DNA of 64,000 nt from Lampris incognitus (Eukaryota; Chordata; Actinopteri; Lampriformes; Lampridae), in contig NC_079215.1 of the NCBI RefSeq assembly GCF_029633865.1, positions 52,883,985 through 52,947,984 of the forward strand, written 5' to 3'. Of the stretch, positions 1-64,000 are shown one piece after another (the first letter of the stretch is position 1; each line of letters starts with the position of its first letter). A program made the position numbers and the translations under genes. The notes beneath the pieces were generated by a model. It did not search any database. It was not told the DNA's origin and worked only from the letters and a program-made list of their open reading frames with translations.

Positions 1-684
1 AATGAACCGAGCAAGTTCAGTCAGGAAACTCTTGCCAAATGCTGGCCCAGGCAACCCCAGGCAATTTCACAAACCAGTTAAACTCTCATGCTAAAAGGCT
101 GACAGTTTAACTGTGGTGGAACCAGCCATCCCTAAGCGCTATCGTGCCAGCCATCTTGAATTGCCTTATCAAAATGACCCCCCCCCCGTTATAACGAGGT
201 CGTCTTTGTCAATAAGGATGGGCACATAGAGTTCATCTTCAATAAAGTAAGCAAGCCTAATCTCTCTCTCTCTCTCATACACGCAGACTGCCCAGATTGC
301 CATGTAGTTAACCTTCTAATAACAGCCTTGTGAATGCAGATATCTGTTGTGATTTTTTTGCGTGCACTCTCTCTCTCACCTATCTGTCTCTGTCACTCAC
401 TCTCTCTCTCTCTTTGTCTCTTACACAAAGAGACAAGGCGTGGTGTTATGAGCTGTAGCCTACTCGAAGAGCGTAGAGGACTGTTATGGAGTTGTTAAAA
501 TCTGGATTTTGAAGGATTATCTCAACAATGCATTGTGCACTCGGCCTGCCTACAACGTATGAAAATACTCACTGGTGCGTGTGCGTCCCGGTCTGCGACT
601 GCCTACCTCGCACTAGATCTCACGGCACGTTACTGACTGACGGTGAGTGAGGGTGAGCAAAATTAGATAAATAAAGTTAAATAC
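1..684. other. Intergenic DNA, no gene seen
   Basis: I see no coding exon or recognisable element. There are short CT-rich microsatellite tracts near 261-277 and 365-420. The stretch ends at the four bases ATAC that precede the miniature LTR element. Confidence 0.6.
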
Positions 685-834
685 TGTAGCGAATGCGGGG
701 GACACCGCAACCACAGGAACTGCCGCGGCCGGGAAGCGAACCCTTGTCGCCCGCACCGCAGGAGAAAGCGCTAACCGCTCGACTAAAGGGTCAGACTTTT
801 TAGCAAGCGTGGCTAGTTATCCATCCACGTTACA
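685..834 (-). repeat. LTR of the miniature element (left copy)
   Basis: 150 bp with TG...CA ends on the minus strand. Box A (TAGTCGAGCGG on minus) lies at 775-785 and box B (GGTTCGCTTCC on minus) at 732-742. The tRNA-like half and the CGCTACA end differ from the other LTR at only about five of ~112 positions. The part nearest the TGTAACG end is much more diverged and shorter. Confidence 0.75.
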
Positions 835-944
835 CTAGCCCCCTCCTTCGGGAAGCGCGTCCCTGCACTTAAGCATATCAGCTCCTTCACGCCTCATACG
901 CTTCCGATGGCCTTACGGTCGCTCCATCCCACTTCTGACACCAA

Positions 945-1101
945 TGTAGCGAATTCGGGGGACAACGCAACCACAGGAACTGCCGCGGCCGGGAAGCGAA
1001 CCCTTGTCGCCCGCACCGCAGGAGACATCGCTAACCGCTCGAGTAAAGGGTCAGACCCGCCGGCCAGCGGCCAGCGTGTCTACTTGTCCATGCACGTTAC
1101 A
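945..1101 (-). repeat. LTR of the miniature element (right copy)
   Basis: 157 bp with TG...CA ends. Box B on the minus strand is at 992-1002; box A has one substitution (TACTCGAGCGG). On the minus strand it is followed at once by the primer-binding-type site at 944-928. Confidence 0.75.
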
Positions 1102-1351
1102 CTACATAAATGAAAGGGAGGGAGTCCTAGGGGTTCTCTGCAAGGTCAAGCTCTGCTATCAAGTCAGAGTTCCATGGCATTCTTCTTCTCCATTAACCTC
1201 AGTGATGAGAAATAATGACACCGTTACCTTTGAAATATGACAAACTTTGGGTGCGTTTTCAGGAACCTGTTCTTATGTATAAAGAACTTCCCAAGAATGA
1301 TTGTAAAAAAATTAATTGGTAAATCATGCGTTCCATCTTTCACAAGCATAC

Positions 1352-1509
1352 TGTAACGTGCTTGGATAAGAAGACACGCTGGCCGCTGCCTGGCGGGTTT
1401 GATCTTTTAGTCGAGCGGTTAGCGATGTCTCCTGCGGTGCGGGCGATACGGGTTCGCTTCCCGGCCGCGGCAGTTCCTGTGGTTGCGTTGTCCCCTCGAA
1501 TTCGCTACA
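1352..1509 (+). mobile_element. Solo LTR of the same tRNA-like miniature family
   Basis: 158 bp from TGTAACG to CGCTACA in the opposite orientation to the neighbouring element. It is flanked on both sides by a perfect 4-bp duplication, ATAC (1348-1351 and 1510-1513). Box A TAGTCGAGCGG is at 1408-1418 and box B GGTTCGCTTCC at 1451-1461, spaced as in a tRNA gene. A D-stem (GTCG/CGAT) and a T-stem (CGGG/CCCG) can be drawn. No internal region is attached, as expected after LTR-LTR recombination. Confidence 0.8.
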
Positions 1510-3390
1510 ATACCAAACATCACATCCTTTTTTTATTTTATTCATAGAAATTGTCAAATTAAGGAAACAACCAGTAATGCAGTTCTTCCCAAAAGGCACC
1601 ACCAAACTGACATTCATAAAACACACCATAACTCTACAGTCAACCACAAGCATTACCATTCAGTAAACGTTCAAATGAATCATTTGCATTGCTGACATTG
1701 TGCCAGATGACATGGACCACGATCACCCTATAAATGAAGAACAAGTTCCTCAAGCGATTGCATTATGTGAAGAATTGATGGGCAGACCAGTCAAATTGTA
1801 TAGGTTTTTTTTACAAGTTCTTTTAGTATATTTTTTTTACTTTGGCAACAGTTCGCAGTGCAGAGCCAACTGATGCCATTACACGTTGCCATTTGAGTTG
1901 TTTCCTTTTGTCTGAGACGCCTCTGCTGAGGCCCCCATACAGTATTACAGCGCTCAACCTAAGTGATGAGCACCTCGACCTCGCTCTCCACAAATTTCGC
2001 CTTCTTAAAGTCGACGTCTCCATCTTTCCTTCAACTATAGTCCAACAAAGACTTCTTGTTATATCTGCGCACATCGACAGTGCTGCATTTGATTTGGCGC
2101 TGTTCCGTTGTGCTGGGATCGATTGGTGATGCCTGCGGGCTCTGTGTCGTTTGATCGGGTCTGCCTGTGACTCTGTGTCAGGCTGAATAAACGATGCAAC
2201 GCAGAGGTTGTGTCGAGCGACAGCGCTGTGTCCTGACGTGATTTCTAAACACAGTACTTCTGAGATACATTAGCATATTCGTGAGCTATTTAGCGTTGAT
2301 CATTTATGGATGATTGTGTGACGACACGTGGGAGAAGTACGCATGCGCACAATTCAACGCAGGTGGGTATTTATAACGAGAAGACTGCATACAAGTGTGA
2401 GCCGCACGCGTTTATAGATCTAAATATTTTTGATTCTGAGGTTTGTGCCTAGGCAATAGGGATGGGAAGGTTAACCGATTCGTATCGATGCACGGGCATG
2501 CACGAGCACAATGCGAGTGCATGGGAGAACAGTTGTGAACCGGATACAATTTGGGATGAAATCCAGATGCATTGGTTCATACGTCTTTGCATCGGTAAAA
2601 GCCATCCATCCATCCATTACCCAAGCTGCTTATCCCAATGACCTTTCGCAAAGTCCCGCCCCCCTTAGTTACTGTTGCTGTGCCCATCAAACTTTTCAGA
2701 ACCATCCAGGAAGTAGCCGGAAAACCCCAAAACATGAAGGAAGAAATCAGCGCATTCCCAGAGAAAAGGGGTTATGTATTTTGAGGTAATTCATCCTTAA
2801 TATCATCCTGTGAAAGGCAGGAAGGGGTTACAGTGTGCAGGAGGGATACATTCAGAATATTAAAAGTAAAACTGACTTGCGTGGACTCCGGGCTGCGACT
2901 GTAATTGAGGGTAAAGCTTACCGGTCGCAATCGAAGAACGAGAAACCCAATCAACTAATTCTGAAACACACTGTGGACCAAATGTGCTCTTGCACTGTGG
3001 GGTACGTTAAATATTTCAGCTATAATGGTATACTTTTAATAATCCATTGTCAACATCACCGTAATATAGTGTTATTTTGGCCAAGGTTCCCCATGGCTTT
3101 CTTTCATCCGGGCTTTTTCGGGGGTTCTGTATGGGTTCCTGGGGGTCGCAGGGCGGCCAGGGTCATGCCCCCGGGGCCGGGGGAACCGCCCCAGGTTTTG
3201 TTTTGTTTTTTTACCTTCGGACCAGAACTGGTATTTTCAACAAAATAAGGCAAACGAGATGCCTCCGCGGGCGGGATGACTTTTCTGAACGGCCGGTCCC
3301 CACCCGGAGCTCACAGAGGGGGAGAAACGTTTAAAATAGGCCGGATATGGGGAGGTCAGACTGGACAGAGACCATCCCAGCTGACCCTCC
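1510..3390. other. Intergenic DNA, no gene recognised
   Basis: The open frames here are short and resemble nothing I know. A 30-bp scrap at 2605-2640 with CCATCCATCCATT and a GCTTATCC-type end looks like the 3' end of the V-SINE-like family seen elsewhere in the window. Nothing else could be supported. Confidence 0.5.
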
Positions 3391-5094
3391 CCTTTATGCA
3401 GAGGTGGAAAGTAACGAAATACATTTACTCACGTTACTGTATTGAATACTTTTTTTGTGTATTTTGTATTTTTTAAGTACAATTTAAAATCGGTATTTTG
3501 TATTTTACTTGAGTACGTTTTGACTCAAGTATTGTACTTAGTTACTTTATAAATCCTATCCGTTACTGAGTAAAAATAACAATTCAACCTACAGGGGAAA
3601 AATACGCGCCAGAACCATAGACAGTAAACCAATGGCCAGAACCAACAGTGACAAATGATGATGTGATTAGCACTGGCACGTGAACATAGAGGGCGCGCGC
3701 GGACAAGCTAGGTTAGTGGGCGCGAAGTTTTTAGTTTCTAGTGCTAGAATGGAGGTCGACAAAGCAGGCACGGCCAGCGGTCGCGGTCCAGAAGACCCGG
3801 ACCTAGAAATAATAGATGAAGCTCAAGCTGAAACATCGAAGTCTGTAGAACTAGATGCAGAAAAAAATGCTTGGCCACATTTGGAAGATTTCTTTTTGTT
3901 CAAGCGTAGGAAAGGCAACAGCATCATCATGCAGTGCAAGATGTGCCTCCCAGCAGTGAAGTACCTGTCTGCTTTCAACAACTCCACTTCACATCTGCAG
4001 AAGCATGTTTTGGTAAGTATTTCTGCTGTCTCATTAGTAGTTTTATTTAATATAGCCAACCCAGGCTCACCCCATTTCGTGGGCATTTTTATGCTAGTAC
4101 CTGCAACCATTGACAGTAGAAGAAACCCACAGCTAGCCAGCACATTCTAATTAGCTCCTATGCTAACATAATCAAACGTGACACATCATTAAGTACCAAA
4201 TGAACTCGCTCCAGCCGACAATCCGCATGTTTATTGTACTTCAAACAGATACAAAACGCGTAATGTATATTTGCAGTCTGCTTAAGTCTTTAGGACATTG
4301 GCTAAATTTGCATAACAGCTAGCCCCTGGTACTTGAGTGTGTAAAGGCTAGCTGTTAGTTGCTAGTAGTCTTGAGTGGACTCGGGGAAATAAGCCTTGGT
4401 TAAATTTAGCTGCTATGAATAGTCGGTGTTACCCAGTCGAAATTGCCACGGGTTTCAATTTGATTGTGTCTTTGAATTTACAGTCAAATCAAATGTATCA
4501 ACCGTGTTAACAGAGAGGGTTGTAGTGTGAGGCACTTTGCCTAACCAACATTACAGGGCACTCAGCGCTCCTCCACTATAGGCGGGGAGCTAAGGGGCCC
4601 TACCGTGCACCCTCCTTACAATCGAACTAAACCAACTTTTTTTAAAAACGTCTGACCATGCTGAACATGTTAACAAATGTTAACATTGAAAATTTTGGGT
4701 TGCATTTCATGTTTCAGGTACTCAATGCATTTCAATGTATTTCCCTCCATTGGAAATGCATTACAATTACAGGAACATGACTCTCCATGAGCAAGGGGAA
4801 AGTGTGACATCTGTCTTTGCAAGTTTAATCACATCTAGTGATAAATGTATGGTTTTAGTGGTATTATTGGCTTTCTCTAAATAATAAAGGCCAAAATGTA
4901 AAGTCTTTCTACTCGATTTACAAGGCAAATCAAGTAGAAAGACTTTAAATTTTGGTCTCTACTATTATGGAAAGCCAATAATACCACTGAAACCATACAT
5001 TTTCCAAAAGCTTGTGTCCTCTAGATGTGATTAAACATGTAGAGACAGATGTCACACCTTCCCCTTGCTCGTGGAGAGCCAATGGAGGGAAATA

Positions 5095-6674
5095 TACTGC
5101 TCAAAAAAATAAAGGGAACACCTAAAAACACAATATAGACCTCGATGAATGAAATATTTCAGCTGAAAATCTTTATTTATTAGACAGAGGAATGTGTTTA
5201 GAGCAAAATAACCTAAGAATGATCAATGGAAATCAAAATCATTAGCCCATTAAGGTCTGGATTCAGAATCATACTCAAAATCAAAGTGGAAAATGAGAAC
5301 ATAGGCTGATCCAACTTCTGTGGAAATTCTTCCAGACAATTCAAAATGAGGCTCAGTAGTGTGTGTGGCCTCCACGTGCCTGTATGCACTCCCTACAACG
5401 TCTGGGCATGCTCCTGATGAGACGACGGATGGTCTCTGAGGGATCTCCTCCCAGACCTGGATCAGGGCATCGGTCAACTCCTGGACAATCTGTGCTGCGA
5501 CATCGCGTTGGCGGATGGTACGAGACATGATGTCCCAGAGGTGCTCGATTGGATTCAGGTCTGGGGAACGTGCAGGCCAGTCCATAGCATCAATGCCCTC
5601 GACATACAGGAACTGCTGACACACTCTGGCCACATGAGGATGAGCATTGTCATGCATGAGCAGGAACCCAGGGCCCACTGCACCAGCATATGGTCTGACA
5701 ATGGGTCTGGGGATCTCATCCCGGTACCGAATGGCAGGCATGGTACCTCTGGCTAGCACGTAGAGGTCTGTGCGGCCCTCCAAGGATATGCCTCCCCCAG
5801 ACCATCACTGACCCACCGCCAAACCGGTCATGCTGGAGGATGTTGCAGGCAGCAGAACGTTCTCCACAGCGTCTCCAGACTCTCTCACGTCTGTCACATG
5901 TGTTCAGTGTGAACCTGCTCTCATCTGTGAAGAGCACAGGGCGCCAATGGCGAATCTGCCAACCAAGATGTTCTCTGGCAAAGGTCAATCGGGCTGCACG
6001 GTGTTGGGCTGTGAGCACAGGCCCCAATTGTGGACGTCGGGCCCTCATACCATCCTCATGCATTCTGTTTCTCACTGTTTGAGCAGAAACCTGCACATTA
6101 GTGGACTATTGAAGGTCGTTTTGTAGGGCTCCGGCAGTGCTCCTCCTGTTCCTCCTTGCACAAAGGACCAGATAGCGGTCCTGCTGCGGGGTTGTTGTCC
6201 TCCTGCAGCCCCCTCCACGTCTCCTGGTGTACTGGCCTGTCTCCTGGTACCTCCTCCATGCTCTGGACACTGTGCTGGGAGACACATCAAATCTTCTTGC
6301 CACAGCACGCATTGATGTGCCATCCTGGATGAGCTGCACTACCTGAGCAACTTCTGTAGGTTGCAGATACCGCCTAATGCCACCTCTAGTGGTGAGGGCA
6401 CTAGCAAAATGAAAAACTAACCAAAGATCGGCCAGAAAAGATGAGGACAGGCAAATGGTCTGTGGCCACCACCTGCAAATCCATTCCTTTTATAGGGGTT
6501 GTCTTGCAAATTGTCTAATTTCCACCAGGTGGAAATTAGACAATTTACCAACAGGTGAAATTGATTCACAAATCAGTGTTGCTTCCTAACTGGACAGGTT
6601 GATATCTCAAAAGTGTGATTGACTTGGAGCTACATTGCATTGCTTATGTGTTCCCTTTATTTTTTTGAGCAGTG
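5095..6674 (-). mobile_element. Tc1/mariner transposon (1.58 kb)
   Basis: The termini are inverted repeats (CTGCTCAAAAAAATAAAGGG left, its complement right), flanked by TA duplications at 5093-5094 and 6675-6676. It entered a TA in the right arm of the foldback element: removing it rejoins the arm so that it mirrors the left arm exactly there. Length and termini are normal for fish Tc1 elements. Confidence 0.9.
5250..6339 (-). pseudogene. Tc1 transposase, DD34E, frameshifted
   Basis: Three consecutive reading frames on the minus strand together cover a Tc1 transposase. The first (from 6339) has the paired helix-turn-helix region ([20 protein letters not shown]). The second has the first catalytic Asp in LFTDESRFTL. 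The third has the second Asp in MHDNAHPH and the Glu in DLNPIEHLWD, with 34 residues between them, the Tc1 spacing. Frame changes near 6100 and 5750 break it. The catalytic triad itself is preserved. Confidence 0.85.
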
Positions 6675-9203
6675 TACATTGAAATGCATTGAGTACCTGA
6701 AACATGACGTGCAACCCAAAATTTTCAATGTTAACATTTGTTAACATGTTCAGACCTTTCAAAAAAAGTTGGTTTCGTTCGATTATAAGGAGGGTGCACG
6801 ACTTTACGGCAAGGCCTCGTAGCTCCCCGCCTACTAGGCAGACCCAGAAAAGATTGTTTTGACTCCTTCATATCGACGACAAGGGATTAGATCACTAGTA
6901 GGCGATTGTTGCTCTGTGTGCATGCAAGCAGCTATGATGATTACACATGCATTGATATGTCTACTTCATCTGTATCATAATACTGGTAGGCTATAGAAAC
7001 ACATTGGCTTTTGATGTTGACTTGAAATCTCAATTTTAGCATTCAAATCCAAATCATTGATTTTGTTGGGAAGGGTGCAGCATTGTAATGCCCTCTGGAT
7101 TGTGGCATATTGTGCTTAATACAATGTAATAGACAAAATGTGATGACTAAAGAAATAGAAAACTTTTATTTATCAAAGTTTTAATTTCAGTGTGTTTAAT
7201 ACGCACCACATTGATTCCTCTACTGATAATACCCTTTTCTTTTTTTTTCACAGAGGAAACATCCATCGAAACAGTTGGCTTTTAGCCGAGCAAAGCCAGG
7301 GAAGCGAACCCACCACGCAAATCCACCAAGTCCAAGCAAGCAAACAAATATAAAAGATGCCATGACAGTGGGAGGCAACCGCCGTGTGCCACAAGGCAAG
7401 ATCGACAAGATCATCATTAGGCCAATATGTGAGGGCCTTCATACATTTAGTTTGGTTGAACAACCTGCATTCAAAGAACTTTTGACAACGCTAAATCCAC
7501 AATGCAAGGTCATTTCCAGGCCCACTGTCCGGACAAGATTAGAGGCATCTGCCATTCAGATGAAGAAGAATGTCATGTCCCATCTCAGTAAAGTGAGCTA
7601 CGTTGCCACCACTACAGATTGTTGGACTGCACACCAGCAAAGTTTTATTGGGGTGACGGGTCATTTGGTGGATGAAGAAACCTTTGAGAGGAGATCAGCT
7701 GTGCTTGCATGTAAGAGGTTAAGAGGGTCCCACACCTTTGATGTCCTTGCAGGGGCACTTGACGACATACACTGTCAGTATAGAATTAGGGGCAAAGTGG
7801 TGAGAACCACAACAGATAGTGGCTCAAACTTCGTTAAAGCTTTTAGTGTCTTCGGAGAACAGAGCCAGTCTGAGGATGCAGAATCAGATGCTGAGTCGGA
7901 CAGAGATTCAATTGATGATGAGCCCACAGCCAACTACCTGGACACATTCAGCATCCTGGAGCAAGATAATGGCCTGGAGTACCAACTTCCTACACACCAA
8001 AGGTGTGCATGCCATCTTCTCAACTTAGTTGCCACAACAGATGCTGAGATAGCAGAAAAGAAGATGGACACATACAAGAGACTATCACGTGCAGCCTTTG
8101 GGAAATGTCAAGCCATGTGGAACAATATGGGTCATTCATACATGGCAGCAGAAGTTGTGGAAGATCACTGCCGACTCCAGCTCATCCGACCAAATCAAAC
8201 AAGGTGGAATTCAACATTCATGGCTGTGGAGAGAATCATACGGATCATACAAGAGAAAGGGGAGGAGGCAATCAGGAATATTTGTGAAGAATTCAAATTG
8301 AAAACGTAAGTTTTAATTTGCATTTCAACAGTATGAAAGTGTGAATGTGTGTTTACATACTTGAAACTTAACTTTTCCTGCTTGATTTCCTAACAATTGT
8401 TTGTATTCTATTTATGCCAGGCTGACTCAAGCAGAAATTGCTTTCCTGACTGATTACTGCTCGGTGATGAAACCTCTGGTAAAGGCCTTGAACATACTTC
8501 AGTCAGAGACCAACACACACTTAGGGTGGCTTCTCCCAGTGATATGTCAGCTACAAGCAAAACTCAAAAGGCAGGAGACCTCATCCAAGATGTGTCTACC
8601 ACTCATCAAAGCCATTCAGGATGGTGTCCAAAAGCGTTTTGGTGAGATGATGATGGACCCAGAACTGATTGCGGCAGCAATACTTCTACCGAAGTTCAAG
8701 ACCACCTGGACAGAGAGGCCTGATGTCATAGAAACAGGTATGATTGCATCTTATAATAAACTGCTTTTCAACAGTTTATTGGAGATCTAATTTGTTTTAT
8801 ACTCAATACAATGTGGTCAGTGCTATAAGGCATTATGCATTATGGTGCACTCTTGGTAAATTAATCAAGTCTTAATTGTCAGAAATGTGTTGTTTGTCAC
8901 TCGACAGGTCTGGCTTATGTCAGACAACACCTTGACCAGATGGCAGAGGTGGAAGTGGAGCAAGTTGGACAACATTCCTCAGATGAAGATGATTTCTTCT
9001 CCTCAATGAAGTCCAGAAGGTCAGAAGGTACAGGGGAGTTGGAAGGGTACCTAGCCTGTATCCCAAACGATATGGATCTGCTAAACTCCTTTCCAAATTT
9101 AAAAAAAACTCTCTCTGAAACTCAACACTGGCCTGCCTGCTTCAGCTGCCTGCGAGCGGCTTTTCAGTTGTGCTGGATTACTGTTCACTGCAAAGCGAGC
9201 AAG

Positions 9204-10090
9204 GATGAGCTCAACTAACTTTGAAAATCAGCTGCTGCTTAAACTGAACAAGAAGTTTGTAGACTAGGTTATAGGTGATTTAGGGTGTCACAAAACTAGT
9301 GGCCTTGATTTGCAATATTCCTCTCTGGAATATTGCTGCTCTTTTATGTTAGTTCCTTTAATTTTGTAATACTTGTGAGCGTCATCATGTGGACATTACT
9401 TTGTAGTTTGTACCTCTCTGAGAGAGAGAGACAGAGAGAGAAAGTAGGCGTGCACAAGCCTGTTTAATGTTTTTACCACTAAATGGATGAGCTCAATTAA
9501 CTTTGAAAATCAGCTGCTGCTTAAACTGAACTGAAGAAGTTTGTAGACTAGGTTACAGGTGATTCAGGGTGTCACAAAACTAGCTGCCTTGATTTGCAGT
9601 ATAACAGCTGTTGCTGTTGGTGTTGACATGTATGTTGTTGTAATTACACTTACATTTGTGTAGGTATTCTTTGTTGTTATCGCACTTACACACACATGCC
9701 CTCTATAGCGCTCTTGCAGCTGTGGAGATGGCATTAACACATTCTCATTCTCTGACGGTTAACAAACACACACACACACACACACGCAAGCATGTCTCCT
9801 CTGGAATATTGCTGCTCCTTTATGTCAGTTTGACTTTGTAGCAACACTCATGAGCGTCATCATGTGGGCATTACTTTGTACTTTTTACCTGTGTGTGTGT
9901 GAGAGAGAGAGGGTGAGAGGGAGAGTGTGTGCGTGTGAGAGAGAGAGTGAGAGAGAGAAAACGTGAGAGTAAGCATGTTTAATGTTGTACCACTAAATGG
10001 ATGAGCTCAACTAACTTTAAGATGCTACTTAAACTGAACAAAAAGTTCAGTTGTTGTGAAGTTGTTGTTATTGCGCTTACATTTGTTACA
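9204..10090 (+). repeat. Three tandem copies of the hAT 3' coding end and 3' UTR
   Basis: The segment coding for the transposase C-terminus (ATGAGCTCAACTAAC and following) occurs at about 9205, 9486 and 10001. Each copy is followed by related 3' sequence including GAGCGTCATCATGTGG and GA-rich tracts. The first copy carries the stop codon; the other two lie downstream. The third is shortened. Confidence 0.8.
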
Positions 10091-10343
10091 CTTGTTCTTT
10101 AATTAAAAACAAGTTATGGATTTCTGACCCCTTGTCCTATTTTTACTACCCTCACACCCCACACAAAGAAAGTAACTAAGTAACTTTTACTTAAAGTACA
10201 TTTCAAATGAACTACTTTTTACTTTTACTTGAGTACATTTTCAGATGAGTACTTTTACTTCTACTTGAGTAATATTTCATCAAAGTATTGGTACTTTTAC
10301 TTGAGTACAATATTTTTGTACTTTTTCCACCTCTGCCTTTATG

Positions 10344-10918
10344 CTCTGAAGTAAAAAGTGGAACCTGGCTAACCTGTGACTAGCATAACAAAGTTACGTT
10401 AGTAGGCTAGCTGTCGTTAGCTATCATTAAATTAGGTATCTCTGACCGCAGACTAAGCTGGCTGCCTTCATCAGGTACATTAATAATGTCATTTTGTTAG
10501 TCAGTAATACGTTGATATGTTGATAATGGTAATAATCATTGTGTGGGTAAAAGTAGCAGTAATAATACGTTAGCTGTATTAGCTATCAATAATAGCTAGT
10601 AGCAAGGTTAGCTTGGAGCAGACAGGTATTTTTGCTGATTTTGGATGGATTAAGCTGGCCATTGGGTCTGCTATACTGCCAAATCCATTGCCGACATTGC
10701 GCTTCTTGCGTTGTGGGTTTTGGGGGAGGGAAAGAAAATTACACCCCACTCCAAACTTGTCAGGTATCTAGTATCCGATTTGCACATCCCATAGGCACAC
10801 CGTCTCAGCATTTTGCTGTCCGTTTGAAAGCTTGACGGACCTCCCTCACATAGAAACCGTTGCTAAGGTAGGAGTGGACAAGCACCGTTCTGGGGCGGTA
10901 CTTTGCGAAAAGTCAGTT
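10344..10918. other. Intergenic DNA, no gene seen
   Basis: This stretch contains no recognisable exon or element; it lies between the hAT target duplication and a SINE fragment. Confidence 0.5.
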
Positions 10919-11010
10919 GGGGGTCGCAGGGATGCTGGAGCCTATCCCAGCAGCCATTGGGCGGCAGGCGGGGCAGAAAAACACCCTGGACCGGCCGCCA
11001 GTCCATCACA
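10919..11010 (-). repeat. V-SINE-like 3' fragment
   Basis: The sequence GGTCGCAGGGATGCTGGAG followed by CCTATCCCAGCAG and the GGCGGCAGGCGGGG tract matches the 3' part of the V-SINE-like copies at 29.8 and 42.1 kb, on the minus strand. The tRNA-like head is missing. Confidence 0.7.
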
Positions 11011-11111
11011 GGGTGATCTATTTAATTATTAGAGGTCATATGCCTTCCTCCTACGTTACGCTACATTACATTGCGTTAGCGCTCAGAGGCCATAGGCGTG
11101 GCACAACAAAC

Positions 11112-11554
11112 ATGGCGGAGGCAGAGCAGATACACACACCAGCTACCAGCTACAAATCAAAAGTTTGGCAACACTACGGATTTTGCAAGAAAGACGGGCA
11201 ACTTGACAAGGCAAATGCAATTTGCAAAATGTGCCGTGCTGCTGCCAAGTACGCAGGCAGTACAACGAACCTTATTACTCGAAGTGGAGGCATGGTGTGA
11301 ACGAGACGCCTGCCAGTGCCCCATCCTCCCCCGCCTCGGGCTCGGATTCATCTCGGGCTACTAGCCCCAAGAGTGATGAGCAAAGTATTGCAACTTTCTT
11401 TCAGGCCCCGCTGGCTTACAGCTCCACTCGTTCAAAGACAATAACATCGCCTTCTTTATTTGTAAAGATATCCAGCCTTACAGTGTTACAGAGAACGAGG
11501 GCTTCAAATAGCCCCTCCACGTCGTGGAGCCTAGGTACAAAGCAGCAGTTATGA
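11112..11554 (+). pseudogene. N-terminal remnant of a ZBED-type hAT transposase
   Basis: The frame from ATG 11112 encodes a BED zinc finger (SKVWQHYGF, CKMCRAAAKY, then TTNLITRS). The reading frame then changes near 11290 and continues with a Ser-rich linker and DEQSIATFFQAPLAYSSTRS, a segment typical of ZBED1-like hAT proteins just before the catalytic core. The core and dimerisation regions are absent. It differs from the BED finger of the hAT at 3.4-10.3 kb, so it is a separate family. Confidence 0.7.
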
Positions 11555-11894
11555 AAAACCTCTGAAAGGTTATTTTATTTTCTATTGCTCATAATATAGG
11601 AACTGTTTTCTGCTGCTCACTGCTGAGCTGGCGTACCTGCTGCTGCAAGAATGTTAAGCACATCTGCCTGCCGCCTGACAGTAGTTATTTCATATTACAC
11701 TATGCTTCATTGTTGTTGTTCATCTTGAGCATCCTGTTATGTGAGCCAAGTGTTATGAAAGTGTACTGTAACTGTACTGTAAACTTGAGACAGCGAACAC
11801 TCATACAGGACTCGTTAAAAAAAAAAGGGCCGTCTGTGAAAGGTCTTAATATTATTTGGTTAATAAATAATCAAACTCATTGAATTGCATAACA

Positions 11895-12110
11895 TCATTC
11901 CTTTGCATCAAGTCGAATCGCATCATATCGCATTGTGTTACATAAAATCGTGTTGAACTGCACTGCATCGAAATTGGGGGTGAATCGTATTGGGAGTTGC
12001 TGCATATGTATCGGATCGTTGGCAATAGACCACCGGAACACTTCCGGGTACCTCGACAGCAGGACGCCAGGAGAGGGGGGATAGAAAACCCAAGCCACCA
12101 AGCCGCACTG
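11895..12110. other. Possible DNA-transposon end (subterminal repeats)
   Basis: A region of repeated ATCGCATCAT/AATCGTATTG-type motifs, ending in ATAGACCACCGG, CACTTCCGGGT and GGGGGGATAGAA. An imperfect inverted version (GGGGGATAGAA, CACTTCCGCGT, ATAGACCACTG) lies at about 17330-17420. The two could be the ends of one element carrying the THAP exon and invaded by the Gypsy element. Confidence 0.35.
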
Positions 12111-12140
12111 TATTAGATACGCAGCCTAGCCGTAGCTACG

Positions 12141-12404
12141 ATGCCCAAAAGTTGCTGTGTGGTGGACTGTACTGTTAACAAGAAAAACAACCCAAATATT
12201 CGTTTTTTTGTATTGCCTAAAAGGCAGAAGGAGGGAGAAAAACGATTCAAATGGCTCCAGGCAATCAGAAGGAAAGACAAGGATGGACAACTTTGGGATC
12301 CTGACAGCAAACATGTTTACGTCTGCGGTCTGCACTTCATCACTGGTCATGTCAGGTTGAGCCGGTGGCTATATGGAATTCCACAGTTAGCTAAACCTGT
12401 CTGA
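12141..12404 (+). CDS. THAP zinc-finger exon, probably of a DNA transposon
   Basis: The frame starting MPKSCCVVDCTVNKKN has the THAP layout: the first two zinc Cys in CCVVDC, the Phe-x-Leu-Pro segment, FKWLQAIRRKD with the invariant Trp, and the second zinc pair in CGLHF. The usual tail after the second pair is not followed; the frame drifts into HVRLSRWLYG and stops. The remaining exons may have lain to the right, where the Gypsy element sits, but I see no transposase core. THAP exons occur in P-like and Kolobok-like transposons and in host THAP genes. The possible inverted ends around it favour a transposon. Confidence 0.6.
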   Translation: MPKSCCVVDCTVNKKNNPNIRFFVLPKRQKEGEKRFKWLQAIRRKDKDGQLWDPDSKHVYVCGLHFITGHVRLSRWLYGIPQLAKPV

Positions 12405-12572
12405 ATGGGATCACATTCTTCAAACCCATATGTATTTTTATCCATTAAAAATCATAAAAGGGTCCTTCCCCCCTGAATATTTGGTCACATGCTCAATTTT
12501 GTTTATCTTTCCTAGAAACAAGGGGTAACTACCCCGGTCTCCCTTACCCAGTTAAAATGCAAACATTGTTAT

Positions 12573-12812
12573 TGTAGAGCCGAAGGAACGGAGAAGACCG
12601 TAGGTTCACACTTTAGCCGTGTAGGCAACTTTCTTTAATCAACGGTAAATCAGAGAGACAACAAAACCACAGCTCGACTGAGCGGAGGCGGCAAGAATCC
12701 CAGAAAACTGGCTGAACAACCATAACTTAACCCTGCGTTAACCTGCCAGGACAACCCTGACTTAACCCTTAGTTCCTGGGGTGAATTCTATCCCCAATAC
12801 GTGTCCACCACA
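12573..12812 (-). repeat. Gypsy LTR (3' LTR of the element)
   Basis: 240 bp, TGTAGAGCC at its left edge and CCACCACA at its right edge, nearly identical to the copy at 16750-16989. Confidence 0.9.
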
Positions 12813-15800
12813 TGAGCCCCCCCAGAATTCGCCCTAGTAATCAAAGTCAGGCAGGCGCGGACGGCCTGTCGTCCCCCCGCGGCAGCTCCGGGTAACAGGG
12901 GCCGGAGTGTCTCTGGGAGGCATTGACGCGGGCCTGTGGAGGTCGGCCTGAGGAGCAGAAGAGGCAGCGCGGGCCTCCACGGGGGGAGGAGGCGGAGCCG
13001 GGGGACGACCACGACGAGGAGGTTGGGCTAACTCCAACGGCTGCGTCAAGTCCAGGTGTGTGGGTTTAACTCGGTCCACTGAAACATGCTCGGCCGTGCC
13101 CCCAAAATCCACCACCAGGTGCTTAGTTCCCCATTCCAGGACGCGGAAGGGGCCGTCATAAGGGGGTTGCAGAGGGGGGCGGTGTGCGTCGTGACGGATG
13201 AACACGTAGTCCGCTGACTGCAGACCTGGGGGCACCCGGGACACCGGAGCGCCGTGTTGGGCGGTAGGGACGGGTGTGAAAGCTCTGACCCCGTCCAGCA
13301 AGGAGGCACGTTGGTCCACAGCTGACCAGGGACGCGTTGCTTTGGGCATGAAATCGCCTGGGACTCGCAGCGGCGTGCCGTACACCAGCTCCGCAGAGGA
13401 GGCTTGTAGGTCTTCCTTCGGGGCGGTCCGCAGGCCCAGCATGACCCATGGGAGCTTGTCGACCCAGTTGCAGTCCTTGAGAGTAGCCCGAAGTGCAGCC
13501 TTCATGGACCGGTGGAAGCGCTCACATAGGCCGTTCGCCTGAGGGTGGTAGGCAGTAGTGCGGTGAAGCTTGACGCCCAGAGCCTCACCCACAGCATTCC
13601 ATAGCTCTGAGGTAAACTGTGGCCCGCGGTCAGATGAAAGGTCGGAAGGCGTACCGAAACGTGAGACCCACGACCCAATAAAAGCCCGGGCCACATCAGC
13701 AGACGTCGTGGATGCCAGGGGAACAGCTTCAGGCCAGCGCGTAGTCCTGTCCACCACAGTGAAGAGGTAGGTGAACCCATGGGAGGGGGTAGGGGACCAA
13801 CCAGGTCGACGTGGACATGGTCAAATCGTCTCTCCGGCACTGCGAAGCGTTCCAGGGGCGCCTTAATGTGGCGGTGTATATTAGCCCGCTGACAGGCAAC
13901 ACACGAGTCGGCCCACGCTTTCACGTCTCTCTTAAGTCCCTCCCACACAAACTTAGCAGAGATCAGGCGCACGGATGGCTTACCGCCTGGATGAGAGAGG
14001 CCGTGCACAGCTTCAAACACGGGGCGTCTCCAGCTGTCCGGGACGATGGGCCTGGGCTGTCCTGTGGAGACGTCACACAGGAGGGTGACACCTGTGTCGC
14101 TGAAAGGAACGTCCTGCAGGCGGAGCCCCGTGTCGGAGGTCCGAAGACGGAGGATGCTCGGGTCCGTGGCCTGGTCAGCGGCCATCTGTGCATAGTCCAG
14201 GCCTAGGTGGACCGCTCCAATCACTGCCCTAGAGAGGCAGTCAGCTACCTGGTTAGACTTACCAGCGACGTGCTGGATGTCGGTAGTGAATTCCGAAATG
14301 TAGGAGAGTTGTCGCTGCTGGCGAACGGACCATGGCTCGGCCGTCTTGGACATGGCAAACGTGAGGGGCTTGTGGTCCACGTACGCAGTAAACTCGCGGC
14401 CCTCTAGCAGGAACCGGAAATGCCGGACGGCGAGCCAGAGACCGAGGAGTTTCCTGTCAAAAGTACTATACTTGCGCTCTCGGGGTGTAAGCTGGCGACT
14501 GAAAAAGGCCAAAGGCTGCCAAGCCTCCCCAGCCCACTGCTCGTGAACCGCACCAACAGCATAGTCCGATGCATCCGTGGTTATGGAAATAGGCGCTGTA
14601 GGTGAAGGATGTGCTAACAGGGTAGCCTGGGAGAGCGCAGCTTTAGTCTCGGTGAATGCACGGTCCCGCTCTGCTGTCCAGTCGACCGACCACCTGGTTG
14701 GGGGACTTGCCTTTCAGCGCCTCGTACAGTGGCCGGATGATAAAGGCGGCTCAGGGAATGAAGCGGTGATAGAATGTAACCATCCCGATGAACTCCCTGA
14801 GCGCACGAGCTGTTTGGGGGCGCGGAAAGGCCGCCACCGCTTTCACCTTTGAGGGCAGGGGGACCGCCCCGTCCCCAGTGATGCGGTGCCCGAGGAAATC
14901 AATGGCCATCAGCCCGAACCAGCACTTCGCCGGGTTGACGATCAGCCCATGCTGGCTGAGGCGTGTGAAGAGGGCGTGAAGATGGGACAGGTGTTCTTCC
15001 TCGGAGGCGCTGGCGATGAGTATGTCGTCCAAATAGACGAAGATGAAAGGAAGGCCACGGAGCACTGAATCCATCAGCCGCTGAAAGGACTGGGCCACGT
15101 TTTTGAGTCCAAATGGCATTCGTAGGAATTCAAATAGGCCGAATGGGATAGTCACCGCTGTCTTGGGGATGTCCGAGGGGTGCACGGGAACTTGATGATA
15201 ACCACGGACCAGGTCGACTTTTGAGAAGACGCGTTTGCCAGACAGGTTTGCAGAAAAGTCCTGGATATGCGGGACAGGATAGCGGTCGGGCGTGGTGGCG
15301 TCATTTAGTCGGCGGTAGTCCCCACATGGGCGCCAACCTCCATCAGGCTTAGCGACGATGTGGAGTGGGGACGCCCACGGGCTGTCAGAGCGGTGGGTGA
15401 TCCCCATGCGTTCCAGGTGCTCGAACTCAGACTTGGCAATGGCGAGTTTGGCGGGGTCGAGACGCCTGGCTCTGGCGTAGACCGGGGGCCCCTTCGAAGC
15501 AATGTGATGCTCCACCCCATGCTTAGCGGTGGGTGCAGAGAAGGTAGGCTGGGTGAGGTCAGGGAACTCAGCGAGGAGGCGGTTGAACTTGTCTGCCTCT
15601 GAGAGAGAGTTGGCTAGACCTGCATAGGCCGCTTCCCCCCGCGTACATGCGAAGGAGGAGAAGGTTAAGGCATCGACCAGACGGCTGTTCTGAATGTCCA
15701 CTAGCAAACCGTAAGCGCACAAAAAATCAGCTCCGAGGAGGGGAAGCGTTACACTGGCCATGACGAACTCCCACGTGAAACGTTGTCCACCAACACACAG

Positions 15801-16749
15801 TTCTACAGACCTCACGCCGTAGGTGTGGATAGGGCTGCCGTCAGCCGTCGCCAACTGGGGGCCCCGCTCCCCGCCCATGATGTCGACGTCAGTAGCAGGG
15901 AGCACGCTTTTCTGTGCGCCCGTGTCACAAAGAAATCGCCGACCGGAGATGGTGTCGAGGATGAAGAGTAGCCTGCTCGTATCGCCAACACTCATGGCCA
16001 CTACTGAGTGTTGGCCCTCTCGTATCCCGTCGGCCTGTAGTTGCAGGGGGAACGGCACCATTTAGCTTTCGCACCAAATCGAGCGTGGTACATACCTGTA
16101 GAGTCCAGAGGGCTTGTAGCGGTCTGACGCTGTGGCGCCACCGTCGGGCCACGCCCGCGATGTCGGCGGGGGGCCAGTGAAGGTAGGAGCCAGCACCCCG
16201 GCATGGGAGGAATGTTGTGTAGCGACGAAGAATCGGTCAGCCTCCTTTGCCAGCTCACGGGGATCAGTGATGGTGGAGTTAGCGAGCGCAGTCTGGACGT
16301 GGGGCGGCATGTTGCGCAGAAACAGCTCCATAAACAGGAAACATGGCTTTTCTTGACCCAGTAGGTTTAACATCCTGCTCATTAGCTCCGATGGTTTGCC
16401 ATCTCCCAAGCCCTGAATTGCGAAGAGGCGACGTGCTCTCTCCGTTGTTGACAGTTCAAAAGTTTCAAGGAGGAGATTCTTAAGTGCGGCGTATTTACCA
16501 TCGGCCGGTGGGTTGGTTATGAAACCGCTTATCCTGGAAGCCGTAGCGCCCCCCAGCGCTGCCACTACGTAGTAGCACCTGGTCTCGTCTGCTGTTATGT
16601 CTCTGAGCGCGAACTGTGCCTCAGCCTGCGCGAACCATGTAGCCGCGGAAGACTCCCAAAACTCCGGCAGTTTAATTGCAACGGCGTTCGTAGCCATAAT
16701 GTGTGTGGTTTCAGAAAACTTATCCGAAAACCGACGTCGGGGTCACCAG

Positions 16750-16989
16750 TGTAGAGCCGAAGGAACGGAGAAGACCGTAGGTCCACACTTTAGCCGTGTA
16801 GGCAACTTTCTTTAATCCACAGTAAATCAGAGAGACAACAAAACCACAGCTCGACTGAGCGGAGGCGGCAAGAATCCCAGAAAACTGGATGAACAACCAT
16901 AACTTAACCCTGCGTTAACCTGCCAGGGCAACCCTGACTTAACCCTTAGTTCCAGAGGGGAATTCTATCCCCAATGCGTGTCCACCACA
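16750..16989 (-). repeat. Gypsy LTR (5' LTR of the element)
   Basis: 240 bp. On the minus strand it is followed by the primer-binding-type site and the gag region, which identifies it as the upstream LTR. Confidence 0.9.
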
Positions 16990-16993
16990 TTAT

Positions 16994-18339
16994 CACATTA
17001 TTATTGTCATCCTTATTGAGTAGTATATCATGCATCATTGTATACAGTCATGTGTAATCCAGTAAAAAGTAATAATTGAATAAAATGCAAACATTTGTTG
17101 AAAATGTAGCCTAGTTCCTATGTCTTTTCCCCATGGCTGCTCTAGGTCATGATGTGTGATTTAATTTTTGCCTTTTATCATTTCAGGGTGTAATGCAAAG
17201 GACCCCATGCACACGGACTACTGTCCCTTGAAAGGACACTGGCCACCGATACTGCGAATTTTTCGCAAATATCGGTTCTTGTCCGCAGCAGCCAACGTAG
17301 TGACATAGTTAGCCATTTAAACCGTGTTCAAACTTGCCGGCTTCTATCCCCCTCTAGCTCCCCCCGCTCTAACGTTCGAACGCGGAAGTGCAGTGGTCTA
17401 TGTATCAAGATACATATCGTATCGGCCTCAAGAGCAGAGATGCACAGCCCTATTAGGCAATGTTTTTGGATGGAATCTACACTGAGTTTTATATAAATGA
17501 GGTCCCTGCTGGGGCCAATTGCAGTACGTGTTTCTAATAGTTGTCACATAGCTCCATTTGAGACTACAGCACAAACCACTGGGTGGATACCATTTTTGTG
17601 GAAATGCATTAACAATTCCCTGAAAAACAAGTTTGGTGCTGTTTATGACATTTTCGGCTTGGGTTGGGCAATGTTTCCCGACCGAAATGTGACTAATGGC
17701 CTTTCTGAAATCCTTTAACCTTTTTCTGTTACCCAAGCAAAACCTATCCTTCAAAAATATTTGCAAAAAAGTATAAAATTTCACTTTTGTATGGCTTGTC
17801 TAAGTCTATTTTCAAATGCCTCTCAGCTATGTAAGCCGTCACGAAAAGAGAGCTGAAATAAGTGCTTAATTTTCAAGTGATCTTGTAAAGCATTACTTAT
17901 GTATAGTTTCCGAATTGCCTCAATTTGTAGCCTATTTGTAGCATTCAAAAGGACAGCAACAGGAGTGAAAATCAGTTGAGTCACAGCAGAAAACCCCAAC
18001 ACCGCTATGGGTGCAAAAGCTAATGGAAGAAAAAGCAATTTCCTTATAACAACTCAGAGCAGACTAACTTCAAGCGCTCTACGGGAGTGGCTCAGCATTT
18101 ACCCAGACAGAAGGAGCTGATTTTGAGAATCAAAGGACAATATAGTAGATATGTGAAGACCATACTTCCATCATGATATCCAATACTGTAGTGCACAGGC
18201 AAGAACCCACATTGATACCCTTATTGAAAAATACATAGGCCAGCCTTTCTCTGTCTCTTCATTTAAATTCATTTGTAGTTTGGTGATTCACCTGTTGATT
18301 TACTCATATCTTTTAGTGGTGGATGATGGAATTCACCAG
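16994..18339. other. Intergenic DNA, no gene recognised
   Basis: I see no exon. About 17330-17430 is an imperfect inverted copy of 11995-12090 (see that entry). The rest is AT-rich sequence without a known family. Confidence 0.5.
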
Positions 18340-18480
18340 ATGTTTCAAATGGGGGAGAATGTATGTGTGTGCGCTCTGTGATGGACCTGCAGCCTGTCCA
18401 GGTTGTCTCCCTGCCTGCTGGGCTCCATGCCCTGCATCCCTAAAGTTGGGGAAGAGGATATAGAATATGAATGAATGAGT
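18340..18480 (+). repeat. SINE 3' fragment
   Basis: GTGATGGACCTGCAGCCTGT, then CCCTGCCTGCTGGGCTCCA and an ATGAATGAATGAG tail, resembles the 3' region of tRNA-derived fish SINEs. The tRNA-like head is absent. Confidence 0.5.
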
Positions 18481-18499
18481 TATTACACACCAGAGAAAT

Positions 18500-21020
18500 A
18501 GGAATAATGTGTGCTGGAGGTGAAGAGAGTGTCAGACAGAGTGATGAGTATTAAGCTGGAAATTGAAGGTGTCTTGCTGAATGTTATCAGCGCATATGCC
18601 CCTCAAGTTGGGTGTGAGATGGAAGAGAAAGAAAAATTCTGGAGTGAGTTGGATGATGTGGTGGAGAGGGTACCCAAGGAGGAGAGAGTGGTGATTGGAG
18701 CGGACTTCAATGGACAAGTTGGTGAAGGGAACAGGTGATGAGGAGGTGATGGGAAGGTATGGTGTCAAGGAGAGGAATGTGGAAGGACAGATGGTGGTGT
18801 ATTTTGCGAAAAGGGTGGAAATGGCTGTGGTGAATATATATTTCAAGAAGAGGGAGGAACAAAGGGTGATGTACAAGAGTAGAGGAAAATGCACACAGGT
18901 GGGCTATATCTTATGTAGAAGGCGCAATCTAAAAGGGATTGGAGACTGCAAGGTGGTGAGAGGGGAGAACATAGCTAAGCAGCATCAGATGATGGTCTGT
19001 AGGATGACTTTGGAGACCAAGAAGAGGAAGCGAGTGAAGACACAGCCGAAGATCAAATGGTGGAAGTTGAAGAAGGAAGACTGTTGTGTGGCGTTCAGGC
19101 AGGAGTTAAGACAGGCACTGGGTGGTAGTGAAGAGTTGCCAAAGACAAGGAGACTTGGTGGTGGAATGAGGAAGTACAGCAAATTATACAGAGTAAAAGG
19201 TTGGCTAAGAATAAGTGAGATAGTCAGAGAGATGAAGAAAGTTAACAGGAGTACAAAGAGACGCAGCGTAAAGCAAACAGAGAGGTGCCAAAGGCCAAGG
19301 CATATGCTGAGTTGTATGACAGATTAGACACTAAGGAAGGAGAAAAGGACTTGTACCGATTGGCTAGACAGAAGGACCGAGCTGCGAAGGATGTGCAGCA
19401 AGTTAGGGCGATCAAGTATAGAGACTGAAATGTGCTGACAAGCGAGGAGAGTGTGCTGAGAAGGTGGAAGGAGTACTTTGAGGGGCTGATGAATGAAGAA
19501 AATGAGAGAGAGAGAAGGCTGGAAGATGTAGGGATAGTGAATCAGGACGTGCAGTGGATTAGCAAGGAGGAAGTGAGGGCAGCTATGAAGAGGATGAAGA
19601 GTGAAAAGGCAGTTGGTCCTGATGACATACCTGTGGAGGCATGGAGATGTTTAGGAGAGATGGCAGTGGAGTTTTTAACTAGATTGTTTAAAACAATCTT
19701 GGAAAGTGACAGGATGCCTGAGGAGTGGAGAAGAAGCATACTGGTACCGATTTTCAAGAACAAGGGCGATGTGCAGAACTGTAGCAACTACAGAGGTATA
19801 AAGTTGATCAGCCACAGCATGAAGATATGGGAAAGAGTAGTAGAAGCTAGGTTAAGAGGAGAGGTGACAATTAGCGAGCAGCAGTATGTTTTCATGCCAC
19901 GAAAGAGCACCACAGATGTGATGTTTGCTTTGAGAATGTTGATTAAGAAGTATAGAGAAGGTCAGAAGGAGTTGCATTGTGTCTTTGTAGATTTAGAGAA
20001 AGCATATGACAGGGTGCCAAGAGTGGTATGAGGAAGTCAGGAGTTGCAGAGAAGTATGTAGGAGTGGTGCAGGATATGTATGAGGAAAATGTGACAACGG
20101 TGAGTTGTGTGGTTGGAATGACAGATGGGTTCAAGGTGGAGGTGGGATTATATCACGGATCGGCTCTGAGCCCTTTCTTGTTTGCAATGGTGATGGACAG
20201 GTTGACGGACTATATCAGGCAGGAGTCTCCGTGGACGATGATGTTCGCGGATGACATTGTGATCTCTAGCGGGAGTAGGGTGCAGGTTGAGGAGAGCCTG
20301 GAGAGGTGGAGGTATGCACAGGAGGGAAGAGGAATGAAAGTGAGTAGGAGCAAGACGGAATACCTATGCATTAATGAGAGGGAGGACAGTGGAATGGTGA
20401 GGATGCAAGGAGTGGAGGTGACGAAGGCATATGAATTTAAATACTTGGAGTCAACTGTCCCAAAGTAACGGGGAGAGAGGTGAAGAAGAGAATGCAGGCA
20501 TGTTGGAGTCGGTGGAGAAGACTGTCAGGAGTGATTTGCGACAGAAGGGTACCAGCAAGAGTTAAAGGGAAGGTTTACAAGATGGTTGTGAGACCAGCTA
20601 TGTTATATTGTTTGGAGACAGTGGCACTGACGAAAAGACAGGAGGCGGAGCTGGAGGTGGCAGAGTTGAAGATGCTAAGATTTTCACTGGGAGTGACGAA
20701 GAAGGACAGGATTAGGAACGATTATATTAGAGGGACAGCTCAGGTTGGACAGTTTGGAGACTTAGTAAGATAGGCGAGATTGAGATGGCTTGGACATGTG
20801 GAGGAGAGATGCTGGGTATATTGGGAGAAAGATGCTGAATATGGAGCTGCCAGGGAAGAAGAAAAGAGGAAAGCCAAAGAGGAGGTTTATGGATGTGGTG
20901 AGGGGAAGACATGCAGATGGCTGGTGTGACAGAGGAAGACACAGAAGACAGGAAGAAATTGAAACAGATGATCCCCTGTGGTGACTCCTAACGGGAGTAG
21001 CCGAAAGTAGTAGTAGTAGT
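18500..21020 (+). mobile_element. RTE-like LINE, 5'-truncated and broken
   Basis: Consecutive open pieces encode an AP endonuclease end (VISAYAPQVG, VVIGADFNGQVGEGNR), a connecting region, and a reverse transcriptase. The RT part has SEKAVGPDDIPVEAW, IFKNKGDVQNCSNYRGIKL, CVFVDLEKAYDRVP, HGSALSPFLFAMVMDRL and the active site MMFADDIVIS near 20241-20260. It ends with KMLRFSLGV and a short GT-rich 3' tail, GCCGAAAGTAGTAGTAG. The start of the endonuclease is missing and the frame changes at several points (near 18720, 19330, 20030, 20465 and 20775). In family terms it resembles the RTE clade, including sequences often mislabelled craniofacial development protein 2. A second copy is at 38.8-40.1 kb. 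Confidence 0.85.
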
Positions 21021-21613
21021 CGACAAATAAGAGCAATATTATCGTTGACTGAAATAGTTGTTCATCCACCATTACAGCTGTCTAGACAGACTCCTGTTAG
21101 TTGGTGAGACTCCTTTCAGAATTTGACCAGCATGACTGATCTCTCCACAAATATAGATATGGTCTTATATTGGCATACACATGCACATGGTAGTAATAAG
21201 AAAAACATACCTGCAGATAAGACAGTAATAAACCCTTATCTGATGTCGATGTGGAGAATGCCATATCATGTCTGCAAGCAACCTAGGTAGGGAGGTGATG
21301 GGGAAAAATGAAATGATGAGTGTTAAATCTACATTTTCTCATTTAGCACACTTTCATCCAAAACATCTCCCAAGAAAACCAGCAATTATGTAGACTTGGG
21401 TGTCAGCTTACAGGCATCTTACAGCGCTGTGTGTGACACGGCGTGACAAAGTGGGTGAGAACACACCATGTTTCCCATCATCTCAGTCATTACCAGGTGT
21501 TGGTTTTCCCTGCCACAGTGGTGCAGGCTAAACTCAGGTGCTGCCGATTGACTCCAGGGGAAGTCAATCGGCTCTGAAGTTGCTAGTTGGGTAGGACGTC
21601 AGGATGTAGATGT
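21021..21613. other. Intergenic DNA, no gene seen
   Basis: There are no exons or repeats I can name in this interval. Confidence 0.5.
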
Positions 21614-21621
21614 GTGCACAT

Positions 21622-22219
21622 CAGTGGCGGCTGGTGCGAAAAAATTTTGAGGGGGCGCAATTTACCTCGGCGCAGCACACCTGACAGCTGCTTTAATGTC
21701 AACGCGGTCACAGAGTTATTAAGCAAGACAAGGTAGCCTATAGATTTTATCAGGGTTCGTAGACGGTGGATGATTGACAGTCAAAACGAGGCATAGTGGT
21801 GGGTGTGAACATGATTGACAGCCACAAGAATTGTCCAATCACATTAGATATAAACATTAAAACAATACCAATTCGCTGCCAATAAAAGTGTGTGCCCCAT
21901 GGAAAATCTGACGAAACCAATCAGACAGCAGCCTCAGGTCACCTGCTTGCCAAAAGTTTGAGGGCTTACATAAGGTATCGTTTGGCCGGCGCCCCTCACC
22001 CAGGAAGTATATGTATTCAGACAGAAATCAACCAAATACCATTTGGAACCAATATTTAATGGCTCTGCTGACAGGCGCTCACAGACTGAAAAACACTTTT
22101 ATTTCATAATTATTTGCATTATACAGCTAAATTATATCTAATATGTTTAAGTAGATTTTCAAATCTTGATATTTGAAGGGGGCGGCGCCCCAGCGCCCTG
22201 TACTAGCCAGCCGCCACTG
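21622..22219. mobile_element. Non-autonomous hAT transposon (598 bp)
   Basis: Inverted ends CAGTGGCGGCTGG and CCAGCCGCCACTG, flanked by a perfect 8-bp duplication GTGCACAT (21614-21621 and 22220-22227). No coding capacity is seen; mobilisation would need a transposase from elsewhere. Confidence 0.9.
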
Positions 22220-22459
22220 GTGCACATGATGTTAATTTCAGCTCAATTGTTATGAGTTGAGTTTTGTTCAGTTAAGATGAGTTAACTGTTCATTTGTTTT
22301 GGACAGATTCTTTTGCTTCATATGTAGCTACACCCTGTAAATAAGTCACTTTATGTAACTAGAAACAGTTTTGAGTCTGCCTCCTCCATTTTAGCCACTC
22401 AGGCCAACCTTCCCCACATTCACCAACAGTGGCACAAGTAAAAGGAGACGTAAAAGTGC

Positions 22460-22622
22460 TGTTGCCAAGGGGCACCCCCGTGGCTCACCTCAGCGGCCTG
22501 GGTTCGAATCTGGTCCAGGCCCTTTGCTGCATGTCATCCCCTCTCTCTCCCCTGCCTTTCCTGTCTCTCTTGACTGTCGCTATCGAACGAAGGCGGAAAA
22601 TGCCAAATAAATAAATAAATAC
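22460..22622 (+). repeat. tRNA-derived SINE with AAAT tail
   Basis: A box B-like GGTTCGAATCTGG is followed by CTTTGCTGCATGTCATCCCC and CT-rich sequence, ending in AAATAAATAAATAAATA. This is the layout of a common fish tRNA-derived SINE. The box A part is degraded. Confidence 0.65.
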
Positions 22623-23279
22623 ATGTAAAGTGCTCTGGCAAAACCATCTAGTGATAAATCATGAGAACACACATGATCATTCTCAGTATTTTTTCTATTT
22701 ACTAACATTGCATCTCTGGCAAAGACACAAAACATTTGCTGGAATCCAGTCAGATTTTAATTACTTGAAAGCGAAAGAAACCATAGTACAAGGAAGTTGG
22801 TCTATCCCAAAAGCAAATGAGAAATCATACCAAGGCTCAGCCAACCTTATCACTTCATAACATTCAGTGAGCCTACATGCTAGATATATGTTTATCTATT
22901 CTTTGCAATACCACGAAGTAATTTCCAGCCCTCTGTGCATCATGCAATGCAACAGCGTTATCTGATGTCATCCTGGAAATTCCACTAAACAGCTCTGTAA
23001 ATGCAGAAGATGATGCAATATCTTCCTGCCACATGACACTGATGCAAGGACAAAGCAAAGGGAAAAGCTAAGTTTTAACATTTCACTCAAAATTGTATTT
23101 TAGATTTTCTTGGGACAACAACTCTTTCTGCATTTTTTTGTAATTAATTTTCGCAGGTTCTGGCATCTTTGTAGATGTTTCAGTTCAAAACATTCTACCC
23201 CTATGACAAGCAGAATGAGTTGACAATGTGACATCAGTAAAACATTCAGCCACTGTAAATGCAAGTGCAATAAATAAGC

Positions 23280-24390
23280 TTGAGCATTGCCTATGAGTCA
23301 GCGTGGACTTTTCCCCATGTTCATTCCTTTGCACATGTTTTGCATGTTTTCTGCCCATGTGATGACAAATCTTAAACCTACAAAAATGTTGCACAGGCGG
23401 GGGCGTCCGGGTAGCCGTCCCCGTGTTACCTCCGGCTTGGTCAGGCGTCCCTACATACACAATTGGCCATGCCTGCGGGTGGGAAGCCGGATGTGGGTAT
23501 GTGGGTGTGTGTCCTGGTCGTTGCACTAGCGCCTCCTCTGATTGTTCGGGGGGGGGGGGGACAGCGTGATCCTCCCACGTGCTACGTCCCCCTGGCGAAA
23601 CTCCTCACTATCAGGTGAAAAGAAGCGGCTGGCGACTCCACATGTGTCGGAAGACGCATGTGGTAGTCTGCAGCCCTCCCCGGATCAGCAGAGGGGGTGG
23701 AGCAGCAATCAGGACAGCTCGGAAAAGTGGGGTAATTGGCCAGATACAATTGGGGGGAAAAGGGGGGGGGCAACAACAAAAAAGGGGCTGCACAGGCCAC
23801 CACCCCTGTCTACATACCATGTTTCTTAAATCGATCTTTTATTTATGTTTTTTCTTTTCCACAAGCCTCCAAGGATGTCATCACTCTTAGTAATCTGTCT
23901 TTCATAGTATTTCTCATTATTGTAACTTGGTGTCTTTTCATCTTACATTTGTCAGTGAGTCAGTTGTGAGTTATTGGTAGGTTTGTGGAGTAACCGAGCG
24001 TTGGAAAATAGCACAAATTGGTAGCCCCGTTTGTTTTTGTGCTCAGTTTGCATTTCTGACATGTTGACCTGTGGATACTTTCACTATCCATGAAGTGTGT
24101 TGTTTCTCTGAACCAAACATTACACTGATAACCCAACTGGTGTGTAAAATACTCACCGTTGAGAGGAGTGTTATTGCTAAAGTAGATAAGGCCTGCGTAA
24201 ACACAAAAAGGGCACACCAGTTGTGTGAAGGCTACTTTTCTATTAGTTGTACGTGTGTGTGTTTGCAGTGGTTGTGGTGGAGGTTAGGGTGGACGTGTCA
24301 GGAGTTTCAGAGCAATGTCTCTCATTTTCAAAAATCTTTATAAGTAGATTATTCTTTGCAACACGAAGCATTGGGACCATGTTGTGCTGA
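23280..24390 (+). repeat. Left arm of a ~1-kb inverted duplication
   Basis: Apart from a SINE inserted at 23399-23788, this interval is matched in reverse complement by 28350-29355. Shared blocks include CCTCCAAGGATGTCATCACT, TTCTCATTATTGTAACTTGG, GTAGATAAGGCCTGC and TTGCAACACGAAGCATTGGG. No reading frame is conserved between the arms. Confidence 0.75.
23399..23788 (+). mobile_element. tRNA-derived SINE, ~390 bp
   Basis: Contains GGATGTGGGTATGTGGGTGT, CCTGGCGAAACTCCTCACTA, GCGGCTGGCGACTCCACATG and CGGATCAGCAGAGGGGGTGG, ending in a G-rich and A-rich tail. It is flanked by TGCACAGGC-type duplications (from 23390 and from 23789), so it inserted into the left arm of the inverted duplication. Related copies are at 26.5, 28.6 and 51.9 kb. 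Confidence 0.75.
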
Positions 24391-24395
24391 TACGC

Positions 24396-26117
24396 CCCTT
24401 TGGGCAGCTCAGTTTAGTAACCTGGCTGAGAAGAAGCCATGTTGACGGGGCTTTTGGGTAGCGTAGCGCTCTGCTGGTTTTCCATCACATTCAGGGATTG
24501 CTGGAAAAAAGGTAAATCCCTGAGATAGATAGTCAAAGATAGCACAGGTCCAGACAGGATCCTGAATCCTTTGAGGCTTTTCACCAAGTTAGCGACATCT
24601 TATTTGCTACAAGAATCTCCTCTTCCTGGAAGGGAGAGGAGATTTACCTTGAGTTTTAATTCCAAGTGGGGGATAGTCGTGCAAAGTGTCTTTTCAAGGG
24701 TTAAGAAACTTAACCATGTGTTCATGAACTGAACTGACTGGATGAGGCCGACATAATGCTAAGTTTACAAAGGTATATATGCAAGCTCATACGTTCTGTG
24801 ATTTTTTTTCTTTTAGATGTGGAAAGTTGGCCCATTACAAAGCACAATGCCATTGGCCAGCTACAGGTAAACTGCATGTTACACACAGGGTCATCACTAA
24901 TTAAATGTACTGTATGCAGTGTATTAAGCCTATTTTATGTATAGCATCACTTGTCTGAGAGTGACTCATCCTTCCCTTGCTGGGAAAGTGAGTCAGTTGT
25001 GTGTTCTTTCTCACAAGCAACAGGTAGATATAATGTCCATTGTTAGCCCCAGGTCTCGTGACCTGACTCATGAGTTTAGCTGACTTATTCCAAAAGTTTC
25101 TGGTAGATGAATCCAGAAAGGAAGTAGGGTTCAGAGTTGGATGAACAACTGCTGCAGTCTCACCCTCCTTAATGGACAAAATTCAGCAAGGCCTCTCTAA
25201 TCTAGGTTTAGTAAATGAAAATATAATTCATGTAATGTAGGCTGATTATCATAACGAATAACATTGCCAACTATGAAAGGGTGTGTCCTCAAAAAGTACT
25301 TCGGTTTTGTCGCTTCATCAGCCGTCTCCTCCTAAGTGAAATTCCCTGACTCAGGTCTGCGGTAGACTTGGGAAAATTTGCATAAAGGGTGAAATTTTTG
25401 CTTGAAAGTGTTTTTGAACTTACTGTTTTCAGTTACACAAGTCAAATTCAGACAATCTAAGAAACTCCAGACCTTTATTGGTCACACTGGGGAGGAAAAG
25501 AGACTTTACAAAAGGGGAAATGACTTTACCAAATAGAAGTAAACTCCACCGCAGCCGGCTTGTTTCCAGCCTCCTCTGGCGCCTTGTCAAAAGCTGGCAA
25601 TGGAGGTTAAATCTTTCCACTCTCTTTCAAAATATGAGGAAGGCCTCAAGAAGGAAGAAAAACATTGGCAAGCGATTGTTGTACTGTAGTGATTAAACCA
25701 AGACTAAATTGTACCCGATGTGACGTGGCGGTCAACAGAGAATACCCGAGCCCTGCTCACCCTCTTTGTCCCTATCCTGCCATACAAGTGAACAGGTAAA
25801 TAATGGAGAACCACAACCCATGTTCTAATTACCGGAAGTGACAGCAACCAAAATGACCGTGTGCAGCCTAAACAAATAATAAACAACACAGGCTAAATAC
25901 ACATTTTTGGATCTTACAAAAAGGCAGGGCTGAAGAGAAGAGGTGCAAGGCTGGGGCATATGGCAAAACAGCGAAAGGGGGCCCTTGAGAAATGCAACCT
26001 CCCCACCCAGTGCTAAGCTAACCAATACACACCAGTTACATAAACACGGGTGTTAAGATCACATTAGTCCGACCAGAGATACCGTAAAATGCATGGGAGA
26101 AGCAATGGTGGGATGTA
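24396..26117. other. Intergenic DNA, no gene seen
   Basis: I find only short open frames without similarity to a known protein and no transposon ends that I can define. Confidence 0.45.
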
Positions 26118-26326
26118 CCAGATCGGGGTGGGCAATCTTATCCAGAAAGGGCCGGTGTGGGTAAAGGGTTTTGTTCCAACCAAGCAGTTACACGCCTGAT
26201 CCCACTAATCAACCAGTAGAGTCTTTGCTGAGGAACTTGATTAGGAGACACAGGTGTGTAATTGCTTGGGTTGAACAAAAACCTTCACCCACAGTGGCCC
26301 TTTCTGGATAAGACTGGCCACTGGGA
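26118..26326. mobile_element. Palindromic MITE, probably hAT-related
   Basis: Inverted ends GGTGGGCAATCTTATCCAGA and its near complement TCTGGATAAGACTGGCC enclose GTTTTGTTCCAACCAAGCAG and its inverted counterpart near 26260-26285. It is non-coding and of a well-known fish type. The target duplication is not clear. Confidence 0.65.
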
Positions 26327-26461
26327 GACCTCAGGTAGCTTTGATGTAGCTATACTGCTATGGTGAACCTTAACTCCCATGCATAAAACATATTTTGACT
26401 CATGAGCCCCCACTTTGAGCACTTAAACTCATAGAACAAAATGCTATGCTTTAACCTGTAG

Positions 26462-26712
26462 AGCCCCCCCTTTTTGGGGGGGGGAGTTTCCTCCTTTTTC
26501 TCCCCAATTGCACCTGGCCAAATACCCCACTCTTTCGAGCCATCCTGGCCGCTGCTCCATACCCTCTGCTGATCTGGGGAGGGCTGCAGACTACCACACG
26601 CCTCCTCTGATACACGTGGAGTCACCGGCCGCTTCTTTTCACCTGACAGTGAGGAGTTTCACCAGGGGGACCTAGCACGTGGAAGGATCACGGTATCCCG
26701 CGCCCCCCCCCC
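26462..26712 (-). repeat. tRNA-derived SINE fragment
   Basis: Minus-strand copy of the family at 23.4 kb, with CTGGTGAAACTCCTCACTGT, the GATCAGCAGAGGGTATGGAG region and a G-rich tail. The tRNA-like head is missing. Confidence 0.7.
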
Positions 26713-26814
26713 CAATTTCTTTGTAAATGTGAGCATATATTTACACTTAATAAATGTGCTTTATTTTGATCAATCTTGTGATTCTGTTAGCTTATGACCA
26801 CAGTAATCCTAAAA

Positions 26815-26960
26815 AGTGGCACGGTGGCCCAGTGGTTAGTGCTGTTGCCTCACAGCAAGAAGGTCCTGGGTTTAAACCCCAGGTCAGGAATCAGGAACAT
26901 TCATTTGTAATTTCATTTCATGCACTTGCGTACATGAAATGAAACAAAATATTATTTCCC
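26815..26960 (+). repeat. V-SINE-like tRNA head
   Basis: GTGGCACGGTGGCCCAGTGG followed by TTAGTGCTGTTGCCTCACAG and AAGAAGGTCCTGGGTTTAAA is the tRNA-derived head of the V-SINE-like family, with box A and a mutated box B. The central domain does not follow directly. Confidence 0.65.
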
Positions 26961-27064
26961 CCAGCCCACAGCAGTGAAACACAAAAACACATATATCCAA
27001 CCCACAAAAAACTACAAAAATACATATGTCCAAAAAAAAAATTCACTGTACAAGAGAGTGAACA

Positions 27065-27545
27065 CTAGGATGACTGTCAGAACTGCCAGTCTGTATAGGC
27101 TAGCAGTTAGCTTAGCCTGCCCCACTTCCACATCCTGTCAGACTGCCCTCGGTGTTTCCTCCTCGGGCGCAGCTCCAGGCAGGGCCGTGGTCCCTGGCCC
27201 CACTGGATGCAGCAGACCAGGCTCCCCCAGCCGATCCAACGCCAGCTCTCCCAGCTAGACACCTTCGACACACCTACCCACACTCCACACGACGACACCA
27301 AAAACACAGTCAACACTAGGCAAGGCCTCCACCAGACCACCCTCAGTGTTATCGGAACTGCCGGTCTGCATGGGCTAGCAGTTAGCTTAGCCTGCCCTGC
27401 TTCTGCGTCTTGTCAGACCACCCTCAGTGTTTCCTCTTCGGGTGCAGCTCCAGGCAGGGCCGTGGTCCCTGGGCCCACAGGATGCGGCAAACTAAGCTCT
27501 CCCAGCTGATCCAGCACCAGCTCTCCCAGCCATCAAACTTAGACG
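27065..27545 (+). repeat. Tandem duplication, two ~200-bp units 275 bp apart
   Basis: Both units carry GCTAGCAGTTAGCTTAGCCT, GCAGCTCCAGGCAGGGCCGT and CAGCTCTCCCAGC, with first-unit anchor at 27101 and second at 27376. The copies are about 85-90% identical by eye, so the duplication is not recent. No gene is evident. Confidence 0.75.
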
Positions 27546-27599
27546 CAGACGTGGACAAAGACACTGCATGGATGGTACTGGGTGAGGCCACCGCAAACG

Positions 27600-27885
27600 T
27601 AAGTTCGCGCCGCCATCTTTTCTTTCTGTGTGGAGTTTGCCCGTTCTTTCCCTATCAGCATGGGTTTCTTCCGGGTGCTCCGGTTTCCTCCCACCATCAA
27701 AAAGACATGCATGTTAGGGTTACTACTCCTGCCTATGCCCCTGAGCAAGGCAATGGAAAGAGGAACTGGAGTTGGTCCCCTGGTACTGCAGCTGCCCACT
27801 GCTCGTATACGATAGGATGGCTTGAATGCAGAGAACACATTTCATCGTAAGAATACAATGTCAAATAAAGTGGCTTTCAAAAGAC
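27600..27885 (+). repeat. V-SINE-like element with alternative 3' tail
   Basis: The central V-domain is recognisable (GTGTGGAGTTTGCCCGTTC, GGGTGCTCCGGTTTCCTCCC). It is followed by a tail found in other V-SINEs (CTGAGCAAGGCAATGGAAAG, AATACAATGTCAAATAAAGT). The tRNA head is lost; the tandem duplication abuts it. Confidence 0.6.
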
Positions 27886-28349
27886 ATCAGAAATTAGTAT
27901 TTAGTGGCTTTTTTTTTAATCTCGAGGTGAGCATACCCCCGGACCCCCCCCCCCCAGTGGGTCTTTTGTTTTTCTCTGCTCATGCATCCTTCTCACCTTT
28001 TTCCACCCCTAACCGGTTTGCACGCCTGTATGACTCCGTACACATTTTGGCACTACTACATTTAATGAGTCATGGCCTTTACACTATAATACTAATATCC
28101 AAGTAAATGCAAACTGCAGCAAGATGCCTGACTGTACTTGAGGCGAATCCCTGGAGCCAAGACACCACACTACCTGAGCAATATTTAGTCTGATATCTTA
28201 GCGTGGTAGCTTCCTAGATCATGTATTATCACACATATGTGTAGAGGAACTGTGACAGGCATTAAATACAGAATCCAAAGAGGCTGCTATGCTCAGCCTT
28301 TCTTTACCAACAGCCACAGATTAAGCATAAGACGTTAGGTTCAGATAAT
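27886..28349. other. Intergenic DNA, no gene seen
   Basis: No exon or recognisable element was found between the SINE and the right arm of the inverted duplication. Confidence 0.45.
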
Positions 28350-28613
28350 CTGTACAATATGGTCCCAATCCTTTATGTTGCAAAGAAAAATCTGCTTATA
28401 AAGATATTACTATGAAACTCGGGACACCTCCACCCTACCTAACTCCACAGCCCCAGCGAACACACATGCACAGAGTACAAATAATGGCCTTTACGCACCT
28501 GGTATCACCTTTTTTGTTTATGCAGGCCTTATCTACTCTAATATTTGGTTCATAGCAATAAAAGACTATGAATAGTGAAAGCGTCCACACATAAACCTGT
28601 CAGAAATGCAAAC

Positions 28614-28961
28614 TCTGGACGGACACGGGGCTCGCCGGTTCGAATCCCCGCGTTGCCTCCGGATGTGGGTATGTGTCCTGGTCGCTGCACTAGCGCCTCC
28701 TCTGGCCTCCTCCCACGCGCTTCGTCCCCCTGGCGAAACTCCTCACTGTCAGGTGAAAAGCAGCGGTTGGCAACTCCACATGTATCGGAGGAGGCATGTG
28801 GTAATCTGCAGCCCTCCCCGGCAGACTACGGCTCGGAAGAGTGGGGTAATTGGACGTGCAGCTAGAAAAGCGCTATATAAACTACAACTTGATTGACTGA
28901 TTGATTGACTGACATGTACAATTTGGGAGAAAAAAAGGGGGGGGGGTCCACAAAAAAATAA
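28614..28961 (+). mobile_element. tRNA-derived SINE inserted in the right arm
   Basis: Same family as 23399-23788, with box B-like GGTTCGAATCCCC near its head and CTGGCGAAACTCCTCACTGT. It carries an extra segment at about 28855-28915 that includes an AGCGCTATATAAACTACAAC tract. Short GCAAAC repeats flank it (28608-28613 and 28962-28967). Its position in the arm differs from that of the left-arm SINE, so the two inserted independently. Confidence 0.7.
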
Positions 28962-29052
28962 GCAAACGGCACAAAACGAAATGGGGCTACCAACTTGTCT
29001 TATTGTCCAACGCTGAGTTACGCCATACACCTACCAGTGACTCACAACTGAC

Positions 29053-29099
29053 ACACAGTACAAGTGTTAGATATGTACTAGCTAACACTTGTACTGTGT
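29053..29099. repeat. Perfect 18-bp hairpin
   Basis: ACACAGTACAAGTGTTAG (29053-29070) is exactly complementary to CTAACACTTGTACTGTGT (29082-29099), with an 11-nt loop. The matching place in the left arm lacks it. Confidence 0.8.
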
Positions 29100-29399
29100 C
29101 ACCAAGTTACAATAATGAGAACTGTCATGAAAGACAAAGATTACTAAGAGTAATGACATCCTTGGAGGCTCATGGAGGGGGGGGAAAAGAAAAGAGAAAT
29201 AAAAGACCAATTTAAGAAACATGGTATGGGGTGGTGGTAGCCTTTGCAGCACTTTTGTAGGCTTAAGACTGGTTATCATAGAATAGAAAAGATATAAAAC
29301 ACGTGCAAAGGAATAATTATGGGGGAAAATCCATGCTGACTCATGGGCAGTGTTCGTTTGTTTGTCACCATTTTACATTACGTACTGGAATTAACCAAG

Positions 29400-29605
29400 T
29401 TACTGAAACAGACAAGTAAGCCATGGGTTTAGTGGTTGTGTCAGGAAGGACGTCCGGCGTAAAATGTTGCCAAATCATGTGGATTGACAAGACCGCCACC
29501 GGCGGTGTGCCCTCACAGGGTACCGATGAAAACTATCAAATCCACTGTGGCAGCCCCTGGGAAACAGGAAACAAGCTGAAAGAAGAAGAAGAAGAAGAAG
29601 ACTGA
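29400..29605 (+). repeat. LINE/SINE 3' end with GAA tail
   Basis: TTGTGTCAGGAAGGACGTCC followed by GGCGTAAAATGTTGCCAAAT, then CACTGTGGCAGCCCCTGGGA and an AAGAAGAAGAAGAAG tail, is the layout of RTE-type 3' ends common in fish. No coding part is attached. Confidence 0.6.
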
Positions 29606-29847
29606 AAGAGACAAATCTGGAACAATGTGCACGCAGTATGTGCCTTACGTATACGTATCTGGTCTTGTCTTTCTAATCCACATTGCTCATCCTGCTTATC
29701 ATGCTGTACACTTGCACATACCTGTATTTGGCAGTACTCCTACAGTTGCCCATGTAAATTTCATACCATTATCTGTATGACCCACCTACGTTACATATTT
29801 ATGTGCACTTGCATTGACATTGCACATTGTACTTCTGTATAGAACAT

Positions 29848-30224
29848 CCATCCATCCATTATCTGAACCGCTTATCCAGCTCTCAGGGTCGCGGGGATGC
29901 TGGAGCCTATCCCAGCAGTCACTGGGCGGCAGGCGAGGAGACACCCTGGACAGGCCGCCAGGCCATCACACAGGGCCGACATACACACACACACACACGC
30001 ACATTCATACCTAGGGGCAATTTAGTATGGCCAATTCACCTGACCTACATGTCTTTGGACTGTGGGAGGAAACCGGAGAAAACCCACACAGACACAGGGA
30101 GAACATGCACACTCCACACAGAGGACGACCCAGGACGACCCCCAAGGATGGACTACCCCGGGGCTCAAACCCAGAACCTTCTTGCTGTGGTGCGACCGTG
30201 CTAACCACTGCGCCACCATGCCGC
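29848..30224 (-). mobile_element. Full-length V-SINE-like element
   Basis: On the minus strand it runs from the tRNA head (GGCGGCATGGTGGCGCAGTG with box A, GGTTCTGGGTTTGAGCC with box B), through the conserved V-domain (GTGTGGAGTGTGCATGTTCT, GTTTTCTCCGGTTTCCTCCC), to a GGATAATGGATGGATGGATG tail. A 13-bp duplication CTGTATAGAACAT flanks it exactly (29835-29847 and 30225-30237), proving LINE-type insertion. A CA microsatellite has grown inside. Confidence 0.9.
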
Positions 30225-31988
30225 CTGTATAGAACATATATAATGATATTCACATTCATATACAGTTGATGTACATTGGCATACACATTGCACACTACTC
30301 GTTGTGGTATATAGTATAGTGTTTACAGTAACCTGGACTATTTTGGACTTTTACTTCGATTGCCTTTTTGAAATCCCTTTCTAATTCATATTATGTCTTA
30401 GATTTCCTTATTCTAGGAATGAGGTCCTTCTTCTATTATTATTATTAGACCTACTAGACCTTATTCCACCTTCGTAGGTGGAACCCTTTGGGCTGCCAGT
30501 GTCCCTTCTGTGTGCCTTGAAGAGGGGGCCGCACCTGCATGATGACGTCTCGTGTTTGAGATCAGTTAAAGTCAAAGTCAAAGTAGGTTTTTATTTGTCC
30601 CCTGAGGGGCGATTGCTGTGTAACAGCGGCAACATTCAAACACACAAACACTCCACAGAACACATTAGGCAAATAAATACAACATGTAGTGAGGAGAACA
30701 AAGCCAACAAAAAGCAATGCAAGAGTAGACGGTGTTAACAGTGTTTATCAAGGTGGAGCTGGTATTACCTCTTGCTATTGGAGTTTAGCGGTGAAATGGC
30801 TGAAGGAATGAAGGGGTGTTTGTATGTGTTGGTTTTGACTACTGGGTATTTGAAGCAGAAACCAGAAAGCAAGGTCTGAGACTCTAGGTGCAGGGGGTGG
30901 GCGCTGTCAGACAGGATGGGTTCTGCTTTCCTTAACATCTGTTTGTTGTATAAATCAGGCAGACTTTTCTGTTGGGTACCTGTGATGCTACTGCAGACCT
31001 CGATCACCATTGTTGGTGCATTTTTCTGTTTAAGGTTGAGAGAGGCATACCAACCTTTAAAAGAAAACGTAATAACCGACTCAGTGAAAGATCTGTAGAA
31101 CAAAGTCAACGGTGACCTGCCGACACCGAACTTAGCCCACTTCCTGAGACAAAAAAAGGTGCCGCTGGCTTCTCTTTTTTTTTGCATAGCAAATTGGTAT
31201 TACATCAAAGTTCAGCTTGTTATCAATTATAGTGCCCAAGTACTTGTATGACTCAGCAATTTCAACTTCATGACTTCAGTGTTGACTGGGTTGGAGGGAT
31301 TATGTTTGAAGTCAATACCCACGTCTTTGGTCTTAGTCACATTTAATTCCAAAAAGCCCCCCTTACACCATATGGAGAAATAGTCTATGACGGGACCATG
31401 GGACAATTCGTTCTCCTTCAGCAGGCTCACTATCACCGTGTCATCTGCAAATTTCACAATGTGACGATGTTTGAACTCACTGCGGCGGTCGTTAGTGTAC
31501 AGGATGTATAGGAGAGGAGAGAGGACACAGCCCTGAGGGGAGCCAGCGGATGTTGAAGTCAAGCCAGAAAAGTGTCCATTCACTCTTACTCTCTGAGATC
31601 TGTTGGTGAGGAAGTCCAAAATCCATCCAAAAATGCTGGTGTCCAACCCAAAACGTTCCACGAGCTTCTGCACGAGCAGGTGAGGCTGTATGGTATTGAA
31701 GACTGATGAGAGGTCTATGAGCAACAGTCTGGCATGGTTCTTACTACCCTCTAAGTCACATGTGTCAATAGCAAGGCCCGCTGGCCAAACGCGGCCCGCC
31801 GCAATATTTAATCCGGCCCTCCTGTCAATCCTGGTCTTCAACTGAATGTGGCCCGAGAGCTTGTGTCTGTGACAATGCAAATGCTGAGTAGCATGTTCCT
31901 GCAGAAGCATCGCCTACGTCACCCGAGTAACGTCACCTGAACGTACGCTTTGCAAAGGAGATCGAACGCTAGCTAGCATAAACAAACG

Positions 31989-34141
31989 ATGGCGAAAAAA
32001 CGAAAAGTAGACAAAGAATATCGACAGTTTCAAGAGAGGTGGGAAGCTGAATACCTGTTTTGTGAATTAAAACAAAAGCCGGTGTGTCTCGCATGTCAAG
32101 AGTCGCTGGCAGTGTTCAAAGAGTACAGCATCCGCAGACACTTCGAAACGAAGCATGGCGAGCAACATGCTAACATGGACATGGAGCAGCGGCTGCAGAA
32201 AGCCAAAGACTTGAAACGCAACCTTCAACATCAGCAAAGCATGTTCACTCGCATCAGTAGTGAAAGCGAGGATGCTACCGAGGCAAGTTTTATTATCGCA
32301 GAGGAAATGGCAAAGGCTAGCGAGCCGTTTAGCCAGGGAGAGTTTATTAAAGACTGCCTTGAAAAAGTGTGCAACGTTGTGGGCCCTGACAAGAAGCAGG
32401 CATTTTCAAACATCAGCCAGTCCCGAAATACTGTGGCTAGTCGTGTTGATGAACTGACCTCCGATGTAGAGAGCCAGCTAAAAACAAAAAGCCAAGCACT
32501 TTGTTTCATACTCACTAGCGGTAGATGAGAGTACAGACAGGACGGACACAGCCCAGCTGTCCATATTCATCTGAGGGGTTGACGCTCAGTTGTCCGTCAC
32601 TGAGGAACTTTTAGACGTGAAACCGATTCACGGGACAACAACAGGACAGGACATTTTCACCCAAGTGGAGCAGAGCGTGAACAAAATGGAACTGCCCTGG
32701 AATAAACTTGTTGGGCTGACAACGGATGGTGCACCGGCGATGTGCGGGGAAGTTCGTGGTTTGGTCGGTTTGACTCGAAAGGCGATGGGGCACACAGGAG
32801 AAAACTTGGTAGCCTAGCGCTGCATCATCCACCAGGAAGCCCTCTGTGGTAAGATGTTGGGCATGGAACCAGTGGCGCCCCCAAGGGGTGGCCAGGGGTG
32901 GCCACGGCCACCCTGATACTATCCCTGCCCCCCCCCGCTGGCCCCCCCCCAGCCACGAGTCGCATATGCAGAATATGCTTCTGATTATGCATAATATGCT
33001 TCTATCTGATATTTTGAATTAGGTGCTGTTCATTTAAATCAATAATGTATATTTTTCTTAACTCTCATATTGACAGTTTTCAACTAGGCTATACAGTATA
33101 CTACAACAGCATCATAGAATTCCCAAAATTCAGTCATGGCTTTTGGTTTTGGTGTGCCACCCCAAGATTTTCAGTGGCCCCATTTGGCCCCCCCCCTATG
33201 AAACATTTCTGGGGGCGCCACTGCATGGAACAGGTCATGACTGTTGTGACTAAAACTGTGAACTTTATTCGTGCACGGGGCTTGAATCATCGGCAGTTTA
33301 GGGCTCTTTTAGAGGAGGAAAACTCTGTGCATGAGGATGTGCCCTATCACACGGAGGTGTGCTGGTTGAGTCGGGGGAAAGTGCTGAGGAGGTTTTACAA
33401 CACCCGCGCTGAGATCGCTCGTTTCATGGAAAGCAAACAGAAGGCCGTCCCCGAGTTAGAGGATGAAAAGTGGCTGAGTGACTTGGCATTTATGTGTGAC
33501 ATCACAGAGCACTTCAGTTCACTGAATCTAAAACTCCAGAGAAGAAAGCAGCTGATCACCAAGATGCGGGACTCCGTGAAGGCATTTGAACTGAAACTGC
33601 GTGTGTGGGAGGGCCAGATGCGCAAAGGTAACTTGACCCACTTTCCTACCTGTCAATCAATGAGCGCCACAGTCACCATTCCCGACCCAAGTGTATGCTG
33701 ACAAACTGAACACACTCAAAGCGGAATTCAGCAGGAGGTTTGCTGATTTTGAATCACAGAAATTCAACCTTGACCTGTTTTTTGCAATTGATGTCGACAC
33801 TGCCCCTGAGCACCTGCAATTGGAACTCATTGAACTGCAATGTAGCAGCGCTCTGAAGTCCCAGTACCAGTCAGTCGGGGCTGCTGAGTTTTGCACCTCT
33901 CCTCCCCGAATCAATGCCAGAGCTCCGTCTTCATGCTGCACGCATCATGTCCATGTTCGGAAGCACTTACTCGTGCGAACAGATGTTCTCCATAATGAAC
34001 CTGAACAAGACATCCCACAGATCCCGACTCACTGACCAGCATTTGATCTCGATATTGAAACTGGCCACAGCCAAGGACATTAAGCCTAGAATAGACGAGA
34101 TCATCTCTAAGAAAAGGTGCAGAGTGTCTGGTAAGAGTTGA
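31989..34141 (+). pseudogene. hAT transposase (GTF2IRD2/ZBED5-like family), disrupted
   Basis: Starts at ATG 31989 (MAKKRKVDKEYRQFQERWEA) with a zinc-finger region, YLFCELKQKPVCLACQE then HFETKHG. The catalytic-core motif [14 protein letters not shown] is near 32710. After the inserted MITE it continues with [34 protein letters not shown] and, after further frame changes, the C-terminal dimerisation motif MFGSTYSCEQMFSIMNLNKT near 33948-34010. Breaks include a frame change near 32520, the 354-bp MITE, and shifts near 33645 and 33890. It cannot make an active protein. Confidence 0.8.
32870..33223. mobile_element. Non-autonomous hAT-type MITE (354 bp)
   Basis: Inverted ends CAGTGGCGCCCCCAA and GGGGGCGCCACTG, flanked by a perfect 8-bp duplication CATGGAAC (32862-32869 and 33224-33231). 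It is the innermost layer of a three-element nest. Confidence 0.9.
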
Positions 34142-35145
34142 ACTACAATGCATTTCAGATAGGCCTTGTTGCACTGACTATTTTGCGTTATCGCAGAAAA
34201 CATAATTTGTTGTGTTGAAAGACACAGTAGTAGGCCTAATGGGTTTTTTTAATTGTGAAACTATTTTGTTAAAAACTGAAACTATTGTAGGCTAGACTGC
34301 TAATGTAGTTTGTTTAATTGTGCACTTGTCTTCTTCTTCTTTTACTTTTTATTATTATTATTATCTTTAAATACAACATTGTTTTTGCACTTGCCGCTAT
34401 ATTGACAGCACTTCCATCTTATTTTGCTGATATAAAGAATTACCCACAAATATGAAGGGGGAACAAGCTGTATTTTTATTTTATTTAATCCACCTGCTAG
34501 CCTACTTATAAACATAATTGTTATGGTCCTGTCATCCATGTGCCCTCTCCTGGCAGGTTCTCGCCAGTCATGTGTTTGGTTTGATTGTGTGAATAAACAC
34601 GCCAGTTTGGCTGCATTGACGTTACCTCTGAGTCATATATGAATTGAATTGAATTCAATTGAATTGCCTTTTATTAATTCCCAGGTTGGGGAAATTTGAA
34701 TGTCACACGGACAGGAAAATGAGAAGAAGCATACAGAGTATTGAAGTTTACTGTACAAAGAGACCAATCAAATATACAATAATCCTAAAAAACTGTCTGT
34801 GCTATATAAATAGCACATGGGTTGTAACCATAACAAGAATCACTGTAATGAATGTCATGGCCCCCAATTTTATTCACAACCCTCAGAATGGCCCTCAGTA
34901 AGTTTGGATTTGACACCCCTGCTCTAAGTGCCTGTGAATGAAGTTAAGCAGAGTTATGGTTGCATCCTGAACCCCCCTGTTGGTTTGATATGCAAACATT
35001 AATGGGTCGAGAAGATGCTCCGTCCTGCCCAGAAGTTCCTTTTTGATCAGTTTTTCCAAATGACTTCATAACAAGAGAGGTTAACGCTACAGGCCTATAG
35101 TCATTCAAAGTCTGAGGATGGCTCTTTTTTTAATTACATTCACAT

Positions 35146-35639
35146 TGCATTTTTCACACTGAATATTGAGTGGTTGATCTAATCTGGATTGATTTACAAT
35201 AAAATCCAACAGTGGAAAAAAAGAAAGATCTTAGGTCAAAGTTCCTAGATCACTAAACATCACTGGTATCAGAGAATTTGAATTTATTCAACCATTGCAC
35301 AACTGTCAGCTTAAATCGTAAATGTATATGAGCAATAAATGTAAATCATTACTGGAGAGGAGATTAGGGTAATATAATGCTGTCAGGATAGAATATCATT
35401 CTATGCATGAGGTCATTGCATCACTACAGTTCCCAGTCACTTGAGGTTAACTTTGTTTTCCCTCATACAAAGTCAATTGTCAACAGCAGGTCATTTGATT
35501 TGGGCCAATGTATGCAGAATTTTACATTAATAATTCACAATGACTACGATTTTCGCCATGTCCAGACATTTCAAGGTCATGGACTGAATTAGATTTATTG
35601 GTTTGACCATTTGAGGAACTGAGGATGTGGCTAGAGTAG
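35146..35639. other. Intergenic DNA, no gene seen
   Basis: No exon or named repeat was found. Confidence 0.45.
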
Positions 35640-35925
35640 CTGGAAGCAGCCGGGTTGCATCTCAGAGTTGAGTGGCAGTTGTTTTCTCAACTCAATATAG
35701 ATGGGGAACTGGGAGTTGATTTCTGCGCCATTGCACTTTATCACCTCGTATTTCGCCTGTATAAGTCAATCCTTATGTATATAGCTGAAGATTGTTGTGT
35801 TGTCATGTTGTTATTCTATGTTAAGTACACTGAGAGAGCCACGAAACTAGAGTCAGATTCCACGTATGTGCAAACCTACATGGCCAATAAACACAATTCT
35901 GATTCTGAGGAACCTTTAGAAAGGT
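35640..35925 (+). repeat. LINE 3' end fragment
   Basis: TTATTCTATGTTAAGTACAC, GAGAGAGCCACGAAACTAGA and CATGGCCAATAAACACAATT, ending in ATTCTGATTCTGA, resemble a frequent fish LINE 3' UTR with a short repeat tail. No coding part is attached. Confidence 0.5.
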
Positions 35926-36727
35926 GGGAGTACTTTTCATAGTTTTGACAGTCCCCACCTGGCATAGACACGACTGACGAACTCATCGATGAATATTTAT
36001 GTTACCTGTTTTCCCAGTACATATTAATTAATGATATTTTGTTCTGTTGACTGACTTGACAGAAGAATCGTGCACGCCTTGTGTTGACCATCCACTGTAA
36101 ATGAATTTGTATGAGAACTGCAACAAACTAAGAAGACTCATTACAGCATGGTGTGAACCTAACAGAGACAGAGAGACAAAGAGAGTGAGAAAAATAATGA
36201 GATAGCGATGAGAGAAGTGTGACTTGTAAGAACAGTGACCTGATGCTTTTTTTATCCATGATGGATGACACCTCTCCAATAGTTGCCAAACGTATGCTTA
36301 TATACTTGTTTGCTTGTGAAACATTTACTTGTACAATTGCTGCTCAGTGGTTGCCTATAACCCTGGGATTTCCATTAAAGTGATATGGGTCAGTACAGAG
36401 CAATACAGGACCTGGACATCCTTGCCCCAGTCTGTCTCAGGCGATTATCATTTACAATCCTTGCCCTTGCTGCAAAAAAATTTTTCCATTTCAAAACATA
36501 TCCTAATCTTGCAATGCATTTCGAAACTTTTTTGAATACACTTTTGGATGTGTATTAAAATGGGGTGATATCATTTTACCATGATTTAGTTGATCTGGAA
36601 AAAACACAAGTGATTTTGGTTAGCCACTTAACAGTAGTATTCTCTTCCTTAGAGCCAAGCTGAAATCTTGCACCCGTTTATAGTTTGCTTTAATTTTACA
36701 TAATTAAGATGACGATTTTTGTATAGC
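35926..36727. other. Intergenic DNA, no gene seen
   Basis: AT-rich sequence with no recognised exon or repeat. Confidence 0.45.
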
Positions 36728-36914
36728 CCCATTCATACCTAGGGACAATTTAGCACGGCCAATTCACCTGTGTGTGTGTGGGGGGGGGGGGGGCTGTGAT
36801 GGCCTGGCGGCCTGTCCAGGGTGTCTCCCCGCCTGCCGCCCAATGACTGCTGGAATAGGCTCCAACATCCCCACGACCCTGAGAGCAGGATAAGCGGTTC
36901 AGATAATGGATGGA
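36728..36914 (+). repeat. Rearranged V-SINE-like fragment
   Basis: The first ~45 bp (ATTCATACCTAGGGACAATT, GGCCAATTCACCTG) are in minus orientation. After a G-run, the rest (GATGGCCTGGCGGCCTGTCC to GATAATGGATGGATCG) is the plus-strand 3' end. The two halves therefore meet head to head. Confidence 0.7.
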
Positions 36915-37418
36915 TCGATTTCCTTATTCTGATCTTCTCCTGCTTTGCCATGCCATGTGCAGTCATTGGAGATTGCCACCCAGCATTTCACCACAATACT
37001 AGTTGTAAAACTGGTATTGTAGTATACTAGTGCAACTAGTATAACAAAAACTAGCTGTACTAGTATGACACTATGTATGTGACAAACTTTGAACTTGAAC
37101 TTGTTACAGAATATTTTGCTGTTATCACATTACTGTTGCTGAATTGTCCTGCTTGCCTTTTGAAAAGAGATGACATTTAACGAAACACAAAAATGCCAAA
37201 ACCATTGAAAATTATCATAAGAACTGCAGAGCTGAAATTCTAAGAAAATCCTAGGAAGTTAAATCAGATTTTTCCTTTTACTTTGTTTTTGCATCAGTGT
37301 GACTTGGCAGGAAAATGTTATTGCATCATTTAATGCAGTTATTTAAAGAGCTGTTTGGTGGACTTTTCAGGATGGCGTCAGATAATACTGGTTTATTGAG
37401 ATGCACAGAATACAGATA
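36915..37418. other. Intergenic DNA, no gene seen
   Basis: A short cluster of ACTAGT/CTAGTA-type self-complementary words lies near 37000-37070. Otherwise nothing was recognised. Confidence 0.45.
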
Positions 37419-38599
37419 TACACCAATCAGCCAGAACATTAAAACCACTGACAGGTCAGTGAATAACACTGATTATCTCATTACAAGGCATCTGTCATGA
37501 GATGGGCTATATTGGGCAGCAAGTGAACAGTCAGTTGTTGAAGTTGATGTGTTGCACGCAGGAAAAATGGGCAAGCGTAAGTATCTGAGTGACTCTGACA
37601 AGGGCCAAATTGTGATGGCTAGACGACCGGAGTGTAGCAGGCCAGATTAACCCCCCGCCAAACTATACCCGGGTATAGTCTGGCCTAGCCTAAAATATAC
37701 CCCGGGGTATAAACCAGCCTGGGCTATTTTATACCCCGGGGTATACTTTGGGCTCGGCCAGACTATACCCCTCTAGTCCAGATTATACCCCAGCCCCCGG
37801 GTTACAGTGGGCGCTATTTCAAAACTCTACAGTTGTATGTGCAACTCAATGTTCTGAAGTCATTTGGCTCTTGACATGCTGTAATTTCAGCAGCATGGTG
37901 AGTAGACATCTCTCTCTCGACCTCTTGATCACTCTTCGATCAAACTATGTTAATGCATACAAATCTCCTTTAGATTGGTAGATCAAGGTTAGGAAGGTTC
38001 CTAGTGAACATATATATGTTAAAAAGCAAATTTTTGCTGTAATTTCTGATGTTTTTAAGCTAAAATATTTATTAGCTTAGCTAAAAGGGCTAAAAGCAGG
38101 TGTTAGTTAACCGAAAGCTAAAAGGCTAGGAGGGTGATAGAGATTTGAAAGTTTACATATATGTAGTACACCTCCGCTTGTTCATGCTCCTCACTACTCA
38201 TGGAACTGCACCGCTAGGTAGCGCTACAGTGAATACTTTAATTTCAAATTTTTAATAACTATAGACAGGAATGGCCATGTGGCAATTTGCCCCAATAACC
38301 GTTATACGTGTGATTAAATAATTACAATGATGAAATATGTTTTCATAGGAATAACAAAAAGAAGGAAGAAAATAAAGAAGGAAGGAAGGACAAGGGGAAG
38401 TGTGAAGTTTTGGGTGCCTACATGTGCATTATTCAATTTTATTCTTCTCTTTTTTTCAAACAAAAATCCATCATGAATATAACCTGTACAACCAGATTTG
38501 AACTTCTACACCAGCTCTGTCCATAAGTCTCCTCAGCATCTCTATGACCTGGATCCTGCCAAGTGTGTGAATGCAAAGTCTCGGTTTCCTCAAACAGCA

Positions 38600-38770
38600 A
38601 ATCCATTTCGTGCTGATAGTGGAACTCTCTTTCCATGGAGAAAAGGAGGCTCTTGTCAAAACCCATGTGCCCAACATTCTGAAGGCCTGTCATGACAATC
38701 CTGCTACAGGAGGGCACTTTGGGTACTTCTACAAACATAGGTTACAATTGCAAGAGCATAAAAGAGAGAA
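38600..38770 (+). pseudogene. Fragment resembling an integrase zinc-binding region
   Basis: The frame reads ILKACHDNPATGGHFGYFYK, which resembles the His-rich zinc-binding region of integrases found in Gypsy-like elements, GIN/Ginger transposons and related host proteins such as KRBA2. It is a short remnant with no catalytic domain. The family cannot be decided. Confidence 0.45.
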
Positions 38771-38801
38771 CCAAGGGCTCTGGCACCCTTTATTGATTAA
38801 T

Positions 38802-40061
38802 CTACTACTGCTTTCAGCTGCTCCCGTTAGGGGTCGCCACAGGGGATCATCTGTTTCCATTTCTTCCTGTCCTCTGCATCTACCTTTGTCACACCAGCCA
38901 CCTGCATGTCCTCCCTCACCACATCCATAAACCTCCTCTTTGGCTTTCCTCTTTTCCTCTTCCCTGGCAGCTCCATATTCAGCATCTCTCCTCCACACAT
39001 GTCCAAGCCATCTCAATCTTGCCTCTCTTGCTTTGTCCCAAAACCGTCCAACCTGAGCGGTCCTTCTAATATAATCGTTCCTAATACTGTCCTCCTTTGT
39101 CACTCCCAATGCAAATCTTAGCATCTTCAACTCTGCCACCTCCAGCTCCGCCTCCTGTCTTTTCGTCAGTGCCACTGTCTCCAAACCATATAACATAGCT
39201 GGTCTCACAACCATCTTGTAAACTTTCCCTTTAACTCTTGCTGGTACCCTTCTGTCGCAAATCACTCCTGACACTCTTCTCCACCCACTCCAACATGCCT
39301 GCACTCTCTTCTTCACCTCTCTCCCCATTACTTTTGACAGTTGATCCGAAGTATTTCAACTCATATGCCTTCGTCAACTCCACTCCTTGCATCCTCATCA
39401 TTCCACTGTCCTCCCTCTCATTCATGCATAGGTATTCCGTCCTGCCCCATACTGCCTTCATTCCTCTTCTCTCCAGTGCATACCTCCACCTGTCCAGGCT
39501 CTCCTCAACCTGCACCCTTCTCTCGCTACAGATCACAATCCGCAAACATCATAGTCCACGGAGACTCCTGCCAGATCTTGTCCGTCAACCTGTCCATCAC
39601 CATTGCAAACAAGAAAGGGCTCAGAGCCGATCCTTGATGTAATTCCAACTCCACCTTGAACCCATCTGTCATTCCAACCGCACACCTCACCATTGTCATA
39701 TTTCCCACATATATATCCTGCACCACTCCTACATACTTCTCTGCAACTCCCGACTTCCTCATACGATACCACACCTCCTCTCTCGGCACCTTGTCATATG
39801 CTTTCTCTAAATCTAGAAAGACACAATGTAACTCCTTCTGGCCTTTTCTATACTTCTTAATCAACATTCTCAAAGCAAACGTCGCATCTGTGGTGATCTT
39901 TCGAGGCATGAAACCGTACTTCTGATCGCTAATCGTCACCTCTCCTCTTAACCTAGTTTCTATTCCTCTTTCCCATATCTTCATGCTGTGGCTGATCAAC
40001 TTTATACCTCTGTAGTTGCTACAGCTCTGCACATCGCCCTTGTTCTTGAAAATCAGCACCT
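38802..40061 (-). mobile_element. 5'-truncated RTE-like LINE, second copy
   Basis: The same subfamily as 18.5-21.0 kb, about 90-95% alike by eye over the RT. It starts inside the RT at IFKNKGDVQSCSNYRGIKL and runs through CVFLDLEKAYDKVP and HQGSALSPFLFAMVMDRL. At the active site a small deletion turns FADD into FADC and breaks the frame. It ends with the GACTCCTAACGGGAG-like 3' region and a TAGTAG-type tail. A 13-bp duplication TTTATTGATTAAT flanks it (38789-38801 and 40062-40074). Confidence 0.85.
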
Positions 40062-41246
40062 TTTATTGATTAATATGACTCACTGATATAGCCTTTTTAT
40101 TTTTATTTTATTTTATTATTTGTTTTATAGCCTCCATTTTATTCAAGATTCATCACAGTTCCAGATGGTTGGCACTAACTGTTGTATGATAGTTTATAAG
40201 GTTGTGTCATCAGCATGTGAAATAAAATCAAAATTGAATATTGTATCCTTGATTATTTTGTGAATCTGAGTGGGGGGGGTATAATCTGGCCTAGGGGGGT
40301 ATGAAATAGCCTTGCCTAAATAATACCCCGGGGTATAAACTGGACTAGCCCATAATATAAAACAGGCTAAGGCTAGCCCACTTTAACCCCAGGTATAGTC
40401 TGGCCAGGGGGTATATCTTGGGCTGTTTCACTGGGTCAGAGCATCTCCAAAACGACAGGTCTTGTGGGTCGTTCCCTGTAAGCAGTGGTCATTATCTACC
40501 AAAAGTGGTCCGAGGAAGGACAACCGGGGAACTGGCGACAGGGTCATGGGCGCCCAAAGCTCATTGATAAGTGTGGGGAGCAAAAGCTGGCCTGTCTGGT
40601 CCAATCCCACAGAAGAGCTACTGTAGCTCACATTGCTGAAAAATTTAATGGTGGCTATGATAGCCAGGTGTCAGAACACAATGCGTCACAGCTTGCTGCG
40701 TATGGTGCTGTGTAGCCGCAGACCAGTCAGAGTGCCCATGATGACTCCTTCATGGCAACGGCATTCCCTGATGGCAGTGGCCTCCTTCAGCAGGATAATG
40801 CACCCTGCCACACTGCAAAAATTGTTCAGGAATGGTTTGAGGAACATGACAAGGCATTGAAAGTATTACATTGGTCTCCAAATTCCCCAGATCTCAATCC
40901 AACCCAGCATCTGTGATAGATGCTGGAAAACCAAGTCCGATCCATGGAGGCCCCACCTCGCAATTTACAGGACTTAAAGGATCTGCTGCTAATGTCTTGG
41001 TGCTAGATAACAGAGGATACCTTCAGAGGTCTTGTGGAGTCCATGCTTCGATGGGTCAGAGCTGTTTTGGCGGCACGAGGGGGACCTACACAATATTAGG
41101 CAGGTGGTTTTAATGTTTTGGCTCATCTGTGTATACTGTGACTAGTTGTAACTCATGGTGGCTGTAAAATCAGACTTGACCCCAACATGTTGTTTTGTCT
41201 TTGCCAGGGATATAATAGAACAAATGTTAATATATATATGCATATG

Positions 41247-41248
<2 letters not shown>

Positions 41249-41311
<63 letters not shown>
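41249..41311 (+). repeat. (GT)n microsatellite
   Basis: About 31 GT units without interruption, directly after a short TATATATGCATATG tract. Confidence 0.95.
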
Positions 41312-41314
<3 letters not shown>

Positions 41315-41549
41315 ACCCCGCTCTGTTATATGACACTGTGCTGCCATCTTCTGGTTTTATGAGAAATTATCAGAAAAGAGTCAGGGACTATTTTGCGAAA
41401 CAAAAAAACAAAAAAAACAAAAAAAAACAGCACATTCACAATTTAACTAAGAGACAACTTGGTTATGGTGTTATGGTATCTAGAGGTACACAACTTTATC
41501 CTAGCATATCGACTCGCTGGATGTCAAACAGGTCGGCTGAACCTTGGCA

Positions 41550-41755
41550 TGATTCATCATCTGCTTTCTGTTATCCGGGTTTCCTGTTTTATTTTGAAGG
41601 CTCGCCGGTCTTTCCGTTTCTGTTCCCGGCTCTGCCTTTCTCACCCGCTCCAGTTGTTGTACGTTCGATTCCTTCATTAAAGCGTCGCTGTACCCCAGCC
41701 TGTCTCTGCGTTTGGGTCCCCAGCTCCTGCTCCCGGCGTGACACTTTCACACAGA
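41550..41755 (+). repeat. Possible LTR fragment
   Basis: TTCCTTCATTAAAGCGTCGC, GTACCCCAGCCTGTCTCTGC and a final GGCGTGACA read like the end of a fish Gypsy-type LTR with its poly(A) signal. No second LTR or interior is present. This is a fossil remnant at most. Confidence 0.35.
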
Positions 41756-41849
41756 CCATCTCTCTCGTGCCGTGGCCTGTTCTCCCCCCAAGCAGCCGCA
41801 ATCTGACTACAAACTGCGTCTTGGTCAGAGATGAAATATCAACGACTTA

Positions 41850-42015
41850 AGTGAGACTAGCCCCTAGCTAATGGGTCCGACCCTTTAGCCGAGCGGTTAG
41901 TGATGTCGCCTTGTGGTGCAGTACACCCCATATCGAATCCCGCACCGGGCAAGAAAATAACCGGTTACATTGGTGGCAGCGGTGGCCAACGTGTCTACTT
42001 ATCCATGCACGGTAT
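41850..42015 (+). repeat. tRNA-like LTR remnant with primer-binding-type site
   Basis: The tRNA-like core has box A TAGCCGAGCGG (41886-41896) and a box B-like TATCGAATCC (41931-41940), the same 33-34-bp spacing as the copies near 1 kb. It ends in CGGTTACA at 41969 and is followed by TTGGTGGCAGCGGTGG (41970-41985), a primer-binding-type site. Directly after that comes CAACGTGTCTACTTATCCAT, which is the inverted start of the LTR family found near 1 kb. The copy is therefore a mosaic. Confidence 0.65.
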
Positions 42016-42123
42016 AATACTTTTAATGATCAAAATTTAAGACTGGTGCGGACGCGATACGTAAATACGCAAAGTAAACTCCCCATTTCAGTAGAAGTCG
42101 TTTAGTCTAGTTTAAATACTTAG

Positions 42124-42457
42124 GGGCGGCACGGTGGTACAGTGGTTAGCGCGGTCGCCTCACAGCAAGAAGGTCCTGGGTTCGAGCCCCGGGGTGGTCC
42201 AGCTCTGGGGGGTCGTCCTCTGTGTGGCGTTTGCACGTTCTCCCCGTGTCTGAGTGGGTGTCTCCGGGTGCTCCGGTGTCCTCCCACAGTCCAAAGACCT
42301 GTGGGTCAGGTGAATCGGCCGTACTAAATTATCCCTAGGGTGTGAGTGAGTGATGGCCTGGCGGCCTATCCCCGCCTGCCGCTCAATGCCTGCTGGGATA
42401 GGCTCCAGCATCCCCGCGACCCTGAGAGCAGGATAACCGGTTTGGATAATGGATGGA
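42124..42457 (+). mobile_element. Full-length V-SINE-like element
   Basis: The head GGGCGGCACGGTGGTACAGT contains box A; GGGTTCGAGCCCCGG is box B. The V-domain follows (TGTGTGGCGTTTGCACGTTC, GGGTGCTCCGGTGTCCTCCC), then the 3' part and a GATAATGGATGGAT tail. Near-identical flanks TTAAATACTTAG (42112-42123) and TTAAAGACTTAG (42458-42469) are its target duplication. Confidence 0.9.
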
Positions 42458-42469
42458 TTAAAGACTTAG

Positions 42470-42863
42470 TGGTAAATAAATATATATAAATAGGCCTACA
42501 CAAAGGTAGGTTTACTGTATAATTGACCTAAACTTGGAATGTTTTTGAAGGTAGGCTTCTGCTTGCTCTACATGCTCTGTGGATTTAATGACTGAAAATG
42601 CAAATAATCAGTCTGAGGACTTCTGAGTGTGCGCGCGCACCGTGGACGGGACAGTTTGACTAACCCGTTTCGTTTCAACTGGGGCAGGATGCTCATGGAG
42701 ACTCCAAGACGAATGAAAACCAATAAGAGCCCATATATCATCCTATTTTAGCAATTCCTCAGTAAATCCTTCGCTATCAGCTATTAAATGCCACGTAGGA
42801 GGAATTGGAGTGAGGTACATCTATCTACACATATATTTTCGGAATGTGTGTGGGTATGTAGTG

Positions 42864-42908
<45 letters not shown>

Positions 42909-42938
42909 GTTAGTGTAGATAGCGGGACCGAAAACTAA
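42470..42938. other. Intergenic DNA with a (GT)n tract
   Basis: A GT microsatellite lies at about 42868-42907. No gene or other repeat is visible. Confidence 0.5.
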
Positions 42939-43380
42939 AGCACTTATGATCCTAATTATTTTTGGAGGTGGTAGGTATTGTCTCAGAGAGTACGGGGAAA
43001 ACCCCAGAAAATTAAAATTAAGCATAATTATGCATAAATATGCAAAATATGCATTTTTCTAAAAATGGCTAAAAAACCACCTTTCCGGGCATTTCAGATG
43101 ATTCTGAGCATCTTTGATTTTTTTCACCTATATACATTTTTTTTCTGGGACTTAGAAATGTTTTGGCATTATGCAAAATAAATGCATTTTTGCAAAAACG
43201 CACTTATGATCCTGATTTTTTTTTTTTTGGAGGTGGTAGGTATTGTTCCAGAGAGGACTAGAAAAATGGCAGAAAATTAAAATAATTATGCATCATTATG
43301 CACAATTATGCAAAATAGGCATTTTCTAAAAATGGCTAAAAACCACTTTTCTCGGCATTTCAGATGATTCTGAGCATTTG
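42939..43380 (+). repeat. Tandem repeat, ~260-bp period
   Basis: Two units start with GCACTTATGATCCT (about 42939 and 43199). Each carries GGAGGTGGTAGGTATTGT, an ATTATGCA-rich part, AAAAATGGCTAAAAA and ATTTCAGATGATTCTGAGCA. The second unit is incomplete. Confidence 0.8.
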
Positions 43381-43498
43381 GGGGGGAAGGAGTTGGAGTG
43401 GGGGGGGTTTAGGGGCAGGGGGAAGGCGGTTAGCTGGCAGGATGAAGAGGAGGGAGATTCAAACGGGTGGATAAGCAAACCGCTACATTGTAGCGGGG

Positions 43499-43656
43499 TT
43501 CTTCTAGTAATTTAATACAGATGTAAACTACTAATAAGACACGTTAGCCCCTAGCTAACGGGTTTGACCCTTTAGCCGAGCGGTTAGTGACGTCGCCTTG
43601 TGGTGCAGTACACCCCGTATCGAATCCCGCACCGGGCAAGAAAATAACCGGTTACA
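43499..43656 (+). repeat. LTR-like element with tRNA-like core (second subfamily)
   Basis: 158 bp from TGTAGCGGGG to CCGGTTACA. Box A TAGCCGAGCGG (43573-43583) and box B-like GTATCGAATCC (43617-43627) keep tRNA spacing. The first ~60 bp do not match the family near 1 kb, while the core does. It is directly preceded by CCGCTACAT, so the left junction is a small palindrome (CCGCTACAT/TGTAGCGG). No clear target duplication is visible. Confidence 0.6.
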
Positions 43657-43669
43657 CAGACGTAAGTCC

Positions 43670-44305
43670 AGCAAACCGCGCTCTCGCAAAGCGGGAACCG
43701 GAGCGACTTTATTAACGTTCTTCCGTTTAAATAAATGCGTAGCCAAAAAAACAAAACAAAACAAAAAAAAACCCCTCTGAGAGCAGCACGTTGATCTGTG
43801 AACTTGTTTTGTTTTAACCACCACATGCCTCTCAGTATACCGCCGCCTTTAACTGTGCGGGTTCTCCGTAGTTCTGCAATCGGCGGCGCTCGACGCACAT
43901 CTAAAAGAGCGGGTTTTGCTACACGTCGTCTACGCAGCTTCCGCAACAACAACAACAACAACAGCAACAGAAAATAAGCCGAACAGAACGTTTCTCGCCC
44001 GCCTTTATTCCTCCTCCTCCTCTCTCTCGCTCGCTGCCCCGACTCGCCCCGTTTAGATTTCCTGTCACCGGGCCGAGCAGCCGGCCCCGCCTCAGGGGCG
44101 TCTGGTCTCCATGCGCCCCTTGTCGTAAAGTGCCGTAATTCTTCTCTCCGATCTTGAACGCTCGGGTGATGGAGAGTGTCATCGATCTCCCCCCGCCACC
44201 ACCACCCCCCCCCCCCAAAACAACAGGGAAAAGTCGCTGTCGCCCCCGCGTCGTCGCTCTCCATAGCAAACGAGGATGTGTTTTTCCAAGGCAGCTGGCT
44301 ACAAG
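43670..44305 (+). promoter_or_regulatory. FBXO10: CpG-rich region, likely FBXO10 promoter and 5' UTR exon
   Basis: CpG-rich sequence upstream of the coding exon, with a plausible splice donor ACAAG|GTGAGA at 44305/44306. An acceptor fits just before the coding exon at 45000/45001 (CCCATAG). That would give a non-coding first exon joined to the exon that carries ATG 45022. No TATA box stands out. This is inference from position and composition only. Confidence 0.45.
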
Positions 44306-45021
44306 GTGAGACCGCCGGGGTGCACACTTATCCGGGGCGGTAGTTGCGTTGGCATGCCCGCTGCCGCAGATCCCTGACGGCACTTATCGCCCAGGCGGAT
44401 ATTCCGGCGGTCAGAATAGCGGCGCGCCGCGTAGTGCGGTGGGCTATCTGCGGCACATCTCACGAGCGTGCCACGGTTTCAGGATTGGGGAACGGGGCAG
44501 GCTTAGTCATCGTCTGTTTTGCGGTCTCTCCCCAAATTAGGTTATTCGTTCTTACTTTCTTCTTAACACACTCGTTCTTAGGGGTTTCCGTTCCGTTGTC
44601 CTGGGTGACGTGGACGGTGTTATCCACGATGGTTATAGGGAATTCTACACCTTGTCGGTGTGTACCACAGTATCCGATCACACGTGCTGATACCATGTGA
44701 AAGAATCCAGCTGATGTCCATCACAATGGACTGTGTGGTGATGTAAAGCACAATGTCTAACCAAAACTAGTTTTCAAACAACACTCCATCAAATATTTCA
44801 GACCTCGTTACCGTTGATGTAGACAACAAGAAATGTGTATCACAATACAACAACATCCCAATGTTATCCTGGTACCATACCACCGAAAGACGATAAATGG
44901 TCATATTGAGTCAATGCCCAGCTCTACTTGGCGATAGTTTCTAGCCTGTTTCCTTTTCCTCCCAGTCCTCCAGGCACTCTCCCTCCGTCTTCTCCCATAG
45001 GGTGAGGTGAACTCCGCTGCA

Positions 45022-48000
45022 ATGGAGGTGAGCACCCTTCCTATGGAGCTGTGGAGAGTGATCCTGGCCTACCTTCCTCTTCCTGAACTAGGCCGCTGCT
45101 GCCTGGTGTGCCGTACCTGGAGAGAACTCATTCTCTCGCTGGATAACACACGCTGGAAACAGCTCTGTCTGGGACACGCTGAGTTCCGACACCCCAACTG
45201 GCCCAATCGACCCGACCAGGAGCCCTCTTCGTGGAGGGAGGCCCTGAAGCAGCATGCGCTCGCCAGCCGCACGTGGACTCAGAATGGCTCCGAGGTCCAG
45301 TCCTCCACCTGCCTCCACCTTTTCAGGCGAAGGAAAGACCGTAGAGATTGGCATGTCGGACCTGGGTGTGAGTTTGAGACCCTTTGGGGGGCCCTGGAAG
45401 TTGCAGGTCCGTATGACCGTGTGGTTCTCCACCCAGGGGTGTATGAGGAGCAGGCTGAAGTGTCACTAAAGGTGCCTGTGGAGCTGTACGGGCTGGGTCA
45501 GCTGGGGGAGGTGTCACTGCTGGTATGTATGGAGCAGCAGTGCCCTACGGCTCGGCTGTGTAATCTTGTGTTCATGCCAGCCTGGTTCTCCACTATAGTC
45601 TACAAGGTGAGAGCACATCGTTGTGGTCGTAAGCAGGTCTGAATGTTATTGAAGAAAATCGACATTGTGATATGTACTGCAATATTAAAGAATGAAAAGG
45701 ACTTACATAATTTAATAAGATATATGCCATTTTTAAATTTCATATACCCATCTGCAAAGAACTGACCACTCTAACAATAATTGGGGTGATTTTTTGGGGG
45801 GGGGGTATGGCAGTTGTCCAAGAAGTCATCAAGTAGACTTAATCATATATTATTTGTCAGATACACTACAATATTTTTCTTCAATGGTAGTCATAAAAAA
45901 GCAGACTTTGATAGATTTTGTTTTTTATCAAGCAGAAAGCATTTTAGCCTAACTTAACTGATGGGCCCTATTTGCCATAAACGGCATCCTTTGCAATGTG
46001 ACTATTGCACTCGTGCATATTGCATTGTTGATTCTAAACTGATTTGTTGCTCAGACCTCTTGCTCTAGCTGCTTCTCTCTATAAACGTTTTTTCCGGATG
46101 CTTAGATAATCTTAAAAATAATCTTGGTGGAATTACTTGACACTGTGTGTGCAAAACTACAGCCTATAATTATAGTTCTTCAACTATATCTCAACTTTCA
46201 TCTCTTTTTGGGTATCTCTGTATGACTGCCCTTTTCTCTCTTGTTTTGTTGCTCCAGACGTCATGGGGTCATGTCCAGCTGGATAACTGTAACTTTGAGG
46301 GAGCCCAGCTGCAGGTCAGAGGGCCAGGAACCTGCCAAGCTCGCTTCTGCTCCTTTTCACATGGCAGCTCAGCCCAGTTCCAGGGTGTTGCCCTCAGTTT
46401 ACTAGACAGCTGTGACTTCTCTGGAAGTGACGCAGCATCTGTCACTATTGAGGGGCCCCTGGTGCCAGAGAGGAACTGGGCTTGCAAACACCTGGCTGCC
46501 CTGGCCCGAATGTTCGCATCCTGGGGCTTGCCAGGGAATAGTGGTCCTCCCGGGGGCTGTCAGGCTGGGAAAACTGCCCGACCCCAACCTCCTGGTGCAA
46601 ATGTCACTGTGGAGGACTGGAACAAAAATGAATGGCAAAAGAGGACTCGAATGGACGTATTGCATCAGGACACAGTGATTGAGCACAGCTTGAGTCAGGG
46701 TGAGCACAGTGAAGGAGAGGAGAACCAAAAAGGAGAAATGATGAGCGACATCAGCCCCTCATTTAGCTTAGATTACAAACTTCCTTTTGACAATCATGGC
46801 CTAGCCCACCATTTCAAGCCCCAGCCTGATGGCTCACTGCCCCCAGCCTCCTCTCTTGATCCCCCCTCTGTGACACCTGACCTTCTCTCCCTTCAGCAGG
46901 AGCTAGAGAGGGACCCTGAGGCAAAAATGTTGGCTACATCCATCCAGGGCTGCATCTTCAGGCGGTGCCTCTTCCGCGAGGGGAAAGGTGGTGTGCATGT
47001 GTGTAATTATGGACAGGCTCGACTGGAGGGGAATGTGTTCCGTGGGCTGAATTATGCTGTTCGCTGTATCCAGAATGCCACAGTAAGATAGCATCAAAAT
47101 TACTATTTTCATACAATGCAGAGATGTGTAAAGTCACATGGACAGATCCCATTGCATTTGGATTTGACACTTGCATTCCCTCATAGTTAAGATGTTGATG
47201 GGAGTCAGCAGGTAGTCCATCATATCTTATGTGGTTTGCCTTTGAGTAATGCCTATCAAAACATGGAAATGCACTAATCTAACCAAAAATGTTTCTTTCA
47301 GTGGGCTAGCTGAATGCACATGCACGTACGTTCGTTTTGCCACCATTTTTCATCATCTTATTTATTCATTCGCTCATTCTCTGCAAAATTCAAGATTCTT
47401 AACTGCAACTCACTTCAAATGTGAAAATGTTCAGCCACTGTATTGAATGTTTAAAACTTATCTCTATACCCAGAGAAACTAATGTTTGGGATATCCCAGA
47501 GTCGGTTAAAGTTCAATTTACTATTGTGCCGAGGAAATGTACTTTCTATTTTGATCTGATTTTTCAGCTTCCTCTTCTCTTGCCCCCTTCAGATAGTGAT
47601 GCTGCATAATGAGGTGAGTGAATGCCGTGCATCGGGTGTATTCCTTCGTCTCTCTGCTCAGGGGCTCATTGCGGAAAACAACATCCACTCCAATGGGGAA
47701 GCAGGGCTGGACATACGCAAAGGGGCCAACCCCATCATCCTGGTAACTGCCGCGCCACTATCTCCTAATGTGCATAGAAACTTAACCCACAAAACGAATT
47801 GGCACAATGGATCCTATTCATGTGACTAATTTGATTAAATCTGATTGGACTCTGATGTTGGAGGTTATTGACTTATTGATTTTATAGGAAATGTGCCACA
47901 CGCTTTTTGCTGATGTATGGAGGGCTCACACCTGATGTGAATGATGCTATAACGTTAGGATGATGAGTAGATCTCAAGATGCATGGTTGATTGATTTTTA

Positions 48001-51000
48001 TTTTAGTGTCATACACCATTTTTGGTGCCCAGGCCCCATGGGCTTACAAGACACTAGACATAATGATCACAACAAAGGGGTTACTATAAACATCCAATTA
48101 AAAATATTTTTTTTAAAAACAAAACAATCGACCAACAACAGGCCTATGTCCAACACAGGTCCGTTCTCCACATCGTAATTTCTAGTGGAGATGAACCTTC
48201 TGTATATCGAAAGCAAATGTTAAATCAGCATGTAAATGAAGAACCGTTCCTCTTTTCCATGCTCTTTTGATGTATTGAGCTCCCATGGACATCTTCAGAA
48301 AGCAAAAAATAAAGCCTTTGTCCATCATCAAAGGGAAAGTGAATCACTGGTTTCTTGTTCACTAAACAGCTGCCTCCTCAGGTCGTTATAAAAAGGGCAA
48401 TAAAACAAAAAAATGAACATTTTCAATTGGATTTAAGTAACGCAAGGTTATCATCCTTTCATCCTCGCAGAAATCACTAAGTCTCCCTGTTTCTGTCGCG
48501 AAGGGTTTGAGTATCAGATCTAAACTGGGCACACGCAGACCAAGTTGCAGCTGGATGCAACCGTTTATAGATTGATGGACATATTTCCTGTCATCTGCCC
48601 TTCTCCTTCCACAGTGCAACAGAATACACAGTGGTTTGCGTTCAGGCGTTGTTGTCCTTGGCAATGGGAAGGGCTCCATCCGGAGCAACCAGATCTATAA
48701 CAACAAGGAGGCGGGTGTCTACATTCTCTTCAGTGGAAATCCTGTGGTAAGGTAGGTGAGACCGCCATACCGTAAAATGGACTACATTTATATAGCGTCC
48801 ATATTCCATACTGTACTGAACCATCCAGCAAAGTGTAGCCACTGTTCACAACACTGCTGGTATTCTATAGGTCAACGAGTTTAAAAACCAGAGATTCAAT
48901 TGTTTGCCTCTAAAGTCAAACAACACCCCCCCCCCTCAGAATGCTTCATATCGAAGCCATAGAGCAATTGTGTCGAAGAACTCGTAGTTTTGATATTTGC
49001 TCTCTCCCAGCGCATAAAGTGAGTGTCTCACTTTCTCTCTTAGTGGGAATCACATCTTCCGGGGCCAGGCGGCGGGGATTGCCGTAAATGAAAATGGCAG
49101 AGGGATGATAGTAGGTGTGTAAATGGATGTGTTGTTATCTATTACACACTATCGTCATAGCCATGAGTTAGTGCACACTTTAAGATCTCCCTTTACCAAT
49201 TTGCCACCTATTAAATACAAAAGAGCTAGATGCACTTTTACACCGCAAAATATGCACTCTGCTGCCCCTACTCCAGAGAATGTGATCCGAGAGAACCAGT
49301 GGGGAGGTACAGACATCCGTAGAGGAGGGGATCCTGTCCTGAGAAACAATTACATCTGCCACGGCTACTCAGACGGAGTGGTGGTGGGTGAGAGGGGCCG
49401 TGGACTTATCGAGGGAAACCACATCTACTGTGAGTGATCACATCCTGAATGCTCCATTGAGCTCATGTTCATTACTTTTGTTTCTTTAACTCGTGCCCTT
49501 GGTTCAGTCTCTGCCCTTGATTCGGTCTCTGCCCATGGTCTCTTTATATTTTACCCACACCGAAGTCCTTGCCCTTTTCTGGTTCATTTAGGTAACAATG
49601 GCTGTGGCGTGTGGGTATTGTCCTCCAGCCTACCACAGCTACTGCATAACTACATCACTCACAACCGTATGTATGGGCTGGCCGTGTTCTGCCGGAAGGA
49701 CCCTGAGAATAGAGAGGAGAATCAGGCTGGCCTGGGAGGGGGCGGTGCAGGAGGAGGCGGAGGAGAAAGGAGAGAGGGACGAGGTCAGGAGAACTTGAAT
49801 GAGGAAGGAGAGCTGTTTGCATGGGAGAGTGATCTGGACAGCGAGGACGAGAGATACACCGCCCGGCGGTCCATCAGTGTGGCCCTGGTGGAGAGCAACT
49901 GCATGAGCCACAATGGAGGTAATAAGAGTCTCGGCATCACTTAGTATCAAAGAGACTCTTAAGTTCGAAGAACTTCCCTGATTGCTTTGGTATAGAGAAA
50001 CTTACCACTTTGGACTGTGTTGGGCTTCAACACAGCCCAAAACGGCAATAGTTTCAGCATTCTAAAACCATTACATATCACCCTTTCCAAAAACTGGAAG
50101 CTCCCAAGAACAAACGTGAACCAATACTTTTAAGGTGCAGTTATGTACCTGATATTCCTCATCACATAAATGGCCAGATTCGGATGGCTCCTCGCCGCTG
50201 TTCTTTTTCACTTCATCTTTCTCTTTCCTTCCATATATGTCTAGCAGTAGGTCTGTACGTCAAGAGCAGCGAGCCACTGAACGTCATCGCCAACCTTATA
50301 AACTGTAACCGTGGCACTGGTATCGCCGTGCTACAGAGCAGTCAGCTGACCCGGCTGGTTACAAACTGCATCCTCGATAATACTCGCGATGGTGTCACTG
50401 TGGACAAGGATTGCTGGGTGGAGATCCGTGGTAATGGCATCTACAAAAATGGAGGTCACGGTGTCTGTTTTAATGGGGATGGACAGATTGGGGAGAATGA
50501 TGTGGTTGGTAACCGTGGATACGGGATTCAGGTCTCGGGCAGTGCAGATGTCAAGGTGAGTTGGAGCTTGACATGAACACTTAAAACAAATATCCAGCAA
50601 ATTGACAAAGTTATGACTAACTTCATGACACTACACGTTATATCAGACACCCCGGTTTCTTACCGAAATACTGCTCATTTCAGAATTTTACAAATGTGTT
50701 TTTCTATTATTATTTTGGTGCATTAGGTACTGTGGAACCGTGTCCAACCAGCACGAAGTTGTGGCGTTGCCATTCTAGGACAAGTAAAAGGAGCCATCCA
50801 CGACAACATCCTTTTCCAAGGCCACCCTGGATACACAAAACCACTGCTACACATTGACCCTGGAAATGAGAACTGTTCGCTGCGGAATAACAGCATCCTC
50901 AGACACACTAACAGGTAGCAAACCAACTACCAACATCCACTGCCAGCAGGGTGTCTGCACCCTACCTCGCACTTCTTTTTTCTCTACTTTCACCTGTATA

Positions 51001-51612
51001 AATTCCTTCAACAAAAATACTTCCTGTAGTGAATAAGGCAAACAAAATAAAAAAGTCTCGCATGCTCTTTTGCATGTTGATAAATCTAAGTAGAGAGACC
51101 CACGGTGCTTTTTGACCAGGTACCTAAAAGATGAAAAATATTAGAAAGCAAAATTTTCTGAACCTACTTCGGTAGTTGTGATTTTCTCACACCTGGCTTA
51201 AAATTTCACACCAGACCTTCCTCACCATGCAAGAGAGCCTTTTTTTTTCTTTTTTTCGAAAAGCCCCAACATAGTGTGCCCTCTTTCATGCACAGGTGTG
51301 GCATGCATAGTTGTGTCTCAATAGTGCAGACACTGCAACAGTTCTTAATCTGGCCTTAGTTTTATCCCCATGTGTGTCAAGGTTTATCTAATTCAGCCGT
51401 CTATATTTTTTTCTCCTTCATTTCCCAGCTGTTCACCTGCCCTTCCGTGGGTTCTGGAAAACCCTCCGCCCCGCCCGCTTATTGAACCCCCTTTTGGCGC
51501 CTCCTCTTCTCAATACCCGTCCCGGCTCAACAACTCCATGACCAGCCGGATCAGCGCCGCTGTGGAGAGCGGATGCCACAGCAATGGCAGTATGTTCTGC
51601 TCCATCCTGTAA
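45022..51612 (+). CDS. FBXO10: F-box only protein 10 (10 coding exons)
   Basis: FBXO10 is the substrate receptor of an SCF (SKP1-CUL1-F-box) ubiquitin ligase. Exons: 45022-45606, 46258-47082, 47593-47742, 48615-48751, 49044-49114, 49277-49429, 49592-49918, 50245-50555, 50727-50914, 51429-51612. All have GT-AG borders and compatible phases, giving 976 residues against 956 in human. ATG 45022 begins MEVSTLPMELWRVILAYLPL, the F-box (about residues 5-50). Residues ~430-860 form the parallel beta-helix (PbH1) repeats, with blocks such as GVVVLGNGKGSIRSNQIYNN, VIRENQWGGTDIRRGG and CHGYSDGVVVGERGRGLIEG. The protein ends SMFCSIL, a human-like C-terminus with a Cys four residues from the end (a candidate prenylation CaaX). 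Fish-specific points are a Gly-rich, acidic insert in exon 7 (near residue 680) and a divergent exon 2 linker. The gene is intact and convergent with POLR1E. Confidence 0.97.
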
Positions 51613-51867
51613 ATTATTGCAAAGACTTGGAAATCCCTACCAGTGACTTCACCGAGGGTCAGCATCCGGTCATGCTTGAACCGGTGTTTACATTTGGAGG
51701 AGTTTTTTTAAAGGATTTTCTCAAGAACTTTCCGAAACTATGTCATCCTGTTTGGGTTGAGCCAAGAAATTCCGAGCTGTCACGCACAACATGGAATTAC
51801 CACTGCTGAATCAATTCTACACATCACATTACAGTGGCACAATTTTTGTGAAACTGTAAACACATCC
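51613..51867 (+). other. FBXO10: Probable FBXO10 3' UTR
   Basis: Sequence after the stop codon with no other feature. No AATAAA is evident before the SINE that begins near 51868, so the true transcript end is unknown. Confidence 0.4.
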
Positions 51868-52278
51868 CCCCCCCCCCCCCCAATCGAATTTTTAGCAAAT
51901 TACCCCACTCTTCCGAGCCATCCCGGTCACTGCTCCACCCCCTCTGCCGATCCAGGGAGGGCTGCAGACTACCACGTCTCCTCCAATACATGTGGAGTCG
52001 CCAGCCGCTTCTTTTCACCTGACAGTGAGGAGTTTCGCCAGGGGGGACGTAGTGCATGGGAGGATCGAGCTACCCCCCCCCCAGTTCCCCCTCCTCCCTG
52101 AACAGGTGCCTCGACTGCACTAAGTGCAGTGACCAGGACACATACCCACATCCGGCTTCCCACCCGCAGACACGTGTCTATAGGGACGCCCGCCCAAGCC
52201 GGAGGTAACATGGGGATTCGAACTGGCGATCCCCCCATGTTGGTAGGCAACGGAATAGACCGCTATACGTCCCTGTAA
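51868..52278 (-). mobile_element. tRNA-derived SINE, full length
   Basis: On the minus strand it begins with GGGACGTATAGCGGTCTATT and a box B-like CCAGTTCGAATCCCC. It continues through GGATGTGGGTATGTGTCCTG, CTGGCGAAACTCCTCACTGT and GGATCGGCAGAGGGGGTGGA to a poly-G tail. It is the most complete copy of the family in the window, lying just downstream of FBXO10. Short CTGTAA repeats flank it. Confidence 0.8.
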
Positions 52279-53139
52279 TCTGTTTTTTACAGTCCAGCAC
52301 CCACTTAACCAGTTCACTAAAATATGAAGGACAGAAGACAGAGGACTCAACTCTTCTAAACTCCATAAAGTGGCTGAACTCTTTGGTTTGCTCAGACACC
52401 ATCCAAGCATTTCTGTGGTTCTGCATTCAGATGTCGATCTCTTCACATTTTGTTTACTGCAGCTGTATTCATCACGTGGCTCCAACGTTCAGATTAAGAC
52501 ATCATTCCTGCTGGCTGCAGTAGACTTCCTGTTCAGTAGGCACTGAAGTTCAGCAGTTTAGTGGTCGACTTGATTTGTTAACACCACCAGTTAAGGCATT
52601 GAAGGCACTCCTTGCTCGATTCTTCTAATAACAGAATCCCGAAAGCTTAGGGGTTTTTATAATGTATATGCAAAAAAAAAAAAAAAACACAACCATAACT
52701 TTAGGCCTTTTCTCGACTGGGTTTGTGTGCTTGACATCAAGCAAACTGACCTGGACATGATTGACATTTTTGAAAATGTGAATAGTTTTCCCCTTTTTGA
52801 CCTTATTTTTTATATTTCATATAGAGGGTCAACTGTTATTTTTTCATGTAAGGATCAAGTGCTAGATGTGCATAATCAACAAGCACGAACCCAAAGCCCC
52901 CCCCCCCCAACCCCACATGCATACAAAGACTGACCTGGTAAAAATCCAGCTATAGCTGGAAAAATATTCCTTCTCACATTATACTGAATTATACAATATG
53001 CCGTGTCTACAAACATCAATACGTTTTTCAGTTTGAATGTATTCAATTGTGTAGCGTTTGTTTACATCTTATCACATAGGCGTTTGTATTTTGAATAATG
53101 TGCACACAGCAGTGGTACAAAATTTAACTTGGAAGTTCC
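52279..53139. other. FBXO10-POLR1E intergenic interval
   Basis: No exon or named repeat is seen; there are only A-, T- and C-homopolymer tracts. Confidence 0.5.
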
Positions 53140-53145
53140 TTTATT
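53140..53145 (-). terminator. POLR1E: POLR1E poly(A) signal
   Basis: AATAAA on the minus strand, about 87 bases after the POLR1E stop codon. It is the first such hexamer downstream. Confidence 0.6.
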
Positions 53146-53231
53146 TTTTGTCAAATAAACAGACTTTTTTTTTTCCAGCTTTCAGTATTGTCCTTCCACC
53201 CCACCTCGGTCTTTTCCAACTGTGCTAGCCT

Positions 53232-55250
53232 CTAACGCATTTTCTTCTTCAGCCTCTTGCGTTCCATGTACTGCTCGTATTTGACAAGCGGGAGAATGAG
53301 GGAGGCCCGCCTGTGCCCGTCTGTCAGGACGGCGTCATTAGCTTTTCTGTGGCTGTTCTTGCTTATGGTGAGCCCCATTGCCTTGGCGACCTCAAGCATC
53401 CTGAAGGAAAACACAAAGGCATAGATCACTTACAGTGGCAACTTTCTGCTCTTGTGCCTCATGATCTACACCAGTGTTTCCCAACCCAGTCCTCAAGGAC
53501 CCCCATCCTACAGATTTTCATTATAACCCTGCATAGGTAGCCCTGCTTGTACTAACTCACCAATCATCTCATAGCACTTAATTATGCAAGGTGTGCAAAA
53601 TCTGACATTCATTGCTGATTGACTGAATAATTACAAAGAGGTACCTATTCAGGGTTGCAAAGAAAATCTCCAGGATAGGGGGTCCTTGAGGACTGGGTTG
53701 GGAAACACTGATCTACATGGTTGGAAGATGACTCAAAGCCTTCCTGAATACCAACTACAGGTGAAAATGTTGCAGGTCAAGGTGTCTTGTGTGCATTGTT
53801 TGTTTTATAAAATGGCAGAGGGATGTCAATGTTGCAGCAAGTCGTTTGTCGTGCCTTGAAGTTAATTAACACAATGAACCTTCGCCGCCTTACCTGGGCT
53901 CTGTAATTCCCAGGTCCCGGTGCAGCAACGTTAGGTCAGCAGTCATATGACCCACATGCAGCAGCAGGGCCAGGCCGTGTGATGCTACCTTCGCACACAT
54001 CGATGCTGACACAATATTCAGGAGTCTAGAGTCAAACATGCGGATTGATGTGCATTAATATGCAAGGAAGTGTCAGTTCATCTGGTCAAAAAGCCACATA
54101 TAAGGTGCATCAAAAACATCTAAAGTGAATGTATTGCAGTATGCAGTAAAAGAAAGCAAGCTGAACGTGGAAAAAGTACATAGATTACTGCTAACATACT
54201 TGCCATCGTTGAACATGTCCACTGTGAATGTATTCATCAGTTTGTTTTGGATAACAGGAGGGCAACCATGCTTCTGAAAAACTGAAAAAGTTGACATTGA
54301 CGAAATCACAATGATGGTTTGATACCAAACGACGAGTGGTAAGGAACACGTTTGACAAATGTAATGGTATATTCCTCACATTTACGGGAGATGCGTCTCT
54401 CTTGCACCAGCTTGAGGAGCAGGTAGAGGTAATAGGCACAGCGTACCGTCTTCTCTTTGGCTTTATCGTCACTTGGAAGTATTTCAACCTGCTTCACCAC
54501 ACTCAAACACCTGGAGGAAAGACCAAATAAAAAAAGCTGAGGAAACATCATCAGAGGGAAATGTGCGATGATATAAAATTGTAAACGAGCGTGTGTGGGC
54601 TGTACCCTCCATCATCTCTCATCTTCTGTAGCTCCTTGGGAGTGAGTGCAGCCATCTTGGAACCACCCTCCCCCAAAGCCTCAAACTCCACTGGAGACAG
54701 GACTATGGATACCGATAAGGATAAAGACCCACACGGTATCACAGATCTATGACTCTGAAAAGATGCATAGTCGTCACACCTGTACCATCTGTTCCAGCCA
54801 GACAAATTCTTTCATCTGCCACCTTCAGCAAGTCAAGTCAATTTTATTTGTATAGCCCAATATCACAAATTACAAATGTGCCTCAAGGGGCTTTACAGCA
54901 ACACAACATCCTGTCCTTAGACCCTCACATCGGATAAGGAACAGCTCCCTTAAAAAAAAAAACACAAAAAAAAACCTTTAACAGGGAGAAAAAATAGGAA
55001 GAAACCTCAGGGAGAGCAAAAGAGGAGGGATCTCTCTTTCAAGACGGACAACGTGCAATGGATGTTGTGATTACACAATTTACAGAATACAACACTGAAA
55101 GAGTATAACAGAATTATGATGGAATTACAAAATTTATGAAGAATATGATATGCAGGATGCCAAGCAGTGTCTAGATGCCACCGGAACAGCCCAGGACCCA
55201 AGTCACGCAACCAGCATCACCATATTTTTTTTTAAAAAGCAAGCATATGT

Positions 55251-55295
<45 letters not shown>

Positions 55296-58200
55296 AAGGA
55301 TACGATCATCAAATAGGTACACATCCTCAGGTCTTTCTGCATTTGGATGGCAAGGAGGCAGGTAGACGGCCACATCCTGAGACTGTGTCTGAGCCACCTC
55401 CTGTTGCAAGACTGTCAAAAGCAAGAAGATATGGTATGTAGCAAAAACAGGGGGAATGATGACAAACAGATGGATGGTAAAAAAAAAAACAAGAACAAGT
55501 TCCCACATATAGAAAAAGAAGAAGATGATGAAGAATGAGAAGGCATGAGATGAACAGAATGGAAGAGAAAAAGAAACAAGAAAATCAATACAATGAGAAT
55601 CTTGAGTCAGGTACTGCAGCAGCCAGTGGAGAATATTAGCTCTGACAGGGACAGTTAACAAGGCATCAGTTATGTTTCACTTAACATTGTCCTCCCTGTT
55701 TTTGTTTACCTCTAGCTTACATCTACAAGAGAGGTCGAGGAAAATTAAGTAAGGACTTAACTAATTGCCCCTTGAGGACAAATAAAGGTCTACTGCTACT
55801 ACTACTACTTAAGCCTATTACAATCTAACCCAGGTAACATGAGGATTACCTTCCAGGCCCTTTTGGTCAATCATGTCATTGGCCGTCTTTGAGACCATGT
55901 GATGCAGGGTATCACTTCCCACCTGATTCAGTCTGCGTGAACTCAGCGCTCTTTTTTGCTTAACGGTGCCAAAAGCCTCTATCAGAGAGTCGACCTAAGA
56001 AAAAAAAACTCCATGATACAGTCATACAGAATATACCATTGCAGTATTTGCTATGGTAGCTTGTTTACAGAAATTGATATCTAGAGAATGGTGAATGATT
56101 ATCTGACAGGGAAGCAGATAATGGAAATCCTTACCTTTTGTCTATAGGTCTGACCAACATCCTGAGATGTGTCTGTCTCTGTTTTCTCCCCTGGTAAATT
56201 AAGGTTATAATTCAATTCAATTCAATTTATTGTCATTAAAAACAATGTGCAGGCACATGTTAAAAATGAAATGAGGGCTGTGGCTTCACCAAACAGTGCA
56301 TGACAGACACAGACAAACACAGCAAACACAATATAAGATATACACACATGAAGACCAAAAGCTAAAAATAAGTTAAAAGCGAGCTGGAGTACAAAATATT
56401 TAAAAATATCTACAGACATTCAGTGGGTAGCCAGGTTCAGGTGGGCAACAGCTTGTGGAAAGAAGCTGTATTTGAGCCTGGTAGTGCGGGCTCTGAGGCT
56501 CCTGTAGCGCCTCCCAGAGCGCAGGGGGGGAGAACAGTCCATGGTTGGGGTGGGTGGGATCTCTGCTGATGCTGAGACCCCTTCGAAGGCAGCGTTTGTG
56601 ATAAATGTCTTTTATGGCTGGGAGCTGGGTACCGGTGATATGCTGGGCCGCCTTGACGATCCGCTGCAGAGCTTTCTGGTCTACTGAGGTGCAGCTGCCG
56701 TACCACACTGAGATGCAGCTGGTCAGGATGCTCTCTATGGTGCAGTGGTAGAAGTTGGTGAGAATTCTGGGGGGTAGACGGGCGCTCCTCAGCCTCCTCA
56801 GGAAATGCAGGCGTTGTTGGGCCTTTTTCACAAGGGCCTGGGTGTTTAACGTCCACGAAAGGTCCTCACTGATGTGGACTCCAAGGAATTTAAAGCTGGA
56901 AACAACGCTGCACTTCCACCCCATTGATGTGAATGGGGGAGTGGCTGCAGCTTCTAGACCTCCTGAAGTCCACAATCAGCTCCTTTGTCTTCAGCACATT
57001 AAGGACAAGATTGTTGGTAGTACACCATGATGTGAGGTGCTCAATCTTGTCTCTGTAGGCCGTCTCGTCATTGTTCGTGATACGGCCAATGACTGTGGTG
57101 TCATCTGCAAACTTAACTATAACATTTGAAGGGTGAGTTGGCAGGCAGTCGTGGGTAAAGAGGGAGAAAAGGAGGGGGCTCAGAACACAGCCTTGAGGGG
57201 CACCTGTGCTGAGGGTCAGGGTGGAGGAGGAGTGGTCACCTAACCTAACAGACTGAGGTCTGTTGGTCAGGAAGTCCAGGGTCCAGTTACAGAGGGAGGA
57301 GTTGAGGCCAAGGGAGAGGAGTTTGGTGGTTAGTTTGGCGGGGATGATAGTGTTGAAGGCAGAGCTGTAATCTATAAACAACATCCGGATGTATGTGTTG
57401 TTAAGTTCAAGGTGGGTCAGAGCAATGTGCAGGGCAGTGGCAATGGCATCCTCAGTAGACCTTTTGGGACGGTAGGCGAACTGATGTGGGTCGAATGTGG
57501 GGGGGATAATGTTTTTGATGTGAGCCACAACCAGTCTTTCAAAGCACTTCATGGCAATGGGGGTGAGTGCTATGGGTCGGTAGTCATTCAGACATGTGGA
57601 TGTTGGTTTCTTGGAGACAGGAATGATAGATTGGGACAGTGAGAGGTTAAATACAGGTGTGAAGACCTCGGCCAGCTGGTCGGCACATTCCCGGTAGACC
57701 CAACCCGGTATGCCATCTGGTCCGGCAGCCTTCCGTGTGTTCACTCTGCGCAGTGATTCTCTGACCTCTGCGACTGATAGAGTGAGCACCTGGTTTTCTG
57801 GGTGGCTGGGGATTTTTGTGGCTGGGTCAGTATTGTCCTTGTCGAAGCGGGCATAGAAATGATTTAGCTTGTCTGGCAGGGAGGCATCATGGACAGTGGG
57901 ACCGCGATTAGAGCTTTTGTAGTCTGTGATAGACTGAATGCCTTGCCACATTCGCCGAGGATCAGAGTTATTGTGAAAGTGGTCCTCTATTCGTAGGGAA
58001 TATTTATGTTTGGCTGTTCTGATGCCCTTTTTGAGGTTGGATCTGGCTGCGCTGTAGGCCTCACAGCCGGACCTCACTGGTCATCCAGGGTTTCTGGTTT
58101 GGAAAGGTGCAGACTGATTTTTTTGTTGTGACACTCTCAGTGCAAAAGTTAATGTAGGCTAGTATGGCAGAAGGCTGTTCATTAATGTCTATATGGGAAC

Positions 58201-60312
58201 CATGTGTAGCGGGTACAAATATTGACTGCACCATTAAGACACATGAACGCGTACGAAAAAAGCGAAAGGAGCCAGAGAGGGAGAGTACTACGAGCAGCGT
58301 AGACGGAGCGGTCGTGGCGGATGAGCTCTACTGCTGTGCAAACCAGATTAATGTTAAAACCTTATCAAGTGGTCATATGCGGTGACACTTTGGACACCAG
58401 TAATGTGATTACGTAGGTGTTTTCGTTTTCTTTGCTAGTGCGAGCGCGAGTATTGCATTGAAATACTGTTAACTTTTGCTATTAGTTGGAGCTGCATGGC
58501 GATGCACAGATAGGCTGGACACGGATTTTACTTACCTGTTATTGCTGAAGCCAAATGCTTTTAGCGGGATGTGGAAACCGTGATTTTGAGTGACATGTCA
58601 TTTGAATGTTAAATGCCTGTCTAGAGATAATCTGTATTCTAAAGGAAGTTTCCTCTGGCCTGTTTAAAAGGGGCCATTTCAGTTGTCATAATAGGGCTAC
58701 ATTATGGGCTGGTTGTTTCTCACATTTAAATGTGAATGTTAAATGGAAAGGGTATGGTTCATTAATGGCCAATGGTAAAGGGTACTGTATGGATTTCATT
58801 CATGGGTTTTTGTATTAGTGGCCAAGTGTTTAAATGAAGTCATACTGTTACCAAGTTTTATTTTAATAATTTTCCTAAACGCCCTGTGTTGTTATAAAGT
58901 AAACATCAGAGAGAAAAGACTGCAATTTTTCTATTTAATTTACCAGTGTATTGGGATACTTACTTCTGGGGGTAGGGGCGCTTCACCTGTTTAGCTAGAT
59001 CTTTGTAAAGTAGGGGGGTGGTATCAGGTCAGTTCGGTACTTACCTTGCACACACTTCAGTCGGCCCTTTAGGACTCTATAAGTACCCTGGAGCCTACTT
59101 TACACAGTCTAAGAAGCTACCGTTGGTCCAGGCTGCTAAACAGCGCACCACTTGTTCACTCACCTGAATATTGAAGCCATAAGCATTGGGTGTGGAGGAC
59201 CTAGATCCTGTCCCACTCAGTCCTCCCCAGATTAAGCACTTTGTTACCCCTACAAGGCAGCGGCAATAATTCCGACCGTCACACATGGGTAGCTGAATGT
59301 GCAAAAATACTCCAGTCTGTGTTTTCAAAACAGTCCTGGAGTTAAGAGACTGCTCCTTCTGGCCAGACAGTGATTGTCTTTACTGCTGGCTTGACCCGTT
59401 TTATTAGGGGTTTGTAGGCTGGGACCAGGAACAGGCAGAGGTGGTCAGAATGCCCCAGATGAGGGCAGGGAGTAGCTTTGTATGAGCCCTTGATGTTTGT
59501 ATAGAGATGGTCCAGGGTGTTTTGTCCCCTAGTGGGGCAGGAGACATGCTGATGGAATTTGGGCAATACAGCCCTGAGGTTATAAAGTCACATGGTAACA
59601 AATATATATATATTAAAAAAAAATGTCTCATTTTAACAAAAGCAGTGTTGAGCACTACGCCAGACATCATTGAACAAGGATGGTGGTCAGAGACAAAAAC
59701 GGTAAACTGACGTTTCTGAAAACAGATTTCAGTTGATGGTGTGCTTTTGTGTATTCAAACCCGTGTTGTTTCTTTACCTGGTATAATAGGTTGCAGTTTG
59801 AAGAGCTGAGCACTGTGCAGCTCCATCTGCATGGTCCGTTTGTTCAGCACCCCCACGTAATACCTGCAGACAAGACATTCTTCTCAACCTAACTCAAAGG
59901 CTATGGCCAATCCCTTTTCTTTAATAAAATAAAATGAAATTGTAGATAGCATACTCCCAATATGCAAAATGTTCCTACTTGCAAAGATTGTTGCATTTCA
60001 AGGACCCAGTTCCAAAATTATGTCCAGCGTATGATAGCCTCTCTGATTCTGCAACCTAGAGAAACATAGACATCACTTAGTAAAGCGCAGTAATGGCAAA
60101 ACAGAAAACAATGCAGTATATTTACTATGGATCCCAGCGCTGCCTTGTATAGCCTGGATGCAACAGTGAGGATGTGCATTTCTCACCAACGTCCGTCTGG
60201 CTTTTTTCCTGGGGTTTCTCTCATCTATGTTCTTGTAGAAGGTGTAGTCCAGCTGGCCTGGGCTTTCCAGGTTGCCATTTGAAAACTGAACTGTAGGAAT
60301 GAGAAATTGTAA

Positions 60313-60398
<86 letters not shown>

Positions 60399-60853
60399 AT
60401 CAATTGAGAACACTGATGTCTTTGTCAACACATCAACTGATGTGTGAACTTACAACATTATGAAGAGCAAATAAAGGTTTGGTTAGCCCCTAAACCTATC
60501 CTATCCTATCCTAACCAAGGTCATAGCTATTTTTCTTATAAACACCCAAGACTAAACAATGCCATACTTTGAATCTGTTATAAATTTCAAGAGAAAATAA
60601 ACAATTCCTCTCAGTCTAATGAGGCAATGCATCTCAGGCTAACGGTGGCTCGCTAAGGGAACACACGTGTTTGGCATAAAAATTGATGATTGAAGGGGAA
60701 ATCCTATAGATCAGCCAGTGTCTATACAGACGTGCTTTATTCAAATTTGATTTTCAATAAATGTCAATTGATTACATTTGGATACTTACCGACAACCGCT
60801 TTATCTGTTTCGCTCTCCTCCTTACAGCACACCAACGTGCAGGCAGCAGCCAT
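53232..60853 (-). CDS. POLR1E: RNA polymerase I subunit E / PAF53 (12 exons)
   Basis: POLR1E (yeast Rpa49 homologue) is a nucleolar Pol I subunit that dimerises with the A34.5/PAF49-type subunit for initiation and elongation. Minus-strand exons: 60853-60790, 60290-60187, 60055-59979, 59863-59778, 56190-56135, 55994-55850, 55411-55304, 54702-54606, 54510-54380, 54281-54200, 54025-53894, 53400-53232. All are GT-AG and phase-consistent, 416 residues against about 419 in human. Diagnostic stretches are [97 protein letters not shown] and [14 protein letters not shown]. The first half is the dimerisation region; the second half is the tandem winged-helix region. Intron 4 is 3.6 kb because of a LINE and a solo LTR; the other introns are 51-837 bp. 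The gene is intact. Confidence 0.97.
53472..53710. mobile_element. Palindromic hAT MITE (239 bp) in POLR1E intron 11
   Basis: Inverted ends CAGTGTTTCCCAACCCAGTC and GACTGGGTTGGGAAACACTG, flanked by ATCTACAC/ATCTACAT (8 bp, one change). It is non-coding. Confidence 0.9.
54835..55205 (+). repeat. Dispersed teleost repeat in POLR1E intron 7
   Basis: TTTTATTTGTATAGCCCAAT, AAGGGGCTTTACAGC, GACCCTCACATCGGATAAGG and GGAAGAAACCTCAGGGAGAG form a repeat that I recognise as widespread in fish. I cannot name its superfamily with confidence; it is non-coding. Confidence 0.55.
55257..55293 (+). repeat. (AC)n microsatellite
   Basis: About 18 AC units within POLR1E intron 7, ten bases beyond exon 8-side sequence of exon 7's donor. 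Confidence 0.9.
56211..59600 (-). mobile_element. CR1/L2-type LINE in POLR1E intron 4, split by a solo LTR
   Basis: Same strand as POLR1E. An endonuclease C-terminal part lies at about 59600-59284 ([55 protein letters not shown]). After the inserted LTR it resumes at 58204 ([15 protein letters not shown]). The RT runs 58077-56890 with [68 protein letters not shown] and the active site [13 protein letters not shown]-terminal part follows to 56400, and the element ends in an ATTGAATTGAATTGAAT tail at 56211-56228. It is 5'-truncated and has frame changes near 58080 and 56930. It adds over 3 kb to the intron. Confidence 0.85.
58205..59283 (-). mobile_element. Solo LTR (1.08 kb) inside the LINE
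   Basis: On the minus strand it runs from TGTGACGG to CCCGCTACA, with TG...CA ends. It is flanked by a perfect 4-bp duplication CATG (58201-58204 and 59284-59287). The LINE reading continues on both sides. There is no internal region or coding capacity. A retroviral or Gypsy-type LTR left by LTR-LTR recombination fits; the family is not assigned. Confidence 0.75.
60320..60397 (+). repeat. (AT)n(GT)n compound microsatellite
   Basis: A run of AT units (60320-60372) joined to GT units (60373-60397) in POLR1E intron 1, 30 bases from the exon 2 acceptor. Confidence 0.9.
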
Positions 60854-62650
60854 TGTTGTTGTCAAGCCGTTTAGTCACGTATTTGGACTACAGTGCCGCC
60901 ACGAGGCAAGGAGTAGGCTTGCATATTTATGTGCGCGTGTGCGTGCGTGTTCTTCTTCGTCGATTTCTTCCTCCACTTCTTACTTCTTCTTCCTGTTCGT
61001 TTGGCGGTTGTAAAACTTAACTGGGAAATACCGTTTACTTATTTACTCGTATGCATTTAAGCCTGCGTCACAGAAAATTGAATCAGTCCATCTGCACGCA
61101 ACGTTTATTAGAGAAACGTTTCACCACTCGTCTAAGAGACCTCTTAAGTCATTTGGATGAGCGATGTAACGTTTCTCTCAAACAAACGTTGTGTCCGGAT
61201 AAACTGATTCAACGTTCTGTCATTTCCTTAGCTGGATTATTGAGCATGCGTCAAGACACCAAGCCTACATATTTCAGTATTGAGACGCTCATTTGAAACG
61301 GTCGGCTCCTGATGATCTCATAAAATATGTCTTTACCTCTCATTTGTATACCTTTGCTATTCGGTGCTTCCTTTAACCTCTCCGTGGCTTCCCTTTGCAC
61401 ACTTATAATGCACGCTGCTTTTCTCTTCTGTCTGTTGATGCTACGTTACAATAACCATGTTTTTTTTTTATTTCATCCCGGGTGTCTTTCTGCAGCCCCC
61501 CCACCACCACCACCACCACCACCACCACTTTGTTTTGAATATCACACAGCGACACCCTGCGAGTCTGGCGTCAAACGCAGTCTGAGCGTGGATTCGTTTC
61601 TAGACACGTGTTATTTAAACCACCAGCAGCAACGCTTACTCCGCTTTACATGCAGCCACGCTCGATGTACCCTTATCAGACGTCTCCCGGGCAACGGACG
61701 GTTTGGCTGTGAGAACGGGTTTTCCTCCAGCAGGGCGACCACCCGCCCGTACCTCAAAACCCCCCGTCTCCACCCCATGGACGATTGTACACATTGCGCA
61801 TCACGTTGCGGATGGCGGTGGACCCGGAGCAGAGTAAACTTGACGTCTGGCCAAAGAGGACGAGCGTCGGGGTCGAGTAACGCGGACGTTGGTTTATCTC
61901 GCCGTGTGTTGACCGTCGATTAAGCAAGGGGACGTTTTTCGCCAGAGTGCCGTCTCGCTAACTCACGGCTAACGGGTAGCTGCTTTGGCTAGCCAGGGGC
62001 CCTGTTCTGCTCATGCAAGACTTCCCGTGCCTCCATCACTTAGGGAAACCCAAGGTAGAGCCGCCACAACGATTTCGTCTCAACGGAAGGGTCGTCGCGA
62101 TATCGCCGAGGCGGTGAATGCACGGCCTTTCTTCGCCGCTATTGTAAAACTAATAAAAAGTCACCGGCTTATCGCTAGCTGCCCCTCCGCTTGGCTAGCT
62201 AAGTGGCAACCATCGGATGTCAGTGCGCCGCAGCTCGCGCAGATGTGGCGCGAGCTTGTTAATTAGCCTGCCGGTTTCGTGCTTTCATAACACGGCTGAA
62301 AACAACGTGGTGTTTGTGGACAATTTGATCAGCTTAAATCAGGATAGGCGTTACCCGTCGTGTGGAAATGCTGCTCGTTTACAGCACAAACTCCTCAGCT
62401 AAAAGTGAAGGGTGATCGCCTGCATCGCCTCACTGTCAAATATAGCCCCTTTAATCCCATTTGATCCTTCTCCTTATTTTATATCTCAGTCTACTTATAA
62501 CGTTCCCGTGTAATGATTATTATTATTGTTATTATCTTGATATCCCTCCATATAGCCTTTCTACTTTCACTCCATCTTGTCTCTGCCAAATGCCAAACTC
62601 TGTCCACCCCATTGCTCCCCATTTCCCCCTGTCCCTGTTTGTTTAGGACT
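60854..62650. promoter_or_regulatory. Shared POLR1E-ZBTB5 upstream interval
   Basis: This is the 1.8 kb between two divergent start codons. The part at about 61550-62290 is GC- and CpG-rich with no TATA box, consistent with a CpG-type promoter and the ZBTB5 5' UTR. The open frames in it (for example from 61327, with a CCA-repeat polyproline run) look like chance. A 135-bp foldback lies at 61078-61212. Confidence 0.5.
61078..61212. repeat. Small foldback element (135 bp)
   Basis: TTGAATCAGTCCATCTGCAC at the left mirrors the right end, which closes with ACTGATTCAA. Inside, GAGAAACGTTTCACCACTCG pairs with the GAGCGATGTAACGTTTCTC side. This is a common fish palindrome type and lies in the POLR1E-ZBTB5 promoter interval. 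Confidence 0.75.
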
Positions 62651-64000
62651 ATGGACTTCCCAGGTCACTTTGAGCAGATCTTCCAGCAGCTGAACTACCA
62701 GCGTGTCCATGGCCAGCTGTGCGATTGTGTCATTGTGGTGGGCAGCCGGCACTTTAAGGCCCACCGCTCGGTGCTGGCCGCCTGCAGCACCCACTTCCGA
62801 GCCTTGTTCACCGTTGCTGAGGGAGATGCTAGTATGAATATGATCCAGCTGGACAGCGAGGTGTGCATGACCGTAATTAAGATGACTATGAAGACACCAT
62901 AGAGGAGGATATTCATTAGTTGAAACTTTCACAGTGAATAAGAGGGTGAAAATTATACTGTCAGATGAATACAAAGATGACATATGGGGAGATGGATGGG
63001 GGGTATTGATATCATTATTCAGTGGAAACTAAAATGATCACTCTGATCATTCGTCATGTGTTATAAGATCATTACTCTTGTTTTACTGCCATCGGTGTTG
63101 CTGATTGATCAAACACCCATTTGTGTATATCCAGGTGGTGACGGCAGAGGCGTTTGCTGCCCTGGTGGACATGATGTATACCTCAACGCTGATGCTAGGG
63201 GAGAGCAATGTGATGGATGTCCTCCTAGCTGCCTCCCACCTGCACCTTAACAATGTAGTTAAGGCCTGCAAACATTACCTGACCACCCGCACCCTGCCCA
63301 TATCCCCCTCAGCTGACAGACCCACCCATCACCACCCACAGCCGGACCAGCAGAGGCACAGGCAGCAGCAACAACCGGCAGAGCTCACAGCCTCTGCTAA
63401 TGCAGCTACATCTAGGATGCAGCGCTCCTTTCTACTGCAGCAGTTGGGGCTAAGTCTGGTAAGTTCTGCACTTGGCGGAATGGAGGAGGACAGAGTTGGC
63501 AATGTGGTTGGTGGTGGAGTGGTTGAACAGAGGGGCTCTTTCCCTGTAAGACGCTTACACAAGCGCAAGCCCTGCCTTGCTGTGGCTTTGTCAGATGACA
63601 GACCTAGGCAGAGGCCACGCCCTTCGGCCGCTCCACGGGTTTTGTTAGGAGAGGAAAGGGTTAACGGGGAGAGGGAAGAAGGGACGCTACTTTCCCCGGA
63701 CTCCCACAAGATGGGGGATGAATCGAAATTGGATGTTGCCATTGTTGGATTAGTGGGGGTGTCTCAAGATGATCCTCAGATGCCAAGCCAGTCAGACAGT
63801 GGACACTGCAAAAAGGATAAATCAGGAAGGATGCAAGGGGGAGTGGGGAAGGAGGAGTACATAGAAGATGGTGATCCACAAGATGGCCGAGAGGGGGCAA
63901 AGGTCAAGTCAGGATTGGAGGAGGAGGACACACAAGAGCAGAAGGTAAAGTTCAGGCTTGATTTGCTGAATGTAGTAAAGTAGTAAACCCTCCTAGTCAT
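62651..64000 (+). CDS. ZBTB5: Zinc finger and BTB domain-containing protein 5, 5' part
   Basis: ZBTB5 is a nuclear BTB/C2H2 transcriptional repressor; human ZBTB5 represses p21/CDKN1A. Exon 1, 62651-62860, encodes MDFPGHFEQIFQQLNYQRVH to NMIQLDSE. Exon 2 starts at 63135 (VVTAEAFAALVDMMYTSTLM). Together they give the complete BTB domain (about residues 1-120), almost identical to human as I remember it. The linker keeps SRMQRSFLLQQLGLSLVSSA, FPVRRLHKRKP and PQMPSQSDSGH. The in-frame sequence can be read to 63944, where CAGAAG|GTAAAG is a good phase-0 donor; without splicing the frame would stop at 63981-63983, long before the C2H2 fingers. The fingers must lie beyond the window. Introns in this coding region are unusual, since the human CDS is, to my knowledge, a single exon. 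Confidence 0.93.

Follow-up and report, generated by a model that had tools for sequence, protein, structure and literature searches.

The element at positions 685 to 1101 of the window, by which we mean the whole stretch of 64,000 nucleotides of Lampris incognitus DNA analysed here, belongs to Helenus, an already published group of TRIMs, in which we place it by its described features rather than by alignment to named families. Its copies across the genome include mosaic LTRs that change from one subfamily to another at a preferred point just before the tRNA-like promoter. The best explanation of the data as a whole, in which we have considerable confidence, is a Helenus-group TRIM with an RNA polymerase III (Pol III) start before box A and strand transfer at that start.

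Anatomy and genomic copies of the element

The element lies on the minus strand and is 417 bp long, with a 5' LTR of 157 bp (945–1101; TG...CA, in full TGTAAC...CTACA), a non-coding internal region of 110 bp (835–944) and a 3' LTR of 150 bp (685–834), likewise with TG...CA ends. Two LTRs, a total length below 1000 bp and the lack of coding sequence (no ORF of at least 120 aa is listed within 685–1101) give it the TRIM form of Helenus, and both the internal region and homologous full elements are found elsewhere in the genome. The primer-binding site (PBS), TGGTGTCAGAAGTGGGAT (926–943, minus strand), starts one base beyond the 5' LTR, and at the other end of the internal region the polypurine tract (PPT), GAAGGAGGGGG-CTAG (835–849, minus strand), has its purines GAAGGAGGGGG at 849–839, after which CTAG abuts the 3' LTR. 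The first-pass annotation had set the same boundaries and had described two TG...CA LTRs separated by 110 bp, with a PBS next to one and a purine tract next to the other, all of which was confirmed on the minus strand. The LTR pair is only 85–86% identical, so this copy is old or partly converted; the flanking 4-mers, CTAC at 1102–1105 and ATAC at 681–684, agree at three of four bases and form an imperfect duplication. Nearby, the same family is represented by a solo LTR (1352–1509, plus strand; box A at 1408–1418, box B at 1451–1461) that is 92% identical to the 5' LTR of the element and is flanked by a perfect 4-bp duplication, ATAC, at 1348–1351 and 1510–1513.

The first TGG of the PBS presumably pairs with the CCA end of the tRNA. 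The 14-nt string TGTCAGAAGTGGGA from within the PBS also occurs in reverse primers for tRNA-Leu from three papers, labelled tRNA-Leu, LeuCAC (fly) and tRNA-Leu-CAA-2-1, which agree with the PBS at 15 of its 18 positions; the PBS of the element accordingly matches tRNA-Leu(CAA), as represented by published primers and fragments and not by tRNAs from this genome. For a related family, B, a published 18-nt Leu-AAG 3' fragment that terminates in CCA is complementary to the PBS at every base. Among the PBSs within four mismatches at loci L001–L120, 44 of 52 are exact to one of these two Leu 18-mers (40 and 4), and with loci L121–L126, fetched by exact PBS, the figure is 46 of 55; the counts for L001–L120 are subset counts in which a few loci overlap. 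The full elements examined have PBS and PPT in common, with single-base and PBS-type variants, and the combination of a cellular-tRNA PBS with a PPT is that of Helenus. One copy (L002) joins a family A leader to the second PBS type, with all three differences together, as would be expected if the primer tRNA had rewritten the PBS.

Across the 1.48 Gb of genome searched, a pattern with exact ends found 4947 LTRs, a lower bound as for all exact-pattern counts, and its reversed control found none. Searches with the LTR and the internal region returned 1366 and 1799 first-look candidates, respectively; the 40 scored for the LTR were all at least 96% identical, and the 40 scored for the internal region were 91–100% identical. 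Perfect 4-bp duplications flank 22 of 40 non-redundant insertions taken from loci L001–L050, chosen by similarity (shuffled mean 8.4, maximum 16 in 5000 shuffles), a count that retains, among its 18 imperfect rows, five (L035, L041, L047 and L048 twice) whose flanks come from a neighbouring internal region. All 22 perfect duplications read NTAN, and 13 of these are ATAT. A second sample, not chosen by similarity, comprised 30 LTRs that were the first matches on one contig (L051–L080): 24 are solo, and 8 of the 24 have perfect duplications (shuffled mean 4.8; 442 of 10,000 shuffles reach 8). Duplications of 4 bp, the animal type in Helenus, are present in both samples, more weakly in the one not chosen by similarity. 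Where a duplication in this second sample mismatches at its last base, G stands on the 5' side in eight of nine cases; this G may derive from the PPT end of the cDNA (GTAG, directly before TG) and have been carried along on insertion. Among the solo LTRs of L051–L080, the base directly 5' is G in 10 of 24, and the internal region also ends in G (GTAG).

These counts bear on the alternative that plain tRNA-derived SINEs were inserted in tandem and merely resemble LTRs. The tRNA-like core would suit such an origin, and the window also has a tRNA-derived SINE head at 42135; set against this are the TG...CA ends, the PBS and PPT common to the full elements examined, the 4-bp duplications at solo LTRs and full elements alike, and 4947 LTRs with fixed ends. 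Since the LTR ends do not vary and the genome holds solo LTRs as well as 4-bp duplications, we regard the tandem-SINE explanation as refuted and give it next to no probability. The census of full elements, solo LTRs and duplications that the first-pass annotation had called for yields thousands of LTRs, mostly solo in the sample read and with 4-bp duplications, and the outcome it had set against its TRIM reading, a tandem SINE without PBS/PPT conservation or 4-bp duplications, did not occur.

Several copies are of unusual structure. LTRs of differing subfamilies stand in tandem or hybrid arrays with a common internal region at L047, L089, L105, L041 and L049; TRIM variants at L121 and L126 have an internal region of ~47–54 bp, hardly beyond PBS plus PPT; and in a TRIM copy at L014 (1240–1468) the internal region holds ~229 bp of unrelated DNA rich in GCGAA/TTCGC. 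One LTR core pattern searched in viral contigs and one in other genome contigs matched none of either, and six LTR strings, at least one of them a loose variant not taken from the window, gave no match in literature text.

Family B is found at 41.8–43.7 kb of the window. It is represented there by a solo LTR (43522–43656, plus strand), flanked by CAGA at 43518–43521 and 43657–43660, and by a rearranged copy at 41840–42014. The latter consists of an LTR with a decayed 5' end (41840–41969, plus strand; start placed by eye), a PBS of the tRNA-Leu(AAG) type of which the first 15 nt are present (41971–41985, plus strand) and, joined to this PBS, a piece from the start of a family A-like LTR in inverted orientation (41984–42014, minus strand). 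Both here and at L002 (1775–1865), LTR pieces stand head to head, with inverted fragments following a PBS or an LTR start, and they look as if they were self-primed or auto-integrated cDNA. Elsewhere in the window, the plus strand holds F-box gene exons, which we take to be FBXO10-like, and a ZBTB5 BTB exon, at 45007–50576 and 62513–63983.

tRNA-like promoter and transcription signals of the LTRs

Each LTR of the element carries a box A and a box B on the minus strand, as do the LTRs of Helenus: TACTCGAGCGG (1035–1045) and GGTTCGCTTCC (992–1002), each with one mismatch, in the 5' LTR, and TAGTCGAGCGG (775–785) and GGTTCGCTTCC (732–742) in the 3' LTR. Box A, for which we used the consensus TRGYNNARNNG, begins at LTR nt 57. 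On both strands of the 64-kb window, a pattern of box A, 28–40 nt and box B with at most one box B mismatch occurs at three places, namely the 3' LTR, the solo LTR at 1352–1509 and the SINE head at 42135, compared with one match in total over 20 Markov-resampled windows (mean 0.05). A-type LTRs carry TAGTC, CGG and GGTTC; family B has TAGCC and lacks GGTTC. The SINE itself (42130–42470, plus strand; extent by eye) has a box A/box B head, and its core has GGTTAG and GTCGCCT in common with family B LTRs (by eye).

A tRNA-like body in the LTRs, as claimed in the first-pass annotation, is borne out by box A and box B at tRNA spacing and not by a tRNA fold. ARAGORN found no tRNA in the element, the proposed check of the LTR core against a tRNA model gave no tRNA match in Rfam at E up to 10, and the structures predicted for the LTR RNAs lack a cloverleaf and show no clear advantage over shuffled sequences (z −0.16 and −1.20; family B −0.97). 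A functional tRNA gene is rejected, since neither ARAGORN, Rfam nor folding gives a cloverleaf. The SINE head at 42135 also lacks an Rfam tRNA match and hits, weakly, only the mascRNA-menRNA family, which is tRNA-like (E 6.5), and failure of the LTRs in Rfam is therefore not evidence against tRNA descent.

A comparison of LTR subfamilies A, B and C (56, 6 and 14 copies) places the nine best-conserved 11-nt windows in LTR nt 45–63, a stretch that spans the first part of box A and ~12 nt preceding it. By eye, the 3' side of the tRNA-like body offers no partner for the segment that precedes box A, so a tRNA stem does not explain why this segment is conserved. Box B reaches 0.70 against a mean of 0.59; the stretch ranking tenth, nt 16–26, scores 0.848 versus 0.875 for the best and is unexplained by the Pol III start reading. 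The sense strand of the element contains no TTTT, and among A/C-type LTRs TTTT occurs in 1 of 70 versus 23.8 expected from Markov resampling, the copies being related; in the LTRs not chosen by similarity it occurs in 2 of 30, both times just upstream of box A. None of 76 LTRs contains TATAAA, and a single one has AATAAA.

A Helenus-type TRIM could also retain its tRNA-like part as a relic, with Pol II transcribing from a start that falls by chance just before the old box A. Imperfections in the boxes are in keeping with such decay, as the A-type box A has T where Kojima's motif has C, and box B has one mismatch. The absence of TATAAA, the near absence of AATAAA and the depletion of TTTT speak against a relic, as do the peak of conservation across subfamilies, which runs from the start region into the first part of box A, and mosaic breakpoints that lie at Pol III start spacing. 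On balance we consider a relic transcribed by Pol II unlikely.

Mosaic LTRs and the proposed start of transcription

Subfamilies A and C are distinguished by 35 diagnostic positions, and seven of the 100 A/C LTRs scored are mosaics, three of them noisy (L034, L053 and L060); five switch at nt 42–49, one at nt 49–64 and one at nt 81–90. A genome-wide breakpoint search, which covered nt 42–64 and nt 81–90, found 46 LTRs with a C-type U3 joined to an A-type core at nt 42–64 and 55 with the opposite arrangement. Of the latter 27 are usable, the 28 of the GCTAGC class, whose sampled members have a C-like U3, being left out and the partly C-like L119 being kept. The letter at nt 49 (by eye) is T in 32, G in 12 and A in 2 of the C-to-A mosaics, and G in 25 and T in 2 of the A-to-C mosaics; in unswitched LTRs, 30 of 33 A-type copies have T there and all 10 C-type copies have G, though the C-type R-pattern rows listed also show 8 A, 3 T and 2 C. 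By this measure the switch lies upstream of nt 49 in 57 of 71 placeable mosaics, compared with a length-expected share of 7/22; the corresponding binomial value of 6e-17 assumes independent events, and mosaic copies multiply, so they are not independent. The remaining 14 switches fall in the longer identical stretch, nt 50–63. Switches within the core (nt 81–90) number one C-to-A and no A-to-C genome-wide. With unswitched pattern counts of 791 (C) and 1536 (A) for R and 162 (C) and 991 (A) for the core, the core patterns are ~0.36 as sensitive, and ~11 core mosaics would be expected for the one found. Two core-A subtypes and two U3-A subtypes are involved, and the mosaic events probably number four or more.

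The switch point lies 8–14 nt upstream of box A. Type 2 Pol III promoters start transcription ~10–20 nt upstream of box A, and the first strand transfer of reverse transcription links the U3 of one RNA to the R-U5 of another at the transcription start. Since strand transfer joins U3 to R-U5 at the start, the cluster of mosaics is best read as a start site set by box A, which in the element itself would correspond to LTR nt 43–49 (1053–1059, minus strand) as the putative 5' edge of R.

The pairing of LTRs within elements complicates this picture. In nine elements (L088, L089, L090, L093, L102, L108, L040, L032 and L050, the last switching at nt 81–90) a mosaic 5' LTR is paired with a 3' LTR that has only the U3 in common with it; both LTRs are alike in three mosaic elements (L092, L099 and L105), and seven further sampled ones are unclassifiable. 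Standard strand transfer yields identical LTRs, so that unlike pairs require tandem transcripts or later gene conversion to be added. A tandem read-through RNA primed at its second PBS would produce the 5'-only pattern, and tandem arrays do occur (L047, L089 and L105).

The cluster at nt 43–49 might instead have arisen when LTRs exchanged sequence by ordinary gene conversion or unequal crossing-over, and it would then be uninformative on transcription. The nine unlike LTR pairs suit this explanation, as do the same tandem arrays and the family-mixed elements L041 and L049. However, the switches avoid the longer identical stretch at nt 50–63 (57 versus 14) and the core (1 seen, ~11 expected), and by eye the donor type persists to the LTR end in ~19 of 26 classified mosaics, these being 42 sites minus 16 whose LTR ends escaped the recognition rule. 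We therefore judge gene conversion or unequal crossing-over rather unlikely as the source of the cluster.

In the mechanism that we favour, RNA polymerase III would bind the tRNA-like promoter of the 5' LTR and start 8–14 nt before box A, and the transcript would cross the short internal region into or beyond the 3' LTR, there being no TTTT in the element. A Leu tRNA would prime reverse transcription by an enzyme from an autonomous element, probably Gypsy. Strong-stop DNA would stop at the transcription start and jump to the short matching R in the 3' LTR, either on the same RNA or on a different one. Synthesis of the second strand would be primed by the purine tract, and integrase would put the cDNA into NTAN targets with a 4-bp duplication. 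The more specific proposition that breakpoints between LTR subfamilies are a sequence-only record of strand transfer stands, in our estimate, evenly between right and wrong: it would place the start 8–14 nt upstream of box A, make this a Pol III-transcribed Helenus in a vertebrate, give an R of ~8–14 nt if transcripts stop at the T-run before box A, and ascribe 5'-only mosaics to the copying of tandem read-through transcripts primed at the second PBS.

A search for a helper, as the same PBS with another leader, gave 346 matches, and the six loci read were all further TRIM variants, one (L121) with an internal region of ~47 bp. The window contains a Gypsy element at 12573–16990 on the minus strand, with 241-bp LTRs that are 96% alike, ATAA flanks on both sides (by eye), and separate ORFs that encode parts of gag (DUF7041), protease, RT and integrase; it is not supported as the helper, as its PBS, TGGTGACCCCGACGTCGG, differs.

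Comparison with known systems

The first-pass annotation had put forward a tRNA equivalent of the plant Cassandra TRIMs in a vertebrate as a candidate for something new. The kind is already described, fish included, in the available sections of Kojima 2024 (PMC10886601), where Helenus comprises TRIMs with tRNA-like sequence in the LTRs from fungi, animals and one plant, with hosts among zebrafish (LTR-11_DR), other ostariophysan fish, sturgeon, paddlefish and coelacanth. In the same sections animal duplications are 4 bp, vertebrate PBSs are of the His, Leu and Lys types, and zebrafish LTR-11_DR has 5575 LTRs and tandem arrays. A Gypsy element is proposed there as the helper class for animal Helenus, and Pol III transcription is proposed and called unproved. 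The earlier interpretation overall thus stands for TRIM structure, tRNA-like promoter, 4-bp duplications and PBS/PPT conservation, and falls for novelty; its SINE/LTR hybrid borrowing retrotransposon proteins agrees with these sections of PMC10886601, while the six loci read for a helper contained none.

Because the available text of Kojima 2024 (PMC10886601) leaves Pol III promoter activity open, the mosaics bear on mechanism. With 4947 exact-ended LTRs in distinguishable subfamilies, they yield a quantitative prediction open to testing, namely that transcription starts at a specified site in the LTR, and they suggest a general method in which mosaic breakpoints between LTR subfamilies would reveal where transcription of an element begins, with no need for RNA.

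The element resembles Helenus as a TRIM with a box A and box B in each LTR, a Leu PBS to the tRNA 3' end, a PPT, 4-bp duplications and thousands of copies; it differs from described Helenus in that its LTRs fall into at least three subfamilies and include mosaics, and in that its PBSs are of two Leu types. The Ty3/Gypsy element at 12573–16990 has LTRs ending in CA like those of the element, whereas its PBS is different. tRNA-derived SINEs are likewise short and non-autonomous, with a tRNA-like Pol III promoter, but are not known to have LTRs, a PBS, a PPT or fixed 4-bp duplications, and the element is not a single unit without LTR, PBS and fixed-length duplication. Cassandra, according to the available part of PMC7215508, likewise combines a Pol III promoter within the LTR with a short R and tandem arrays, and read-through transcripts are reported there; its R is 18 bp as told in PMC10886601. 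It differs in carrying 5S rRNA instead of tRNA sequence and in being a plant TRIM, and if our reading is true, vertebrate LTR retrotransposition can use Pol III templates, as Cassandra does in plants.
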